Shown here: positions 1 through 64,000 of the stretch, one piece after another
How positions within the stretch are numbered: position 1 is the first letter of the stretch
Layout of the letters: every line of letters starts with the position of its first letter
Assembly: GCA_945787505.1 (NCBI GenBank)
Contig: CALZHC010000002.1
Location: forward strand, 1-64,000
Source: an uncultured Alistipes sp.
Lineage (GTDB): Bacteria; Bacteroidota; Bacteroidia; Bacteroidales; UBA932
DNA length: 64,000 nt
Reading direction: 5' to 3'
Made by a program: the position numbers and the translations under genes
The notes under the pieces: model-generated
Seen by the model: the letters and a program-made list of their open reading frames with translations, nothing else
Database searches by the model: none
What the model was told of the DNA's origin: nothing

Positions 1-56
1 TTCCACAGAAACAGCCTGTTGTATATCAGCGCGTTTTTTGGGAGAAGCTTTTACAT
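1..56 (-). pseudogene. downstream fragment of the ORF split by the insertion sequence
   Basis: The minus strand is open through the window edge in the frame that starts GTA AAA GCT at position 54, and reads VKASPKKRADIQQAVSVE. If the IS and one copy of the flanking AT are removed, this frame continues exactly the reading frame of the short ORF at 1995-2153 (codons TAT GTA meet across the junction). I infer that both pieces belong to one gene broken by the insertion. The product is not recognised. The gene runs out of the window on the left, so its length is unknown. Confidence 0.5.
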
Positions 57-81
57 CTGAGTTTTGCAATAATTTGTACTA
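57..81 (+). repeat. left terminal inverted repeat of the IS
   Basis: It is the reverse complement of 1970-1994 apart from five adjacent mismatches in the centre. The outer 11 bases (CTGAGTTTTGC) and the inner nine bases are identical in the two copies. The transposase stop codon (TAG, 79-81) lies inside the inner end of this repeat, so the gene ends in the terminal repeat. Confidence 0.85.
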
Positions 82-1878
82 AGAATTCTCGGTTTGCGGC
101 TTAGGCGGGCGACCACGCTTTCCCTTGTTGGATTTCTTGGATGTATAGGTTGGACGGCATCCTTCAGGAACCTCGAAGCCGAAGGCGTCGCATATAAGGA
201 GTTGGTCTCCGACAAATGGCGTGATAAACTTCCGACGGCCATCGTGCTCGATGCACCGGATGGTCTGCATCTCCTCAAGGATGGCAGACATTGACGGGAA
301 TGCTTTAGCCAGTTCCGGCTTGGAGTCGCGGATGTGCCTTATGTATGACGCCAGTATCAGGGCAACAAAGCAGATGAACATCCTGCCGTGCTTGGAAGAC
401 TCCGTGCATACTCTCAGGCGGTCTTCGCCCAGAGGGCCTTTCTGAAGCATGAAGGTCTTTTCCTGCTCGTCCCGCATCCCGTATCTGCTTCGCGCCTCCA
501 TCGGGTCGAGGTCCAGCCCAAGGGTCTTGCTGGCAAAGAACCCACTTGTGAGCGTAGCCTTCTTGACTGCATCTTTATCCACCTCAAAGGAACGTATCTT
601 GCCACTCTTCCAGAAGGCTATCTTCATGAAGTTGTTCTCCTTCCTTAAGGTCTCACGATCCTCTTTTGGTACTGGCTTGCCGGACTCGTACACGGCCTGT
701 ACGACCTCAGTCTGAGTGGTGATTGCCATCTGCACCCTTGCAAGATCATCCGCTCTCTTGTGGATATCAAAGTAGACATTGAGTTTTAGGCGGTCAGCTT
801 CAATGATATGTTCCCCATTGCCCTGCACCTTATAGTCGAGATTATACTGCTTATAGAACAGGTTGGTATCCTTCGAGAAAGCCATCCCTTCCGGCACACC
901 TGTGGAGATGTCTATCGCTTTGATGGCCTTCAGGGCTTCTTCCTGGCTGCACTTGATGCTGGTTATAACCTTCTGGTTCTTTGCAATATATACCTCAAGG
1001 TTCTTCATTGACTCATATCCGCGGTCGGTAATGAGAACTACATTCTTAAACCCCGCATGCTCGAGTTCGGTGACTATCATCTCTATCGTCCTGCTGTCGG
1101 GCATATTGCCTGGCAGCTCCAGATAATAGATTGGCATATGTGACGTAAGCGAGTACACGATAACTTCAATTGTCTGTTTCAGTGGAAGATGCTCTTTGTT
1201 GTGCCCCCATCGGATGTCCACGAGATGGAATCCGTATGTGGAGATGGAAGTGGAGTCCACTGCACAGTATTCATCCTTACCCATCCGCTTGGCGCGCAGT
1301 CTGAACAGGTTCATCCGGTGCTGCTCGGTAATGCTTTGCGAGAGTCGCGTGATACTGGAGCTTGTCAGTGTATGAACCGAAGGTGTCTTCACGATGCGCT
1401 GCCACTTCTCGATATGCGAATAAGTGCGGCTGTCAAGGAACAAAAAGTAAGCAAGGGTGAGTACATCCTGAGCCATCTCGGCATTGCCACCGAACACCTT
1501 CTGAAGGTCATCCGAAAGGCCAGTTGCCTTGGCGACATTGTCCAGGAACCAAGTCGGACCGTACATCCTGTCGAGGTCGCCACCGTTATATTCCACGGCA
1601 CCACGATGTCCAGTTCCGGACAGCGCCTCAATCTCGGACAGGTCCCAGTCTGAGGGGAATATGAGTTTGCGGCGATCTTCCAAGGATGCGTAAAAATATG
1701 TTGAGTTGGGATGGAACTTCATATTGTCGTCAACAATGCCCCAATGCTTATGGGAATAATGCTTCTTGCCGTTCTCGTCCACAGTGAATGGTTGTGTTGA
1801 AGCATACTTCCGCCCACCATTGTTGTGGATGCTTACCTTGTATATCGTATTGGCCCTTGCCGGTCTACATTTTTTCAT
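79..1878 (-). CDS. DDE transposase, IS4 superfamily (IS1634-like)
   Basis: Catalyses cut-and-paste movement of the surrounding element. The ATG at 1878 gives 599 residues; a TTG 16 codons upstream is also open but lies upstream of the likely transcription start. DDE residues are visible: D208 in AVDSTS, D285 in ITDRGYES, and the IS4 signature Y466-x2-R469-x3-E473-x6-K480 with E473 as third acid. The C-terminus is basic and carries an AT-hook-like KRGRPPKP at about 587-594. No frameshift or missing catalytic residue is visible, so it could be active. It is driven by an element-internal promoter at 1902-1932. Confidence 0.9.
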   Translation of the reverse strand: MKKCRPARANTIYKVSIHNNGGRKYASTQPFTVDENGKKHYSHKHWGIVDDNMKFHPNSTYFYASLEDRRKLIFPSDWDLSEIEALSGTGHRGAVEYNGGDLDRMYGPTWFLDNVAKATGLSDDLQKVFGGNAEMAQDVLTLAYFLFLDSRTYSHIEKWQRIVKTPSVHTLTSSSITRLSQSITEQHRMNLFRLRAKRMGKDEYCAVDSTSISTYGFHLVDIRWGHNKEHLPLKQTIEVIVYSLTSHMPIYYLELPGNMPDSRTIEMIVTELEHAGFKNVVLITDRGYESMKNLEVYIAKNQKVITSIKCSQEEALKAIKAIDISTGVPEGMAFSKDTNLFYKQYNLDYKVQGNGEHIIEADRLKLNVYFDIHKRADDLARVQMAITTQTEVVQAVYESGKPVPKEDRETLRKENNFMKIAFWKSGKIRSFEVDKDAVKKATLTSGFFASKTLGLDLDPMEARSRYGMRDEQEKTFMLQKGPLGEDRLRVCTESSKHGRMFICFVALILASYIRHIRDSKPELAKAFPSMSAILEEMQTIRCIEHDGRRKFITPFVGDQLLICDAFGFEVPEGCRPTYTSKKSNKGKRGRPPKPQTENS

Positions 1879-1901
1879 GGATGTCGCTGTAAATATTAGT
1901 A

Positions 1902-1932
1902 CAAATGTACTAAATAATAACGTCAATTCAAA
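1902..1932 (-). promoter_or_regulatory. promoter of the transposase
   Basis: Read on the minus strand: TTTG at 1932-1929, 19 bp, then TACATTTG at 1909-1902, matching the Bacteroidota TTTG / TAnnTTTG pattern. The start codon lies about 24 bases downstream of the -7 box. The -7 box sits within a short palindrome (AGTAC-AAAT-GTACT, 1899-1912). The half-site TAGTACAAA also occurs at the inner end of the right terminal repeat. Confidence 0.6.
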
Positions 1933-1969
1933 TACTTTATTGACTAATTTTTAAATATTTATGACTTTT

Positions 1970-1994
1970 TAGTACAAAACGCTGCAAAACTCAG
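1970..1994 (-). repeat. right terminal inverted repeat of the IS
   Basis: Reverse complement of 57-81 with five clustered mismatches. The outermost bases GCAAAACTCAG are identical to the left copy. It lies 91 bp upstream of the transposase start and begins immediately beside the interrupted ORF codon TAT. Confidence 0.85.
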
Positions 1995-2153
1995 ATAATT
2001 AAGAATCTTTGTATTGTCCCAATCAATCACGGTCATATCTGCATTAGACCTACAATAATTAGCTCCTAGCTCATCAAAAATGAGCGAGTCAAGCCATGAT
2101 GGTAAAGACACTTCTGTTCTCATATCTACAATTACCTGAGAGGTCTCAGTCAA
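1995..2153 (-). pseudogene. upstream fragment of the ORF interrupted by the IS; function unknown
   Basis: About 53 codons are native, from a TTG at 2153 (ATG alternative at 2123), ending at the IS boundary. The frame then runs ten codons into the IS before stopping. The sequence includes SLPSWLDSLIFDELGANY and DMTVIDWDNTKILNY. I do not recognise it. Precise removal of the IS joins it in frame to the fragment at 1-54. A possible -7 box (TATATTTG read at 2203-2196 on the minus strand) lies upstream, without a clear -33 partner. The region 2154-2305 otherwise shows only a short direct repeat. Confidence 0.5.
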
Positions 2154-2224
2154 TTATTGATTGCGGTAAAATCTGGTGAACTTGCTATTAAAATTCAAAT
2201 ATAGCAAAAATTTCGGTGCCGCGG

Positions 2225-2256
2225 TGAAATCTATTGCATGCTAATGAAATCCATTG
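2225..2256. repeat. short near-direct repeat, 20-bp period
   Basis: TGAAATCTATTG (2225-2236) and TGAAATCCATTG (2245-2256) differ at one base and lie 20 bp apart, just downstream of the recombinase remnant. They could be arm or core sites of the lost integrative element, but two short A/T-rich copies can also occur by chance. Confidence 0.3.
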
Positions 2257-2305
2257 AAAATCGTGGCGCAAAAGTATTGCGAACGTCCGCGAAAAATGAT
2301 ATAAA

Positions 2306-2333
2306 ATAGCCACCGCTGTAGTGCGGTGGCTAT
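2306..2333 (-). terminator. Rho-independent terminator of the chimeric remnant
   Basis: Perfect 11-bp stem ATAGCCACCGC / GCGGTGGCTAT with a 6-nt loop, 24 bp past the stop codon of the minus-strand remnant. On that strand it is followed by a T-rich tract (TTTATATCATTTTT). A strong GC-rich hairpin in an A/T-rich gap. Confidence 0.7.
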
Positions 2334-2357
2334 CAAGTACTCGATAAAGGAATTCAA

Positions 2358-3449
2358 CTAGTCAAGCAAACTTGTCATTTCTTTAATCATATCGTCATCG
2401 ATGTCGCGGTAGCGGGCGAATGCCTTTGAGCCTTCGCAGTGGCCGGAGAGCTTGCCCACGAGGTTAGGGCCTTTGACCTTCTTGTAAAGATTGCCGATGA
2501 AGGTGCGTCTGGCCATGTGGGAGCTGGCCACGTCGCATATAGGGTGCTGCTCTGATTGTTTGGTGACAGGGTTGACGATGGTTACTACTCTGGTTATGCC
2601 TGCCTGTTTCATTGCAACCCTGATGAGGTCGTTGAGTTTTCCGGTGCTGACGAAAGGGAAGAGCCCCTTGTCGGATTTGCCTTGGTTGCGGTTCATGATC
2701 TCAATTGCGGTAGGCGCCAGGTAAACCTTGACTACGCGTGGGTTCTCTTCTTTTGTCTTGCTTGGGATGTATTGGATGGTGGTGGAGGCTATCTGTCCCT
2801 GCAGCTGGTCCTGGGCATTTGCCGTGAGGGGGTTCAGGAACGTGGCGACCTTTGCCCCCAGCTCCGGTATATGGCTCTGTATCCTCAGAACGTCCTTGTA
2901 GTCCTTCGTGGTGAGCTCCACAAGGTGGGCGAAGGTGCAGAAGCGTCCGTCCTCGAACTGGCTGAGAGTGTAGATCCCCCCGTTGAGGTAGACCTTGGCC
3001 GACATGTCGAAGAAGTCGTTCTTCTGCTCCTTTCCCAGGCATACGTTGAGCATTATGATGTCGGCTATCTCAGCACTGTCCGCCGGGTCGTTGATGTAGC
3101 GTTTGGCCATCGGGTTGCACCTGTGGGAATACAGCGGATGGTCATAGCCGATGGTATAGAATTCCGGCTTCACCTTATATCCTCTCTCATATTCGCGCAG
3201 GCATCGTTGTAGACCTTCTTTGTGAGGCCGGGTATTTGTAGTCATAGACAAAGAGGGAATAGCCCTTCCGGACCACTGCTCTATGTACGGGCCGTAGATT
3301 GAATATGACTTTCCGGAACCCTGTGTGCCGAGTATCATCGTCGCCAGGAAAGGGTTGACGACATTTATCCATCCTTTCCGCTTCTTCCCTTTCCATTGAT
3401 ATCCCATCGGAATGTTGATGGAATACCTGTCTTCGAAAAAGTATAACAA
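2358..3449 (-). pseudogene. chimeric remnant: TraG-like conjugation ATPase fragment joined to tyrosine recombinase catalytic half
   Basis: An unbroken 363-codon frame from a TTG start, made of two unrelated families. Residues 1-225 match a TraG/VirD4-type coupling ATPase of Bacteroidales conjugative transposons: NVVNPFLATMILGTQGSGKS holds the Walker A, and SHRCNP, DPADSAEIAD and AQDQLQGQIAS follow. Residues 226-363 match the C-terminal half of a tyrosine integrase: YIPSKT hairpin Lys, H311-x2-R314, LSGH (H337) and Y347. The first catalytic Arg and the DNA-binding domain are missing. Residues 59-91 are nonsense caused by three single-base losses (near 3275/3276, 3227/3228 and 3175/3176) whose other frames read RKGYSLFVYDYKYP and LTKKVYNDACANMREDI. 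It is a decayed piece of an integrative conjugative element and unlikely to have either activity. Confidence 0.8.
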
Positions 3450-3529
3450 AAATGGCAGTAAACAATAGATGATGCCGAAATTGTTATATTTTTCGCGATT
3501 TTATAGATAGATATCCAGTCTTTCGGCAA

Positions 3530-3551
3530 AATCCTCTTACCCTTGAGGATT
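3530..3551 (-). repeat. inverted repeat downstream of mnmE, possible weak terminator
   Basis: AATCCTC / GAGGATT, a 7-bp stem with an 8-nt loop, about 95 bp past the mnmE stop. On the minus strand it is followed by only a short T run, so termination is uncertain. The rest of the 195-bp gap between mnmE and the remnant shows nothing I can assign. The boundary of the degraded mobile region lies in this gap. Confidence 0.3.
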
Positions 3552-3644
3552 GGAGATGCAAGCAGCCAAAGTCTTAACTGTCTTCTTTACATCCAACAGC
3601 AGGCTTGATTTGTTGATAAAATTTTATAACTAATTTATATTCAG

Positions 3645-5084
3645 TTATTTGCCAATACAGAACTTACTGAATATGGAACCGAGGATTTCGTCGTTGGTGA
3701 TTTGGCCGGTAATCGTGCCGATATGGTAGATGGATTCTCGCAAATCTTGGGTTATGAACTCTGTGAATGTCTCTGTGTCCAGTGCTTTGCGAACTCTGTC
3801 AAGGCTCTCTTTGCTGCGGTTCAGGGCTTCAAAGTGACGAAGATTCGTAACCAATGTCTCGTTTTCATTGAAACTGAGTTCGTGGCCGCTTTCGGAGATG
3901 GCGTTTATGAGAGCGGTGATTTCACGCTTGGCAGCACTTACCGGTATAACCGCCTTAGGTGTGATACCACACTCTGAGCACAGCTGGGAAATATCGCGCA
4001 AGTCGTTCTCAATGCGCTGCGCATCAATGCAATCACACTTGTTCAGAATGACAAAAATATGCTTTGGAGAGTTGATTCGCGTAGAGAGTGTCTTAAGGGC
4101 ATCTGAGTAATATTCACTCCTGGTGGCATCCAGTACCATGAGGATAACAGTTGCCTTATTGATGGTCGAGAAGGTCCGTTCAATTCCTATAATCTCTATA
4201 GTCTCTTTGGTAGATCTGATACCAGCAGTATCTATAATCCTGTATCGTACACCGTCAATGGTAATCTGCTCTTCTATGGTATCTCGCGTAGTTCCCTCGA
4301 TATCGGAAACAATCGCACGCTCTTCACCATAAAGAGCATTCAGTAGAGTGCTCTTGCCTGTATTCGTAGCGCCAACAATGGCCACAGGAACCCCGTTTTT
4401 GATTACATCCCCTCTTCCAAAACTATCAGCCAAATTTGATATTTCTTTCAATGTGCTGTCACACAGTTTCTTAAGATGGTTTCTGTCAGCGAATTCTACA
4501 TCCTCCTCAGAAAAATCGAGTTCAAGCTCCATTAAAGATACTATCCTAAGAAGTTCCTCCCTAATACCTGCAAGTATTCCTGAATAACCACCCTTCATCT
4601 GATTCATGGCTATATCGTGTGCAGCTTTTGTCGTGCTGGCTATAAGATCTGCTACAGCTTCGGCCTGCGCAAGGTCCATTCTGCCATTTAAGAAGGCCCT
4701 TTGGGAAAATTCACCAGGAGCGGCATTGGTAGCACCATTGGCAATCAGAAGTTTCAGTATGGATGATACAATATACTCGGAGCCGTGGCAATATATTTCC
4801 ACCATATCCTCACCGGTAAAGGATGCAGGAGACTTGAATTTGACTACAAGTACCTCATCCAGAACCGAATCGTCAAATGGGTTGACAATATTTCCAAAAT
4901 GCACCTTTCTTAATTCAAGAGCATGAAAAGCGGAGGGATCACAATGACTGCAAGAGGGTTTTCTGAAGATCTTGGAGACAATGTCAAAGGAATCTTTACC
5001 GCTTGTCCTCACGATGGCTATGGCACCCTCGGCACTGGCGGTAGAACGGGCACAAATTGTGGTGTTTTCGTAAACTGAATTCAT
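3645..5084 (-). CDS. mnmE: tRNA uridine-5-carboxymethylaminomethyl(34) synthesis GTPase MnmE
   Basis: Works with MnmG (not in this window) to modify U34 of certain tRNAs. The 479 residues show the family order: N-terminal formyl-THF-binding domain starting YENTTICARST, a helical domain, and an inserted GTPase domain with G1 GATNTGKS, G3 DTAGIR and G4 NKCD. It ends in the signature CIGK, whose Cys is required for the reaction. Slightly longer than E. coli MnmE (454). Last gene of the long rsfS-to-mnmE minus-strand run, 22 bp after rlmD. The degraded mobile region begins just beyond its 3' end. Confidence 0.97.
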   Translation of the reverse strand: MNSVYENTTICARSTASAEGAIAIVRTSGKDSFDIVSKIFRKPSCSHCDPSAFHALELRKVHFGNIVNPFDDSVLDEVLVVKFKSPASFTGEDMVEIYCHGSEYIVSSILKLLIANGATNAAPGEFSQRAFLNGRMDLAQAEAVADLIASTTKAAHDIAMNQMKGGYSGILAGIREELLRIVSLMELELDFSEEDVEFADRNHLKKLCDSTLKEISNLADSFGRGDVIKNGVPVAIVGATNTGKSTLLNALYGEERAIVSDIEGTTRDTIEEQITIDGVRYRIIDTAGIRSTKETIEIIGIERTFSTINKATVILMVLDATRSEYYSDALKTLSTRINSPKHIFVILNKCDCIDAQRIENDLRDISQLCSECGITPKAVIPVSAAKREITALINAISESGHELSFNENETLVTNLRHFEALNRSKESLDRVRKALDTETFTEFITQDLRESIYHIGTITGQITNDEILGSIFSKFCIGK

Positions 5085-5106
5085 AATGTAGGAACCAATC
5101 TATCAG

Positions 5107-6660
5107 CTATCTGAGCTCTAAAAGGGCGACATTTTCAATGTGATGTGTATGAGGGAACATATCCACAGGTCTTATCTTGACAAGCCTGTATTTCTCCCCA
5201 AGCATCTGTATATCACGAGCCTGTGTAGCAGGGTTACAGCTAACATAGACTATTTTCGGAGAGGCAGTATTCAGAAGGACATTTATTACATCTGGGTGCA
5301 TGCCGGCACGTGGAGGATCGGCTATGATAGCATCCGGTGTACCTCCATGTTCTGCCACAAAATCATCTGTCAGGATATCTTTCATATCACCGGCATAGAA
5401 CACGGCATTGTCTATACCGTTGATTTTAGCGTTTATATTGGCATCGTCTATCGCTTCGGGAACATACTCTATTCCGATTACGCTCTTGATACCACGCGCA
5501 AGGAAGAGTGCAATAGTCCCTGTACCTGTATATAGGTCGTATATTCTGTCCGTACTCTTCAGATTGGCAAATTCTCTTACGACGCTATAGAGATGGTATG
5601 CCTGCCTTGGGTTGGTCTGGTAGAAGGACTTCGGACCGATTTTGAATCTGAGCCCCTCCATCTCTTCGTAGATGGCATCCTCACCTCTGGCATTGAGGAC
5701 TGGCTGATCGTTGATAGCGTCATTGAGTCTGTCGTTCCATATATAGTTGAGGGACTTGATTTGAGGAAATCTCTCCATCAGAGCATCATAAAGCTTTTCG
5801 GCATACTCTTCGGTGCGGGAAGGATCGAATGAAGGATTTCTAAGGTAACCTAAATTTGCAGGGTTGCTGCCGAACATTATGGTAAGCATTACCTCGCCCT
5901 TGAGATTCGTCCTGATGATGATGTTCCTCAAGAATCCGGTTGTCTCCCTTATATTGAAGAACGGCAGGTTATTGGATATGGCGTACTCCCTGATAAAGTT
6001 CCTGATGCTGTTGGATGGCTCCGGCTGGAGATGGCATCTGCGTATATCCAGGATCTTGTCAAAGGCACCATTGATATGGAAACCCAAAGCAAAACCGGCC
6101 GGATTCGAATTTGCCCTTGAGTAACCATTCTTCAGATGACGAGGAAAAACTCCTTGGGGAAAGTCCGATGGGTCCAGCTCGATAGGGGCATCAAAAAACT
6201 CTTCAGGATTCTCTCTTTCAAGAAGCCATTTATGGTCTGAAAAAGAGAACTCAAGTTTATTCCTGTACTCCCGGTCATATTCCGAACCGAGGATGGGGAC
6301 AATCTCAAACTCTTCTTTTGAAACCTTTCCCAGCCGGGTAATCTGGTCCACAACCTGCTGCTGTTTGTACTTGAGCTGAAAAGGGTAGGGGAGCTCCTGC
6401 CATTTACATCCACCACACTCCCCATAATGCTCGCAGAAGGGCTCTATTCTGTCTTCAGAGGGTTTGACAATTTTGGTAACATATCCCTCCATATATTTCT
6501 CGCGGCACTTTGTCAGCTGTATGTTCACCACATCACCGGGAATCGCGTGCTGGACGAAGACCACTTTTCCATCTACATGTCCTATGGCGTTGCCTTCAGC
6601 GGCAACATTGTCAATCAGGACCTCCTTGAGCTCCTCTTTCTGTTTCTTCTTCCTTGACAT
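5107..6660 (-). CDS. rlmD: 23S rRNA (uracil-C5)-methyltransferase, RlmD/RumA family
   Basis: SAM-dependent m5U methyltransferase. The 517 residues begin with a TRAM domain (about 10-65), then the iron-sulphur motif C76-x5-C82-x2-C85 (CGGCKW). Then comes the Rossmann MTase domain with DLYTGTGTIALFLA and DPPRAGMHP, and the catalytic motif VSCNPATQARD near the C-terminus. The symbol follows usual annotation of the closest Bacteroidota type; RlmC and TrmA are related, and the exact uridine cannot be read from sequence. It lies 6 bp downstream of pyrF in the operon. Confidence 0.9.
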   Translation of the reverse strand: MSRKKKQKEELKEVLIDNVAAEGNAIGHVDGKVVFVQHAIPGDVVNIQLTKCREKYMEGYVTKIVKPSEDRIEPFCEHYGECGGCKWQELPYPFQLKYKQQQVVDQITRLGKVSKEEFEIVPILGSEYDREYRNKLEFSFSDHKWLLERENPEEFFDAPIELDPSDFPQGVFPRHLKNGYSRANSNPAGFALGFHINGAFDKILDIRRCHLQPEPSNSIRNFIREYAISNNLPFFNIRETTGFLRNIIIRTNLKGEVMLTIMFGSNPANLGYLRNPSFDPSRTEEYAEKLYDALMERFPQIKSLNYIWNDRLNDAINDQPVLNARGEDAIYEEMEGLRFKIGPKSFYQTNPRQAYHLYSVVREFANLKSTDRIYDLYTGTGTIALFLARGIKSVIGIEYVPEAIDDANINAKINGIDNAVFYAGDMKDILTDDFVAEHGGTPDAIIADPPRAGMHPDVINVLLNTASPKIVYVSCNPATQARDIQMLGEKYRLVKIRPVDMFPHTHHIENVALLELR

Positions 6661-6666
6661 AACAAA

Positions 6667-7500
6667 TTAACCGAGAATGGTTTTCATCTGAGTGGCCAGC
6701 TTTTCAGCCTCTGCTGCAGCAGCTTCAGCGAAATCTTTGCCTTTGCTTGCATAAATTATTCCCCTTGAAGAGTTGACCAAAAGACCGCAGTGGGAGTTGA
6801 GTCCGTATTTGGCAACCTCTTCCAAAGAACCACCCTGAGCACCTACACCAGGTACTAAAAGGAAGTTGTCAGGACAGATCTCCCTTATCTTCGCAAGCAT
6901 CTGTGCACGTGTAGCACCCACTACGAACATGAGTCTCTCTTTCGAAGGACCGTAATTCTTATCGACATATCCCATTGTCTGACGGATAATCTTCTCATAG
7001 AGGGGAGTTCCCTCACATAATTCGAGAGTTTCAAACTCTTCAGCAGAAGGATTTGAAGTCATGGCAAGTACAATACTCCACTTTCCGTCATAATTCAGGA
7101 ACGGTGCAATGGAGTCACTACCCATGTATGGAGCAAGTGTAACTGCATCTGCGTTCATGCTTTCATAGAAAGCCCTTGCATATAGTCCGGCAGTGTTTCC
7201 TATATCACCTCTCTTGGCATCACATATTACAAGGATTTCGGGATACTCCTTTTTAATATATTCTACTGTCATCTCAAGTTCCTTCCACCCCTTGGCCCCA
7301 TGGGCTTCGTAAAAGGCGGTGTTGGGCTTGTATGCGACACAGAAGGGGGCTGTAGCATCTATGATTCTCTTGTTGAAGCTCCAAAGGGGGTACTCCTCAG
7401 AGCGCAGATGTTCAGGAATCTTATTTATATCGGTGTCGAGACCCACGCACAGAAAAGAGCCCTTTCTGCGGATCTCGCTATATAGTGTTTCGTAATTCAT
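6667..7500 (-). CDS. pyrF: orotidine 5'-phosphate decarboxylase
   Basis: Last step of UMP synthesis. The ATG at 7500 gives 277 residues starting MNYETLYSEI. An in-frame start 16 codons upstream would overlap the neighbouring dipeptidase gene, so I reject it. Catalytic CDAKRGDIGNT is present, with VGLDTD near the N-terminus and LVPGVGAQGG for phosphate binding. Length and motifs fit the longer subgroup 2 decarboxylases. pyrE lies separately at about 58 kb. Here pyrF sits in the long envelope/translation operon. Confidence 0.96.
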   Translation of the reverse strand: MNYETLYSEIRRKGSFLCVGLDTDINKIPEHLRSEEYPLWSFNKRIIDATAPFCVAYKPNTAFYEAHGAKGWKELEMTVEYIKKEYPEILVICDAKRGDIGNTAGLYARAFYESMNADAVTLAPYMGSDSIAPFLNYDGKWSIVLAMTSNPSAEEFETLELCEGTPLYEKIIRQTMGYVDKNYGPSKERLMFVVGATRAQMLAKIREICPDNFLLVPGVGAQGGSLEEVAKYGLNSHCGLLVNSSRGIIYASKGKDFAEAAAAEAEKLATQMKTILG

Positions 7501-7501
7501 G

Positions 7502-8848
7502 TTAAAAATATTTGTAGAATAGTGCAATCGATTCGATACCTTTTTCAAATTGTGAAATCAGGTAACTTTCGTTGGGTGAATGAATGGTATCTCTTTCCAA
7601 TCCAAAACCGATAAGGAGAGGATCGGCATTGAGAATCTGCTGCATCTGAGCCAGAATAGGAATGCTTCCACCGCCTCTGCTGGGAACAGGGTCTATTCCG
7701 TAAACTTCACCGATTGCGCGGGAAGCTGCCTGATAAGCCTCAGACGAGATAGGGATGAGGAAGCCGTCGCCACCATGATGAGGAGTAACCTTGACTCTTA
7801 CACCCTTAGGCGCGATTCGCTCGATATGACGGATAAATAATTCGGTAATCTTTTCCCATTTCTGGTTGGGGACAAGTCGCATTGAGACCTTAGCGAATGC
7901 TTTGGAAGGCAATACAGTCTTTGCTCCTTCTCCTGTGAATCCACCCCAAATACCACAGACATCTAGACATGGACGGATACTGATACGTTCCTGGGTAGTG
8001 TATCCCTTTTCTCCGTCAACATCATCTATGTCCAAAAACTCGTTAAATTCCTTCTGGTCAAAAGGAGCCTTGGCAAAAAGGGCACGTTCCTGAGCGGAAA
8101 GTTCCACTACATCGTCATAGAATCCCTCTATAGTAATTCTTCCATCTTCATCCTTGAGTCTATCTATGATGGTACAGAGGGCATTGAGAGGATTGACAAT
8201 TGAACCACCGTAGTGACCTGAGTGGAGATCCTTGTTAGGACCGTCAACCTCTATTTCAAGGTATGCAAGACCTCTCATACCGCAGTTGATGGATGGAACC
8301 TTTTCAGAGAGCATTGTGGTATCTGATACGAGGATAATATCACATTTGAGCATATCCTTATGTTCGGTAACCCACTTTGCAAGGCTGGGAGAACCGATTT
8401 CCTCTTCTCCTTCGAGAATGAACTTGATGTTATGTCTCTGCAGGTTATTCCTTACTATATATTCGAATGCTTTTATATGCATGAACGACTGTCCCTTGTC
8501 ATCGTTTGCGCCTCTTGCGTAGATGGCGCCGTCTCTGATCTGCGGATCGAACGGACCGCTCTTCCAAAGATTGAGAGGGTCAACAGGCTGCACATCGTAA
8601 TGACCGTAGATCAGAATAGTCTTGGCTGCCGGGTCAATCATCCTTTCAGCGTAAACTACAGGATGTCCGGTAGTCTCGTAAACCTGGGCTTTCTGGGCTC
8701 CGGCCTCTTGAAGAAGTTTTACCAATGCGTGCGCACAAGTGTACATGTCTGCCTTATTGGCACTATTTGAACTGATGGATGGAATCCTGAGTAGAGAGAA
8801 AAGTTCTTCGAAAAATCTCTCTTTATTCTGATTGTAGTAATTTTTCAT
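7502..8848 (-). CDS. M20 family metallodipeptidase
   Basis: Zinc-dependent peptidase of the CNDP/DapE-like M20 group, 448 residues. Metal and catalytic motifs are visible: GHYDVQPVDP, ARGANDDKGQ and EGEEEIGS, plus DLHSGHYGG in the lid/dimer domain and HSPNE near the C-terminus. No signal peptide, so probably cytoplasmic, acting on imported peptides. It ends one base before pyrF begins and starts 12 bp after the decarboxylase gene. The exact substrate is not predictable. Confidence 0.9.
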   Translation of the reverse strand: MKNYYNQNKERFFEELFSLLRIPSISSNSANKADMYTCAHALVKLLQEAGAQKAQVYETTGHPVVYAERMIDPAAKTILIYGHYDVQPVDPLNLWKSGPFDPQIRDGAIYARGANDDKGQSFMHIKAFEYIVRNNLQRHNIKFILEGEEEIGSPSLAKWVTEHKDMLKCDIILVSDTTMLSEKVPSINCGMRGLAYLEIEVDGPNKDLHSGHYGGSIVNPLNALCTIIDRLKDEDGRITIEGFYDDVVELSAQERALFAKAPFDQKEFNEFLDIDDVDGEKGYTTQERISIRPCLDVCGIWGGFTGEGAKTVLPSKAFAKVSMRLVPNQKWEKITELFIRHIERIAPKGVRVKVTPHHGGDGFLIPISSEAYQAASRAIGEVYGIDPVPSRGGGSIPILAQMQQILNADPLLIGFGLERDTIHSPNESYLISQFEKGIESIALFYKYF

Positions 8849-8860
8849 ATTGATGTGTTT

Positions 8861-9526
8861 TTATTGTTTCTTAGCAAGCTGCGCGACAATGGTCTCGGAG
8901 CCGATAACCTTGTCACCTATCTTTACGTTAATCTTGGTGTCAAGAGGAAGGAATAGGTCAGCTCGAGAACCGAATTTTATAAAACCTATCTGCTCTCCCG
9001 CCTTGAATGGTTTCTGGTACTCAGCGTAACATACTACTCTTCTGGCAAAAAGACCTGCAATCTGTCTGCAAAGTACCTCTGTACCATCCTCATTTTTCAA
9101 GACTATGGTAGTCCTTTCGTTCTTGGTCGATGATTTTGGATGCCATGCGGCAAGATAGTTTCCGGGATGGTATCTGAAAAAGGAGATAACACCTGAAATC
9201 GGTGCCCAGTTTATGTGTACATTGAAGAATGACATGAAAACGGAGACCTGCAATCTCCTGTCATGAAAATATTCGTCCTCCTGAACTTCCTTGATAATTA
9301 CAATCTTACCGTCAGCCGGTGCTGTAACCAGGTGAGAATTTCCGGTAGGAACCCTCTTGGGATCCCTGAAGAATGAAATGAAAAATATTGCAAATAGCAG
9401 AGGTATGGCACTAAGAGTTATAGTCCACCATTTGATACCATTAAAATAGAAAAAAGAACCTGCCACCACTGCCATAAAGAACAGGGATGTCAGGATGATC
9501 GTGGTACCTTCCTTGTGTATCTTCAT
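8861..9526 (-). CDS. psd: phosphatidylserine decarboxylase-related protein
   Basis: Makes phosphatidylethanolamine from phosphatidylserine. The 221-residue protein is the short, single-domain type found in many Bacteroidota. Two hydrophobic segments near the N-terminus (about 10-28 and 33-50) anchor it in the membrane. Then come PADGKI, HINWAPISG and YHPGNYLAAW, and the self-cleavage site FGSR near the C-terminus, whose Ser becomes the pyruvoyl group. It lies directly after cdsA, which supplies CDP-diacylglycerol, so the pair forms a phospholipid module. Confidence 0.92.
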   Translation of the reverse strand: MKIHKEGTTIILTSLFFMAVVAGSFFYFNGIKWWTITLSAIPLLFAIFFISFFRDPKRVPTGNSHLVTAPADGKIVIIKEVQEDEYFHDRRLQVSVFMSFFNVHINWAPISGVISFFRYHPGNYLAAWHPKSSTKNERTTIVLKNEDGTEVLCRQIAGLFARRVVCYAEYQKPFKAGEQIGFIKFGSRADLFLPLDTKINVKIGDKVIGSETIVAQLAKKQ

Positions 9527-9540
9527 TATAGTCGGTTCAA

Positions 9541-10380
9541 TTATACGGTTATCAATATCAAGTAAATGACACAGGCCGGGAAGGCGAACAAGGCACCGTC
9601 AAATCTGTCGAGCAGACCTCCGTGTCCCGGCATTATCCTGCCTGAGTCCTTAACCCCAAAGTTACGTTTAAATTGTGATTCTGCCAAATCTCCTACAGTA
9701 CTTGTTATATTAATTATCAAAGCTAAAATCAAAGAGTCTTGCAATGAGATGTTTACAAAAGATATATACTGAAGAGCCCAGCCGGCAGCAAGTGTTACAA
9801 TAAGGCCTCCGAGGTATCCGGCCCATGATTTTTTAGGAGAAACGGAAGGAAATAGTTTCGCTTTCCATACTCTGCCTAAGGTAATTCCGAAGAGATATGC
9901 CCCAACATCGCTGGTCCAGATTAGTATCATAATGAAAAGAAGGGGCATGCCGTTGAACTGTCCGAATATGTCGAATACCGCCAAATTGGTCATAGCAAAC
10001 GGGAGGGCGATATAAAGGAGTGAAGAGACCATCCAAGCCACACCTTCATAATGTTTTTTTTCCTTGCCAAAGAGGATGATGACATAGATCATCATTACCC
10101 CGGCCGGTAAGAGAAACAGCCATTTCAGGCTCAGACCTATGTATTGGCCAAGAAATACCAGAATGAAAAGTGCACATCCTGTCACTATGCACAGAGCCTG
10201 AGCAAGGAGGTTCTGTCTGCCCATTACTACATTCATGTATTCTCTCATCATTATAGCAATAGCACCTGTGAAGAGAATGCAATAAAGTAAAGGATGGACT
10301 AAAAGCGAACCAACGAACAAGGCAACGAAAATAATTCCGCTGCCTGTTCGTGTCAATAAATTTCGGATTGTATTATTCAT
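9541..10380 (-). CDS. cdsA: phosphatidate cytidylyltransferase
   Basis: Inner-membrane enzyme making CDP-diacylglycerol from phosphatidic acid and CTP. 279 residues with several hydrophobic helices and the C-terminal family signature (KDSGRIMPGHGGLLDRFD, the H-G-G-x-x-D-R-x-D core). SPKKSWAG is also present. Its start shares one base with the ftsH stop region, and the PS-decarboxylase gene follows after 14 bp. Confidence 0.96.
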   Translation of the reverse strand: MNNTIRNLLTRTGSGIIFVALFVGSLLVHPLLYCILFTGAIAIMMREYMNVVMGRQNLLAQALCIVTGCALFILVFLGQYIGLSLKWLFLLPAGVMMIYVIILFGKEKKHYEGVAWMVSSLLYIALPFAMTNLAVFDIFGQFNGMPLLFIMILIWTSDVGAYLFGITLGRVWKAKLFPSVSPKKSWAGYLGGLIVTLAAGWALQYISFVNISLQDSLILALIINITSTVGDLAESQFKRNFGVKDSGRIMPGHGGLLDRFDGALFAFPACVIYLILITV

Positions 10381-12341
10381 TATGCCTGATTATCCTCTTT
10401 TTTACGTTTTCCGAAGATATTTTCGAGATCCTCTGCAAAGATAACCTCTCTTTCGAGAAGCATCTCAGCAAGTTTTGTGAATCCATCGATGTTTTCATTG
10501 AGAATTCTTATGGCAGTGCTGTGTGCAGAATCGATAAATTTCTTAGCTTCATTATCAATAAGTTCTGCTGTCTTTTCGCTATAGGGCTTGTCTACAGAAT
10601 AGCCTCTGCTTCCGGTAGAATCGTAGAATGAGATATTTCCAACCTCCTTACTCATTCCGAAGTAGGTAACCATTGCATAAGCCTGCTTGGTGGCCTTTTC
10701 CAGATCGCTGAGCGCACCGGTGGATATCCTGCCGTTTATAATCTCTTCAGCAGCACGGCCTCCCAATGTTGCAGCCATCTCGTCCATCATCTGCTCGGTA
10801 GTGGTGATCTGTCTCTCTTCAGGGAGATACCATGCAGCTCCCAAAGCCTGTCCTCGGGGGATTATCGTAACTTTGAGCAGAGGGTTGGCGTTGGGAAGAA
10901 GCCAGCTTACGGTAGCATGTCCTGCTTCGTGGAATGCTATGGTCCTCTTTTCCTGAGGAGAGATAATCTTGCTCTTTCTCTCCAGACCACCCACTATCCT
11001 GTCGATAGCATCAAGGAAATCCTGTTTGTCAATTGCGCTTTTGTCCTTTCTGGCAGCTATGAGTGCAGCCTCGTTGCAGACATTTGCTATGTCGGCTCCT
11101 GAGAAACCGGGTGTCTGTTTTGCGAGGAAATCGATGTCGAACCCATCTACCAGCTTGAGTTTGCGGCAGTGAACCTTGAATATTTCGAGGCGCTCTTTCT
11201 GCTCAGGCAAGTCTACGTGAATCTGCCTGTCGAAACGGCCTGCTCTCATGAGAGCCTTATCGAGGATGTCAGCCCTGTTGGTGGCAGCAAGAATAATTAC
11301 TCCGGAGTTGGTACCGAATCCATCCATCTCTGTAAGGAGCTGGTTGAGTGTGTTCTCCCTTTCATCATTGGAAGAAAAGCCTACATTCTTGCTTCTGGCG
11401 CGTCCCACAGCATCTATTTCATCAATGAAGACAATGCATGGGGCTTTCTCTTTGGCCTGCTTGAAAAGATCCCTTACCCTGGAGGCTCCTACACCCACGA
11501 ACATCTCTACGAAATCGGAACCTGATATGGAGAAGAAGGGTACATTGGCCTCACCGGCAACTGCCTTTGCAAGGAGTGTCTTACCGGTACCCGGAGGTCC
11601 TACAAGGAGAGCTCCTTTGGGAATCTTTCCTCCCAAAGCTGTATATTTTTTTGGATTCTTGAGGAAGTCGACAATCTCCATAACTTCGACCTTAGCCTCT
11701 TCCAGACCTGCTACATCCTTGAAGGTAACTTTATTGTTATTGCTGTTTTCATACAGTTTCGCCTGAGATTTGCCGACATTGAATATGCCGTTTCCTCCTC
11801 CTGCTCCACCCATTCCTTTCTGCATTGGTCTGAACATTATAAAATAGAGGAATGCTAACATCAACAGAGGGAAGAGTAGCCACTCAAGAATTCCGCCCAA
11901 ATAGTCTCTGCGGTATTCGGTCTCAAGTATGAAACGCTTCTGCGCAGGGAGTGATTCACGAAGGTCTCCCAATGTCTGTTCGGCATTGAAACTCTCAGAG
12001 ACAATAAAAAAGAAGTGTGGTCCTTCCTTGGGAATGTTGCCGTTGAAATATCTGTTCGAGTATTTGTACAAAGAATCTTTATAGATATATACCTCAGCTC
12101 TTTTAAGATTCGATACGTATGTGATTTTCTCAACGTCACCCGAGGGGATCATTCTTTCTGTCACTGTGGTCCATTCAGTCTTAACGGTCTCTGTGGAGTT
12201 CTTCATGCCAAAGTACAGAAGAACTGCTCCGAAAAGAAGATAGACTCCCCATATGGAGAAATTTTTTCTTTTAGCCTTCTTGTTGTTTGGCTGTTTGTTT
12301 TTTTGTCCGGGATCCGGGTTGTTTTTATTGGTATTTGCCAT
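10380..12341 (-). CDS. ftsH: ATP-dependent zinc metalloprotease FtsH
   Basis: Membrane-bound AAA protease that degrades misfolded membrane proteins. I choose the ATG at 12341 ([10 protein letters not shown], 653 residues), 4 bp after rsfS; a start 19 codons upstream would overlap rsfS. Two TM segments (near 30-48 and 130-150 of this start) flank a periplasmic domain. The AAA domain has Walker A GPPGTGKT, Walker [11 protein letters not shown] and the second region of homology around [10 protein letters not shown]. The protease motif is HEAGH. The N-terminus is rich in Asn and Lys. Confidence 0.97.
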
Positions 12342-12345
12342 ATTG

Positions 12346-12693
12346 TTATTCTTCGTCCTTATAATCTTTTCTCTCTGCGTCAGCCCACAAGTCTTCAAGT
12401 CTGTAGAAGTTTCTGTATTCTGTCTGGAAGATATGTACTACAACATTAAGATAATCAAGAATCACCCAGAATCCGTTTTCCTGTCCCTGAGTTCTGTGTA
12501 CCTTGATTCCAAGTTTTTCGATCATCTTCTCTTCGATGTTGTCTGCTATTGCACATACCTGTGTGGTCGAGTCTGCATTGCAGATGACAAAATGATCTGT
12601 GATGGCTGTTCCGATACCTGTCAGATCAAGTGAACATACTCCTTTTCCCTTCTTTTCAAGTATTGCGTCTGTAATTACTTCAAGTTCTTTCAT
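12346..12693 (-). CDS. rsfS: ribosomal silencing factor RsfS
   Basis: Binds ribosomal protein uL14 and blocks subunit joining when nutrients are short. 115 residues, normal for the family, with DLTGIGTAITDHFVIC and the C-terminal WVILDYLNVVVHIF typical of the Iojap/RsfS fold. First gene of the eight-gene minus-strand run ending in mnmE. The 57-bp gap to divergent birA holds candidate promoters for both directions. Confidence 0.95.
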   Translation of the reverse strand: MKELEVITDAILEKKGKGVCSLDLTGIGTAITDHFVICNADSTTQVCAIADNIEEKMIEKLGIKVHRTQGQENGFWVILDYLNVVVHIFQTEYRNFYRLEDLWADAERKDYKDEE

Positions 12694-12712
12694 TGTAAAT
12701 TGATATTATTAG

Positions 12713-12720
12713 TACATTTG
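12713..12720 (+). promoter_or_regulatory. candidate -7 box of birA
   Basis: TACATTTG matches TAnnTTTG and lies 31 bp before the birA ATG. No clear TTTG is placed 19-21 bp upstream, so support is partial. Confidence 0.4.
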
Positions 12721-12728
12721 CTTTTTTG

Positions 12729-12736
12729 CAAATATA
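12729..12736 (-). promoter_or_regulatory. candidate -7 box of the rsfS-mnmE operon
   Basis: On the minus strand this reads TATATTTG, matching TAnnTTTG, about 36 bp before the rsfS start. No good -33 partner is seen. Confidence 0.4.
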
Positions 12737-12750
12737 CAAAATTACGAAAA

Positions 12751-13515
12751 ATGTGCCATAAACTTTATTGGATGGAGTCAACAGACTCTACAAACTTGGA
12801 TGCTGTAAGGGGGAAAGATGCTAATGATGATAAAACAGTGTGGTTCGCAGAGTATCAAAGTGCCGGAAAGGGCCAGCGCGGTAACAAGTGGAGCAGCCAC
12901 CGCGGAGAGAATCTCACCTTCTCCATACTGCTCAAACCTACGCAGATAGCGGCTGCCGGCCAGTATGCCATCTCTATGGCGTGTGCAGTCGGTGTAGTAA
13001 ATTACCTTGGGAAGTTAGGACTTCAAGCCAAGGTCAAGTGGCCAAACGATATCTATATAGCTGACAGAAAAATTTGTGGGATGTTGATAGAAAATTTTCT
13101 TGATGGTGACAGATTGTCAGTCAGTATATGTGGAATTGGTCTAAATGTCAATCAGAAAGAGTTCCCTGACAATATTCCCAACCCGACTTCAGTGGTGCGT
13201 GAACTTGGGTGCGGGGAGCTGGATATCCGGAAAGAGTTGAACTCTCTTTTGGATTCGATACTCGAACTATATGATAATCTGTGCAATGATATGGAGGGAA
13301 CCACTCAAATGCTTTGGAATTTCTTTGAAGAGCATCTCTACCGTAAGGATATTTGGTGCGAGTTTGAGCAGACAGAGTATTTTGAAGGTGGCGAACCAAT
13401 GCGTTTCGAAGGGTGCATCAGAGGTATAGATAGAAAAAGTGCCCGTATCGTTATCGAAAAACGTGACGGGCACCGTGAACTCTATTATTTCAAGGAGATA
13501 AAGTATATCATCTGA
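12751..13515 (+). CDS. birA: biotin--[acetyl-CoA-carboxylase] ligase
   Basis: Attaches biotin to carboxylase carrier domains. The ATG at 12751 gives 254 residues. An upstream TTG is open, but it falls before the likely promoter box. Family features: STDSTNLDA, the biotinoyl-AMP loop GKGQRGNKW, KVKWPNDIY and KICGMLIE. There is no N-terminal helix-turn-helix, so this is the monofunctional type without repressor function. It stands alone on the plus strand between two minus-strand operons and converges with rho. Confidence 0.93.
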   Translation: MCHKLYWMESTDSTNLDAVRGKDANDDKTVWFAEYQSAGKGQRGNKWSSHRGENLTFSILLKPTQIAAAGQYAISMACAVGVVNYLGKLGLQAKVKWPNDIYIADRKICGMLIENFLDGDRLSVSICGIGLNVNQKEFPDNIPNPTSVVRELGCGELDIRKELNSLLDSILELYDNLCNDMEGTTQMLWNFFEEHLYRKDIWCEFEQTEYFEGGEPMRFEGCIRGIDRKSARIVIEKRDGHRELYYFKEIKYII

Positions 13516-13527
13516 GGGTGATATACT
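13502..13527. terminator. bidirectional hairpin between convergent birA and rho
   Basis: AGTATATCATC / GGTGATATACT, an 11-bp stem with one G-T pair and a 4-nt loop, filling the 12-bp gap between the genes and including the birA stop codon. The stem is A/T-rich and the downstream tracts are only moderately T-rich on either strand, so its strength is uncertain. Confidence 0.5.
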
Positions 13528-15462
13528 CTATTCTCCGTTTTGCATCGAAATGAGGAACTCTTCGTTGCTGATTGTGGATTCCAGCCTCTTTTTCATGAAT
13601 TCCATTGCTTCGACACTGGTCATATCCGCAAGGTAGTTGCGCAGTATCCACAAACGATTGATCTTGTCCTTTTCTAAAAGGAGATCGTCGCGACGTGTAG
13701 AACTGAGTGTTACGTCCACTGCCGGGAAGATTCGCTTGTTGGCAAGTCTTCTGTCGAGCTGAAGTTCCATGTTTCCTGTACCTTTGAACTCTTCAAAGAT
13801 TACATCGTCCATCTTGGATCCTGTATCTGTGAGGGCTGTGGCAAGGATTGTGAGAGAACCTCCGTTTTCAATATTGCGGGCAGCTCCGAAAAATCTCTTT
13901 GGTTTATGTAGCGCGTTTGCATCCACACCACCTGAGAGTACCTTTCCGGAGGCAGGCTGTACGGTATTGAAGGCTCTTGCAAGGCGTGTAATCGAGTCGA
14001 GCAGGATGACTACATCATGTCCGCATTCGACTAATCTTTTTGCCTTTTCAAGGACGATGCTTGCTACCTTTACATGTCTTTCAGCCGGTTCGTCAAATGT
14101 AGATGCTATTACCTCAGCCTTTACACTTCTGGCCATGTCTGTAACCTCTTCAGGCCTTTCGTCAATCAGAAGGACTATCATGTAGACTTCTGGATGGTTT
14201 TCTGCAATGGCGTTGGCAATGGATTTGAGCAACATTGTCTTACCTGTCTTTGGCTGAGCCACTATCAGACCTCTCTGTCCTTTGCCTATAGGGGTAAACA
14301 GATCCACAATTCTGCATGAGAGGTCGTTATGCCCATTTCCCGTAATATTGAATTTTTCGTCCGGGAACAGAGGTGTAAGAAAATCAAAAGGAACTCTGTC
14401 TCTGATGAATTCTGGAGAACGTCCGTTGATGGTATTGATTTTTACCAAAGGGAAGTATTTATCTCCCTCTCTTGGAGGACGGATTTCGCCAAGGATGGTG
14501 TCACCTGTCTTAAGGGCATAGCTCTTGATTTGGCTCTGAGATACATAGATGTCATCGGGAGAATTGAGGTAATTGTAGTCCGATGATCTGAGGAAACCAT
14601 ATCCGTCGGGCATGATCTCAAGTACACCAGTTGCCTCTACGATACCCTCGTAATCAATTCGGGCACTGTTCTCTTTTTCTTCTTCAACAATACTCTCGGC
14701 AAGTTCGTTTCTCTTTTCCTTTTCTTTATCCTTTTCACGATGTTGCCTCTTGTTGGTGAACTGATGCTCTTGTGTCTGCTGTGCAGGAGCTGAAGAAATT
14801 TTGTCATCGGCTGTGGCATCTATGGTTTCTGCCTCTTTTACGGGTACAGCCTCATGCTGTTCAACCAACTTATTTTCAAGGTTCTCTTCGCGTTCTCTTT
14901 TTTCAAGGTACTCCTTCTGAAGATCCCATTTGTTCTTCTTCTTGCGTCCTCTTTTTTCGTTTTGTCTCTTTTCACGCTTGTCGACAGTTGTCTGTTCGGA
15001 ATCAGATGTAGATTCGGGGGCTGTGGCCGATTCCTCTTTAAAAAGAACAGGCTCTTCAAGAAGTGGGTTCTTCCTGGGGCGTCCTCTTTTCTTTTTCGGA
15101 GGCTGTGAAACCGCTTCTTCACCGGGTTTCAATTCACTCTTTGCCTCCTTTGAAGCCACCTGAGTCTGGAGCTGTTTTTCAGCAGCCTGCTCTTTGGTCT
15201 CTACGGTAACAGTTTTGTTTTCCCGCTTGTCATCTTGATTTGTACTATTTACACTCTCTTCAGAAGACTTGATTTCCTCTTTTTTGGAAATCCTTTTCCT
15301 TCTGAGTCGGGGGGTCTCTTTGCTCTGTACAGCCTGTTCATCGAGAATCTTGTATACAAGCGCCTCCTTGTCCATAGTCTCGGCACGCTTTATTCCCAAC
15401 TCCTTGGCAATTGCATGGAGCTCCTCTGGTGACTTCTTGTCTAAATCTGAAATACTATACAT
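13528..15462 (-). CDS. rho: transcription termination factor Rho with long charged insert
   Basis: RNA-dependent hexameric helicase that ends transcription. 644 residues against about 420 in E. coli. The N-terminal Rho_N segment (1-45) is followed by a roughly 220-residue low-complexity, Lys/Glu-rich insert (50-265) holding an AT-hook-like RGRPRK at 126-131 and a second RGRKKK at 171-176. Then come the RNA-binding cold-shock domain ([16 protein letters not shown]) and the RecA-like core with Walker A QPKTGKT and [13 protein letters not shown]. Such inserts are known in Bacteroidota; the one in B. thetaiotaomicron Rho is disordered and drives condensate formation. It follows ridA by 4 bp. Confidence 0.97.
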
Positions 15463-15466
15463 ACTG

Positions 15467-15844
15467 TTACTTCACAGCTATTACTTCTGCTTCAACCAAT
15501 GCGCCTTTAGGAAGGGCAGCTACCTGAAATGCAACGCGTGCAGGATAAGGAGCTGAGAAATATTTAGCATAGATTTCATTCATTGTGGCGAAATCAGACA
15601 TATTCTGAAGATATACAGTAGTCTTTACTACATTGCAATAGTCGTATCCAGCCTCGCGAAGAACATATCCGAGGTTGGTGAAAACCATTTCAATCTGTTC
15701 TCTGACTCCTCCGGGTACGAATTCACCGGTTTTTGCATCAATAGGAAGCTGTCCTGATACATAAAGAGTTCCGTTTGCTTCGATAGCTTGTGAATAGGGT
15801 CCCACTGCAGCTGGTGCCAGAGGGCTTGCAATTACTTTTGCCAT
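15467..15844 (-). CDS. ridA: RidA family enamine/imine deaminase
   Basis: Clears reactive enamine and imine intermediates from PLP enzymes. 125 residues, with GPYSQAI near the N-terminus, VSGQLPID, the conserved Arg in [17 protein letters not shown] and the C-terminal EAEVIAVK. It lies between lptD and rho with 4 bp to rho, so probably shares their transcript. Members of this family also carry other names (YjgF, L-PSP). Confidence 0.93.
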
Positions 15845-15888
15845 AATTCTAAAAAATTTAAAAAGTTAATAAATTATTAATTGTATCT

Positions 15889-18837
15889 CTATCTGTCCCA
15901 CTGTGATGACTGCTTGCGGTATGAAAGCAGGTCTGCCAATGCAGCAGCTTTTGCGTTGATTCTGAAACTCCACTGTTTCCATTGTCCCAGAGGAATCCAT
16001 GAAAAGGAGATTTGGAAACAATGCAGGTCGTATGTAGCACTAAGCTGGGTAGTGGTGATCTTCAAATTGGTAATATCAAAACCTGACTGCAGGTTAATAT
16101 GCAGGTCTTTGGTCAATCTCACCTGAGCTGTCAGTGAGAGAGTCTGGGTATGGTTATTCTTGACAATGAGCTGCTCGTTGGTGTACTGGTACTGTCGCGC
16201 GTAGTTATAACTATATGACAATGTCAAAGCCCAGGGGACGTTGGGGTTGAGGTAATATACCCATCCTCCAGGTATATATTCACCTGTCACAGGGTGATAA
16301 TATATCTTGGTGTAGTCTGTGGTTCCAATCTTTACACCCGATCCTGAGCCCATTCCGCCGCCGGAGCCTCTTCCGGAATCGTCAGGCCCGTTGTTCATGC
16401 CACGGCCTCCCATGCCTCCTCCACCGACCCCAGCTGATGAGTAGTTGTCACCTGAGCCTCCGTCATTTCCATAGCCCCTTCCTTCTCCTGAGATACTGAA
16501 GTCAGCTGAGATGCTCGCAGATGTGAGTCTGAAAAGATTGAACCCTCCCTGTTTAACAATGTTGAAAGTATTAATCTTCTTTCCCCTCTCATCTATAGCG
16601 TAAGGGTCAAGTGTCATCTTCGCGCTCAGCCCGATCTTCTCAAGGATATTGGTATTCATTGAGATTCCGATGTTGCTCATTTTGAGCGAGTCTGCCAGAA
16701 AATTATAGGAGCCGTTGATGTTGAGGTTATCTATCAGTTTGATCTTCTTGGTTCCCGTTCCTGTGGTATCCTTCTTATCTACTATCTTGGCTTCCAGATT
16801 GTTTCCTATAGTGAACGCCAATGCTGCGCTCTTTCCTTTTGATGGGGGCGTATTGATGCCACCTGCCCATTTGTTGTACTCGAGTGTCTTGTCGTTCCCG
16901 TGTATATCTGTGTAATTATAGACCACGTAACCATTGGCGACTGTCCCCATTTCTGGAGAGAAAGAGGCCGAGATGCTTGGTGATATCATGTGTCTTATTG
17001 CTTTAAGATTGCCTTTCTTAAAGTTGAAGATTCCATATATACGTGTACTCAATGAAGCACTTGCTGAAAAGGTCTGGGTAATACCGAAATCACCGAACAT
17101 GTCGCTGCGTACCTTCTCTATCTTATCTGTTTCCGGGTTATAGTATTGGTTCTGAGAACTGAAGTACCAGTTCATTCCATAGTTGACACTCGGGTTCAGA
17201 TTCAGGTACTTGAGAATGGTAAAACTCGGAAGCGATATATTGAAGGTGTGCTTCATGCCAGATTGCATCTTGTTCCAGAAGTCGGGAGTACCCCACTCTT
17301 TGGCCTTGAAGGAGATCTTGTTCTGGAAAGAGGTGTTGTAACTCATACCAAAATCTTCATACCATTTTGCCTTACCTACTCTGTTCTTTCGCTTGAAAGG
17401 GTAGAATTTATTGACATTGAATGTGATATTAGGAAGTGTAAATGAGTAGGAACTGTCTTTTGAGTTCTGGTTATGAAGGGCATTTACAGAGAGGCTGACT
17501 TTGCTCCACGTTTTGGAATATGATATTGATGATGAGATCTGGCTCTGCAGTGCCTCGTTGATGTCAGTAGAGTTGTATTTGTTGTTCGAGGGGCTGGAAA
17601 AATTCACAGATGCCTTGAACGATGTTCCCGGGTTTGCTTTTGAATCCTGGGCATGGTTCCATTTGATGCCGAAGTTGGTGGTCTGGAAAAAGTCACTGCT
17701 TCCCTTGTCACCTGTCTGGTCATTCGAGTAGGAGATGTCGAATGAGCCGTTGAATTTATACCGAAGCTTGTATCGGGATGTCAGTTTGGCATTCCATGAA
17801 CCTTTGGAATAGAAGCTACCTGTCACGGCAATGTCGAAATAGTCTCCCATTACAAAGTAGACTCCACCATCTTTTGCAAACAGACCTCTGGCCTCCTCCT
17901 CACCGAAAGTCGGAAACAGGATACCGGTGGCTCTGTCAGGCCTTTTGGGTACAAAACCAAATGGAATCGCTATCATCGGAAGCGGCACATCTTCAAGTAC
18001 CAGCCAGGCTGGACCGAATACTGTCTTCTGCTTTGGCTGTGTCTCTACTTTTGCCACACTCATCTTAAGATAGTAGTGCGGGTGCTCACAGTCGCATACA
18101 GTGTATTTTCCTCCTGAGATGTTTATTGACTTGTCCGGCATCATGTTAAGGTTGTCACCTCTCATGATACCGTCCTTTTCCTGAGAGAGCATGTTCTTGA
18201 TGGTGGCCTTGTTGGTTTTGAAGTTGTAGAAGACATTGTCCATCTGGTATGTCATTCCGCCCTGTTTCATGACAGGTTTCCCTTTGACATTTCCTAAAGT
18301 ATCGGCTACACCTGCTGCGTAGACCACCTGCTTGTCTACATCGTACTGCATGTAGTCAGCGGTGAGTTCCATGTCTCCATATTTGACTGTCACATTACCA
18401 TAGTAGTACAAAATTCTGTGCCCGTTGGTGAAATCCTCTACAGTCGAGTCCTTGGCTGCTGTAAATGCCGGAAAGTCAACCATCGATTTTGGTCTGGGCC
18501 TCTTGAGTGTATCTGCAACGGATAGTGAGTCTGTCATTAGTGAATCAGGGGCAGTAGAATTTACGAACAGGGAATCTGCACGCAGGGAATCTGCAAACTG
18601 AGGACCGACACGGAGCGAGTCTGCAATATGTGAACCGGCCTGAAGTGAGTCGTGAGGGAGCAAATCTACACTCAAGGAGTCAGGATTCACACGCAACGGA
18701 GATCTTGACATTCTCACCCCGGTAAATGACGAAGAATCCCTTCTCGTCTGCTCTTGTGCTTTGAGGCTCAGTGAAAAGGAACATATTGACAATACTAATG
18801 TGATTATCCTTATGATTGATCTTTCAGAAATGGTCAT
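15889..18837 (-). CDS. lptD: LPS-assembly outer-membrane protein LptD, Bacteroidota type
   Basis: Outer-membrane barrel that inserts lipopolysaccharide. The ATG at 18837 gives 982 residues with a signal peptide (about 1-28, SLKAQEQ). Residues 53-105 carry DSL triplets at 53, 63, 73, 83, 88, 98 and 103, a clear 5/10-residue period. The OstA-like periplasmic domain follows (YGNVTVKYGDMELTADYM), then a long beta-barrel region with many aromatic alternating strands. A Gly-rich loop (about 815-860, runs such as GGGMGGRGMN) interrupts the barrel. Assignment rests on overall organisation; the E. coli sequence is quite different. Confidence 0.85.
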   Translation of the reverse strand: MTISERSIIRIITLVLSICSFSLSLKAQEQTRRDSSSFTGVRMSRSPLRVNPDSLSVDLLPHDSLQAGSHIADSLRVGPQFADSLRADSLFVNSTAPDSLMTDSLSVADTLKRPRPKSMVDFPAFTAAKDSTVEDFTNGHRILYYYGNVTVKYGDMELTADYMQYDVDKQVVYAAGVADTLGNVKGKPVMKQGGMTYQMDNVFYNFKTNKATIKNMLSQEKDGIMRGDNLNMMPDKSINISGGKYTVCDCEHPHYYLKMSVAKVETQPKQKTVFGPAWLVLEDVPLPMIAIPFGFVPKRPDRATGILFPTFGEEEARGLFAKDGGVYFVMGDYFDIAVTGSFYSKGSWNAKLTSRYKLRYKFNGSFDISYSNDQTGDKGSSDFFQTTNFGIKWNHAQDSKANPGTSFKASVNFSSPSNNKYNSTDINEALQSQISSSISYSKTWSKVSLSVNALHNQNSKDSSYSFTLPNITFNVNKFYPFKRKNRVGKAKWYEDFGMSYNTSFQNKISFKAKEWGTPDFWNKMQSGMKHTFNISLPSFTILKYLNLNPSVNYGMNWYFSSQNQYYNPETDKIEKVRSDMFGDFGITQTFSASASLSTRIYGIFNFKKGNLKAIRHMISPSISASFSPEMGTVANGYVVYNYTDIHGNDKTLEYNKWAGGINTPPSKGKSAALAFTIGNNLEAKIVDKKDTTGTGTKKIKLIDNLNINGSYNFLADSLKMSNIGISMNTNILEKIGLSAKMTLDPYAIDERGKKINTFNIVKQGGFNLFRLTSASISADFSISGEGRGYGNDGGSGDNYSSAGVGGGGMGGRGMNNGPDDSGRGSGGGMGSGSGVKIGTTDYTKIYYHPVTGEYIPGGWVYYLNPNVPWALTLSYSYNYARQYQYTNEQLIVKNNHTQTLSLTAQVRLTKDLHINLQSGFDITNLKITTTQLSATYDLHCFQISFSWIPLGQWKQWSFRINAKAAALADLLSYRKQSSQWDR

Positions 18838-18874
18838 CAACGATTAAATCAACTTTGATTTAAAGAATCGACGA

Positions 18875-18905
18875 CAAATATACTCTTTTTTGAACTGATA
18901 CCAAA
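18875..18905 (-). promoter_or_regulatory. promoter of lptD-ridA-rho
   Basis: Minus strand: TTTG at 18905-18902, 19 bp, TATATTTG at 18882-18875, followed by about 35 bases of leader before the lptD ATG. The boxes interleave with those of the divergent amidase promoter: each promoter's -33 box lies within the other's territory. Confidence 0.65.
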
Positions 18906-18920
18906 CTTTTATTAATTTTG
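18889..18920 (+). promoter_or_regulatory. promoter of the amidase-MCE-dnaA run
   Basis: TTTG at 18889-18892, 20 bp, TAATTTTG at 18913-18920. The first ATG of the amidase is at 18930, so the leader should be only a few bases long. RNA polymerase cannot occupy this site and the lptD promoter at once. Confidence 0.65.
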
Positions 18921-18929
18921 CGGTCATAA

Positions 18930-19982
18930 ATGATGAAAAAATTTTACAAAATAGGCTTTCTAGCTATTCTGGCCGTTATTCTGTTTCCAATTCAACTCCA
19001 TGCCCAACAGAGCAGGATGTTGGAACTGGGTACTGTCGTTATAGATGCCGGTCATGGTGGAAAAGATCCTGGGGCTATAAGTGGATCTGTCAAGGAGAAG
19101 GACATAACTCTTTCTGTGGCAAAGAGATTGGGAGCTCTTATTAATGAAAAGTACCCAAATGTCAAGATAATCTACACACGTTCAGGAGATACATTTGTGG
19201 AACTGAAAAAGAGAGCGGAGATAGCTAATAAGAACAATGCAGACCTGTTTATATCCATACATGTGAACTCTGCGAAAAACAGATCGGCCAACGGTAGTGA
19301 AACATTCGTCATGGGTTCTGAAAAGAGCAGCTCCAATTTCGAGGTATGTCAGTTGGAAAACAGTGTGATTACTCTGGAGGAGGATTACTCTTCTAATTAT
19401 TCGGGTTTTGACCCTTCGAATCCGGAGTCTTATATTATCTTCTCTCTGCTTCAGAATTCACATCTGGAACAGAGTCTGATGTTTGCACAGCTGGTTCAGA
19501 ATAATGCAGCCAAAGGTCCAATAGCTTATGGAAGGGGTGTAAAACAGGCTAATTTTCTGGTCCTTTGGATGTGTACTATGCCTGCCGTACTTGTCGAGTT
19601 AGGCTTTATTTCGAACAAAAATGACTTTCAGATTTTAAGTAACAAAAAACATCAGCAGAAGATGGCAGAGAACATTTTTAACGCATTCTGCAAGTATAAG
19701 AAAAATTATGATAAAGAATATATTCTTCCTGCTTCAGAATCAGTAGAATCCAAAGAGCCGGCATGTGTTAAGGAGGATAGATTCGGAATTCAGATTTTTG
19801 TTAGCTCCAAGTCATTGCCAAAAGGCTCATCCAAGTTCAAGGGATATGACTGCAATTTTATTAAGACTTCAAAAGGATTATACAAATATTATATAGGTGG
19901 ATTCTCTTCCAAGGAGGAAGCAGCAAAGAAATTGCCAGCGGTCAGGAAGAGTTTCCCGGATGCTTTTATTATAGAGTTATGA
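18930..19982 (+). CDS. N-acetylmuramoyl-L-alanine amidase with C-terminal SPOR domain
   Basis: Cleaves the amide bond between MurNAc and the stem peptide. 350 residues; ATG at 18930 or the next codon at 18933. Signal peptide about 1-25 (LFPIQLHAQ). The Amidase_3 domain shows zinc-site motifs VVIDAGHGGKDPG, ISIHVNSA and the catalytic region VELGFISNKND. A SPOR-like domain (about 270-350: FGIQIFVSS, YYIGGFSSKEEA) would bind denuded glycan at the division septum. It overlaps the MCE gene by 4 bp, so the two are translationally coupled. Confidence 0.93.
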   Translation: MMKKFYKIGFLAILAVILFPIQLHAQQSRMLELGTVVIDAGHGGKDPGAISGSVKEKDITLSVAKRLGALINEKYPNVKIIYTRSGDTFVELKKRAEIANKNNADLFISIHVNSAKNRSANGSETFVMGSEKSSSNFEVCQLENSVITLEEDYSSNYSGFDPSNPESYIIFSLLQNSHLEQSLMFAQLVQNNAAKGPIAYGRGVKQANFLVLWMCTMPAVLVELGFISNKNDFQILSNKKHQQKMAENIFNAFCKYKKNYDKEYILPASESVESKEPACVKEDRFGIQIFVSSKSLPKGSSKFKGYDCNFIKTSKGLYKYYIGGFSSKEEAAKKLPAVRKSFPDAFIIEL

Positions 19983-20890
19983 AAATAAGAAAGGAAGTTA
20001 AGGTCGGGCTGTTTGCCTTGATTGTATTGGTAGTAACATTTTTTACGGTGGATTTTCTTAAAGGCAGAGATATCTTTTCTTCTAACAAGGAAGTCGTGAC
20101 CTTTATCGAATCTGTGGACGGATTGGCACCATCTACCATCCTGACTCTTCAGGGATACCGGATAGGGGAGGTCTCTTCTATAGAGTATGACAATGATACC
20201 CGTATGTACGAGATGGTAATCTCAATGTCTAATAAATACAAAATCCCTTCGGATTCGCGATTCGAGGTTTATGGTATTGATATACTTGGCTCAAAGGGGG
20301 TTAGGGTAGTTTTAGGTAATTCTTCTAATCAGGTCAATTCTGGTGATACTCTTGCTATCTCTGTGGTTCCTGATCTGATCTCTTCTATTGTTGGAGAGAT
20401 AGGGCCTACCAAACAGCTTGTCGATTCCTTGCTTACTGCCATGAATCAGACTGTTTCATCTATAAATATGATTCTTGACGAAGAGTCTGTAGCATCAGTG
20501 CGCAAGATTGTCAGTGATGTCTCTATTGCAGTCAAAGATATTTCCATGATAGCTGCTTCTCTTAAGGGGGCTGTCCCCAATGTGGAATCCTTGATATCAA
20601 ATCTGGATACTCTCACCTCGTCGTTAGTGAGAGCCTCGTCGTCACTTGAGGGGGTTACTGCCAATGCTCAGGATATTACTCTTGCTGTTAAAGAGTCCGG
20701 AATTACCGAAGCTGTGACGTCACTGAAGGAACTGCTGTCGAAAATTCAAGATCCGGGCTCCTCTGTGGGCAAGTTGCTGACTACAGATTCTCTGTATAAT
20801 TCAATACATTCACTATCAGTAGATTTGGATTCTTTGGTAAAGAAAATAGAAGAAAATCCTCGTAAGTATATAAAAATTTCTGTATTCTGA
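19979..20890 (+). CDS. MCE/MlaD family lipid-transport protein
   Basis: Substrate-binding subunit of a Mla-type ABC lipid transporter between the two membranes. 303 residues: one N-terminal TM helix (about 9-26), the MCE domain (about 38-115, with SVDGLAPSTILTLQGYRIG and DILGSKGVRV), then a long helical, Ser-rich tail (about 130-300). The ABC ATPase and permease partners are not in this window. The 4-bp overlap with the amidase gene ties envelope lipid transport to cell-wall cleavage. Confidence 0.9.
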   Translation: MKIRKEVKVGLFALIVLVVTFFTVDFLKGRDIFSSNKEVVTFIESVDGLAPSTILTLQGYRIGEVSSIEYDNDTRMYEMVISMSNKYKIPSDSRFEVYGIDILGSKGVRVVLGNSSNQVNSGDTLAISVVPDLISSIVGEIGPTKQLVDSLLTAMNQTVSSINMILDEESVASVRKIVSDVSIAVKDISMIAASLKGAVPNVESLISNLDTLTSSLVRASSSLEGVTANAQDITLAVKESGITEAVTSLKELLSKIQDPGSSVGKLLTTDSLYNSIHSLSVDLDSLVKKIEENPRKYIKISVF

Positions 20891-21022
20891 AACACTTTGA
20901 AGAAAAAAATTTTTTTGAAAAATACACAGTGTTGTTTTTCAGAGGATTCTAATTTTTGCGCTTTTTTTTATTTTTTTTAATCAAAAATTTTTTAGACTTT
21001 TGTCATCCAACCTACGGAGAAA

Positions 21023-22426
21023 TTGGAACAGTTGAATCATATAGAAGTCTGGAAGAAGTGTCTCGCGATTATAAGGGACAATGTCAATCCGGGAAGTTTC
21101 CGCACATGGTTTGAACCCATTGAGGCGAAGGAACTCCTGGAGGGGGTTCTTACTATATCTGTTCCAAGCGAATATTTCCCTGAATACATTGAAGAGCACT
21201 TCATTGATACACTGAGTATGGCTCTTCGGGAGGTGATCGGTCCCAAAGCAAGACTTGTCTATGATGTTCCAGCCTCTAAAGGTAATAACGGTGCCGGAGT
21301 GATTGTGAAATCCGATTCGGATACTGTGATGCCGAAGTCTTCCAAGGATAAAGATAATGGAGGTTACACTCTACCTCAGGCCAGAAAGATTAGCATAGAC
21401 CCTAATCTGAACTACAATTACTCTTTCGATAATTTCGTTGAAGGGGATTGTAATCGTCTTGCCAGGGCTGCCGGCGTGGAAATATCTAAGAATCCGGGGC
21501 ACAATGCTTTCAACCCTCTGTTTATCTATGGCGGTCCCGGTATGGGAAAGACTCACCTGATTCAGGCTGTTGGTATTGCAGTCAAAGAGAAATATCAGGA
21601 CAAGACCGTGTTGTATGTTACTGCAAGCAGATTTCAGACTCACTATGTCGATTCTGTAATAAGTAACAAACTTACCGAGTTCCTCCACTATTATCAGTCT
21701 ACAGATGTCTTGATTATCGACGATGTGCAGGAATTTGCCCAGAAACAGGGTACACAGAAGGCATTTTTCCAGATTTTCAACTACCTCCATCAGTTAGGCA
21801 AGCAGTTGGTACTATCGTGCGATAAGGCTCCCTCTGAACTAAAAGGTCTTGAGCAACGTCTTCTTTCACGTTTCAAATGGGGGCTTACCACTGAACTTAC
21901 AGCGCCTGATTTCAAGACCAGAGTGGCGATTCTCAAGATGAAGGCCGCAAAGGAGGGCCTTGAGGTCGACGATAGCATTATTAATTACATAGCACAGAAC
22001 GTTACCTCTAATGTGAGGGAACTTGAAGGTACTCTTATCTCGCTTATCGCTAACTCCAAACTTACCGATAAGGAGCTTACTTTGGATCTGGCACGCGAAT
22101 CTATCGACAGAATCGTTTCCAATACCCGACATGAGGTCACTCTTGATAATATTCAAGATGCGGTGTGTGACTATTTTGATATCACACGAGATAAACTGAT
22201 TTCTAAGAGCCGTAAGAGGGATATCGTACAGGCACGCCAGATTGCAATGTATCTTTGCAGAAGCTTGACATCTTCATCTCTTGATCTTATCGGCACTCAT
22301 TTAGGTGGTAAGGATCACGCCACCGTCCTATATGCCTGCAAGACCATCGGAGATCTTTTGACTACCGATAGGTCGTTCAAGCAGTATATATCGGACATAG
22401 AAAAGATAATCTATTCAAACATATAA
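21023..22426 (+). CDS. dnaA: chromosomal replication initiator DnaA
   Basis: Binds DnaA boxes and opens oriC. 467 residues from a TTG start preceded by GGAG at suitable distance; no ATG is available in frame near the N-terminus, so TTG is the best start. Domain I begins LNHIEVWKKCLAIIRDNV. The AAA+ domain has Walker A GGPGMGKTH and Walker B VLIIDDVQ. Domain IV carries the DnaA-box helix-turn-helix signature (LGGKDHATVLYACKTI). The 132-bp gap before it is very A/T-rich, but I find no TTATCCACA-type boxes there, so oriC is not obviously adjacent. Confidence 0.97.
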   Translation: MEQLNHIEVWKKCLAIIRDNVNPGSFRTWFEPIEAKELLEGVLTISVPSEYFPEYIEEHFIDTLSMALREVIGPKARLVYDVPASKGNNGAGVIVKSDSDTVMPKSSKDKDNGGYTLPQARKISIDPNLNYNYSFDNFVEGDCNRLARAAGVEISKNPGHNAFNPLFIYGGPGMGKTHLIQAVGIAVKEKYQDKTVLYVTASRFQTHYVDSVISNKLTEFLHYYQSTDVLIIDDVQEFAQKQGTQKAFFQIFNYLHQLGKQLVLSCDKAPSELKGLEQRLLSRFKWGLTTELTAPDFKTRVAILKMKAAKEGLEVDDSIINYIAQNVTSNVRELEGTLISLIANSKLTDKELTLDLARESIDRIVSNTRHEVTLDNIQDAVCDYFDITRDKLISKSRKRDIVQARQIAMYLCRSLTSSSLDLIGTHLGGKDHATVLYACKTIGDLLTTDRSFKQYISDIEKIIYSNI

Positions 22427-22436
22427 CATTAACACT

Positions 22437-23873
22437 ATGACTTCTGAAAAAGTATTAGACCATTTTTACGAGATACTTCGTATACCTCGTGAATCTGGCC
22501 ATGAAGAGCACATTATAGCATATCTTCAGGATTTTGCACGCAAACGTAATCTTGAATGCAAGACAGATGAAGCAGGTAATGTTCTCATTACTGCTCCTGC
22601 AACTCCCGGTATGGAGAATGCTCCCGTGGTAATTCTCCAGAGCCACTCCGACATGGTTTGTGAAAAGAATGCCGGAGTTGACCACGATTTTGCAAAGGAT
22701 CCTATCAAGGCAGTCATCGAGGATGGATGGCTGATTGCCAAGGATACCACTCTTGGAGCTGACTGCGGTATTGGAATAGCAGCTCAGCTTGCTGTTTTAG
22801 AAGACAAAGAGCTTCCCCATGGAAAGATCGAATGCCTCTTCACTACATCTGAGGAGACAGGTCTTGACGGGGCATTTGCTCTGAAGGAGGATTTTTTGAC
22901 AGGTTCTATTCTTCTGAACCTTGACTCGGAAGATGAGGGTGAACTTTTCATTGGATGTGCCGGAGGTATAGATACCACAGCGAAATTTACATATTCACCT
23001 ATTGAAGTTCCCTCCGGAATGAGGTTTGTGAAGGTTGGCTTCAATGGCGCTTTAGGAGGACATAGTGGTGACGATATAAACAAGGGCCGTTCTAATGCTG
23101 TTCAGTCACTTGCAAGACTTCTCTACAGAGTATTCAAGGATATTGAGTGCTTCCTCTGCTCTATAGATGGTGGAAACAAACGCAACGCCATCGCCAGAGA
23201 GGCCTATGCAGTTATTGCTTTTGACCCCTGTCAGTATGAGAGGGTCAGGGAAACTGCAATTCTTTTAGAGAAGGAACTTAAGGATGAATACTCGATTACG
23301 GATCCGGACATAGCACTTATTTTCGAAGATGCACAGCCATGTGCAAGCGCTATTGACCACAAATGCGCCCACTCGCTCATAGCTCTTTTGAACAGCATGC
23401 CTCATGGTGTGCTTGCAATGAGCGCAGAGGTTCCCGGTCTTGTAGAGACTTCTAGTAACCTTGCATCCGTAAAGATGCTTCAGGACAATATCATCAGAAT
23501 TGGAACCAGTCAGAGAAGCTCTACCAACAGTGCAAGACGCCATGCTGCTGAAAAGGTCGAGGCTGCGTGCCTTGTAGCCGGAGCTACCGTAACCCACGAA
23601 TCAGAGTATCCTGGTTGGAAACCCTCTCTCAAGTCACATATTCTCGAGGTGACAAAGGCTTCATATAAAAAGTTGTTCGGAAACGAACCCATAGTAAGAG
23701 CAATCCACGCAGGTCTTGAATGTGGTCTCTTCCTTGACAAGTATCCTTCACTTGATATGATCTCTTTCGGTCCCACTCTTCGCGGTGTGCATGCCCCTGG
23801 TGAAAGGCTTGATTTGGCATCCCTCGACAAATTCGTTCTTCTGCTTGAAGATGTAATCAAAGAGTGTAAATAG
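22437..23873 (+). CDS. pepD: aminoacyl-histidine dipeptidase (PepD, M20C)
   Basis: Cytosolic zinc dipeptidase with preference for Xaa-His, such as beta-Ala-His. 478 residues, close to E. coli PepD (485). Metal-binding motifs: LQSHSDMVCEKN, TLGADCGIGIA, TSEETGLDGAF, LNLDSEDEGELFIGCAGG and GPTLRGVHAPGERL near the C-terminus. It lies 10 bp after dnaA and 8 bp before rpe, so it is probably co-transcribed. Confidence 0.94.
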   Translation: MTSEKVLDHFYEILRIPRESGHEEHIIAYLQDFARKRNLECKTDEAGNVLITAPATPGMENAPVVILQSHSDMVCEKNAGVDHDFAKDPIKAVIEDGWLIAKDTTLGADCGIGIAAQLAVLEDKELPHGKIECLFTTSEETGLDGAFALKEDFLTGSILLNLDSEDEGELFIGCAGGIDTTAKFTYSPIEVPSGMRFVKVGFNGALGGHSGDDINKGRSNAVQSLARLLYRVFKDIECFLCSIDGGNKRNAIAREAYAVIAFDPCQYERVRETAILLEKELKDEYSITDPDIALIFEDAQPCASAIDHKCAHSLIALLNSMPHGVLAMSAEVPGLVETSSNLASVKMLQDNIIRIGTSQRSSTNSARRHAAEKVEAACLVAGATVTHESEYPGWKPSLKSHILEVTKASYKKLFGNEPIVRAIHAGLECGLFLDKYPSLDMISFGPTLRGVHAPGERLDLASLDKFVLLLEDVIKECK

Positions 23874-23881
23874 AGTGCGTC

Positions 23882-24526
23882 ATGATACTTTCTCCTTCTA
23901 TTCTTGCCGGTGACTTTACCCGTTTGGGCAGCACTATTCAGATGCTCAATGACTCAGAGGCAGACTGGATTCACTTAGATGTGATGGATGGTCTTTTCGT
24001 TCCCAATATCTCTTTCGGCTTCCCGGTTATCAAGAATATCTCCGGAATTGCGCGCAAACCTCTTGATGCCCATCTGATGATAGTGGATCCGGACCGTTAT
24101 GTGGCGGAACTTGCATCTATGGGCGTCGAATATGTCAGTGTCCACTATGAAGCCTGCAACCATCTCCACAGATCTCTTCAGAATATCCGTTCACATGGTA
24201 TGAAGGCGGGGGTTGCACTCAATCCTCATACGCCGGCGAGCGTGCTCGAGTATATCTTGGAGTATGCCGATTTTGTGCTGGTGATGTCTGTTAATCCTGG
24301 CTTCGGAGGACAGTCTTTCATAGAGAGTTCACTTCGCAAAATTGCTGAAATTAAGGCAATGATAGTTTCAAAGGGGCTTTCTACCCTGATTCAGGTGGAT
24401 GGGGGTGTAAATCTCAAAAATGCCGGTGCCCTGAAAGAGGCCGGTGCCGATTCTATCGTTGTGGGCAGTGCTATCACATCTGCAGAGGATCCTGCGGCTG
24501 TGATCTCCGCTCTTAAAAGAATATAA
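23882..24526 (+). CDS. rpe: ribulose-phosphate 3-epimerase
   Basis: Interconverts ribulose 5-phosphate and xylulose 5-phosphate in the pentose phosphate pathway. 214 residues, standard length. TIM-barrel signatures: SPSILAGDF, HLDVMDGLFVPNISFG, DAHLMI, VMSVNPGFGGQSFI and IQVDGGV, which carry the metal-binding and catalytic residues. Part of the dnaA-pepD-rpe-transporter run. Confidence 0.97.
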   Translation: MILSPSILAGDFTRLGSTIQMLNDSEADWIHLDVMDGLFVPNISFGFPVIKNISGIARKPLDAHLMIVDPDRYVAELASMGVEYVSVHYEACNHLHRSLQNIRSHGMKAGVALNPHTPASVLEYILEYADFVLVMSVNPGFGGQSFIESSLRKIAEIKAMIVSKGLSTLIQVDGGVNLKNAGALKEAGADSIVVGSAITSAEDPAAVISALKRI

Positions 24527-24554
24527 TTATCAAACCTATTGAATAAACTTGCTC

Positions 24555-26204
24555 ATGGTACAAGAAATTAAAAAATCTCTTAGAGACAGTGCGGCAATGC
24601 GTTGGACAGCTTTGCTGCTTCTCTCGCTGGCGATGTTCTGTTCATATATCTTCATGGACATCCTTTCGCCTATCAAAGACCTGATGCAGTCTGAAAGAGG
24701 TTGGGATTCAACAGCTTTCGGTACAATGCAGGGTGCTGAAACATTTTTGAATGTTTTCGTCTTCTTCCTCATCTTTGCAGGTATTATCCTTGACAAGATG
24801 GGTGTACGTTTCACAGCCCTTCTTTCAGGTGCTGTTATGCTCGTAGGTGGTATTATCAAGTATTTCGCTGTTTCAGATGCTTTCATCGGCAGCTCTCTCG
24901 AAGTATGGTTTACTGAAAACCTCAATTACATTCCCGGTTTTGATGAACTTGGCGTCTCTCCTTTCTATAGAGGAATGCCTGCGTCGGCCAAGGTTGCTGC
25001 TATCGGATTCATGATTTTCGGTTGCGGTGTCGAAATGGCAGGTGTAACAGTTTCAAGGGGTATTGTAAAATGGTTCAAGGGTCGTGAAACTGCACTTGCA
25101 ATGGGTTCAGAAATGGCTCTTGCACGTCTTGGCGTTGCCACATGTATGATTTTCTCGCCTTTCTTCGCAAGACTCGGAGGCGTTGTATCTGTAAGCCGTT
25201 CTGTCGCTTTCGGTATAGTTCTTCTTTGTATTGCCTTGATAATGTTCATTGTTTACTTCTTCATGGACAAGAAGCTCGATGCTCAGACAGGTGAAGCCGA
25301 AGAAAAAGATGACCCCTTAAAGATTTCTGATATTGGAAAGATTCTCTCAAGCGGAGGATTCTGGCTTGTTGCACTTCTTTGCGTGCTCTATTATTCAGCA
25401 ATCTTCCCTTTCCAGAAATATGCTGTAAATATGCTCGACTGTAACCTTACTTTGGTAAAGGGTGAAGGTTTCTGGGCAGGAAACAGTGTTACTATTATTC
25501 AGTATCTCGTGATGCTTCTCGTTGCGGTCGGCTCATTTGTAAGCAACTTCTCAAAGAAAAAACCTGTCAAGATCGGCCTTATGGCTATGGCTATAGTTGC
25601 CCTTGTAGTTTACTGCTGGATGGGTTATAAGAGAGGAACTGCTGAAACTATTTTTGCAGTATTTCCCCTTTTGGCTGTTGCCATTACTCCTATCCTTGGT
25701 AACTATGTGGACCATAAGGGTAAAGCCGCTTCAATGCTGATGCTTGGCTCTATCCTCCTTATAGTTTGTCACCTCACTTTTGCGTTCGGTCTTCCCCTTC
25801 TCAAGGGTAATGCAGTAGGTGGAGTTATCCTTGCTTATGTGACAATTCTCGTTCTGGGTGCTTCATTCTCACTCGTTCCTGCTGCCTTGTGGCCTTCTGT
25901 TCCCAAGCTTGTGGACGAAAAGATTATTGGATCTGCCTATTCACTGATTTTCTGGATTCAGAATATCGGTTTGTGGCTCTTCCCTATGCTTATTGGCAAG
26001 GTTCTCGACAGTACCAACAAAGAGCTTGTAAGTGCTGTGAAAGCTGGAACTATCGATGCACATCAGGCAGCTATCTCCTATGATTATACCTGGCCATTGG
26101 TAATGCTCGCTTGCCTTGGTGTGGCAGCCATGATAATCGGTGTTATCCTCAAGGGTGTAGACAAGAAGAAACATCTCGGACTGGAAGAACCCAACATCAA
26201 ATAG
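24555..26204 (+). CDS. major facilitator superfamily transporter
   Basis: 549 residues from the ATG at 24555 (MVQEIKK); a TTG two codons earlier is also open. About 12 hydrophobic segments are visible, with a cytoplasmic loop around 230-260 that is charged (GEAEEKDDPLK). The 24-residue-scale periodic pattern and FAGIILDKMGVRFTALLSGA, resembling the MFS loop 2-3 signature, support the family. No substrate can be read off. It ends the dnaA transcript and is followed by a strong terminator. Confidence 0.85.
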   Translation: MVQEIKKSLRDSAAMRWTALLLLSLAMFCSYIFMDILSPIKDLMQSERGWDSTAFGTMQGAETFLNVFVFFLIFAGIILDKMGVRFTALLSGAVMLVGGIIKYFAVSDAFIGSSLEVWFTENLNYIPGFDELGVSPFYRGMPASAKVAAIGFMIFGCGVEMAGVTVSRGIVKWFKGRETALAMGSEMALARLGVATCMIFSPFFARLGGVVSVSRSVAFGIVLLCIALIMFIVYFFMDKKLDAQTGEAEEKDDPLKISDIGKILSSGGFWLVALLCVLYYSAIFPFQKYAVNMLDCNLTLVKGEGFWAGNSVTIIQYLVMLLVAVGSFVSNFSKKKPVKIGLMAMAIVALVVYCWMGYKRGTAETIFAVFPLLAVAITPILGNYVDHKGKAASMLMLGSILLIVCHLTFAFGLPLLKGNAVGGVILAYVTILVLGASFSLVPAALWPSVPKLVDEKIIGSAYSLIFWIQNIGLWLFPMLIGKVLDSTNKELVSAVKAGTIDAHQAAISYDYTWPLVMLACLGVAAMIIGVILKGVDKKKHLGLEEPNIK

Positions 26205-26225
26205 TTCTTGCAGTGTTATATAGTA

Positions 26226-26262
26226 AAAGAGGCTTTCCGGAAAAGGAAAGCCTCTTTTTGTT
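26226..26262 (+). terminator. Rho-independent terminator of the dnaA-transporter run
   Basis: 13-bp perfect stem AAAGAGGCTTTCC / GGAAAGCCTCTTT with a 6-nt loop, then a T run. It lies 22 bp after the transporter stop. The mirror-like arms also let it serve the convergent ferredoxin gene. Confidence 0.85.
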
Positions 26263-26281
26263 CTTTGTTATTTTCCCTAAA

Positions 26282-26452
26282 TTACTGAGCAGAGATAGCT
26301 CCGTTAGGACAAGCGTCAACACAAGTTCCGCAGTCAGCGCAAGTATCAGGGTCAATGCTATATACATCACCTGCTGAAATAGCTCCGAGGGGACATTCGT
26401 TAATGCAAGAACCGCATGCTACGCATGCATCAGGATCAATTCTGTGTGCCAT
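26282..26452 (-). CDS. 2[4Fe-4S] ferredoxin
   Basis: Small electron carrier of 56 residues from the ATG at 26452; the frame is open further upstream but the -7 box lies there. Two CxxCxxCxxxCP clusters: C10, C13, C16, C20 and C38, C41, C44, C48, the clostridial-type bacterial ferredoxin layout. It is monocistronic, so its partner enzyme (for example pyruvate:ferredoxin oxidoreductase) is elsewhere. Confidence 0.95.
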   Translation of the reverse strand: MAHRIDPDACVACGSCINECPLGAISAGDVYSIDPDTCADCGTCVDACPNGAISAQ

Positions 26453-26484
26453 AATAATTAATTCGTTAATTTTGTTAAACTTTG

Positions 26485-26492
26485 CAAAGATA
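26485..26492 (-). promoter_or_regulatory. candidate -7 box of the ferredoxin gene
   Basis: Minus strand reads TATCTTTG (TAnnTTTG), about 33 bp before the start codon. No clear -33 partner is seen. Confidence 0.45.
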
Positions 26493-26536
26493 TATAAAAA
26501 AGTCCCATTTCTCACATAATATATGGGAAATAATGG

Positions 26537-26544
26537 TATCTTTG
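26537..26544 (+). promoter_or_regulatory. candidate -7 box of the DUF1573 gene
   Basis: TATCTTTG matches TAnnTTTG, 22 bp before the ATG at 26567. A -33 TTTG is not evident. Confidence 0.45.
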
Positions 26545-26566
26545 TTCTCAGTAAAATTATATATTT

Positions 26567-27658
26567 ATGAATGTCAAAAAGATATTGTCAATTGTGGCTG
26601 CTCTATTTCTGACCCTTGTCTCTTACGGTCAGAATGATTTTGAGGGGAAAGTATCTTTTGATAAGGTAGTTCACGATTTCGGAGACCTGATGGTTACGGA
26701 TCCACCTCAGAAGACCATCTTCGTAATGAAGAACATCGGCTCTTCGCCGGTAGCGATTAATAATGTCATGTCCTCGTGCGGATGTACAGAACCCTCGTGG
26801 AGCAAGGCTCCTGTCCGTCCCGGTGAGACTGCTCAGATTGAGGTGACTTTCTTGAATGATCAGGGGGCATATCCCTTCAGCAAGACTCTTACCGTGTATG
26901 TTTCGGGTCTGTCCAAACCTGTTCTTCTTAAGATCAAGGGGGATGTCCATGCCAAGAAAATGCCTCTTTCCGAGCTGTTTCCTCATCATTTTGCCGGAAT
27001 CGGTTTCAAAGATGAAAAGATTGACATAGGGCAGCTGGAGCAGGGTACGTCCCGTCGTTGTGAATTGCAGTGTGCCAATATTTCCAAGAAAAAAGTCAAT
27101 TTGGAGGTCCTCTCTTCAGATGAGGGACTTAATGTCATATCAGCTCCATCTTTACTCTCTCCGGGAGAAAAGGGGACTTTTGTCTTTGAGGTCAATACAG
27201 CCCTTCTCGAGAGGCCGCTTTGGGGAAGGAATGATTTCGGTGTGAAGCTCTCCATTGACGGAAAGATTTATGAGAGCCCTATCAGGGTCACTACTGTTAT
27301 AAAGGAGAATTTTACCGGGCTGTCTGAGGATGAGAGAAGGAGTGCAGCATTACCTACTTTTTCGGTCTCTTCTGGTGAGTATTTCTCGGTAAAGGATGGT
27401 GATATCTTGGAGAAGGAATTCTCTTTCAAGAATATAGGCAAGAATAGTCTCTCCTTCTATAAGGCGGACTGCAGCGAACCTGAGAGAGTAAAAGTGGTGT
27501 TCCCCTCTTCTGTCGGAGCAGGCCGGAGCGGTACGGTTAAAGTAACTCTTGATACCAAGGACTCTCCCAAAGGTGAGAATATCGTGGTAATTACTTTGGT
27601 TACCAATGCCCCTTCCAGACCTCTGGTGAATTTGTTTATGGTATATACAATTGATTAA
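26567..27658 (+). CDS. secreted DUF1573 domain protein
   Basis: 363 residues with a signal peptide (about 1-21, LVSYGQND). The N-terminal part (25-130) is a DUF1573 immunoglobulin-like domain with the hallmark VVHDFGDL and SSCGCTEPSW, the paired Cys-Gly-Cys being typical. The C-terminal half (about 265-360) shows a weaker second copy (EYFSVKDGDILEKEFSFKNIG). Such proteins are very common in Bacteroidales and have no settled function. It lies 14 bp upstream of meaB. Confidence 0.85.
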   Translation: MNVKKILSIVAALFLTLVSYGQNDFEGKVSFDKVVHDFGDLMVTDPPQKTIFVMKNIGSSPVAINNVMSSCGCTEPSWSKAPVRPGETAQIEVTFLNDQGAYPFSKTLTVYVSGLSKPVLLKIKGDVHAKKMPLSELFPHHFAGIGFKDEKIDIGQLEQGTSRRCELQCANISKKKVNLEVLSSDEGLNVISAPSLLSPGEKGTFVFEVNTALLERPLWGRNDFGVKLSIDGKIYESPIRVTTVIKENFTGLSEDERRSAALPTFSVSSGEYFSVKDGDILEKEFSFKNIGKNSLSFYKADCSEPERVKVVFPSSVGAGRSGTVKVTLDTKDSPKGENIVVITLVTNAPSRPLVNLFMVYTID

Positions 27659-27672
27659 ATGACTGATATAGT

Positions 27673-28806
27673 ATGAGTAATAAGAATGAACGTCAAGGAG
27701 ATTTCTTTGATGAATACAAACCTGAAGAGACTGCGTTGGTCGTGAATGAAGGTGTGGAACAGCCTCCGGTAGTGAGTCCCTATCTTCAACAGATCCTCTC
27801 CCGTAGAAGAAGTGTCAAGAGTGACATGACGGTGGATGATTATATGGATGGTATTCTCAGGGGAGACAGGGTGGTTCTCAGTAAGGCTATTACATTGGTA
27901 GAGAGTTCTCTGCCTCACCACAGGGAGATGGCAAGGGAACTTATTGTCAGATGTCTTGCCCATTCTAAGCGAAGGAGATCAATGAGAATCGGCATTACCG
28001 GTGTACCTGGGGCTGGAAAAAGTACTTTTATCGAGTCTTTTGGCAATATGGTTACCGAATTCGGTCATCAGTTGGCAGTTTTAGCTATCGACCCTTCGAG
28101 TGAAAAGACAAAGGGAAGTATTTTAGGTGACAAGACCAGGATGGAGACTTTATGCAACAATCCCAAAGCTTTTATACGTCCCAGTCCCAGTGCAGGCTCG
28201 TTAGGCGGGGTGGCAAGAAAAACTCGTGAAACTATTATTCTGTGCGAGGCTGCCGGTTTTGATATTGTCTTCATAGAGACTGTCGGTGTGGGGCAGAGTG
28301 AGACAGCTGTCCACTCCATGAGTGACTTTTTCCTTCTTCTTCAGATCTCTGGTGCAGGAGATGATCTTCAGGGTATCAAGAGGGGTATTATGGAGATGTC
28401 AGATCTTATTCTGATAAACAAGGCTGATGGCTCCAATAAGGAGAAGGCAAATATGGCGCGTGCTGTGTATGCCAATGCTCTTCATCTGTTCCCTCCTACT
28501 GAATCCGGCTGGGTTCCTACTGCACTTGCCGCCTCTTCTATTGAGAAGAGTGGCCTTGATCAGGTCTGGGAAAAGATTCAGGAGTATTTCAAACTTGTCA
28601 TGGAAAACGGATATTACGACCATAGAAGGCTTGAACAGGATAGGTGGTGGATGTATGAGACCATAAATAACTCCATCAAGGATATGTTCTATGAGAACGA
28701 GACTATTGAAAAGCTGATACCTGAATATGAAGAGGCTGTTTTGGAGGGCAGGATTGATTCCTTCTCAGCTGCGGCAGAACTTTTAAATAAATATCTCGGC
28801 AAATGA
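27673..28806 (+). CDS. meaB: methylmalonyl-CoA mutase-associated GTPase MeaB
   Basis: G-protein chaperone that protects and loads adenosylcobalamin into methylmalonyl-CoA mutase. 377 residues: Walker A GVPGAGKST, DPSSEKTKGSILGDKTRM, the G3 region FIETVGVGQSE and G4 NKAD. The C-terminal dimerisation helices follow. The mutase genes are not in this window. Its stop overlaps the start of the metal exporter gene by 4 bp (ATGA), an arrangement without an obvious functional reason. Confidence 0.95.
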   Translation: MSNKNERQGDFFDEYKPEETALVVNEGVEQPPVVSPYLQQILSRRRSVKSDMTVDDYMDGILRGDRVVLSKAITLVESSLPHHREMARELIVRCLAHSKRRRSMRIGITGVPGAGKSTFIESFGNMVTEFGHQLAVLAIDPSSEKTKGSILGDKTRMETLCNNPKAFIRPSPSAGSLGGVARKTRETIILCEAAGFDIVFIETVGVGQSETAVHSMSDFFLLLQISGAGDDLQGIKRGIMEMSDLILINKADGSNKEKANMARAVYANALHLFPPTESGWVPTALAASSIEKSGLDQVWEKIQEYFKLVMENGYYDHRRLEQDRWWMYETINNSIKDMFYENETIEKLIPEYEEAVLEGRIDSFSAAAELLNKYLGK

Positions 28807-29954
28807 GTATGGAACTGCTGTGGGATGTTCTAAAGAACTCCCTTTTTATCACCGGTCTTGTGGTGATAATGATGATAATGATTGAGTATGTGAATGTTGC
28901 CTCTGCCGGAAAGTGGCTGGAGAGGTTGCGTACATCTGGGTTCAGACAAGTGGTACTTGGGGCGTTATTGGGTCTTATCCCGGGATGTGTAGGTGGCTTT
29001 GCCGCTGTCTCTCTCTATACGCATGGGGTGATTACCTTTGGAGCTCTGGTGGCTGCTATGATCTCATCTTCAGGTGATGAGGCTTTTGTCATGTTGGCCA
29101 TGATTCCCAAAGATGCGCTTTTGCTCTTTGGGGTCTTGTTTATCATTGCTCTGATTTTCGGCTACATTACCAATCTTGTCTATAAACGAGGCCCGAATCT
29201 CTCTGATTGTGACAACCATTTTGATATTCACCACGGCCATGAAGCGAAGATCCCATCCATATTCAAGCTCTCATCCTACAGGAACATGCTTCATCCCTCA
29301 GTAAAAAGAGTCTCCGTTTTGGCAGGTATAGCTTTTTTCGTTGCAGCTGTATTTAGCGGCATACTTGAGCATGAACACGTTCACGGTGATGAGCATAAGC
29401 ACGCAGATGGACATACTTGCGAATGCGTCGTTCACGAGCATGTTGAGCAGGTAGCAGAACACCACCATGGCATCGAGCTCTCATTATTGGATGAGAGGTG
29501 GATGAATATTCTTTTTGCTCTATTGAGTATCTTCGTGTTTATGCTGGTCGCTGCTTCGGAAGATCATTTTGTGAATGACCATATATGGAACCACGTTGTC
29601 AAGAAACATTGCCTGAAGATTTTCCTATGGACAGCAGGAGCGTTGCTGGTGATAGGTGTGGCCTTGAATTACATGGATCTTGATCACTGGATTTCAGGAA
29701 ACAGTTATCTTGTTCTGGTGGCTGCAGCCCTTATTGGTATGATCCCTGAGTCAGGACCCAATATGATCTTCATCACACTCTTCTCGACGGGACTTGCTCC
29801 GTTTTCGGTTTTGCTCACCAGTTCCATTTCGCAGGATGGCCACACATCATTGCCTCTGCTCTCTTCCAATAAAAGAGGTTTTTTGGCTGCTAAGATAATT
29901 AATGCTGTTATTGCCCTTGCGGTAGGATCTCTGTTCTATCTTTTAGGATTTTGA
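28803..29954 (+). CDS. putative ten-TM metal exporter (ArsP_2-like) with His-rich loop
   Basis: 383-residue integral membrane protein with about ten hydrophobic helices arranged as two halves that each carry a GMIPESGPN or GLIPGCVGG type motif. This matches the putative manganese/arsenic exporter family PF11449. Between the halves, residues 190-222 hold 11 His in 33 residues plus C206 and C208, a likely metal-binding loop. Another HHGHE cluster sits near 143-147. Substrate metal unknown. Its 3' end overlaps the convergent mnmD gene by 47 bp. Confidence 0.75.
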   Translation: MSMELLWDVLKNSLFITGLVVIMMIMIEYVNVASAGKWLERLRTSGFRQVVLGALLGLIPGCVGGFAAVSLYTHGVITFGALVAAMISSSGDEAFVMLAMIPKDALLLFGVLFIIALIFGYITNLVYKRGPNLSDCDNHFDIHHGHEAKIPSIFKLSSYRNMLHPSVKRVSVLAGIAFFVAAVFSGILEHEHVHGDEHKHADGHTCECVVHEHVEQVAEHHHGIELSLLDERWMNILFALLSIFVFMLVAASEDHFVNDHIWNHVVKKHCLKIFLWTAGALLVIGVALNYMDLDHWISGNSYLVLVAAALIGMIPESGPNMIFITLFSTGLAPFSVLLTSSISQDGHTSLPLLSSNKRGFLAAKIINAVIALAVGSLFYLLGF

Positions 29955-30642
29955 TAGCTGTCAATGAGTGCCGTTTTTTTCCGGCTCCAGGGATTCTTTT
30001 GACAAGGAATCCGGCAGCTCTCATTGCCTGCTTTACACTTCCTTTAGAAGAATATGTTATAATCATTCCGTACTCTTTCATTCCACTGTAAAGGGTGCGG
30101 AATATTTTTTCGCTCCAGCTCTGAGGCTGTGATTCCGGGGAGAATGCATCGAAGTATACCAAATCAAAGTTTTGTCGTTCAGGTATATATTCTTCGAAAT
30201 CACATTTTATTTTGCAGATTGAGAATTTTGGTGTGATTTCTGTAAACTCTCTTTTGCTGACAGTTGACCATTTGGATGTGTGGATTTTGTCATAGAGAGA
30301 GGCTGCGAGATGGTCTCCTTTGCTATAATCTATCGCTTTGTATTCTTCCGGAGTCAGAGGATAGAGTTCCAGTGTGGTGTAACGTATATCTGTTCCCTCC
30401 ATCCATGGCTCTTTGCATGTTGCAAGCGCTGTCAGAAGAGCGTTTAGGCCTGTTCCGAATCCATATTCGAGGATGGAGATGCTCCCCGCTCTCTTCGAAA
30501 CCATGGTTTTTAATCCTGAGTCGATGAAGAGGTATTCGGATTCCATTACTGCTCCTGCCGTGGAGTGGTAGCATTGTCCGAAGTCATCGGACCATATCGT
30601 TGGCGAACCATCTTCGCTTATTACAATGTGTCTGGAGGTCAT
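29908..30642 (-). CDS. mnmD: tRNA (mnm5s2U34)-methyltransferase MnmD
   Basis: SAM-dependent methyltransferase of the DUF752 family that completes mnm5s2U at the tRNA wobble position. 244 residues, with SILEYGFGTGLNALLT as SAM motif I, LVYFDAFSPESQPQSW as the acceptor-side motif and RIPGAGKKRHSLTAI near the end. It lacks the MnmC oxidoreductase domain, so it is the stand-alone form. Functionally it links with mnmE in this window. Its 3' end is convergent and overlapping with the exporter gene. Confidence 0.88.
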   Translation of the reverse strand: MTSRHIVISEDGSPTIWSDDFGQCYHSTAGAVMESEYLFIDSGLKTMVSKRAGSISILEYGFGTGLNALLTALATCKEPWMEGTDIRYTTLELYPLTPEEYKAIDYSKGDHLAASLYDKIHTSKWSTVSKREFTEITPKFSICKIKCDFEEYIPERQNFDLVYFDAFSPESQPQSWSEKIFRTLYSGMKEYGMIITYSSKGSVKQAMRAAGFLVKRIPGAGKKRHSLTAIKILKDRTEILPQGQ

Positions 30643-30667
30643 ATAGGTGTGTATATATTTGATAGTG

Positions 30668-30698
30668 TTGCAAAAGTAATCTAAAATTTCTATATTTG
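30668..30698 (+). promoter_or_regulatory. promoter of the secA operon
   Basis: TTG at 30668-30670, 20 bp, TATATTTG at 30691-30698, with the secA ATG 39 bp downstream. Good match to the Bacteroidota pattern, with one base short at -33. Confidence 0.55.
30671..30678 (-). promoter_or_regulatory. candidate -7 box of mnmD
   Basis: Minus strand reads TACTTTTG (TAnnTTTG), 29 bp before the mnmD start and touching the -33 box of the divergent secA promoter. No -33 partner is clear. Confidence 0.4.
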
Positions 30699-30736
30699 TA
30701 GGTTGTTCTATTTATGTAAAATTTGAATTTTTATAT

Positions 30737-33700
30737 ATGGCATCATTTGGTGATTTATTAAAGAAGATGTTCGGTTCTAAAGCTGAACGGGATATGAAGC
30801 AGATCAAGCCTGTACTTGACAAAGTGCTTGCTGCTTACAGCAGGATAGACTCTCTTTCGAACGATGAATTGAGAGCTGAGGCTGAAAGACTGAAATCTGT
30901 TATTAGAGAGAGAATTGCGGAGGATGAGACACGTAAGAGGTCTCTTAGACATCAGCTCGAGGATGTTACTATTCCCATTGATAAGAAAGAGGCTTTGGCC
31001 ACTGAAGTCGATAAACTGACCAAGATAATTGACGAGAAGATAGAAGGTGTTCTGAATGAAATACTTCCTGAGGCTTTCGCAATCATGAAATCTACGGCCA
31101 GAAGGTTCAAGGAAAATGAGGTGGTAGAGGTAACAGCTTCCGAAATGGACCGTGAATTTTCTACCAAGCATGATTATGTTGTAATCAAGGGTGATAAGGC
31201 TTATTGGAACCATACCTGGACAGCTGGCGGAAACCCTGTGACTTGGGATATGGTCCACTATGATGTTCAGCTTATAGGCGGTATTGTCCTACATCAAGGT
31301 AAGATTGCTGAAATGGCTACCGGTGAAGGAAAAACCTTGGTTGCTACACTCCCTGTCTTTTTGAATGCCCTTGCCGGCAAGGGTGTTCATGTAGTGACTG
31401 TCAATGACTACCTCTCCAAACGTGACTCTGAGTGGATGGGTCCCCTGTATGAATTCCACGGACTCAGGGTTGACTGTATTGATAAGCATGAGCCCAACTC
31501 TGAACCCAGAAAGAATGCTTATAGGGCAGATATTACTTTCGGTACCAACAACGAGTTCGGTTTCGACTATCTTCGTGACAATATGGCCATTGATACCAAT
31601 GACCTCGTCCAAAAAAAACACCATTACGCTATCGTCGATGAGGTAGACTCAGTCTTGATCGATGATGCCAGAACGCCTTTGATTATTTCAGGTCCTGTTC
31701 CTCGTGGTGATGACCAGCAGTTTGCCGAATACAAGCCATTCGTAGAACGTATCTATAATACCCAGAGGACTCTTGTTACCAAGCTCCTGACTGAAGCGAA
31801 GAAGCTTATCGCTGACGGAAATACCGAGGAGGGTGGTAAACTTCTTCTCAGAGCGCATAAGGGACTTCCAAAATACAACCCCCTTATCAAGTATCTCTCG
31901 GAACCCGGAATGAGGCAGCTTCTCAACAAGACTGAGAACTTCTACATGCAGGATAACAACAGAAACATGCATCTGATTACCGATGACCTTTACTTTGTCA
32001 TTGACGAGCAGGGTAGGAGCGTAGAGATGACCGATAAGGGAAATGATATGATTGCCTCAAGTGTTTCAGATGACAAGTTTTTTGTCCTTCCAGATATCGG
32101 TTCCGAAATATCAGAACTCGAAAAGAGTGGTCTTTCTGAGCAGGAAAAGGCATTGAAGAAAGATGAATTACTCTCTGACTATGCCCTCAAATCAGAACGT
32201 GTCCATACAGTAAACCAGTTGCTAAAGGCATATTCGATGTTCGAAAAGGATGTTGAGTATGTGGTGATGGATAATAAAATCAAGATCGTAGACGAACAGA
32301 CTGGACGTATTCTCGAGGGAAGAAGATATTCAGACGGACTCCATCAGGCCATCGAAGCTAAAGAGAATGTCAAGGTAGAGGCTGCAACACAGACTTTTGC
32401 AACAATTACCCTGCAGAACTATTTCAGAATGTACCACAAGCTTGCAGGTATGACCGGTACAGCTGAAACGGAGGCTGGTGAATTCTGGTCTATCTACAAA
32501 TTGGATGTGGTGGTAATACCGACGAACCGTCCTATTCTCAGAAAAGACGAAAACGATATAGTCTATAAGACTAAAAAGGAAAAATACAATGCTGTGATCG
32601 AACAGATTGTAGAACTTACAAAACAGGGAAGACCTGTGCTGGTGGGTACCACCTCAGTGGAAATATCAGAGCTGCTCAGCAGGATGCTCAAACTGCGCGG
32701 TATCAAGCACAATGTCCTCAATGCGAAGCAGCATGCACGTGAAGCAGAGGTAGTTCTCCACGCCGGTGAACCGGGAACCGTGACCATTGCCACCAATATG
32801 GCAGGTCGTGGTACCGACATTAAGCTTGGCCCCGGTGTGAAAGAGGCCGGCGGTCTCGCTATTATAGGTACCGAACGCCACGATTCCCGTCGTGTGGACA
32901 GACAGCTCCGAGGTCGTGCAGGACGTCAGGGGGACCCCGGCTCATCTACTTTTTACGTATCTCTCGAGGATGACCTTATGCGTCTGTTCGGTCAGGACAG
33001 AATGGCAAAACTCGTCGACAGGATGGGAGTACAGGAGGGTGAAGCACTTCAGCACAGTATGCTTTCCAATGCTATAGAGAGGGCGCAGCGCAAGGTAGAA
33101 GAGAATAACTTCGGTATCAGAAAACGTCTGCTCGAATACGATGACGTAATGAATTCACAAAGGGAGGTTATCTATAATAAACGCCGCAATGCCCTTTACG
33201 GAGAACGTATCGATGTAGATATCATGAATATGATTGGTGATTGTGCAGAGACTTTAGCGGAACTCTCAGAATCACTTGATTACGAAGATTTCAAGCTCGA
33301 AGTGATGAAGTCCCTGTCGATTGACCCTGAAATAGGCGAGAAGCAGTATAACGATCTCTCTAAGAGTGACCTTGCTAATGTGCTTATCGATAAGCTAAAG
33401 AGTGAATATTGCCGTCGTAACGATGCGATGGTAGCTCTGGCATGGCCGGTGCTTAAGAACTTCTATGAACAGCGTAAAGCACTTTTCGAAAAGCATGGCA
33501 AGTCTGTCGAATTTATTAGCATTCCCATATCTGACGGAACTAAGATTCTCAATGTCAGACTGAATATCAATAAAGCTTATGAATCTGAAGGCAAGGAACT
33601 CATAAAGGCTGTAAGCAAGGCTATTACCCTTATTCATATAGATGAGGCGTGGAAAGAGCACCTCAGGGATATGGATGACCTGAAACAGTCTGTTCAGAAT

Positions 33701-34039
33701 GCAACTTACGAACAGAAGGATCCTCTGCTCGTCTATAAGTTCGAAAGTTTCAACCTCTTCAAGGGTGTTATTGAAAAGATCAGCAAAGAGGTAATCTCGT
33801 TCCTTCTCAGGGCACATATTCCTTTGCGTCAGAACTCTCCTGAAGAGATTACACACAGTGCCCCTGCCAGACGCACCGATATGTCAAGGATGAATACCTC
33901 CCGAAGTGATTTGATGACCAACTCTTCAGAACAGAAGAGCAATACCCCCATCAAGGTTGAGAAGAAGGTTGGAAGGAATGATCCTTGCCCTTGTGGCTCG
34001 GGTAAGAAATACAAGAACTGCCACGGAAAAGAAGCATAA
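30737..34039 (+). CDS. secA: preprotein translocase ATPase SecA
   Basis: Motor that drives proteins through SecYEG. 1100 residues, longer than E. coli (901), as usual in Bacteroidota because of inserts in the N-terminal region and preprotein domain. Visible: Walker [28 protein letters not shown], the helicase segments [10 protein letters not shown] and [14 protein letters not shown]. The C-terminal zinc motif is [18 protein letters not shown]. First gene of secA-lpdA-bactofilin-ftsY-pheT. Confidence 0.98.
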
Positions 34040-34066
34040 TTACTGAAATTGAAAAATATATATAAT

Positions 34067-35461
34067 ATGGAAAAATTTGATATAATCGTTGTCGGTTCAG
34101 GTCCCGGCGGATATGTAACAGCTATCAGAGCATCCCAGCTCGGAAAGTCGGTAGCAATTGTAGAACGTTCAGAAGTAGGAGGAATATGTCTCAACTGGGG
34201 ATGTATTCCTACCAAGGCGCTTCTAAAGAGTGCACAGGCATATAATTATGCCAAACATGCTGCTGACTATGGTTTCAGCATCGAAGGTGAGATAAAGGCT
34301 GACATCACCAAAGTGGTAGAAAGAAGCCGCGGAGTCTCTGCACAGATGTCCAAAGGAGTTGAATTCCTTCTCAAGAAAAACAAGATTACACTGATTCATG
34401 GTGAAGCCACCCTTGAAAAGGATAAAGTGGTGAAAGTAAATAACTTTGGAGAAATAACAAGATTTACGGCGGATCATATCATACTCGCAGTGGGTTCGCG
34501 TGCAAATTCACTCCCTTTTGCCCCCATAGATGGCGAAAGGATTATCTCCTACCGTCAGGCGCTTGTACCTGATAAGTTGCCCAAAAGCTTGGCAGTTATC
34601 GGATCTGGTGCCATCGGAAGCGAATTTGCATACTTCTACCGTTCAATGGGTGTAGAGAATGTATACCTTATAGAATATGTTGACAGAATCCTCCCTCTCG
34701 AAGATGATGATGTGAGTGCACAGATAAGCCGCTCATTCAGAAAGGCAGGAATCAAGGTGATGGTTTCCGCTCAGGTGAAGAGTGTCGATACTACCGGTGA
34801 ACTCTGCAAACTGACAGTGGCAACCAAGAAAGGAGAAGAGATTATCGAAGCGGAAACAGTACTTTCGGCTGTTGGTGTAATTCCCAATACAGACTACATC
34901 GGACTTGAAGAACTCGGTGTCGAAATGGTAAGGGGTAAGATCAAAGTCGACCAGTACTATAGAACCAATGTAGAAGGCATTTATGCAATTGGTGACATTA
35001 TCCCCACTCCTGCACTTGCTCACGTTGCCTCTGCAGAGGGTATCTGCTGCGTAGAAGCAATCTGTGGTCTCAACCCGGCTCCCATCAGATATGACAATAT
35101 TCCCGGTTGTACCTACATCTCTCCTGAAGTTGCTTCAGTCGGCCTGACAGAGAGAGCATGCAAGGAAAAGGGAATCGAATACAAAGTCGGCAAGTTTTTC
35201 TTCTTGGCTTCAGGCAAGGCTACCGCAGCAGGAGAAAAGGATGGCTTCGTTAAACTTATTGTAAGTGCTCAGGATGATACTATCCTCGGAGCTCATCTTT
35301 GCGGAGCAAATGTTACTGAGATGATTTCAGGAATCGTTGCCGGCAGGAATATCGGAATCACAGCCAAGGATCTTATCCACTCTGTACACCCCCATCCTAC
35401 AATGAGTGAGGCAATTATGGAAGCTGCTGCAGCTGCCCATTCAGAAGCAATTCATCAGTAA
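34067..35461 (+). CDS. lpdA: dihydrolipoyl dehydrogenase (E3)
   Basis: FAD enzyme that reoxidises the lipoyl groups of 2-oxoacid dehydrogenase or glycine-cleavage complexes. The ATG at 34067 gives 464 residues. FAD motif VVGSGPGGYV, redox disulphide GGICLNWGCIPTK, NAD motif VIGSGAIGSEFAYF and the C-terminal active-site HPHPTMSE are all present. No E1, E2 or glycine-cleavage gene lies nearby; its place directly after secA is unusual. Confidence 0.95.
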   Translation: MEKFDIIVVGSGPGGYVTAIRASQLGKSVAIVERSEVGGICLNWGCIPTKALLKSAQAYNYAKHAADYGFSIEGEIKADITKVVERSRGVSAQMSKGVEFLLKKNKITLIHGEATLEKDKVVKVNNFGEITRFTADHIILAVGSRANSLPFAPIDGERIISYRQALVPDKLPKSLAVIGSGAIGSEFAYFYRSMGVENVYLIEYVDRILPLEDDDVSAQISRSFRKAGIKVMVSAQVKSVDTTGELCKLTVATKKGEEIIEAETVLSAVGVIPNTDYIGLEELGVEMVRGKIKVDQYYRTNVEGIYAIGDIIPTPALAHVASAEGICCVEAICGLNPAPIRYDNIPGCTYISPEVASVGLTERACKEKGIEYKVGKFFFLASGKATAAGEKDGFVKLIVSAQDDTILGAHLCGANVTEMISGIVAGRNIGITAKDLIHSVHPHPTMSEAIMEAAAAAHSEAIHQ

Positions 35462-35484
35462 ACACATTAAAAACAGATTATATT

Positions 35485-35925
35485 ATGGCATACGGAAACA
35501 AAACAGAATCAACAACTCCTTCTAACGATATCTGCCGCATATCCAAAGGTACTTCCATCAACGGTATCGTGACTTCTACTTCAGATATTAGAATAGATGG
35601 TTCATTTGAAGGGACATTATACACCAAGGGTAAACTTGTAGTTGGAGATCTCTCTACCATCAAAGGTAAGATTTTCTGCAACTCATGTGATCTTTGGGGC
35701 TATGTAGACGGGGAAATTTATGTTGAGGATATAATCAACCTTAAGTCAAATTCAAGCCTCTCAGGATCATTGAAGGCTCCCAAGGTCGGAATAGAAGTCG
35801 GTGCAATCTTCAACGGACAGTGCAATATCATTACCAAAGAGGCTTACACAAAGTATCTCAATGATACAGTGACACTTCCTAAAGAATCAGCAGTAAATCC
35901 CAAGGGTAAAGAAGATAAAAAATAG
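35485..35925 (+). CDS. bactofilin family cytoskeletal protein
   Basis: 146 residues, with the DUF583 beta-helix repeats (GIVTSTSDIRIDGSFEG, KLVVGDLSTIKGKIF, GYVDGEIYVEDI, IEVGAIFNG) flanked by polar, disordered ends. Bactofilins polymerise without nucleotide and organise cell shape or envelope enzymes. It lies 8 bp upstream of ftsY and 23 bp after lpdA. Confidence 0.9.
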   Translation: MAYGNKTESTTPSNDICRISKGTSINGIVTSTSDIRIDGSFEGTLYTKGKLVVGDLSTIKGKIFCNSCDLWGYVDGEIYVEDIINLKSNSSLSGSLKAPKVGIEVGAIFNGQCNIITKEAYTKYLNDTVTLPKESAVNPKGKEDKK

Positions 35926-35933
35926 TTTATATA

Positions 35934-36905
35934 ATGGCTTTTTTCTGGAATAAAAAGAAGACAAAAGAGGAAAGTGACAAGGAGAAGGAATCTCTTGATA
36001 GCGGTCTTGGCAAAACCAAACGTAGTTTCTTTGAAAAGATTCAAAGAGCCATTGCAGGCAAGACCACAATCGACGATGATGTCCTTGACGGCATAGAGGA
36101 GGCCCTTGTCGCTTCAGATATAGGGGTCGATACGACTCTTAAGATCATTGACATGCTTGAAGAGAGGGTTGCGAGGGATAAATATATGAATACCTCTGAA
36201 CTCCACCGGATCCTTAAGGAGGAGATGGTAAAACTTCTTGACATTAAGGATGAGGAGAACCGTGATATACCCGTCTTTGATTTTTCACATAAGCCTTATG
36301 TAATCCTTGTAGTGGGTGTCAATGGTGTGGGTAAGACCACCACTATCGGAAAGCTTGCAGCCAACCTCAAGGCCGCCGGAAAGAGTGTGATGCTCGGTGC
36401 TGCCGACACATTCAGGGCAGCCGCGGTAGATCAGCTGGTAATATGGAGCGAAAGGGCAGGGGTTCCTATTGTCAAGCAGTCAATGGGGGCAGATCCCGCT
36501 TCTGTAGCTTTTGATACTGTAAAATCTGCAGTTGCTCAGGATATAGATGTTGTTTTGATTGACACAGCAGGCAGACTCCACAACAAAATCAACCTGATGA
36601 ACGAACTTACCAAGATCAGGAATGTGGTGCGTAAGGTAATCCCAGATGCACCTCATGAGGTCCTTTTGGTGCTGGATGGTTCGACCGGCCAGAACGCATT
36701 TGTACAGGCAAAGGAATTTACAAAGGCTACAGATGTAACGGCGATGGCTGTCACAAAGCTGGATGGAACTGCCAAAGGTGGTGTGGTTCTCGGCATTGCA
36801 GATCAGTTCCGCATTCCCGTAAAGTTTATCGGTGTAGGAGAAAAAATTGAGGATCTTCAGATTTTTGACAAGAAAAAATTTGTAGATTCATTGTTTGATG
36901 AATAA
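35934..36905 (+). CDS. ftsY: signal recognition particle receptor FtsY
   Basis: GTPase that receives the SRP-ribosome complex at the membrane. 323 residues, the short type with only a brief charged N-terminal A region (FFWNKKKTKEESDKEKE). NG domain motifs: G1 GVNGVGKTTTIGKLA, GAADTFRAAAVDQL, G3 DTAGRL, TKLDGTAKGG and the closing loop FIGVGEKIEDLQIF. Its grouping with secA puts two protein-export factors in one operon. Confidence 0.97.
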   Translation: MAFFWNKKKTKEESDKEKESLDSGLGKTKRSFFEKIQRAIAGKTTIDDDVLDGIEEALVASDIGVDTTLKIIDMLEERVARDKYMNTSELHRILKEEMVKLLDIKDEENRDIPVFDFSHKPYVILVVGVNGVGKTTTIGKLAANLKAAGKSVMLGAADTFRAAAVDQLVIWSERAGVPIVKQSMGADPASVAFDTVKSAVAQDIDVVLIDTAGRLHNKINLMNELTKIRNVVRKVIPDAPHEVLLVLDGSTGQNAFVQAKEFTKATDVTAMAVTKLDGTAKGGVVLGIADQFRIPVKFIGVGEKIEDLQIFDKKKFVDSLFDE

Positions 36906-36922
36906 CCAGTTTACTAGACAAT

Positions 36923-39385
36923 ATGAATATTTCATATAATTGGTTGAAAGATTATGTCTCTTTTGACCTCTCTCCTGAAAAGGTAGCAGAAATTCTGACC
37001 TTTACAGGACTCGAAGTAGAGGAAATCTCTACTGTTGAAGATATACCGGGAGGACTTGCCGGTGTAGTGGTTGCTCACGTTCTAGAGTGTGTCGACCATC
37101 CCGATTCCGACCATCTTCATATCACAACTCTCTCTGTCGGAGAGGACAAGGAAACACTTCAGGTAGTGTGCGGGGCTCCCAATGTTGCAAAGGGCCAGAA
37201 GGTGCTTCTCGCAACTATCGGAACCTCCCTTCCTACTCCTGACGGATCTATATTCAAAATAAAGAAATCAAAGATCAGAGGTGTCGAATCATTCGGTATG
37301 ATCTGTGCCGAGGATGAACTTGGTCTGGGTGCCGGTCATGATGGAATTATGGTTCTCGATGAGAATGCTGTTCCCGGAACGCCTGCTGCACAGTATCTTG
37401 GTCTCTCATCAGATACGATTTTTACTATTGGACTTACACCTAACAGAGTTGATGGAGCATCACATATCGGTGTCGCAAGGGATCTTTCGGCTTACCTTCG
37501 TCTGAATAACCTCGGAGGGGAACCTTCAAGACCTGATGTGAGCAATTTCAAGAAAGGTGATGGAGATGCTATCACTGTAGATGTGCTTGACACTAAGGGA
37601 GCTCCGAGATATATGGGTATTACCCTTGAAAATGTTAAGGTAGGCCCTTCTCCATCTTGGCTGCAGAAAAGACTCAATGCTATAGGTCTTCGTCCTATTA
37701 ATAACATAGTCGACATCACTAACTATGTCCTTTACGAGGTGGGACAGCCTCTCCATGCATTTGATGCAGATAAAATTACAGGAGGAAAAGTGGTTGTCAA
37801 ATGTGCTCAGGAGGGAGAACGGTTCGTTACCCTTGATGGTGTGGAACGGACTCTTTCTGCTGAAGACCTGATGATCTGCAACGTTGAAAGGCCTATGTGT
37901 ATAGCCGGCGTGTTCGGTGGTCAGGAGTCAGGTATTACTGAAAACACTACAAGAGTCTTCCTTGAAAGTGCATATTTCAACCCTACTTATATAAGAAGGA
38001 CCTCTAAACGACATGGTCTGAAGACTGATGCGTCATTTAGATATGAAAGGGGAACAGATCCTCAGGTAATTCCATACGCAGCTTACAGAGCTGCCCTTCT
38101 GATGCAGGAAATTGCTGGAGCAAGAGTGGTCGGTGAACCATTCGAAGTCTACCCAGAGCCATATTTGGAAAAGGTAGTCGAGATTAATTTCGACCGCATC
38201 GACTCCCTCATCGGAAAGAGACTCGGTGGAGATACCATTGTCCGTATTCTTGAACTCCTCGAGTTCGGAATTCTTGATAGGGATGAATCAGGAGCGAGAA
38301 TTTCCGTACCATCATATAGGGTAGATGTCTACAGAGAGTGTGATGTCGTTGAAGAGGTGCTCCGTATTTATGGCTATAACAATGTTGAAATTCCTGAAAA
38401 GGTCAACTCGTCATACAACCATTCTGAATCACCGGATTCTGAATCAATAAGGAACAGAGTTTCTGATATGCTTGCATCCAACGGATTCAATGAGTGTATG
38501 AACAACTCGCTCACTAAGGCAGATTACTATGAGAATCTGGTTACATATCCTAAGGCTGCGCTCCCAATAGTCATTAACCCTTTGAGCTCTGATCTCAATG
38601 CGATGAGACAGACCCTTCTTTTCAGCGGTCTTGAGGTTATATCATATAACCTGAACCGTCAGGTTTCTTCAATGAAACTCTTTGAAATGGGCAATGTATA
38701 CTCGTATAATCCTGCAGATGGTGTAGAAAATCCTGTGGGAGATCTCAGGTCTTACTCAGAGCAGATGCGTCTGTCTCTCTTTATTGCTGGAAAGCCGACT
38801 CATTACTGGAACAATACCACCAAGGGTGGCAATTTCTTCACATTGAAGGGATATGTTGAGATGTTACTCAGGAAGCTAGGTATCGATATATACTCTCTTG
38901 AAGTGGCAGAGGCTCCATCTGATCTTTTCAGCGAAGGTATAACTCTCTCCCTTAGAGGCAAACAGATAGCTATGCTGGGACAGGTTAGTAAGAAACTCAC
39001 GTCAGGATTCGATATAAAAATTCCTGTCTTTGCAGCAGAACTTGACTGGAGCTCACTTGTCAAAATCTTCAGCAGGCATAAGGTCCTCTATAAGGAACTT
39101 CCCAAATTCCCTGAAGTCAAGCGAGACCTTGCACTTCTGATTGACGAAAGTGTATCATACTCTGCTATCAGAAAAGCAGCATTAGCAGCTGAGAAGAGAC
39201 TCCTCAAGAGTGTTGTCCTTTTCGATGTGTACAGAGGTGACAAGATACCTGCCGGCAAGAAACAATATGCTATTAGCTTTGTTCTGCAGGATAATGAAAA
39301 GACTCTGACAGACCAGTATGTTGAAAATACAATGTCAAAGATTCTTTCTGCAATCACAAAAGAGACCGGTGCTGTTTTAAGATAA
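36923..39385 (+). CDS. pheT: phenylalanine--tRNA ligase beta subunit
   Basis: 820 residues, full-length. N-terminal tRNA-binding EMAP-like domain (VVAHVLECVDHPDSDHL), B3/4 editing domain (APRYMGI), B5 domain and a C-terminal anticodon-binding FDX-ACB domain (ELPKFPEVKRDLALLID, LFDVYRG). pheS is not in this window, so the two subunits are unlinked. Followed by a terminator. Confidence 0.97.
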   Translation: MNISYNWLKDYVSFDLSPEKVAEILTFTGLEVEEISTVEDIPGGLAGVVVAHVLECVDHPDSDHLHITTLSVGEDKETLQVVCGAPNVAKGQKVLLATIGTSLPTPDGSIFKIKKSKIRGVESFGMICAEDELGLGAGHDGIMVLDENAVPGTPAAQYLGLSSDTIFTIGLTPNRVDGASHIGVARDLSAYLRLNNLGGEPSRPDVSNFKKGDGDAITVDVLDTKGAPRYMGITLENVKVGPSPSWLQKRLNAIGLRPINNIVDITNYVLYEVGQPLHAFDADKITGGKVVVKCAQEGERFVTLDGVERTLSAEDLMICNVERPMCIAGVFGGQESGITENTTRVFLESAYFNPTYIRRTSKRHGLKTDASFRYERGTDPQVIPYAAYRAALLMQEIAGARVVGEPFEVYPEPYLEKVVEINFDRIDSLIGKRLGGDTIVRILELLEFGILDRDESGARISVPSYRVDVYRECDVVEEVLRIYGYNNVEIPEKVNSSYNHSESPDSESIRNRVSDMLASNGFNECMNNSLTKADYYENLVTYPKAALPIVINPLSSDLNAMRQTLLFSGLEVISYNLNRQVSSMKLFEMGNVYSYNPADGVENPVGDLRSYSEQMRLSLFIAGKPTHYWNNTTKGGNFFTLKGYVEMLLRKLGIDIYSLEVAEAPSDLFSEGITLSLRGKQIAMLGQVSKKLTSGFDIKIPVFAAELDWSSLVKIFSRHKVLYKELPKFPEVKRDLALLIDESVSYSAIRKAALAAEKRLLKSVVLFDVYRGDKIPAGKKQYAISFVLQDNEKTLTDQYVENTMSKILSAITKETGAVLR

Positions 39386-39405
39386 TAATAACTACTCTGA
39401 ATATG

Positions 39406-39443
39406 AAAGAGAGGCTGCTCTTTTTACGGCCTCTCTTTTTTAT
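39406..39443 (+). terminator. Rho-independent terminator after pheT
   Basis: AAAGAGAGGC / GCCTCTCTTT, a 10-bp perfect stem with a 13-nt loop, then a T run. It sits 20 bp after the pheT stop and 28 bp before the kinase start, separating the two. Confidence 0.8.
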
Positions 39444-39470
39444 TATTCTCTATTAACCAAACATCCGTCT

Positions 39471-41375
39471 ATGAAATACTTAAGGTTATTTCTTACGATT
39501 GTTCTTATTCTGTCAGTATCACTTTCACTTTACTCACAGAATAACCAATACAAGATTCACGACTCATGTTATCCTTATTACAGACAAGCAGATTCCTTGC
39601 TGGGTTTCGATGAGTGTAATAATCTCGTTGAAAAACTGATGCTTCAGGCCCAAAAGGTAAATGACATGAAGGCATACACCTTGGGCTACACGCTAAAGCT
39701 CCGCCACGCCATCAGAAAAGAAGATGAAGCAAAGGTTATTTCGTGTTTTAACGAAATGAGGAAGGTGTCCATCGAAACAGGTTATCATCAGTACTTTTAC
39801 TACGCATATCAACTTATTTCATCCTATTACTTGAATTTACAACAGGTTAGTAAGGGAATGGAGTATGCAAACAAGATGCACGAAGAGGCTCTAGAAAGAA
39901 ACAGTGACTACGGTAAATGGTACAGTGCAAAGTATCTTGCCTCACTGTATATGATAAACTACCAAAGGAACGCTACAGTACGTTACTTGAAAGAGGCAAT
40001 TGATACTTACAATACAACTGAGGACTCAACCATAAGATGTCAGTCTATGACCAAGACTTATGTAAAGCTGGCAATGCTTAATTGTTCAAACGGTTCATCT
40101 TACCAGCCTTATATAGACAAAGCACTGGAGACCTCCAAAATATCAATTGATACCATAGTTGTATACTATTGTTATGCACTCAAATATGCATTAGATGGGG
40201 ATGTCGCCAATTATATCAAATATAGAGATATCTCTTCTTCAAACACGCTTTTTAAACGTGCCACCAAAACAGGTGCAGTAGTTTACGCCTTATTGGATAT
40301 GGCGATAATAGACGATGATTGGGATTCCTTAAACGAAAATATGGCCTATCTTACTAGTCTTGAGGATTATATATTCATTGCCAATTTTGCTATAATAAAT
40401 AACAAACTTAAGACCTTACAGCTTAATTATGAACTTATAGCCAATGCGATTATCCAAACTTATGACAATCAGATGAAATTGGTTATGAAAGAGACCGAGG
40501 TCATGATTGAAAATGAAGAACTCAGTAAGAACGTAATAGATCAAAAGACAAGGGCAAATACCATCCTTACAATTCTTATTATCTTTATTGTCGTGGTGAT
40601 TATCCTTTCGTATATAATGATATCATTCTATATCCGTAAACTCAAGCAAGCTAAGGAGGATGCTGATAAGGCGAATAGAATGAAGACCTATTTTGTACAG
40701 AATATGAGCCACGAGATACGCACTCCTTTAAATGCTGTTGTAGGATATTCTCAGCTACTTGCACTGTCTGAAGGTATGCTCGATGAGGTTGAAAAAGAGG
40801 AATATATATCATATATCAATAATAACTCATCAATGCTCATGATGCTAATTGATGATATTCTGGACCTTTCGGATATTGACAGCGGAAATTACAGATTGAA
40901 TATTGGTACCTGTAATTGTAACGATATATGCCGTATGGCACTTAAGACAGTGGAATCAAGAATCCCTGTGGGAGTCAATGCTTTCTTTACGACAGATGCT
41001 GCTGATGATTTTACAATCAAGTCTGACCAGAGACGAATCCAGCAGATACTTACTAATTTCTTGATAAATGCATCCAAGTATACCACAGAGGGTGAAATAG
41101 AGCTCTCTTGCTCACTCTCGAATAGGAGTGGGTATGTCTGTTTTGCTGTTCGAGATACTGGTAGCGGAATTCCACCTGAAAAAGCAGATACTATCTTTCA
41201 ACGCTTTTCTAAACTGGATTCCTTAAAACAAGGCTCAGGGCTGGGACTCAGTATCTGCATAGCGCTTTCAGAAAAGCTTGGCGGAAGGGTGGAACTTGAT
41301 AAAGAATACGGCCGTGCCTCTGGTAAGAGCGACAAAGGTTCCAGATTTCTCCTATATCTTCCCCTAAACAAATAA
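39471..41375 (+). CDS. sensor histidine kinase with periplasmic helical-repeat domain
   Basis: 634 residues. Signal sequence or first TM about 1-22, a helical sensor region 25-355 with TPR-like character and many Tyr, TM helix about 364-387, coiled linker, then HisKA with phospho-acceptor H414 (NMSHEIRTPLNAVVGYS) and HATPase_c (NFLINASKYT, RDTGSGIP, GSGLGLSICIA). There is no receiver or output domain and no response-regulator gene beside it, so it is an orphan. It is isolated by terminators on both sides. Signal unknown. Confidence 0.88.
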   Translation: MKYLRLFLTIVLILSVSLSLYSQNNQYKIHDSCYPYYRQADSLLGFDECNNLVEKLMLQAQKVNDMKAYTLGYTLKLRHAIRKEDEAKVISCFNEMRKVSIETGYHQYFYYAYQLISSYYLNLQQVSKGMEYANKMHEEALERNSDYGKWYSAKYLASLYMINYQRNATVRYLKEAIDTYNTTEDSTIRCQSMTKTYVKLAMLNCSNGSSYQPYIDKALETSKISIDTIVVYYCYALKYALDGDVANYIKYRDISSSNTLFKRATKTGAVVYALLDMAIIDDDWDSLNENMAYLTSLEDYIFIANFAIINNKLKTLQLNYELIANAIIQTYDNQMKLVMKETEVMIENEELSKNVIDQKTRANTILTILIIFIVVVIILSYIMISFYIRKLKQAKEDADKANRMKTYFVQNMSHEIRTPLNAVVGYSQLLALSEGMLDEVEKEEYISYINNNSSMLMMLIDDILDLSDIDSGNYRLNIGTCNCNDICRMALKTVESRIPVGVNAFFTTDAADDFTIKSDQRRIQQILTNFLINASKYTTEGEIELSCSLSNRSGYVCFAVRDTGSGIPPEKADTIFQRFSKLDSLKQGSGLGLSICIALSEKLGGRVELDKEYGRASGKSDKGSRFLLYLPLNK

Positions 41376-41426
41376 AAATCTCGTAACAAAATATTCCTGA
41401 ACCTCTCAATAAACATAATAATAAAG

Positions 41427-41450
41427 AAGCCGACCAAAAAGGATCGGCTT
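41427..41450. terminator. hairpin between the convergent kinase and SLC13 genes
   Basis: AAGCCGACC / GGATCGGCTT, a 9-bp stem with one bulged A and a 5-nt A loop. On the minus strand it is followed by CTTTATTATT, fitting termination of the SLC13 gene; it may also serve the kinase from the other side. Confidence 0.6.
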
Positions 41451-41476
41451 CAATTATGTATGTAAGACTAATGTGA

Positions 41477-42988
41477 TTAGAAGAGTGAGGGACCGAGGAT
41501 AATAAGAGTAGTGTATCCGAGGATAAGGCCTGCAATACCCATAATAATTCCTACCTTCTGCATATCTTTAACCTGAATAAATCCGGTAGCGTGTGCAAGA
41601 GCATTGGGTGGAGTACTGATAGGAAGCACCATTGCAAGTGAAGAACCGATTGCTACACCAACGAGAAGTGTCGTTACACCTCCTAATGGAGCGAGCTGTG
41701 AACTCATGGCTTCACCGGCAATACCCAAGATAGGCACGAGGAGTGCTGCTGTAGCTGTGTGTGAGATGAAGTTGGCCATTGCGTAGCAGATGAGACCTGA
41801 TGCAAGGATTACTACCACAGGTGACCATGTTTCGAAAGGAATTGATGAAACGAGGAGTTTTCCAAGTCCGGACTCCTGAAGAGCAACACCAAGTGCAAAA
41901 CCACCGGCTACCATCCAAAGGACACTCCAGTTGATTTCTTCAAGGTCACGTTTGGTAATAACACCAGCTAGACAGAAGACTCCGATAGGGAGCATAGCTA
42001 CCACATTGGAGTTAACGCCAGTAACTTTATCGCTCATCCAAAGTAGGATAGTGACCGCGAATGTAATGTATACCAGGATTGAACGCCAGTCTTTCTTCGC
42101 TTCACCTTCGATATTGAGTACAATGGTCTTCTGTTTGAAGGGGAAGAGTTTAAGAAGGAGTACCCACGCAAAGAGGAGAAGAATGATGGTCAATGGCATC
42201 ATGAATGCAGACCATTCACCGAATCCGATATTGAGGTTCAAACCGTTGGGATCATTGAGGTACTTCAGTGCGATGGTATTTGGAGGGGTTCCAATAGGGG
42301 TACCCATACCACCGATATTTGCTGCAACGGGAATTGCCATACAAAGACCTATCTTACCTTTACCGTCTGCAGGGAGAGCCCTGAGGACTGGGGTGAGGAA
42401 AGTAAGCATCATAGCGGCTGTAGCAGTATTACTCAAAAACATAGAGAAGATACCGGTTACAAGAAGGAACCCAAGCAAAACATATTTCGACTGGGTTCCG
42501 AAGGGTTTGAGCATTACGCGGGCAAGAACACTGTCCAGACCGCTCTTGGTAGCTGCAATAGCGAGGATGAAACCACCGATAAAGAGCATGATGATAGGGT
42601 CTGCAAAACAGTGCATTAGAGAGGTGTATTTGATTTGTGTTCCGAGCAAATCGGGATCAATACCTTCTCTGAAGAACCAAAGACTGCTGGTAGATGCGCT
42701 GAAAAGTAATACTGTAATGACTGTGACAGAAGTGGTCCATGCAGGTACACCCTCGAGTATCCACATCAGGGTTGCAAAAATGAACACGGAAAGAACCCTC
42801 TGCTGGATAAGAGTAATTCCTGCCATTCCAAGCCATTCACCAGGCATGTTCCAAACAAAGAGGGCAACGACTACGGGAATAATAATCCTTATGATTCTCG
42901 AAATGTTGTTCTTCTTGGCTAACCTTTTCTCTTTTTTAGTCTTCTGGTACGCTTCTACCAGATGAAATCCTGTAAAATTTTTAAACAT
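41477..42988 (-). CDS. SLC13/DASS family anion:sodium symporter
   Basis: 503-residue membrane protein with about 11-12 hydrophobic segments after a short basic N-terminus (KKEKRLAKKNN). Family marks: SNTATAAMMLTFL in the first half and ISTPPNALAHATGF near the end, the SNT and SxPPN-type motifs that bind sodium and carboxylate. Likely imports C4-dicarboxylates, citrate or sulphate; the exact anion is not clear. Monocistronic, with a terminator hairpin at its 3' side. Confidence 0.88.
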   Translation of the reverse strand: MFKNFTGFHLVEAYQKTKKEKRLAKKNNISRIIRIIIPVVVALFVWNMPGEWLGMAGITLIQQRVLSVFIFATLMWILEGVPAWTTSVTVITVLLFSASTSSLWFFREGIDPDLLGTQIKYTSLMHCFADPIIMLFIGGFILAIAATKSGLDSVLARVMLKPFGTQSKYVLLGFLLVTGIFSMFLSNTATAAMMLTFLTPVLRALPADGKGKIGLCMAIPVAANIGGMGTPIGTPPNTIALKYLNDPNGLNLNIGFGEWSAFMMPLTIILLLFAWVLLLKLFPFKQKTIVLNIEGEAKKDWRSILVYITFAVTILLWMSDKVTGVNSNVVAMLPIGVFCLAGVITKRDLEEINWSVLWMVAGGFALGVALQESGLGKLLVSSIPFETWSPVVVILASGLICYAMANFISHTATAALLVPILGIAGEAMSSQLAPLGGVTTLLVGVAIGSSLAMVLPISTPPNALAHATGFIQVKDMQKVGIIMGIAGLILGYTTLIILGPSLF

Positions 42989-43043
42989 TTCAGATAGTTA
43001 ACTTATTGTATTTATAAAATATGTGCCAATTTTACAAATCTTA

Positions 43044-43079
43044 AGGGTCTGTGCCAAATTAACTTCTGACTCAGACCCT
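43044..43079 (-). terminator. inverted repeat downstream of the outer-membrane protein gene
   Basis: AGGGTCTG / CAGACCCT, an 8-bp perfect stem around a 20-nt loop, about 27 bp past the stop of the minus-strand gene. The loop is long and the T tract weak, so termination is only likely. Confidence 0.45.
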
Positions 43080-43105
43080 GTAAAAAGCCACTGTTCCTTA
43101 GATGA

Positions 43106-43552
43106 CTAGAATCTGTATCTTACACCAAGTGTAGGTGTTATAGACCAATGGAAGCCTACTCCACTACTTGCTGCCCATATTCCAAGTTCGGGACGAAGAT
43201 CAAAGGAGAGCTGGAGAGGGAACCAGAATGTGTATTCAAGACCTACCTGACCTGTTGCAGCAACGTGGAAAGCTTGTCCAAAACCAAGGGCTGCACCGGG
43301 ACCTGCATAAAATCCCCATTCACCTTTATCTGTCCACTGAGGTCTTTCTATCATGAAGTTATATGTGCATGCAACATCAAGGGTATTGAAAGCATAAGCA
43401 CCAAGTGTTGCTTCAAGGAAATCTTCACCCTTGATCTGATGTTGATAAGAAACTTCTGCACCATATCCGAGTTTAAGACCGACTGCTCTCGGCTGTGCAT
43501 TTGCAGCGAAAGAGACTGCTGCAAGAGTAAGAATAACAAATAATTTTTTCAT
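43106..43552 (-). CDS. small outer-membrane beta-barrel protein
   Basis: 148 residues, with a clear signal peptide (MKKLFVILTLAAVSFAANA, cut near 19-20). The rest alternates polar and hydrophobic residues and ends in VRYRF, the aromatic C-terminal residue typical of outer-membrane barrels. Probably eight strands. No specific function can be given. It lies 11 bp after deoC on the same strand. Confidence 0.7.
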   Translation of the reverse strand: MKKLFVILTLAAVSFAANAQPRAVGLKLGYGAEVSYQHQIKGEDFLEATLGAYAFNTLDVACTYNFMIERPQWTDKGEWGFYAGPGAALGFGQAFHVAATGQVGLEYTFWFPLQLSFDLRPELGIWAASSGVGFHWSITPTLGVRYRF

Positions 43553-43563
43553 ATTGATTTTGT

Positions 43564-44397
43564 TTAATAGTATGAAATAGTACTTTTTTCTAATTCTGAA
43601 AGTATAGAGTTGGTTACCCTGCTGGCTCCAAATCTCAGTAATGAGGGGTTAAGCCACTCCTTCCCGAGAATTGTTTCCGTAATTGCATAATATACAAGGG
43701 CATCTTTAGCCGTAGATATTCCTCCTGCCGGCTTGAAACCTACTTTTCTGCCGGTTTTTTCGTAATATTCCTTGATACACTGGCACATCACGCAAGCTGC
43801 GAAAGGTGTTGCAGAGGGTTCGAGCTTTCCTGTAGATGTCTTGATGAAATCGGCACCTGCTTCCATGGCAAGGAAAGAGGCATCACGGATTCTCTCTTCA
43901 GTGGTAAGGATACCAGTTTCGAGGATAACTTTCAGGTGTGTATCGCCGATAACCTCCTTTATGGCCCTTATCTCGTTTGCTGCACCTTCTTTATCATCAT
44001 CAAGGAACTTATTGAGAGCCAATACTATATCGACCTCGGTGGCTCCGTTCTTTACAGCCATTTCACTTTCGAGGAGTTTTACTTCGAGATAACTCTGGGA
44101 AGCAGGAAATGTTCCTGAAACGACTGTAATTCCAACGCCCGGAGCAGTGAGTGTCTCCTTGACACATTTGCTGAAGTTAGGAAAAACACAGATTGATGCA
44201 GGGGTATTGTAATCAGGGAAGCGGGAATTAAAGGAGTTTACCTTTTCGACCATCTTGCTGATGCTTGAGAGTGTGTCGTTTGGCTTAAGTGAGGTTAGGT
44301 CAATAAGTCCTAAACACTCCTTATATACTTGCGGAGTGTTCCAATGTTCAAGATTCGCATGAACCGCACTTATTAGCTTCTCTACAGAGTTATTCAT
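43564..44397 (-). CDS. deoC: deoxyribose-phosphate aldolase
   Basis: Cleaves 2-deoxyribose 5-phosphate to glyceraldehyde 3-phosphate and acetaldehyde. 277 residues, TIM barrel with the Schiff-base region DFIKTSTGK and the proton-relay Lys in VGFKPAGGIST; EVDIVLAL and VILETGIL also fit. The length resembles the longer E. coli-like type. It has its own promoter just upstream. Confidence 0.94.
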   Translation of the reverse strand: MNNSVEKLISAVHANLEHWNTPQVYKECLGLIDLTSLKPNDTLSSISKMVEKVNSFNSRFPDYNTPASICVFPNFSKCVKETLTAPGVGITVVSGTFPASQSYLEVKLLESEMAVKNGATEVDIVLALNKFLDDDKEGAANEIRAIKEVIGDTHLKVILETGILTTEERIRDASFLAMEAGADFIKTSTGKLEPSATPFAACVMCQCIKEYYEKTGRKVGFKPAGGISTAKDALVYYAITETILGKEWLNPSLLRFGASRVTNSILSELEKSTISYY

Positions 44398-44420
44398 TTC
44401 GTCAAGTTTTAAAAACGTTT

Positions 44421-44451
44421 CAAAGATACTCCAATTAGGAGTAGTAACAAA
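44421..44451 (-). promoter_or_regulatory. promoter of deoC
   Basis: Minus strand: TTTG at 44451-44448, 19 bp, TATCTTTG at 44428-44421, with the start codon 24 bp on. A small palindrome (TACTCC-AATTA-GGAGTA, 44427-44443) sits between the two boxes and could be an operator. Confidence 0.65.
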
Positions 44452-44473
44452 ATTTTTTTCTCTTTTGCCTGAA

Positions 44474-45247
44474 TTATCCTCTTATCTGAACATTAATTCC
44501 GTTCTTAATCAGTTCAGATGCAATAGATTGCATCTCTTCGACAGTCACTTTTTCCAAAGAGGACGCCGGGGTTTCCCTGTCAATGGTGTACATCATCACT
44601 TCACGCGGTTTCAAATCTAGAACCATTCTTATCCACGGTTCTGTCAGTTCTTTGGATGTACAGTCAATGGTTCGCCCGTTTATTTCGCCCTTGAGAAACA
44701 TGGTCTGAAGGATGAAATTACCGTCGAACTCCTTGAGATAGCCTAAGGTCTTTTCCAATGAGTACCCGCTGTAAGGGTTGTCGATTATTCTGACATACTC
44801 TTCAAGGGCACTGTCTATCTTGAGTATTGGGTTAGTTACCTTTTTGAGAGCCTCTCTTACAGACTCCTTTCCTATCTGTGTGGCATTGGAAAGGACAGAG
44901 ATTGCGGCCCTGGGGAAGTAACGGTTGCGAAGCTCTATCGTAGTGTCGATAATACGCGGGAAGTCAGGATGTACTGTTGGCTCACCGTTGCCGGAAAAGG
45001 TGATAGTGTCAATATTTGTACCCTCTTCTGCGAGTTTTTCGAATTTTGTCCGCATTGCACTTTCTACCTCTTCATAAGTGGGAATATGGCTGTCGCTCTT
45101 GCCATCCTTGTTCCATCCGCACTCGCAATAAATGCAGTCGAATGTACAGAATTTTCCGAATTTTGGCATCAGGTTTATACCCAAAGACGAACCAAGTCTT
45201 CTGCTGTGTATAGGTCCGAAGACTATATCATTGAATAGAATACTCAT
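44474..45247 (-). CDS. radical SAM protein
   Basis: 257 residues. The iron-sulphur motif C34-x3-C38-x2-C41 (CTFDCIYC) lies near the N-terminus. FSGNGEPTVHPDF is the GGE-like SAM contact, and the N-terminal FGPIHSRRLGSSLGINL is typical of a widespread uncharacterised radical SAM group (COG0731-like). No auxiliary cluster region is evident. It lies 10 bp downstream of the amidohydrolase gene. Substrate unknown. Confidence 0.88.
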   Translation of the reverse strand: MSILFNDIVFGPIHSRRLGSSLGINLMPKFGKFCTFDCIYCECGWNKDGKSDSHIPTYEEVESAMRTKFEKLAEEGTNIDTITFSGNGEPTVHPDFPRIIDTTIELRNRYFPRAAISVLSNATQIGKESVREALKKVTNPILKIDSALEEYVRIIDNPYSGYSLEKTLGYLKEFDGNFILQTMFLKGEINGRTIDCTSKELTEPWIRMVLDLKPREVMMYTIDRETPASSLEKVTVEEMQSIASELIKNGINVQIRG

Positions 45248-45257
45248 TTTAATTATT

Positions 45258-46445
45258 TTATATCAATCTTGTGGATTTGCTGTTTTCAGTGAGTTTCATT
45301 GCGGAAAAGTCAACATTGTCAATGAGGACAATGCCAGGTCTCTTGCCCTCTTCAATAGAGCCGAGTGTGTCGCTCTTGCTCAGAGCCTGTGCACCATTGA
45401 TGGTTGCCCACTCGAGAATCGTTCCGAGCTCAATCGAAGGAAAGTGCTTCTGAATACACTTGATTTCCTGGACTATCGAGAGTATGTCATTGGACGATAG
45501 ACTGTCTGTTCCTAAGGCTATCCTTACTCCCTCTTTCATGAAAAGATCCAGCGGGGCAAGTCTTTCGTGAATGAAAATATTAGACAGAGGACAGGTGACA
45601 AAGGTTACATTCTTGAACTTATCCTTTGCCATCTCTATGGAATCCTTTGCTGTCACTGTATTGTGGATCAAAAGTATGTGCTCTTTGAAAGGTGCCGGGT
45701 GAACTTTTTCAAGTCTTTGTGCAAAATGGAATAGTGCCGGCTTGCCGGTTGGAACCGGGGTACTCAGCCCTCTTCTTACATAGTTTTCATACAGCTCTCC
45801 ACATCCCTTTGAAATCATATCCTCTTCCTGAGAAGATTCCTGATTATGGTATGATATGAAACCTCTTTCAAGTCCCTTTTCTGCAGCCATAGTCAGCAGC
45901 TCAGGGGACATCGTGTAGGGAGAGTGAGGGGTTATGGAGGCATCTATTCCGGCTTCATCTGCTATGGAAAGAATCTTTTCAGCTCCTTCTATTACATTGG
46001 AAGCATCTTCCGGTTCAGTGCCGAAGACTTCGATAAATGTCCTTGTGTATAGAGGCGCCTCTCTCTTTATGTTGAAACTTTCGTCACAGTTGGAGATGTC
46101 TGCCATGGCGCTAACGCCTTGTTCCCAAAGCGAGTCCATCTCTTCTTTTATCCTCGCCTTTCTGACATGTTCAGGGGCAGATTCCCTAAGCTCGTTTATC
46201 TGGTCTATGAATCCTGCCATACCGCTTCCCTTGCGGAATTTTCCTTTCAAGTGAGAAAGTTCTATATGGCAGTGTGCATTGATGAACCCCGGCACGATTA
46301 TTCCGTTATAGAATTGTGTGGAGGGCATCTCCTTTTCCAGAGTTCCTATTTTGATGATGGTACCGTCATCCTCCACTTCAACATATCCGTTCTTGATGGG
46401 GGCTGAAGTGATAGGGAATATGTAATTTGCTGCAAATCGTTTCAT
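45258..46445 (-). CDS. metal-dependent amidohydrolase/deaminase
   Basis: 395 residues of the COG0402 superfamily. Metal ligands are visible in NAHCHIELSHLKG, ITPHSPY, ISYHNQESSQEED and the late Asp in LGTDSLSSND. The ELSHLKGK wording resembles aminodeoxyfutalosine-deaminase-like proteins, but no other futalosine-pathway gene is nearby, so the substrate is open. Its start overlaps the lipoprotein stop by 1 bp (TAATG). Confidence 0.83.
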   Translation of the reverse strand: MKRFAANYIFPITSAPIKNGYVEVEDDGTIIKIGTLEKEMPSTQFYNGIIVPGFINAHCHIELSHLKGKFRKGSGMAGFIDQINELRESAPEHVRKARIKEEMDSLWEQGVSAMADISNCDESFNIKREAPLYTRTFIEVFGTEPEDASNVIEGAEKILSIADEAGIDASITPHSPYTMSPELLTMAAEKGLERGFISYHNQESSQEEDMISKGCGELYENYVRRGLSTPVPTGKPALFHFAQRLEKVHPAPFKEHILLIHNTVTAKDSIEMAKDKFKNVTFVTCPLSNIFIHERLAPLDLFMKEGVRIALGTDSLSSNDILSIVQEIKCIQKHFPSIELGTILEWATINGAQALSKSDTLGSIEEGKRPGIVLIDNVDFSAMKLTENSKSTRLI

Positions 46446-47338
46446 TATCTTTTTCTTTTTGTGGAATCTTTATCTTCTTTATTTCTCTTATCTATCCCTT
46501 TTGGGGTTATAATTACGTTGTTGAGTTCGTTGACTTTCTTTCTTGCACGGGTGTCAGGGTCGTTGTCAAGGAACTCATCCTTGCCTCCGTTGGCTCTGAA
46601 CTGAAGTCTTCTCTGTCTGTTGACTACAGGATTCAGGATATTCTCTTTCTTTTCTTCCTTCTTGTCATCTGCCACTGTACTCTCAGGTTCTTCCATTGGC
46701 TCTATGATGGGAAGAGGTATCACGATACCGATATTCGTATAGAACCTGAAATGAAAGTCAGATGTATATACTGAATCGCTGAACATGGTGAAAATGGTGG
46801 GTCTCGGAACAGAAACAGTATCATTATAAAGAGAGTCGAAGACCGGAGAGCTGGGGAGTCTCTTTACGGTGTCCGGAGTGAAGAGCAACATCCGGATCGC
46901 TCTGAAGTATCCGCTGCTTTGGATTGATTCGTCTGTGTAGTACGTAATGGAGTCAGCAATATTCCAGCTGATGAGTCTCTCCTCTTCCTGGGCAATAATA
47001 TCTTCGAGCTGTTTCTTTCTAAGTTCCAGTTTGGCTTGTGTTTTTCTGAAGATCTTTTCGAATTTTTCAGGCTTGAGCAAGTAGTGGTTGACGCTATTTC
47101 TGTAATCTTCAGATGTGTAACCGAACCGTTCGAAAATAGGCTCATATACCAAGAGAGTATCGCTCTCTTTTTTCTTCTTCCTATCTTTTCTAATCAGCTG
47201 GTCAGTAATGTACATTTCGTAGTAAATATCCGACATTGTCTCTTCAGGTATATACTTTTCCCTCATGCATGAGACCATGCATGTGATGGGGCAAAGGAAA
47301 AACAGCAGCAATGCCGATATGTATATTTTTCTATTCAT
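46445..47338 (-). CDS. DUF4296 lipoprotein
   Basis: 297 residues; signal peptide with lipobox ending at C24 (CMVSC). The DUF4296 domain (about 30-135) includes ETMSDIYYEMYITDQLIR and is rich in charged helices. The C-terminal half is acidic and Lys-rich (KKEEKKENIL, RKRKK-type tail). Function unknown. It is common in Bacteroidales envelope gene sets. First gene of the lipoprotein-amidohydrolase-radical SAM run. Confidence 0.8.
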   Translation of the reverse strand: MNRKIYISALLLFFLCPITCMVSCMREKYIPEETMSDIYYEMYITDQLIRKDRKKKKESDTLLVYEPIFERFGYTSEDYRNSVNHYLLKPEKFEKIFRKTQAKLELRKKQLEDIIAQEEERLISWNIADSITYYTDESIQSSGYFRAIRMLLFTPDTVKRLPSSPVFDSLYNDTVSVPRPTIFTMFSDSVYTSDFHFRFYTNIGIVIPLPIIEPMEEPESTVADDKKEEKKENILNPVVNRQRRLQFRANGGKDEFLDNDPDTRARKKVNELNNVIITPKGIDKRNKEDKDSTKRKR

Positions 47339-47361
47339 AATGCGAAATTAACAAAAAACTC

Positions 47362-47369
47362 TATATTTG
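47362..47369 (+). promoter_or_regulatory. candidate -7 box of the deacetylase-purD run
   Basis: TATATTTG, a full TAnnTTTG match, 26 bp before the ATG at 47396. No clear -33 TTTG. Confidence 0.45.
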
Positions 47370-47395
47370 TGCCACCAAAATGAAAATGCTTTTAT

Positions 47396-48019
47396 ATGCT
47401 GATACGCGTTCCCGGTTTTCTGAAAAGTATCTATCCTGATTTTGTGTGGAGTTTCCCTCAGAAGAAGGATTCGCTCTTTCTCACCTTCGATGATGGACCC
47501 TGTCCGGAGGTGACACCATGGGTACTTGACCAGCTGGATGAGTACGGAGCCAAGGCAACATTTTTTCTCATTGGCAAGAATGTGGAGTATAATCCAGATC
47601 TGTTCAGTGAAATTCTCCGAAGGGGGCACTCTGTTGGAAACCACACATACAGCCATCTTGCAGGCTGGAGGGTTCCGGTTGATGACTATCTTATGGATAT
47701 TTGCATGGCAGACTCACTGATAGGATCCAAGCTTTTCAGACCTCCCTATGCCAAGATAACACCATCGCAGGCAAGACATCTTTCCAGAATGGGCTTCAAG
47801 GTACTGATGTGGGATATCATTGCACGAGATTATAACCGAAAGCTTTCAGGAAGTGCATGTACAAGGAATGTAGTTCCGCACCTTCATCCCGGTTCGGTCA
47901 TTGTATTCCATGATTCTATAAAGGCATCCAAGAATCTCTTTGCCGCACTGCCTCGGACTTTGGAGAGGATATATGAAATGGGACTTAGGTCGGAATCATT
48001 AACAATAAACGATTTATAA
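47396..48019 (+). CDS. polysaccharide deacetylase (NodB family)
   Basis: 207 residues, NodB fold with metal-dependent N- or O-deacetylase motifs: TFDDGP (D32, D33), H83-x3-H87 in HSVGNHTYSH, and RPPY at 115-118. The C-terminal LHPGSVIVFHDS carries the last His. No signal peptide is seen; the protein begins MLIRVPGFLKSIYP, so it may be cytoplasmic or membrane-associated. It lies 16 bp before purD. Confidence 0.9.
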   Translation: MLIRVPGFLKSIYPDFVWSFPQKKDSLFLTFDDGPCPEVTPWVLDQLDEYGAKATFFLIGKNVEYNPDLFSEILRRGHSVGNHTYSHLAGWRVPVDDYLMDICMADSLIGSKLFRPPYAKITPSQARHLSRMGFKVLMWDIIARDYNRKLSGSACTRNVVPHLHPGSVIVFHDSIKASKNLFAALPRTLERIYEMGLRSESLTINDL

Positions 48020-48035
48020 TTAATATAGGTATATT

Positions 48036-49325
48036 ATGTCATACAAAGTACTCCTTTTAGGTTCGGGTGGCAGAGAGCATGCTCTGGCACTCAAGATTGC
48101 TCAAAGCCCTGAACTTTCAGAATTCTATGCTCTTCCGGGTAACCCCGGCATTTCAAAGGTAGCCAGATGTATCAAAGGATCTGTAAATGACTTTGAACTT
48201 GTCAAAAGTATTGTCAAAGAGAAGACTATCGATATGGTAGTGGTAGGTCCTGAAGATCCTCTTGTAAATGGATTGAGGGACTATCTGCTTCAGGATAAAT
48301 CACTTGAAAATCTCCTCTTTATAGGTCCAGGAAAGGATGGAGCAGCTCTGGAAGGAAGCAAGGATTTTGCAAAGGAATTCATGACAAAATACAATATTCC
48401 CACCGCACCCTACCGTACTTTCACCTCAGATCAGGCAGACTCTGCAAAAGAGTTTCTCAAGAGTCTCAGACCTCCCTATGTACTCAAGGCGGATGGTCTG
48501 GCGGCAGGTAAGGGCGTCCTGATTATCAATGATATATCTGAAGCCGAAAAGGGAATCGATGAGATTTTTTCTGGCAAGTTCGGAAGTGCAGGGGATAAGC
48601 TGGTCATAGAGCAGTTCCTCAGCGGAGTGGAACTCTCTTGTTTTGTCCTCACTGACGGCAAGGATTATCTTATGCTTCCTGAAGCAAAGGATTACAAGAG
48701 AGCTCATGACAATGACGAGGGGCTTAATACAGGTGGAATGGGATCCGTATCTCCTGTCCCTTTTGCCGACAGCGAATTCCTCGGCAAGGTCGAAGAGAGA
48801 ATCGTAAAGCCGACAATTGCGGGACTCAGAGCCGAAAATATCGATTATCGCGGCTTCATTTTTATTGGTCTTATGAACTGCAACGGAGATCCATACGTGA
48901 TAGAGTACAATGTCAGAATGGGGGATCCGGAGACTGAATCTGTAATGACGAGAATCGACAGCGATTTTCTCGAACATCTGGCTGCCGCTGCTTCCGGAAC
49001 TATCTCGACACAGAAAATTAAGATATCTTCTCACTCAGCTGTGACTGTTATAGTCGTATCTGGCGGATATCCTGAGCACTATGCCAAGGGGTATGAGATC
49101 AAGGGTCTCGATTCACTTGAAGATATCACTCTATACCATGCCGGAACATCCGAAAAAGAGGGTAAGGTGGTCACTTCAGGAGGTAGAGTTCTGGCGGTGA
49201 CTGCAAACGGAGATTCACTTAAAGAGTGCCGAGATGTGATCTATTCACAGATTGATAAAATATCCTTTACAGACAGCTATCATAGGGGGGACATAGCCCT
49301 GGATATGATCGGATGGAATCGGTAG
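48036..49325 (+). CDS. purD: phosphoribosylamine--glycine ligase
   Basis: Second step of purine synthesis. 429 residues, ATP-grasp fold, with LLLGSGGREHALALKI at the N-terminus, VLKADGLAAGKGV, the family stretch RAHDNDEGLNTGGMG, and VIEYNVRMGDPE near the metal site. purM lies 2 kb on but is in a separate unit. The 3' end overlaps the next gene by 13 bp. Confidence 0.97.
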   Translation: MSYKVLLLGSGGREHALALKIAQSPELSEFYALPGNPGISKVARCIKGSVNDFELVKSIVKEKTIDMVVVGPEDPLVNGLRDYLLQDKSLENLLFIGPGKDGAALEGSKDFAKEFMTKYNIPTAPYRTFTSDQADSAKEFLKSLRPPYVLKADGLAAGKGVLIINDISEAEKGIDEIFSGKFGSAGDKLVIEQFLSGVELSCFVLTDGKDYLMLPEAKDYKRAHDNDEGLNTGGMGSVSPVPFADSEFLGKVEERIVKPTIAGLRAENIDYRGFIFIGLMNCNGDPYVIEYNVRMGDPETESVMTRIDSDFLEHLAAAASGTISTQKIKISSHSAVTVIVVSGGYPEHYAKGYEIKGLDSLEDITLYHAGTSEKEGKVVTSGGRVLAVTANGDSLKECRDVIYSQIDKISFTDSYHRGDIALDMIGWNR

Positions 49326-50161
49326 CAGGTTTTTTTGAGGGGGGATTCATACGGGTCTCCCTTTCAATAGTACTTTTGGTACTTCTTTCAATCTCTCTCT
49401 CTTATTTCAGTTCTGCATATTACAAAGTGTCGAGAAGTCAGGTTCTTCTCTATACACTTTACATCGTCTTTGTTCTGCTGGTTCCGGGAATTATGAAATT
49501 TGACGGGGCATATATCTCAGCGGCGGCTTTGTTATGGAGTGCCTTTTTCATGATCAAGTTCATAACTCAGGAGAGATATTCCCCTTCCGACCTTTTTATC
49601 TCTGTAGTGGGACTCTCTTTGACAGTAGTGTTTGCTCCTGAGATTGTGCCAGTAGTGCCGATTTGCCTATTGTTTGTCTTCTATAACAGGAATATATTTC
49701 TGTTGCGTTCTCTGGTGATCTCCATAGGTGCATTGCTGATTCCATGGATATGGCTTGTCTCTATTCTTTTTATCTTCGATCTGGCCGATGTGTCACTTTT
49801 GTATAGATACTATATTGACAGAATATCTTTGCCTGAAATAGATACCTCAGGCGCAGGCTTCTTTTTCGCTATAGGACTTCTGCTTTTGATGGTAAGACCC
49901 TCAATGCTCTTTGTCAGACGATTCTCGGAAAGCAATAGAGTGCAGCGTGTGGCAGGTGCGCTCACCACGCTCCTCACGCTCTTTTCCATCTTGATGATAT
50001 TTCTTTATTCGTCTGAATTGATGGCTCCGCTTCATGTCGTGCTGATGGTCTTTCCTTCGATGAGTCTCTATCTTTACATCAGCAGTGTCTCTAAAAAAGA
50101 GAAAGGAACAGTACTTGCTATACTGCTCCTTTCCATGATCTGTTTCAGAATCTTTTGTTAG
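49313..50161 (+). CDS. integral membrane protein of unknown function
   Basis: 282 residues, mostly hydrophobic, with about eight TM segments and only short polar loops. It resembles the group of uncharacterised membrane proteins often found after purD in Bacteroidota (DUF6427-like), but that match is a guess. It overlaps purD by 13 bp and meets the convergent aminotransferase gene end to end (4-bp overlap). Confidence 0.65.
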   Translation: MESVAGFFEGGFIRVSLSIVLLVLLSISLSYFSSAYYKVSRSQVLLYTLYIVFVLLVPGIMKFDGAYISAAALLWSAFFMIKFITQERYSPSDLFISVVGLSLTVVFAPEIVPVVPICLLFVFYNRNIFLLRSLVISIGALLIPWIWLVSILFIFDLADVSLLYRYYIDRISLPEIDTSGAGFFFAIGLLLLMVRPSMLFVRRFSESNRVQRVAGALTTLLTLFSILMIFLYSSELMAPLHVVLMVFPSMSLYLYISSVSKKEKGTVLAILLLSMICFRIFC

Positions 50162-51357
50162 TTTTTCCTTCCGGGATAAACCTTCAGAGCCTCTTCAAGG
50201 CATTTGAGTGCCTCTTTGAGATCCTCGATTTTGAGCACATATGCAATACGTACTTCATCTTTTCCGAGTCCGGGAGTTGCATAGAATCCGCCCATAGGTG
50301 CTACCATTACGGTCTTTCCTTCGTATGAGAACTCTTCGAGAAGCCACTGTGCGAATTTTTCGCTGTCATCTATGGGAAGACGTACTGCTGCGTAGAATGC
50401 TCCCATAGGAGTAGGGCAGAGAACGCCGGGCATCTTCTGAAGTGCTTCAACCAGGTAATCTCTTCTCTTGATATATTCGTCTCTTACACCTTTAAAGTAT
50501 GATGCAGGTGCGCTGAGTGCTCCTTCTGCTGCAATCTGTCCGTATGCTGGAGAGCATAGACGGGCCTGTGCATAGCGCATAACAGCTGACATAACCTCTT
50601 TGTTCTTAGAAACAATGGCTCCAACTCTTACACCACAAAGTGAGTATCTCTTTGATACAGAGTCGATAAGGATTACGTTCTGTTCGAGTCCCTTGATGTG
50701 CATGCATGAGTAGTGGGGTTCATCTGTGTAGCAGAATTCCCTATAAACCTCATCTGAATAGATGAAAAGGTTGTGTTTGCGTGCGATGTCTCCCAGTTTC
50801 TCTATTTCATCCTTTGTGTAAAGTACACCTGTAGGGTTGCAAGGGTTGCAGATGATTATACCTTTTGTCTTGGGGGTTATGAGTCTTTCGAACTCTTCTA
50901 CAGAAGGAATTGCAAAACCGTTGTCAATAGAGGTGGTGATGGGAACGAATTTTACATCACTCAGAAGTGCGAATGCATTGTAGTTGGTATAGAAAGGTTC
51001 CATTACTATAACTTCATCGTCAGGATTGCAGGTGACGGTCAGAGCTATCTGGAGAGCTTCACTACCACCGGTGGTGATGTTGATTTCATCCTCTACGACA
51101 TCAATGCCGATGTTCTGGTAATATTTGGCAAGACCGCTTCTGTAGGATTCGATACCGCCGGAGTTGGGGTATGCCACCAGTTCAAGAGTGTTGTTCTTTA
51201 CTGCTTCGAGTGCCTCCTTGGGAGATTCGATATCGGGCTGTCCGATGTTAAGGTGATAGACTTTTATTCCTCTGCTTTTGGCCTGCTGTGCGTAAGGCAC
51301 GAGCTTTCTGATGGGTGAAGCAGGAAGTGCAAGTGCTTTGTCTGAAAGTGTTAACAT
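50158..51357 (-). CDS. class I/II pyridoxal-phosphate aminotransferase
   Basis: 399 residues from the ATG at 51357; an upstream TTG would add 20 residues. Fold-type I aminotransferase with the PLP Lys in SVSKRYSLCGVRVGA, IICNPCNPTGVLY and the substrate Arg region RIAYV. Probably an aspartate or aromatic aminotransferase; the acceptor cannot be fixed. Divergent from purM. Confidence 0.88.
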   Translation of the reverse strand: MLTLSDKALALPASPIRKLVPYAQQAKSRGIKVYHLNIGQPDIESPKEALEAVKNNTLELVAYPNSGGIESYRSGLAKYYQNIGIDVVEDEINITTGGSEALQIALTVTCNPDDEVIVMEPFYTNYNAFALLSDVKFVPITTSIDNGFAIPSVEEFERLITPKTKGIIICNPCNPTGVLYTKDEIEKLGDIARKHNLFIYSDEVYREFCYTDEPHYSCMHIKGLEQNVILIDSVSKRYSLCGVRVGAIVSKNKEVMSAVMRYAQARLCSPAYGQIAAEGALSAPASYFKGVRDEYIKRRDYLVEALQKMPGVLCPTPMGAFYAAVRLPIDDSEKFAQWLLEEFSYEGKTVMVAPMGGFYATPGLGKDEVRIAYVLKIEDLKEALKCLEEALKVYPGRKN

Positions 51358-51395
51358 AATAGTATTAAAAAGTAAAATGAATTCATCTGAGCGAA

Positions 51396-51403
51396 CAAAG
51401 TTA
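51396..51403 (-). promoter_or_regulatory. candidate -7 box of the aminotransferase gene
   Basis: Minus strand reads TAACTTTG (TAnnTTTG), 39 bp before the start. No paired -33 box at the right distance. Confidence 0.4.
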
Positions 51404-51425
51404 TTAACTTTTAACAAATTTCTGC

Positions 51426-51433
51426 TATTTTTG
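51426..51433 (+). promoter_or_regulatory. candidate -7 box of the purM run
   Basis: TATTTTTG matches TAnnTTTG. It would give a leader of about 70 bases before the purM ATG. No -33 TTTG, and I see no known riboswitch fold in that leader. Confidence 0.4.
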
Positions 51434-51510
51434 TGGTCTTGAATATTGCGTATTGTCGCTTAATGAGTGTAACTAATTGAATTGTTTATAGTTAAGTTTT
51501 TAGTAATATT

Positions 51511-52686
51511 ATGGTTGTTGAGAACAGATATATGCGAAGAGGCGTCTCTTCATCAAAAGAGGATGTGCATAATGCCATCAAGAACATAGACAAGGGACTT
51601 TTCCCAAAGGCGTTTTGCAAAATTATTCCCGATATTCTGACCGGTGATCAGGATTACTGTCTGGTAATGCATGCAGATGGAGCCGGTACCAAATCATCGC
51701 TTGCATATATCTATTGGAAAGAGACCGGAGATATGAGTGTCTGGAAGGGAATCGCACAAGATGCTATCGTTATGAATACAGACGACCTTCTTTGTGTAGG
51801 TCTTACGGATAATATCCTGCTCTCATCGACTATAGGACGCAATAAGAATCTTATTCCGGGAGAAGTGGTCTCGGCCCTTATTAATGGGACGGAGGCTTTC
51901 GTGCAAAAGATGAAGGAAAACGGTGTCAATATGACGCTTACAGGAGGAGAAACTGCAGATGTGGGTGACCTTGTCAGGACTGTAATCGTGGACAGTACCG
52001 TATGTGCCAGAATGAAACGCTCTGATGTAATCGACAATTCGCGTATCGCTCCGGGTGATGTAATCGTCGCTTTGGAATCATACGGGAAGGCTACTTACGA
52101 AGAAGAGTATAATGGAGGCACTGGAAGCAATGGACTTACCTCTGCCCGCCATGACCTTTTTGACAAATATATTTCAAAGCTCTATCCCGAAAGCTATGAC
52201 CCTTCAATGCCTGATGATGTGGTATATACAGGAACCAAAAAACTCACAGACATAGAACCTGAAACCGGGATTACTTACGGTAAGTTGCTCCTTTCTCCTA
52301 CCAGAACTTATGCTCCGGTTATCAAATCAATTCTCGAAAAGTACAGGGCTAACATCCACGGAATGGTTCACTGTTCGGGAGGAGCGCAGACCAAAGTTCT
52401 TCATTTCGTAGATAACGTCAGGATCATCAAGGACAATCTTTTTCCGATACCTCCTCTTTTCAAAGCAATTCAGAAAGAGTCCGGTACAGATTGGAAAGAG
52501 ATGTTCAAAGTATTCAACATGGGTCACAGAATGGAGATTTATACCGATGCGGAAAGTGCCCGACACATGATAGAGATATCGCAATCCTTCGGAATCGGTG
52601 CGAAAATCATTGGAAGGGTTGAGCCTTTTGAAGGAAAAGAGGTTGAACTCGTGTGCGAATACGGTACTTTCAGATACAATGGATAA
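51511..52686 (+). CDS. purM: phosphoribosylformylglycinamidine cyclo-ligase
   Basis: Makes aminoimidazole ribonucleotide in purine synthesis. 391 residues, longer than the E. coli enzyme (345), as in other Bacteroidota. Visible AIRS motifs: MHADGAGTKSSLAY, NTDDLLCVG, LTGGETADVGD and MVHCSGGAQTKVLHF. Its 3' end overlaps the lipoprotein start by 8 bp. Confidence 0.93.
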   Translation: MVVENRYMRRGVSSSKEDVHNAIKNIDKGLFPKAFCKIIPDILTGDQDYCLVMHADGAGTKSSLAYIYWKETGDMSVWKGIAQDAIVMNTDDLLCVGLTDNILLSSTIGRNKNLIPGEVVSALINGTEAFVQKMKENGVNMTLTGGETADVGDLVRTVIVDSTVCARMKRSDVIDNSRIAPGDVIVALESYGKATYEEEYNGGTGSNGLTSARHDLFDKYISKLYPESYDPSMPDDVVYTGTKKLTDIEPETGITYGKLLLSPTRTYAPVIKSILEKYRANIHGMVHCSGGAQTKVLHFVDNVRIIKDNLFPIPPLFKAIQKESGTDWKEMFKVFNMGHRMEIYTDAESARHMIEISQSFGIGAKIIGRVEPFEGKEVELVCEYGTFRYNG

Positions 52687-54130
52687 AAGAAGACATATAT
52701 TCGGATACCTTTTCATTTATGTGCTGATACTTGCCGGCTGTTCGAATGAAGAGAAAATAGATAATATACTTCCTATTTCTTCCAAGTCTCTTTATGATAC
52801 AGCTTCAATCTACTACGCGGAATTCGACAAGTATCCCACTGATCTTTCCACATTGCCTATAGGTGTGATAGATGCCTCTTCAGAGGGCTTCTCAGTCGTT
52901 GAAGATCTTCTTGTAGCAGACTATGTGGATAATATCACCGGTGCACTGAGCCCTGATGGAATTCCCGATTTTGGTGGAGAGAATTTCCAGTTTCTGGCAG
53001 ATGAAGCAAATTCACCATACAGAAATTACATACAGAACGGCAATGTCGCATTCCTTAAGGAACAGGTAGTAAGAAACTCCCTTTTTATGATGGGCAGTTC
53101 TTTCTATAATCTCACGGTAGATGACTTCAGAAATGGAGTCAAGGAGAGGGTCAAGGCCATAGTGCTCTTCTCCAACCTCTCAGTAATGAACGGTATGGCA
53201 GAGGTGAAGGATCTCATATCCCGCTCCGGGGTGGATATCATCGTGGTGGGTGCCATAGAAGCGGCTCTCAGGAATACATTTGAAGGACGATCCAAGTCGG
53301 ACAACTACTGTGTCGGGGTGCTTGCATCATCAAATGGTGTGACAGCCCGCGAGTATGAGGAGACTATCCGAAGGATGGCGCAGGAGCGGGAGATGTCCGG
53401 TAGTATTCAGGTTTTCTTTCAGGAGGGAACGGGAATCAAAGAGGCCATGGACGGAGTTAAAGAGTACATCTCTCCCGATAGCTATGTGGCAAGAAAGGAC
53501 TACCGTGGACCGGGACTTGGTATCAGCTATAAGGATATAGACATCTCACTGATGGACAGATATAACTTCAATACAGAAGGAAACAACCTTCTAAGAAGGA
53601 TAAATCTCGGAGGAGAGATAAGTGATATACAGCTCAACAGTGTGGAGAACTATCTCAGGTATCACATCGTCTCCATTGTCGAAAGGCATAGGAGAAGCGG
53701 CAATAAGGTTCCTCTCTCTTCTATAGTACTTGCTGACTACAGGTATGCTGACTACAAGGATGTGCTCAATCAGATAATCGAAGAACTCTATAATTTCAAA
53801 AGGGATGGCGGCTTTCTATATAGGGAATCTATTTCGCCTGAGTTCAGATACATCGATCCTGTAGAAGAGGCTGCCAAGGAGTGCTACCTCAGTCTGAGAA
53901 AAAATCACGCCCTTGCTCTCAGAGGTACAGGTTCAAAGCTTTCTGCTTTTATATCTGTATTTCCTTCTGATAGACAATTAGATAACAAATATCTTAGAGA
54001 ACCCGGTAGCGAAACCATAACCTATAAGGAGGTGCCGTTTGCATCAAGGTATGTGGATCCGGCTGTTATTTCCAATATGGAAAAGAGGCTTCCTGTTACC
54101 TATTCTCTCTTAAAAAATACACTCTATTAA
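52679..54130 (+). CDS. glutamate-racemase-like lipoprotein, catalytic residues altered
   Basis: 483 residues from the ATG at 52679, with a lipobox ending at C21 (LAGC), so it is exported and lipid-anchored. Residues 60-235 follow the Asp/Glu racemase plan: PIGVIDASSEG in place of PIGVFDSGxGG, FLADEANSPYRNY for the family's GD-A-x-x-PYG segment, and KAIVLFSNLS where MurI has IACNT, so Cys becomes S165. CVGVLASSNGV matches the VGVLAT segment. No second LGCTHYP-type Cys is seen. The C-terminal 200 residues are unassigned. Racemase activity is unlikely. It overlaps purM and lies 3 bp before the fusion gene. Confidence 0.65.
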   Translation: MDKRRHIFGYLFIYVLILAGCSNEEKIDNILPISSKSLYDTASIYYAEFDKYPTDLSTLPIGVIDASSEGFSVVEDLLVADYVDNITGALSPDGIPDFGGENFQFLADEANSPYRNYIQNGNVAFLKEQVVRNSLFMMGSSFYNLTVDDFRNGVKERVKAIVLFSNLSVMNGMAEVKDLISRSGVDIIVVGAIEAALRNTFEGRSKSDNYCVGVLASSNGVTAREYEETIRRMAQEREMSGSIQVFFQEGTGIKEAMDGVKEYISPDSYVARKDYRGPGLGISYKDIDISLMDRYNFNTEGNNLLRRINLGGEISDIQLNSVENYLRYHIVSIVERHRRSGNKVPLSSIVLADYRYADYKDVLNQIIEELYNFKRDGGFLYRESISPEFRYIDPVEEAAKECYLSLRKNHALALRGTGSKLSAFISVFPSDRQLDNKYLREPGSETITYKEVPFASRYVDPAVISNMEKRLPVTYSLLKNTLY

Positions 54131-54133
54131 AAT

Positions 54134-55963
54134 ATGAATTATCCTGAAAACATATCTGCGGAAGAGATAGAGGCGTTGGAATTAGCGGATTTTCAAGGTC
54201 CGATAACCGTCGTAGAAAGTTTAGATCACGATTTTGCAGCAGCAGTGGAATATCTTTCAAAGGCTTCGGTGATAGGATTTGATACTGAAACCAAGCCATG
54301 TTTTACCAGCAATGCCCCCAGAAATAAAGTCGCCCTGCTTCAACTCGCAGATGATAAACAGGCCTTTATATTCAGAGTCAACAAATTGGGACTTCCCAAG
54401 CCTCTGGTATCCCTTCTCTCTAATCCATCAGTAACAAAGGTAGGTGCGGCAGTGAAGGAGGATCTTCGAGGACTTTTCGAGTATAGGAAATTCGTTCCAA
54501 AGGGCTTTGTCGATCTTCAGTCATTTGTGGAACAATACGGTATCGGGGTTAAAAGCGTCAAGAAGATGGCAGCTATTATTTTGGGCGTAAAGGTCTCCAA
54601 ATCTCAGCAGCTTTCTAACTGGGAAGCTCCTTGTTTAAGCGGTCCACAGCTAAAATATGCGGCCATAGATGCTGTTGTCTGTCACAATATGTATGTCACG
54701 CTGGTATCTGAATCAGGAAAAGACCCTAAGGCGGTGCTACCTGCAATTCCTAAAGTATATTTAAAGAAAGGAAGGACAGAATCCATAAAAAGATTTCATC
54801 CATGGATCTTTTCAGGGGCAGTGGCACAGATAGAAGGAAACCCTAATGAAGGTGAGGTTGTAGAGGTATACTCTTCCATGGGAGAGTTTCTTGCACTTGG
54901 CCATTTTCAGCAAGGCTCAATATCTGTACGTATCCTCTCATTTGATGCAAAATATCGACCTGAAGAGGGTATGATGCCTCTCTCGTTCTGGAAGGAGAGA
55001 CTCACTAAGGCGATGCAGATGAGGAAACTTCTTGGAATTGTTTCGGGAAGGAAATCAGACAAAACTGACTGCTTCAGGCTCGTACATGGAGAGGGCGATT
55101 CGCTTCCCGGACTGATTATTGATATCTATTCTGATGCGGCAGTGCTTCAAGCCCATTCTGTGGGAATGTTCCTTTCAAAGGATCTCATTGCCAAATCGCT
55201 CGTTGAACTATTCCCTAATATAAAGACTGTGTATGACAAGAGTGAGGGTACAGCTCCTTACAAGGCCGGTCTCCCACTCTCCGACGGATATATCATCGGG
55301 GATGGTGATGGCGAGAATAGCAGAATCGTTTACGAAAATGGATATAAGTTCAAAGTCGATTGGAAAGAGGGACAGAAGACCGGATTCTTCCTTGATCAGA
55401 GGGATAACCGCGCGCTGGTAGGAAAATATGCAAAAGGAAAGCGCGTACTCAATCTTTTCTGTTATACAGGTGGTTTCTCTATATATGCATTGGGTGCCGG
55501 TGCCAAAAGTGTCGTATCTGTAGACTCTTCAGCAAAGGCTATCGAAATGGTTGACGAAAATGTGTCAATAAACTTCTCAGACAAGAATGTTGACCATACA
55601 TCTGTATGTACTGATGCTATTGATTATGTAAAGAGTCTACCGGCAGGTGAGTTCGATCTGATGGTAGTGGATCCTCCCGCATTTGCCAAACACAGGGAGT
55701 CACTCGATAATGCACTAAGGGCATACAAGAGGCTTAATGCCGCAGCTATTGAAAAAGTGGCCCCTGGAGGGTTGATATTCACATATAGTTGCTCACAGGT
55801 AGTGGATAAGGTGGCGTTTGCACAGGCGGTATTCTCTGCTGCAGCCCAGACGGGAAGAAATGTCAAGATTCTCAGGCGCTTGACCCAGCCTGCAGACCAT
55901 CCTGTAAATATATATCATCCGGAAGGAGAGTATCTGAAAGGTCTTTTAATCTATGTTGAGTAA
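54134..55963 (+). CDS. fusion of DnaQ-like 3'-5' exonuclease and RlmI-type rRNA m5C methyltransferase
   Basis: 609 residues with no internal stop. Residues 30-195 are a DNA_pol_A_exo1 domain with all four acidic residues: D50 and E52 (FDTET), D110 (VKEDLRGL) and D179 with Y175 (YAAIDA). Residues 205-609 are RlmI-like: PUA domain (VYLKKGRTESIKRFHPWIFSGA), TGFFLDQRDNR, SAM motif VLNLFCYTGGFS, and VDPPAFAK. The linker is only about 10 residues. In many Bacteroidales these occur as two adjacent genes, so this looks like a recent natural fusion. It may process and modify rRNA. Confidence 0.88.
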   Translation: MNYPENISAEEIEALELADFQGPITVVESLDHDFAAAVEYLSKASVIGFDTETKPCFTSNAPRNKVALLQLADDKQAFIFRVNKLGLPKPLVSLLSNPSVTKVGAAVKEDLRGLFEYRKFVPKGFVDLQSFVEQYGIGVKSVKKMAAIILGVKVSKSQQLSNWEAPCLSGPQLKYAAIDAVVCHNMYVTLVSESGKDPKAVLPAIPKVYLKKGRTESIKRFHPWIFSGAVAQIEGNPNEGEVVEVYSSMGEFLALGHFQQGSISVRILSFDAKYRPEEGMMPLSFWKERLTKAMQMRKLLGIVSGRKSDKTDCFRLVHGEGDSLPGLIIDIYSDAAVLQAHSVGMFLSKDLIAKSLVELFPNIKTVYDKSEGTAPYKAGLPLSDGYIIGDGDGENSRIVYENGYKFKVDWKEGQKTGFFLDQRDNRALVGKYAKGKRVLNLFCYTGGFSIYALGAGAKSVVSVDSSAKAIEMVDENVSINFSDKNVDHTSVCTDAIDYVKSLPAGEFDLMVVDPPAFAKHRESLDNALRAYKRLNAAAIEKVAPGGLIFTYSCSQVVDKVAFAQAVFSAAAQTGRNVKILRRLTQPADHPVNIYHPEGEYLKGLLIYVE

Positions 55964-55981
55964 AAAATAAAGTGATTTTTT

Positions 55982-56012
55982 TTTGGAACTTACCGAAAAA
56001 GCGCTATATTTG
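55982..56012 (+). promoter_or_regulatory. promoter of tRNA-Cys
   Basis: TTTG at 55982-55985, 19 bp, TATATTTG at 56005-56012, with the tRNA starting 22 bp downstream. Full match at both boxes. Confidence 0.75.
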
Positions 56013-56033
56013 CAATCCAATTCGGAAAGACAA

Positions 56034-56104
56034 GGTGCTATGGCCGAGTGGTTAGGCAACGGTCTGCAAAACCGTCCAGAGCAGTTCGATTCTGCTTGGC
56101 ACCT
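56034..56104 (+). tRNA. tRNA-Cys (GCA)
   Basis: 71-nt cloverleaf: acceptor GGTGCTA pairs with TGGCACC (one G-T), the anticodon loop CTGCAAA carries GCA on stem ACGGT/ACCGT, and the T arm holds TTCGATT. The discriminator base is T (U73), the hallmark of tRNA-Cys. CCA is not encoded. It stands alone with its own promoter and terminator. Confidence 0.97.
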
Positions 56105-56141
56105 CTCAAATCATAATGCTGAAGATTTTTAATGTGTTTTG

Positions 56142-56169
56142 GCCACTCTGTTTAAGGGTGGCTTTTTTT
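56142..56169 (+). terminator. terminator of tRNA-Cys
   Basis: GCCACTC / GGGTGGC, a 7-bp stem with one T-G pair and a 7-nt loop, followed by seven T. The T tract reaches the stop codon of the convergent methyltransferase gene. Confidence 0.8.
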
Positions 56170-57496
56170 ATTTCAGTATCCTTCTGGATGAGGGCCATAG
56201 ATTATTGACTCTGTTGCCGATATTTTTGACCACTCCTACAGGAATTTCATGGTATGTAAGCACTACATATCCGGTTGGGGCATCCGCAATGGTAAAATTC
56301 TCTTTTCTGAAGAACTTCCCAAATGTCTCAAGAGGCAATTCGATTTCCGGAAGCGATCCCTTTTTATAAAGAGAACTTTGTATAAGTTCAGTTCTGGGAA
56401 CTAGCAAAGGACCTTTCTTGCCTGATTTGGAGTCAATGATATCAGCTACTGCGACAGAACTGATAACTGTGTGAAGAGTCTGTTCGGCAGCCAGTATTCT
56501 TTCCAGTGCGCAGGAGGTGTATCCTTTCAGCAGATCCCCCTTTCTTATAAACACAGTATTGTCACTGCACCAGTCAGGTTGAAACTTCTCTTGCTTGATT
56601 TTTCTAGAGAAGTCTGTATGGTATCCATTTACCTCGCATTTGGTTTTCTTTCTGATTATGGAGAAGAAGAGCCCCTCTCCTGCATCTTCGTCGCATGGGA
56701 AAAATCTCTTGACATATAGAATATCACCTCCAAGCGATGATGAAATCCATTCAATGTTCTCTTCGTTCTCTTTCCTGTTGAAAGTACAAGTAGAGTAGAG
56801 TAGGAGTCCCCCATCTTTAAGGGAACTCCATATGTCTGCAACTATTCTGCGTTGTCGCTGTGCGCATAGGTTAACATTATCTGCAGACCACTCCAGAATG
56901 GCGTTTTTGTCCTTCCTGAACATCCCTTCCCCGGAACATGGGACATCTGCGAGGATAATGTCAAATGCAATAGGAAACTTTCTGAAGTCAGCGGCATCGT
57001 TATTGGTTACCACAACATCAGGGTATCCCCATTTGGAAATATTCTCTGCCAGGATTGTTGCCCTTGATTTTATCACTTCATTGGAAATGACAAGAGAACC
57101 TCTATATCCGCAGGCAATGGAGATGAGGTGTGTACTCTTTCCCCCAGGAGCTGCACACAGATCGAGAATAGTCAAATTCTCAGCATCATCGGGTATGAAA
57201 CTGCATACCTTCTCCACAATCATTGAAGAGGCATCCTGTACATAGTAGGCACCTGCCTGAAAAAGAGGATCATCTGTAAAGAGGGGTCTCTCATTGAGAA
57301 AATATCCTGTATTACAGTGGGGTACTTTACCCTTCAGCATGTTATGCGGGAACAGCTCTGATACGCTCTTTGTCTTTGAGGTATTAAGCCGTATGGAAAC
57401 AGAAGCAGGGGTGTCCAGAGATGCAAGAATCTCTTCACCCCTGTCGTTGCCTGCAGCCTCTTTCAGACTTTTGACGAAATCCGGAGGGTAAAACAT
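56168..57496 (-). CDS. rRNA cytosine-C5 methyltransferase, RsmF/NOL1-NOP2-Sun family
   Basis: SAM-dependent m5C methyltransferase, 442 residues. SAM motif LDLCAAPGGKSTHL, motif IV DVPCSGEGMFRKD (releasing Cys) and motif VI STCTFNRKENEENI (nucleophilic Cys). A C-terminal PUA-like region (about 345-440) fits the RsmF type, but the exact rRNA site cannot be fixed. It lies 9 bp after the SRPBCC-like gene and its 3' end touches the tRNA terminator. Confidence 0.9.
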   Translation of the reverse strand: MFYPPDFVKSLKEAAGNDRGEEILASLDTPASVSIRLNTSKTKSVSELFPHNMLKGKVPHCNTGYFLNERPLFTDDPLFQAGAYYVQDASSMIVEKVCSFIPDDAENLTILDLCAAPGGKSTHLISIACGYRGSLVISNEVIKSRATILAENISKWGYPDVVVTNNDAADFRKFPIAFDIILADVPCSGEGMFRKDKNAILEWSADNVNLCAQRQRRIVADIWSSLKDGGLLLYSTCTFNRKENEENIEWISSSLGGDILYVKRFFPCDEDAGEGLFFSIIRKKTKCEVNGYHTDFSRKIKQEKFQPDWCSDNTVFIRKGDLLKGYTSCALERILAAEQTLHTVISSVAVADIIDSKSGKKGPLLVPRTELIQSSLYKKGSLPEIELPLETFGKFFRKENFTIADAPTGYVVLTYHEIPVGVVKNIGNRVNNLWPSSRRILK

Positions 57497-57505
57497 ACCT
57501 GAATG

Positions 57506-57964
57506 CTAACTGAAAGGATTTTTGGCAAATTTTGATAAGTCGGGAATCTCTGAGGGATTATTGAATGCTTTCTCCAGCTGGTCGGTAAGTGTATCTACCA
57601 TATCGTTAAGCTTGTGTCCTATCAGCATCTTCATCATCACATTCAACTCGGCTTCCAGCTCAATATGGAATAGTGTCTTGTCAATTCCAAGAGGGTTCAT
57701 GAATAATGTGATAGTGAAATTTATCGGCGTAGAGGCATCGTTTTGCATGATGACCTTTGAAAATGGGACTCTTTCACTGATGACTATGCCGAACTTCATC
57801 CCTTTGTTCTCGACAGATATCGAGTCTGCTGTCGCAGAGACTTTGTCTTTGTATTCGTCCGGAAGACCGAGTGTAAACCTGCTCATATCCGAAAACAAAG
57901 AGAAGAGGACCATCGGTCCTCTCTCAATAATTATCTCTCTGCCTGTTACTGTGGTTTTCGACAT
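57506..57964 (-). CDS. SRPBCC-like small protein, function unknown
   Basis: 152 residues without signal or TM segment. The pattern (N-terminal strand, FSLFSDMSRF helix, long curved strands, and a C-terminal amphipathic helix from LIGHKLNDMVDTL) fits the START/SRPBCC hydrophobic-pocket fold. No ligand or role can be given. It sits between pyrE and the rRNA methyltransferase with gaps of 6 and 9 bp. Confidence 0.7.
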   Translation of the reverse strand: MSKTTVTGREIIIERGPMVLFSLFSDMSRFTLGLPDEYKDKVSATADSISVENKGMKFGIVISERVPFSKVIMQNDASTPINFTITLFMNPLGIDKTLFHIELEAELNVMMKMLIGHKLNDMVDTLTDQLEKAFNNPSEIPDLSKFAKNPFS

Positions 57965-57970
57965 ATCTTT

Positions 57971-58603
57971 CTATTTGCCCCAAGTTTCAGGAGAGTATCT
58001 CCATGTTCTTAAAAGTTCAATATCTTTTTCATTTATGTAGTTGGTTTCCAATGCTACATCTATGAGTGTATCGTAGTCTGAAAGAGTATAGAGTTCAATA
58101 TTTGCATTCTCAAAAGCTCTTCTCGACTGGGGAAAATTATATGAGAAGATGGCTATCATGCCAAGAACATGTGCCCCCGCCTTGGTAAGCGCCGAAACCG
58201 CACCGAGACTGCTCATTCCGGTGGAAATGAGGTCCTCTATTACCACTACTTTGTCCCCTTCTTTAAGGACACCTTCTACCTGATTGCCCATTCCGTGGTC
58301 CTTTGGTTTAGGCCTTACATATACAAAAGGTTTTCCAAGTTTCTCTGCAACCAATACGCCATAGGCGATAGCTCCGGTAGCAACACCTGCTATCACATCA
58401 CAATCAGCATAATGTTCTTTGATTTTTTCTACCATTGCATCGCTGATTTGCGCCCTAAGCTCAGGATACGAGAGACCTTTCCTATTATCACAATATATGG
58501 GTGAGTGCCATCCTGATGCCCATGTGAAGGGATTCTCCGGATTAAGCTTTACTGCCTGAATGTCCAACAGTCCTTTTGCAATCCTTTTTTCTATTCTTTC
58601 CAT
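57971..58603 (-). CDS. pyrE: orotate phosphoribosyltransferase
   Basis: Fifth step of UMP synthesis. 210 residues with the PRPP-binding motif VVVIEDLISTGMS, GVATGAIAYGVLVAEKLG and FVYVRPKPKDHG. ATG at 58603. Acts just before PyrF, which lies at about 7 kb. A possible -7 box is just upstream, so it may be transcribed separately from nadD. Confidence 0.96.
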   Translation of the reverse strand: MERIEKRIAKGLLDIQAVKLNPENPFTWASGWHSPIYCDNRKGLSYPELRAQISDAMVEKIKEHYADCDVIAGVATGAIAYGVLVAEKLGKPFVYVRPKPKDHGMGNQVEGVLKEGDKVVVIEDLISTGMSSLGAVSALTKAGAHVLGMIAIFSYNFPQSRRAFENANIELYTLSDYDTLIDVALETNYINEKDIELLRTWRYSPETWGK

Positions 58604-58627
58604 ATTAATACTGTTTATTTACGAGTC

Positions 58628-58635
58628 CAAAGTTA
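58628..58635 (-). promoter_or_regulatory. candidate -7 box of pyrE
   Basis: Minus strand reads TAACTTTG (TAnnTTTG), 25 bp before the pyrE start in the 76-bp gap to nadD. -33 not evident. Confidence 0.4.
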
Positions 58636-58679
58636 ACAAAAACCTTGAAATATTCAGTTAAAAAGGTATTAAAATATTG

Positions 58680-59237
58680 TTACAAATTCTCTTCGGCAGG
58701 AATAATGCCCTTTTCTCGGATCATTGTCGAGGATATTTTGTGCTCGGGAGCCCCCTCAAGATACCTTACACCTTTAAATTCCGGCCTTAAAGAGTACATT
58801 CTGCAACGTTCAATCGCAAGAGCGTTCTGTCGTGGATAGACCCATATCCGGACCATCTTCATGATATCTTCCCACCTGTACCATCTTTCAATCGAGAGGA
58901 TGTTGTCTGCTCCCATTATAAGTATAAACTCCTTTTCAGGCTCCTTTTCAATAAGATATTCCAAAGTCTTTACTGTGTACAAAGGGGGATCAAGATGATA
59001 TTCGACATCGCTTACTACAATCTTAGGTGAGATGCCTGAAAAACTTTTGACAGCCTCTTTCAGACGCAAGCCCGGGTCGGCCAGAACTGACAAGTCCTTG
59101 AGCGGATTTTTGGGAGAGGGGATGATTCTGAGCTGACTTATCTCGTCCATCGAAGCTATGTACGAGGCAATGCCGATATGTCCTGAATGAACGGGATTGA
59201 ATGATCCGAAATAAAGGGCACAAATCTCTTTTTCCAT
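58680..59237 (-). CDS. nadD: nicotinate-nucleotide adenylyltransferase
   Basis: Makes deamido-NAD from nicotinate mononucleotide and ATP. 185 residues: the nucleotidyl-transferase signature FGSFNPVHSGHIGIA, MGADNILSIERW, and the closing ISSTMIRE. Starts 2 bp after gmk, so the two are co-transcribed. Confidence 0.95.
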   Translation of the reverse strand: MEKEICALYFGSFNPVHSGHIGIASYIASMDEISQLRIIPSPKNPLKDLSVLADPGLRLKEAVKSFSGISPKIVVSDVEYHLDPPLYTVKTLEYLIEKEPEKEFILIMGADNILSIERWYRWEDIMKMVRIWVYPRQNALAIERCRMYSLRPEFKGVRYLEGAPEHKISSTMIREKGIIPAEENL

Positions 59238-59239
59238 TC

Positions 59240-59806
59240 TTACCTGCCAATAAAATCTTCAACAATATCTGATGCCTCCTTAAAAGCAACCTCCAGGTTA
59301 TCGTTTATCAAGACACGGTCGAATCTATCTTCGTAGGTGAGCTCTTCCGCTGCCTTTCCGACCCTTTTTGCAATCGCTTCTGCCGAGTCAGTCCCCCTGC
59401 CGATAAGCCTTCTTTCCAATTCTTGGATACTCGGGGGCTTGATGAAGACAGAAAGAGCCTTGTCTCCGAAAATGCGTTTCAAGTTTACGCCACCCTTTAC
59501 GTCAATGTCGAATACTATTGTGTGTCCCTTTTTCCATATGCGCTCAACTTCGCTTTTGAGTGTTCCGTAGAAAGAGCCCGGGTATACCTCTTCATATTCG
59601 ACGAATGCATCTTGGGCAACTAGTTCCCTAAATCTTTCCGGTGTGAAAAAATAATAATCCACTCCATCTTTTTCTAATCCTCTTGGCGCACGCGAAGTGG
59701 CTGATACAGAGAATTCAAGAAATGGATATTTTGATAAAAGATATTTTACTATCGTGCTTTTCCCAGAGCCAGAAGGCGCCGAGAAGATAATTACTTTTTG
59801 TTTCAT
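59240..59806 (-). CDS. gmk: guanylate kinase
   Basis: Phosphorylates GMP to GDP. 188 residues, with P-loop APSGSGKSTIVKYLL, GMP-binding SATSRAPRGLEKDGVDYYF and the lid region IGRGTDSAEAIAKR. First gene of gmk-nadD. A weak -7-like TATTTTTG (minus strand, 59818-59811) lies just upstream. Confidence 0.97.
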   Translation of the reverse strand: MKQKVIIFSAPSGSGKSTIVKYLLSKYPFLEFSVSATSRAPRGLEKDGVDYYFFTPERFRELVAQDAFVEYEEVYPGSFYGTLKSEVERIWKKGHTIVFDIDVKGGVNLKRIFGDKALSVFIKPPSIQELERRLIGRGTDSAEAIAKRVGKAAEELTYEDRFDRVLINDNLEVAFKEASDIVEDFIGR

Positions 59807-59827
59807 TGTGCAAAAATATTAAATTTG
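59797..59827 (+). promoter_or_regulatory. promoter of fbaA
   Basis: TTTG at 59797-59800, 19 bp, TAAATTTG at 59820-59827. The -33 box lies inside the first codons of the divergent gmk gene, so the two promoters crowd each other. Confidence 0.65.
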
Positions 59828-59870
59828 CGTAATCAATGAAATAGAAATGGGTTTTTAAAAAATAAAAGAT

Positions 59871-60833
59871 ATGGTATCGTTTAAAGATTTAGGCTTGGTT
59901 AACTCAAGAGAGTTATTCGAGAAAGCGGTTGCAGGCGGATACGCTCTTCCCGCATTCAATTTCAATAATATGGAACAGATGCAGGCTATCATTCAGGCTT
60001 GCGTAGAAGCTAAGTCTCCTGTAATCCTTCAGGTTTCCAGCGGTGCACGCAAATATGCAAACCAGACTATCCTGAGATACATGGCTCAGGGTGCAGTTGA
60101 ATATGCAAAGGAACTCGGATGTCAGATACCTATCGTTCTTCACTTGGACCACGGTGATTCTTTCGAACTCTGCAAGAGCTGTATCGAGTACGGATTCTCA
60201 TCAGTGATGATCGATGGTTCACATCTTCCTTATGACGAAAATGTGGCACTTACACGTAGGGTTGTGGAATATGCACACCAGTATGATGTGACTGTTGAAG
60301 GTGAACTCGGAGTTCTCGCAGGTGTAGAAGACGATGTTAAAGCTGAAAATCACACTTATACACGTCCTGAAGAGGTTGAAGATTTTGTAAAGAAGACAGG
60401 TGTGGATTCGCTTGCTATCTCTATCGGAACCTCTCACGGTGCTTATAAATTCAAACCGGGACAGAAACCTGAAATCCGTCTTGATATCCTCCATGAAATC
60501 GAAAAGAGAATCCCCGGATTCCCGATAGTTCTACATGGTTCATCATCAGTTCCTCAGGATATCGTTGCTGAGATCAACCATTATGGCGGCAAGCTGAAAG
60601 ACTCTATCGGTATTCCTGAAGACCAGCTCAGAGAGGCAGCAAAATCAGCTGTATGTAAGATTAATATCGATAGCGACGGACGTCTGGCAATGACAGCTGC
60701 CATCAGAAAGGTATTCGTGGAAAGCCCTGCTGAATTTGACCCTCGTAAATATCTCGGACCAGCTCGCGAAAAACTGAAAAATCTCTATGTTCACAAGATC
60801 TACAACGTTCTTGGAAGTAATGATAAAATGTAA
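59871..60833 (+). CDS. fbaA: class II fructose-bisphosphate aldolase
   Basis: Zinc aldolase of glycolysis, 320 residues. ALPAFNFNNMEQMQA, the zinc ligands in LHLDHGDSFELC and ISIGTSHGAYKF, VLHGSSSVP, and the phosphate region KINIDSDGRLA are present. Monocistronic: strong promoter upstream, terminator after. Symbol is used loosely; subclass A or B is not certain. Confidence 0.93.
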   Translation: MVSFKDLGLVNSRELFEKAVAGGYALPAFNFNNMEQMQAIIQACVEAKSPVILQVSSGARKYANQTILRYMAQGAVEYAKELGCQIPIVLHLDHGDSFELCKSCIEYGFSSVMIDGSHLPYDENVALTRRVVEYAHQYDVTVEGELGVLAGVEDDVKAENHTYTRPEEVEDFVKKTGVDSLAISIGTSHGAYKFKPGQKPEIRLDILHEIEKRIPGFPIVLHGSSSVPQDIVAEINHYGGKLKDSIGIPEDQLREAAKSAVCKINIDSDGRLAMTAAIRKVFVESPAEFDPRKYLGPAREKLKNLYVHKIYNVLGSNDKM

Positions 60834-60860
60834 TAAAATAGTTTAAGAAATATTTTCAAA

Positions 60861-60889
60861 GCAGCGTGTCACAAAACATGCTGCTTTTT
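60861..60889 (+). terminator. terminator of fbaA
   Basis: GCAGCGTG / CATGCTGC, an 8-bp stem with one G-T pair and an 8-nt loop, followed by a T tract. It is 27 bp past the stop. Confidence 0.75.
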
Positions 60890-60927
60890 ATTTATTGTTA
60901 AATATTTGCATGAAATCAGTGCTCATA

Positions 60928-60958
60928 TTTGTTTAATGGAATAGAATTAGTATATTTG
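60928..60958 (+). promoter_or_regulatory. promoter of the LPP20-like lipoprotein gene
   Basis: TTTG at 60928-60931, 19 bp, TATATTTG at 60951-60958, 22 bp before the ATG. Confidence 0.7.
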
Positions 60959-60980
60959 TAATGTTAAAATTATAGTACTT

Positions 60981-61565
60981 ATGAAAACAAAACTCTTTTT
61001 TTCAGCTTTGGCTGTTTTGGCCCTTGTAATGTCAGTATCATCATGTGGCGCACCTAAGGAAGTTGGTCCCAAAGGTAAATCTGAAGTTTTCATTCCACTG
61101 AATGAACCCGGTAATAGAACAGATATGGAATTCTTCCGTGCAACTGCATCTGGAACCAGTCCTGATATTAATGCGGCATTTACAATTGCAGAATTGAATG
61201 CAAGGAATCAGCTTGCTGCTTCAGTAGCAACTACCATCAAATCTGTTACTGACAAGTATTTTAATCAGTATAATATCAACAACGAAACTGCATTCCAGCA
61301 AAAGGTGGAACAGCAAGTAAGACAGGTAGTCAATCAAGAACTCAAGTCTGCTTATGTAAAGGATAGCAAACTTTATCAGCTCGAAAACGGACAGTACGAA
61401 TATTGGGTAAATATCGAAATGTCACGCACAGCCCTTCAGGAACCTGTTGCAGAAGCAATTGAAGCAGCTATCTCCAAGGATGAAAAACTCTCCCTCGAAT
61501 TTGACCAGTTCCGTTTCAAGAAAGTGTTTGATGAAGAAATGGCACTTGAAATGCAGAAGAAATAG
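60981..61565 (+). CDS. LPP20-like lipoprotein
   Basis: 194 residues, signal peptide with lipobox ending at C22 (SVSSC). The body has FRATASGTSPDINAAFTIAELNARNQLA, the helix-strand pattern of LPP20/FlgT-N-like domains, and YEYWVNIEMSR later. Function unknown, envelope-located. A terminator follows before the next gene. Confidence 0.7.
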   Translation: MKTKLFFSALAVLALVMSVSSCGAPKEVGPKGKSEVFIPLNEPGNRTDMEFFRATASGTSPDINAAFTIAELNARNQLAASVATTIKSVTDKYFNQYNINNETAFQQKVEQQVRQVVNQELKSAYVKDSKLYQLENGQYEYWVNIEMSRTALQEPVAEAIEAAISKDEKLSLEFDQFRFKKVFDEEMALEMQKK

Positions 61566-61612
61566 TTAATAATCCCGCATATGCCCCGAAACGGGGACTT
61601 GAATTAAACCAG

Positions 61613-61645
61613 GGCTCCCTATGTTGTACAACAGGGAGCCTTTTT
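61613..61645 (+). terminator. terminator after the LPP20-like gene
   Basis: GGCTCCCT / AGGGAGCC, an 8-bp perfect stem around a 12-nt loop that itself contains the palindrome GTTGTACAAC, then five T. It separates this gene from the next envelope gene. Confidence 0.8.
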
Positions 61646-61657
61646 ACAAATAGAATT

Positions 61658-63109
61658 ATGAAACAGAGATTGCTTTTATTATTTGTAGTATTATCCTTCT
61701 CTCTTGATATTGTGGCTCAGAATGACGCAAAGTCTTTTGCAGAGTATTATTCCAAAAGCTCCAATGATTTCAATGAAATGAGGAATAAGGCAAATGCAGA
61801 ATTTGCAGATTATCTCAAGCAGGCATGGGAAGAGTTCCAGGTTAGCATGGGAAAGGTAGATCCATTGGGAAATGTTCCTGATAAGCCTGAGTATTATGGA
61901 GAGGACCTATCTTATTATCCTTCGCTTCCGGCAATACCTTTTTGCGGCGATTTCTTTTCTGGAGCGGAATTCCCGATTATCACAGATGCTATTTCAGTCT
62001 CTGAAATGGATGCTGAATCTGTCTCTATTGATTGTTTTGGCATAAGTACTACGATACCATACTCTAGTTCTCTTCGCATTTCCCGAATTTCAGCAAAGGA
62101 ACAGGATGTTTCGCAGGGTTGGAGTGCATTGAGCAATGCGAACTTTATGCCTACCGTTCAGGCTATTGAGTCTTTCAGAAACAAATATAAATTCGGAGAC
62201 TGGGCGGTTTACAATATTGTAAAGACGATTACTGATGCAGTATATGTTCCCGAACATATCAATGAAAAGATCCTCACTCAGATGTTCTTCCTCTCTCAGA
62301 TGAAGTACAAGGTCAAAGTAGGTGCGGCAGGTAATCAGTTGGTCCTCCTTCTTCCTTTTTCATCGCAGATATATCAAGTTCCTTATATCAATGATTCGAA
62401 AGATGATTACTATATGTTCTCTTATGAGAGGGTAAATTCACAGGACCCTTTCTACTCATTCGGTGATGGATTTGCAATAGCCGAGAACAAAATAGAGCTT
62501 GTTATCGAAACCCCCATTTCGGTAAGTGATGATTTTTATCAGCTGAAGATGCTCTCCAAATGGGAACCGCTATTTGGGGAGAGTGTGGCTGTTCCTCTTA
62601 ATATTCCTGATGTCAAGTTCTATCTTGAATATCCTCAGTCAGATATGCTGACCTACCACAGTTCCAAGGTCGATATCGAACTGCGCAGAGCTGTCCTTAA
62701 GGCCTTTAAATATAAGCTGATTAAAGAGGATATGTCTACTGAGCAGGCTGTCTCGTTTATGCTCAAGGTCGTACAGAAAGGTTTCGACTATAAGTCTGAT
62801 ATTGAAATGTTCGGAAGAACAAAGCCCCTCTTCGTGGAGGAGTCGTTTTTTTACGGATCTAACAATTGCAAAGATAGGGTTCTTATCCTTTCGTGGCTGG
62901 TGAAGGAACTTTTGGGTCTTGATGTTGTCGCATTTCTGTATCAGGGACATGTTGCTCTGGGTATTAACCTTCCGGATGAGATTAAGGGAGACTCTTATAT
63001 GTATAAAGGAAAGAGGTATGTCATGTGTGACCCTACATATATTGGTGCTCCTATTGGTGCGACTATGACTATGTTCAGAAATGTCCAGCCTCAGATTGTC
63101 GAGATATAG
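61658..63109 (+). CDS. secreted protein with C-terminal transglutaminase-like domain
   Basis: 483 residues; signal peptide about 1-21 (SLDIVAQ). The C-terminal quarter carries a transglutaminase/cysteine-protease triad arrangement: C404 (NCKDR), H431 (YQGHVALGI) and D458 (CDPTY). Residues 25-380 are not assignable; they include aromatic beta-rich stretches. Probably periplasmic, perhaps acting on proteins or peptidoglycan peptides. It follows the LPP20-like gene across a terminator. Confidence 0.75.
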   Translation: MKQRLLLLFVVLSFSLDIVAQNDAKSFAEYYSKSSNDFNEMRNKANAEFADYLKQAWEEFQVSMGKVDPLGNVPDKPEYYGEDLSYYPSLPAIPFCGDFFSGAEFPIITDAISVSEMDAESVSIDCFGISTTIPYSSSLRISRISAKEQDVSQGWSALSNANFMPTVQAIESFRNKYKFGDWAVYNIVKTITDAVYVPEHINEKILTQMFFLSQMKYKVKVGAAGNQLVLLLPFSSQIYQVPYINDSKDDYYMFSYERVNSQDPFYSFGDGFAIAENKIELVIETPISVSDDFYQLKMLSKWEPLFGESVAVPLNIPDVKFYLEYPQSDMLTYHSSKVDIELRRAVLKAFKYKLIKEDMSTEQAVSFMLKVVQKGFDYKSDIEMFGRTKPLFVEESFFYGSNNCKDRVLILSWLVKELLGLDVVAFLYQGHVALGINLPDEIKGDSYMYKGKRYVMCDPTYIGAPIGATMTMFRNVQPQIVEI

Positions 63110-63139
63110 ACTGACAAATTGTCTCTTTTTTTCGAAAAA

Positions 63140-63169
63140 CATTGCCAAATTGCCTTTGGCAATGTTTTT
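63140..63169 (+). terminator. terminator after the transglutaminase-like gene
   Basis: CATTGCCAAA / TTTGGCAATG, a 10-bp perfect stem with a 5-nt loop followed by five T. It lies 31 bp before grpE. Confidence 0.85.
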
Positions 63170-63199
63170 GTTTATATAGGCTCAGAAAACTGAATAATT

Positions 63200-63796
63200 A
63201 TGAGTACAAAGGATAAACAAAATACTGAACAAATAAAAGATGATAAATCACAATCATCTGAAAAAGAGATTGTTGATAAAGAAGATAATGGCTCTGCAAA
63301 TGAGTCTGAAGATACTTCAGAGGCAAATGGCGAATCAGATGCACAGAGTGTTATCGAAGAACTTACTAGCAAATTGACTGAGGCTAATGACAAGTACATA
63401 CGTCTGGCAGCGGAATTTGACAATTATAGAAGAAGAACTGCCAAAGAACGCCTTGATCTGATCTCGACTGCCGGAGAGGATGTCATTAAAGGTTTTCTAC
63501 CTATTTTGGATGATTGCGAACGCGCCCTTGAGGTTCTTAAAAAATCTGAGGCTTCGGAGGCTGCGATTGAGGGTACAGAACTTATTTTTAATAAGATAAT
63601 GACTTTTCTCAAAGGTAGGGGGGTCTCTGTTATAGATGCCTTGGGTCAGGAGCTTGATACCGATTATCATGAAGCTGTGGCTAAATTCCCTGTTGATGAT
63701 AAAGAGAAGAAAAATAGGATAATCGATGTAGTGCAGCAAGGTTATAAATTGAATGAAAAAGTGATACGTTTTTCTAAAGTAGTAGTAGGAGTTTAA
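63200..63796 (+). CDS. grpE: nucleotide exchange factor GrpE
   Basis: Releases ADP from DnaK. 198 residues: an acidic, disordered N-terminus (about 1-60), a long coiled coil with [19 protein letters not shown], then the small beta domain with [13 protein letters not shown] and [11 protein letters not shown]. It is 4 bp upstream of dnaJ; dnaK is not in view. Confidence 0.95.
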
Positions 63797-63800
63797 TACA

Positions 63801-64000
63801 ATGGCTGAAAAGAGAGATTATTACGAAGTGTTGGGAGTCTCTAAAGATTCTTCGGCAGAGGATATTAAGAAGGCATATAGAAAGTTAGCCCTCAAGTACC
63901 ATCCGGATAGGAATCCTGACGATAAAGCGGCAGAGGAGAAATTCAAAGAGGCAGCTGAGGCTTATGATGTGTTGAGTGATCCTGAGAAGAAGGCTAAATA
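63801..64000 (+). CDS. dnaJ: chaperone DnaJ, N-terminal part (cut by the window end)
   Basis: The J-domain is visible: [31 protein letters not shown] with the HPD motif, and [12 protein letters not shown]. About 66 residues are seen; the Gly/Phe region and zinc domain lie beyond the edge. Directly after grpE, forming the usual co-chaperone pair. Confidence 0.96.

Follow-up and report, generated by a model that had tools for sequence, protein, structure and literature searches.

The locus analyzed here raises two questions: whether a 3'-5' exonuclease and an RlmI-type methyltransferase, which are encoded by separate neighbouring genes in other Bacteroidales, have become a single protein, and whether such a fusion implies that the two enzymes work together. 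Both were proposed in a sequence-only reading of the window, i.e., the whole stretch of 64,000 nucleotides that was analyzed. The window lies in a Coprenecus genome of 1.5 Mb that is 99.7% complete (G000).

One frame encoding two enzymes

The gene extends from 54134 to 55963 on the plus strand as one uninterrupted ORF of 609 residues, with an ATG start and no internal stop; the single frame of the opposite strand that was translated is riddled with stops. In the encoded protein, residues 33-191 form a DEDDy 3'-5' exonuclease (PF01612), which a short linker joins to a complete RlmI-type part made of PUA and SAM-methyltransferase domains (residues 206-609) (Table 1). Three Pfam domains score above their curated cut-offs: DNA_pol_A_exo1 at 33-191 (78.4 bits), PUA_3 (PF17785) at 208-270 (72.2 bits) and Methyltrans_SAM (PF10672) at 391-555 (87.4 bits). 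The mass of the fused protein, expected at about 67 kDa, is 66.8 kDa as computed from the sequence. In a search of solved structures, no chain matched both halves. In a full-length structure model, both parts fold (pLDDT 86, pTM 0.65) and the linker has a pLDDT of about 73-80; with such a pTM and a lower-confidence linker, the model does not support the view that the two active sites are held in a set position relative to each other.

Table 1. Features of the fused gene and of its upstream neighbours in the window.
Feature	Position	Strand	Basis or remarks
PurM-like (AIR synthase related) gene, first of the conserved cluster	51511..52686	+	PF00586/PF02769; upstream position conserved in the genus
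Putative lipoprotein gene, separated from the fused gene by 3 nt	52598..54130	+	Directly upstream across Coprenecus and several genera of the family
Exonuclease domain, residues 1-192	54134..54709	+	PF01612, DEDDy; D50, E52, D110, Y175, D179
Val codon, residue 181	54674..54676	+	Two residues past the last catalytic Asp
Junction, residues 193-207 (ESGKDPKAVLPAIPK)	54710..54754	+	Comparison with split relatives; once exonuclease tail and intergenic DNA, now translated through
GTG codon 201, at which a free RlmI (45.0 kDa) may start internally	54734..54736	+	Codon listing; putative function
ATT codon, Ile205	54746..54748	+	Position of the RlmI start ATG in split relatives
PUA-like RNA-binding domain of the RlmI part, residues 208-270	54755..54943	+	PF17785
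SAM-dependent methyltransferase domain, residues 391-609 and stop	55304..55963	+	PF10672; DPPAF motif (513), SCS motif (Cys553)

An identical fused arrangement, in the same frame, was found in a second Coprenecus species (G001, JAQXKS010000044), whose DNA is 96% identical to that of G000 over 15 kb. The open frame, the Pfam domains and this second occurrence bear out the proposed single-chain fusion; an uninterrupted frame is conserved beyond one assembly, and a stop or frameshift at residues 195-208, which was to decide against a fusion, occurs in neither species. The two fused genes differ by 32 synonymous and 11 amino-acid differences, one of the latter in the linker, with no indel and no stop. 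The exonuclease half has a pS of 0.121 and a pN of 0.009 (pN/pS about 0.07) and the RlmI half a pS of 0.059 and a pN of 0.0064 (pN/pS about 0.11), values that indicate strong purifying selection on both halves. Given an intact frame shared by two species and the low pN/pS, neither an error of assembly nor the decay of one half is likely; for the exonuclease half, decay is ruled out by its pN/pS and its intact motifs. No second copy of the exonuclease gene or of the RlmI gene was found in the G000 genome.

The exonuclease half

All the catalytic acids claimed for the exonuclease, as well as the accompanying tyrosine, are present (Table 1) and invariant across the aligned split relatives. The succession D, E, D, D, the Tyr four residues before the last Asp and the DnaQ fold are those of DEDDy exonucleases. 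The initial label "DnaQ-like" holds at the superfamily level, DEDDy exonuclease of the WRN/RNase D type being more exact. An AlphaFold model of the exonuclease built from 32 window and locus sequences (mean pLDDT 95, pTM 0.91) has the WRN exonuclease as its top fold match in the PDB (TM 0.82), followed by Nibbler/mut-7, EXD2, diDNase, Rrp6, NrnC and RNase D. Likewise, the N-terminal 190 residues match DEDDy exonucleases among solved structures, and WRN comes first in the profile search (E 7e-29 for mouse and 1.4e-27 for human). The WRN exonuclease domain shares its fold, PF01612 and the catalytic D, E, D, Y and D with the fused exonuclease, but their identity is only 27% and the fused protein carries no helicase.

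The WRN exonuclease is a DNA nuclease, and the nearest solved exonucleases (WRN, Nibbler and EXD2) comprise both DNA and RNA nucleases. NrnC, RNase D, Rrp6 and Nibbler also have the superfamily and the catalytic residues in common with the fused exonuclease. The hallmarks of NrnC are a leucine wedge six residues past the first catalytic Asp and a phosphate cap with a C-terminal His (PMC8492067). An NrnC dinuclease was rejected: the wedge position is occupied by Cys56, is variable in relatives, and the exonuclease tail has no conserved His. RNase D was rejected as well, the fused protein having no HRDC domain and scoring 52.8 bits with TIGR01388 against a cut-off of 298.95. Since this exonuclease is closest to WRN and Nibbler and is neither NrnC nor RNase D, its substrate cannot be assumed to be DNA or RNA. 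Residue 181 is the only column conserved in at least 90% of sequences at which the fused exonuclease departs: both fused species have Val there and 46 of the 47 split relatives have Trp. The corresponding residue is Tyr in WRN and Trp in bacterial orthologues.

The RlmI half

Among solved proteins, E. coli YccW/RlmI (3c0k) is the closest to the C-terminal 400 residues, with a match from end to end (E 1.9e-76). As in this 23S rRNA m5C1962 methyltransferase, a PUA_3 domain precedes a Rossmann methyltransferase domain over the full length and the DPP and SCS motifs are retained, including the cysteine of the latter; the N-terminal exonuclease is present only in the fused protein. The methyltransferase had been described as complete, which agrees with the retention of every one of the 139 columns that show at least 90% conservation among relatives. 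RlmI is the best-scoring NCBIfam model for this half, yet with 282.8 bits against an equivalog cut-off of 712; this half is therefore RlmI-like rather than RlmI proper, and its target position is not assured.

NrnC-type nucleases clear pGpG, and a c-di-GMP link between RlmI and the exonuclease was considered. In E. coli, RlmI is inhibited by c-di-GMP (PMC11894153). No GGDEF gene was found in the whole G000 genome, so that control of RlmI by c-di-GMP as in E. coli is unlikely there; the link was dropped for this reason and because the features of NrnC are lacking.

Gene neighbourhood and distribution of the fusion

The order PurM-like gene, lipoprotein gene, exonuclease or fused gene holds throughout the genus and, in part, in the wider family. 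The putative lipoprotein gene has no Pfam or NCBIfam match. The PurM-like gene reaches 109 bits where the cut-off for purM is 236, and is probably not an ordinary purM.

Two of the 19 Coprenecus genomes carry the fusion, and the exonuclease and RlmI genes are separate in 15 others. These are orthologous genes in the same order and on the same strand, giving two proteins there and one here; the statement that they are separate neighbours in other Bacteroidales was thus confirmed in the split relatives. The proposed survey of Bacteroidota genomes was carried out at the levels of family, order and phylum, with samples that overlap and in which a strongly diverged fusion could escape detection. 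Among the matches listed, a full-length search of 399 genomes of the family retrieved only G000 and G001 as fused, no further fusion appeared in 393 genomes of the order or in 355 of the phylum, and the other sampled genomes are split, mostly with both genes side by side in an operon. Long reported frames suggested independent fusions in nine genomes from the order-level matches (G558, G534, G626, G675, G465, G685, G654, G488 and G385), all of which have split genes on retrieval. No exonuclease-RlmI fusion came up in searches of the literature. In the tree of exonuclease domains, the fused pair forms one clade (100/100 support), a topology consistent with a single gain of the fusion. Overall, the fusion is narrow, recent and restricted to two sister Coprenecus species. 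The exonuclease itself is near-universal at the family level, where 144 of the 145 high-quality genomes have it; only one other genome of the phylum sample (n = 70) has a detectable orthologue.

Origin of the fusion

In split Coprenecus genomes, the RlmI ATG (taken as the nearest fitting one) falls between 8 bases upstream and 3 bases downstream of where the exonuclease stop ends, and the N-termini of RlmI are mostly in the style of MNRVFIRKGR or MGSVVLKKGR. The junction alignment places I205-P-K-V-Y-L-K-K-G-R of the fused protein at this ancestral start position, so that the ancestral ATG is now ATT. The exonuclease stop codon is absent from the fused gene, and the linker derives from the tail of the exonuclease and the bases next to it. 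As relatives differ in frame and overlap, these sequences do not reveal the exact series of mutations. In 34 of the 399 family genomes, among the matches listed, the exonuclease and rlmI are in-frame and parted by one to a few stops, often one, none being fused. Therefore, fusion needs little change.

The account that we favour, and consider probable, is that two operon neighbours fused recently through the loss of a stop codon, which yielded a bifunctional protein whose activities are independent of each other. In the ancestor of the two sister Coprenecus species, the gene of a DEDDy exonuclease of the WRN/RNase D type would have lost its stop codon and the downstream rlmI-type gene its start codon, with a linker of about 10-15 residues between the two parts. 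This would result in one 67-kDa protein in which two enzymes retain their separate ancestral activities, 3'-5' exonuclease (on DNA or RNA) and cytosine methylation of 23S rRNA. We infer that the full-length protein is made and that both activities are real and act independently. The likely effect would be to fix at 1:1 the expression of two proteins whose genes already shared a transcript, and the gain from the fusion, if any, would be this locked co-expression. However, its single occurrence is odd for such an account, as many relatives lie one or a few mutations away; this could reflect a benefit specific to this lineage or a cost elsewhere.

Alternative readings

Translation may also start inside the fused gene, at GTG 201 or ATT 205, so that a free RlmI is made besides the fused protein. 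The GTG, which G001 also has, precedes the ancestral start position by four codons, and TAAGGCGGT (54727-54735), located 10 nt before ATT 205, matches the Shine-Dalgarno consensus TAAGGAGGT at 8 of 9 positions. However, the ancestral ATG itself is gone, 24 such 8/9 matches occur on the two strands of the window and are thus not rare, and Bacteroidota make scant use of Shine-Dalgarno-type sites. A free RlmI produced alongside the fusion is unlikely.

Functional coupling was proposed in the sequence-only reading: an rRNA precursor would be trimmed at its 3' end by the exonuclease and then methylated by RlmI. In another form of coupling, the PUA domain and RlmI would bring the nuclease to rRNA. 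Domain fusions often unite functional partners, enzymes that trim RNA (Nibbler) or process rRNA (Rrp6 and RNase D) are among the close solved relatives of the exonuclease, and the two genes are adjacent in eight of the 13 sampled order-level genomes that have both outside the family (hand count), an adjacency that is common but not fixed. Nevertheless, the best match in both structure and sequence is the WRN exonuclease, a DNA nuclease, and most of the phylum sample has RlmI without a detectable orthologue of the fused-type exonuclease. Moreover, the operon also carries the PurM-like and lipoprotein genes, which makes adjacency alone weak evidence. The known RlmI target, C1962, sits inside 23S rRNA (PMC11894153), far from a 3' end. 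With a fusion found in two sister species only and an internal target, we found no evidence that an RNA is trimmed at its 3' end and then methylated; such a succession is possible but unsupported, and coupling in either form appears improbable. Nor does the fusion imply joint work, the enzymes being separate proteins in all other sampled relatives: a fusion of operon neighbours points to co-expression and not to a shared substrate. A broader version would have the WRN-type exonuclease and RlmI of Bacteroidales cooperating in the maturation or quality control of large-subunit rRNA, with the PUA and methyltransferase domains presenting the rRNA and the fusion making the complex permanent; we regard it as a speculation with little chance of being right. 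Finally, an assembly or sequencing artefact that erased a stop codon or frameshift is scarcely credible: G001 was assembled from a metagenome and each of the two genomes is in many contigs, but two separate species share the frame despite their nucleotide differences.

Significance

The fusion is real, was correctly described and is lineage-specific; it is a small example of gene fusion and not evidence for a new RNA-processing mechanism. It provides a clean and recent case of two operon neighbours becoming one bifunctional protein, both halves of which are still constrained. This work also brings to notice an unstudied exonuclease that is near-universal in this family of Bacteroidales and whose gene lies beside rlmI. 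If the pair did share one substrate, a WRN-type nuclease would be linked to the maturation of bacterial rRNA.
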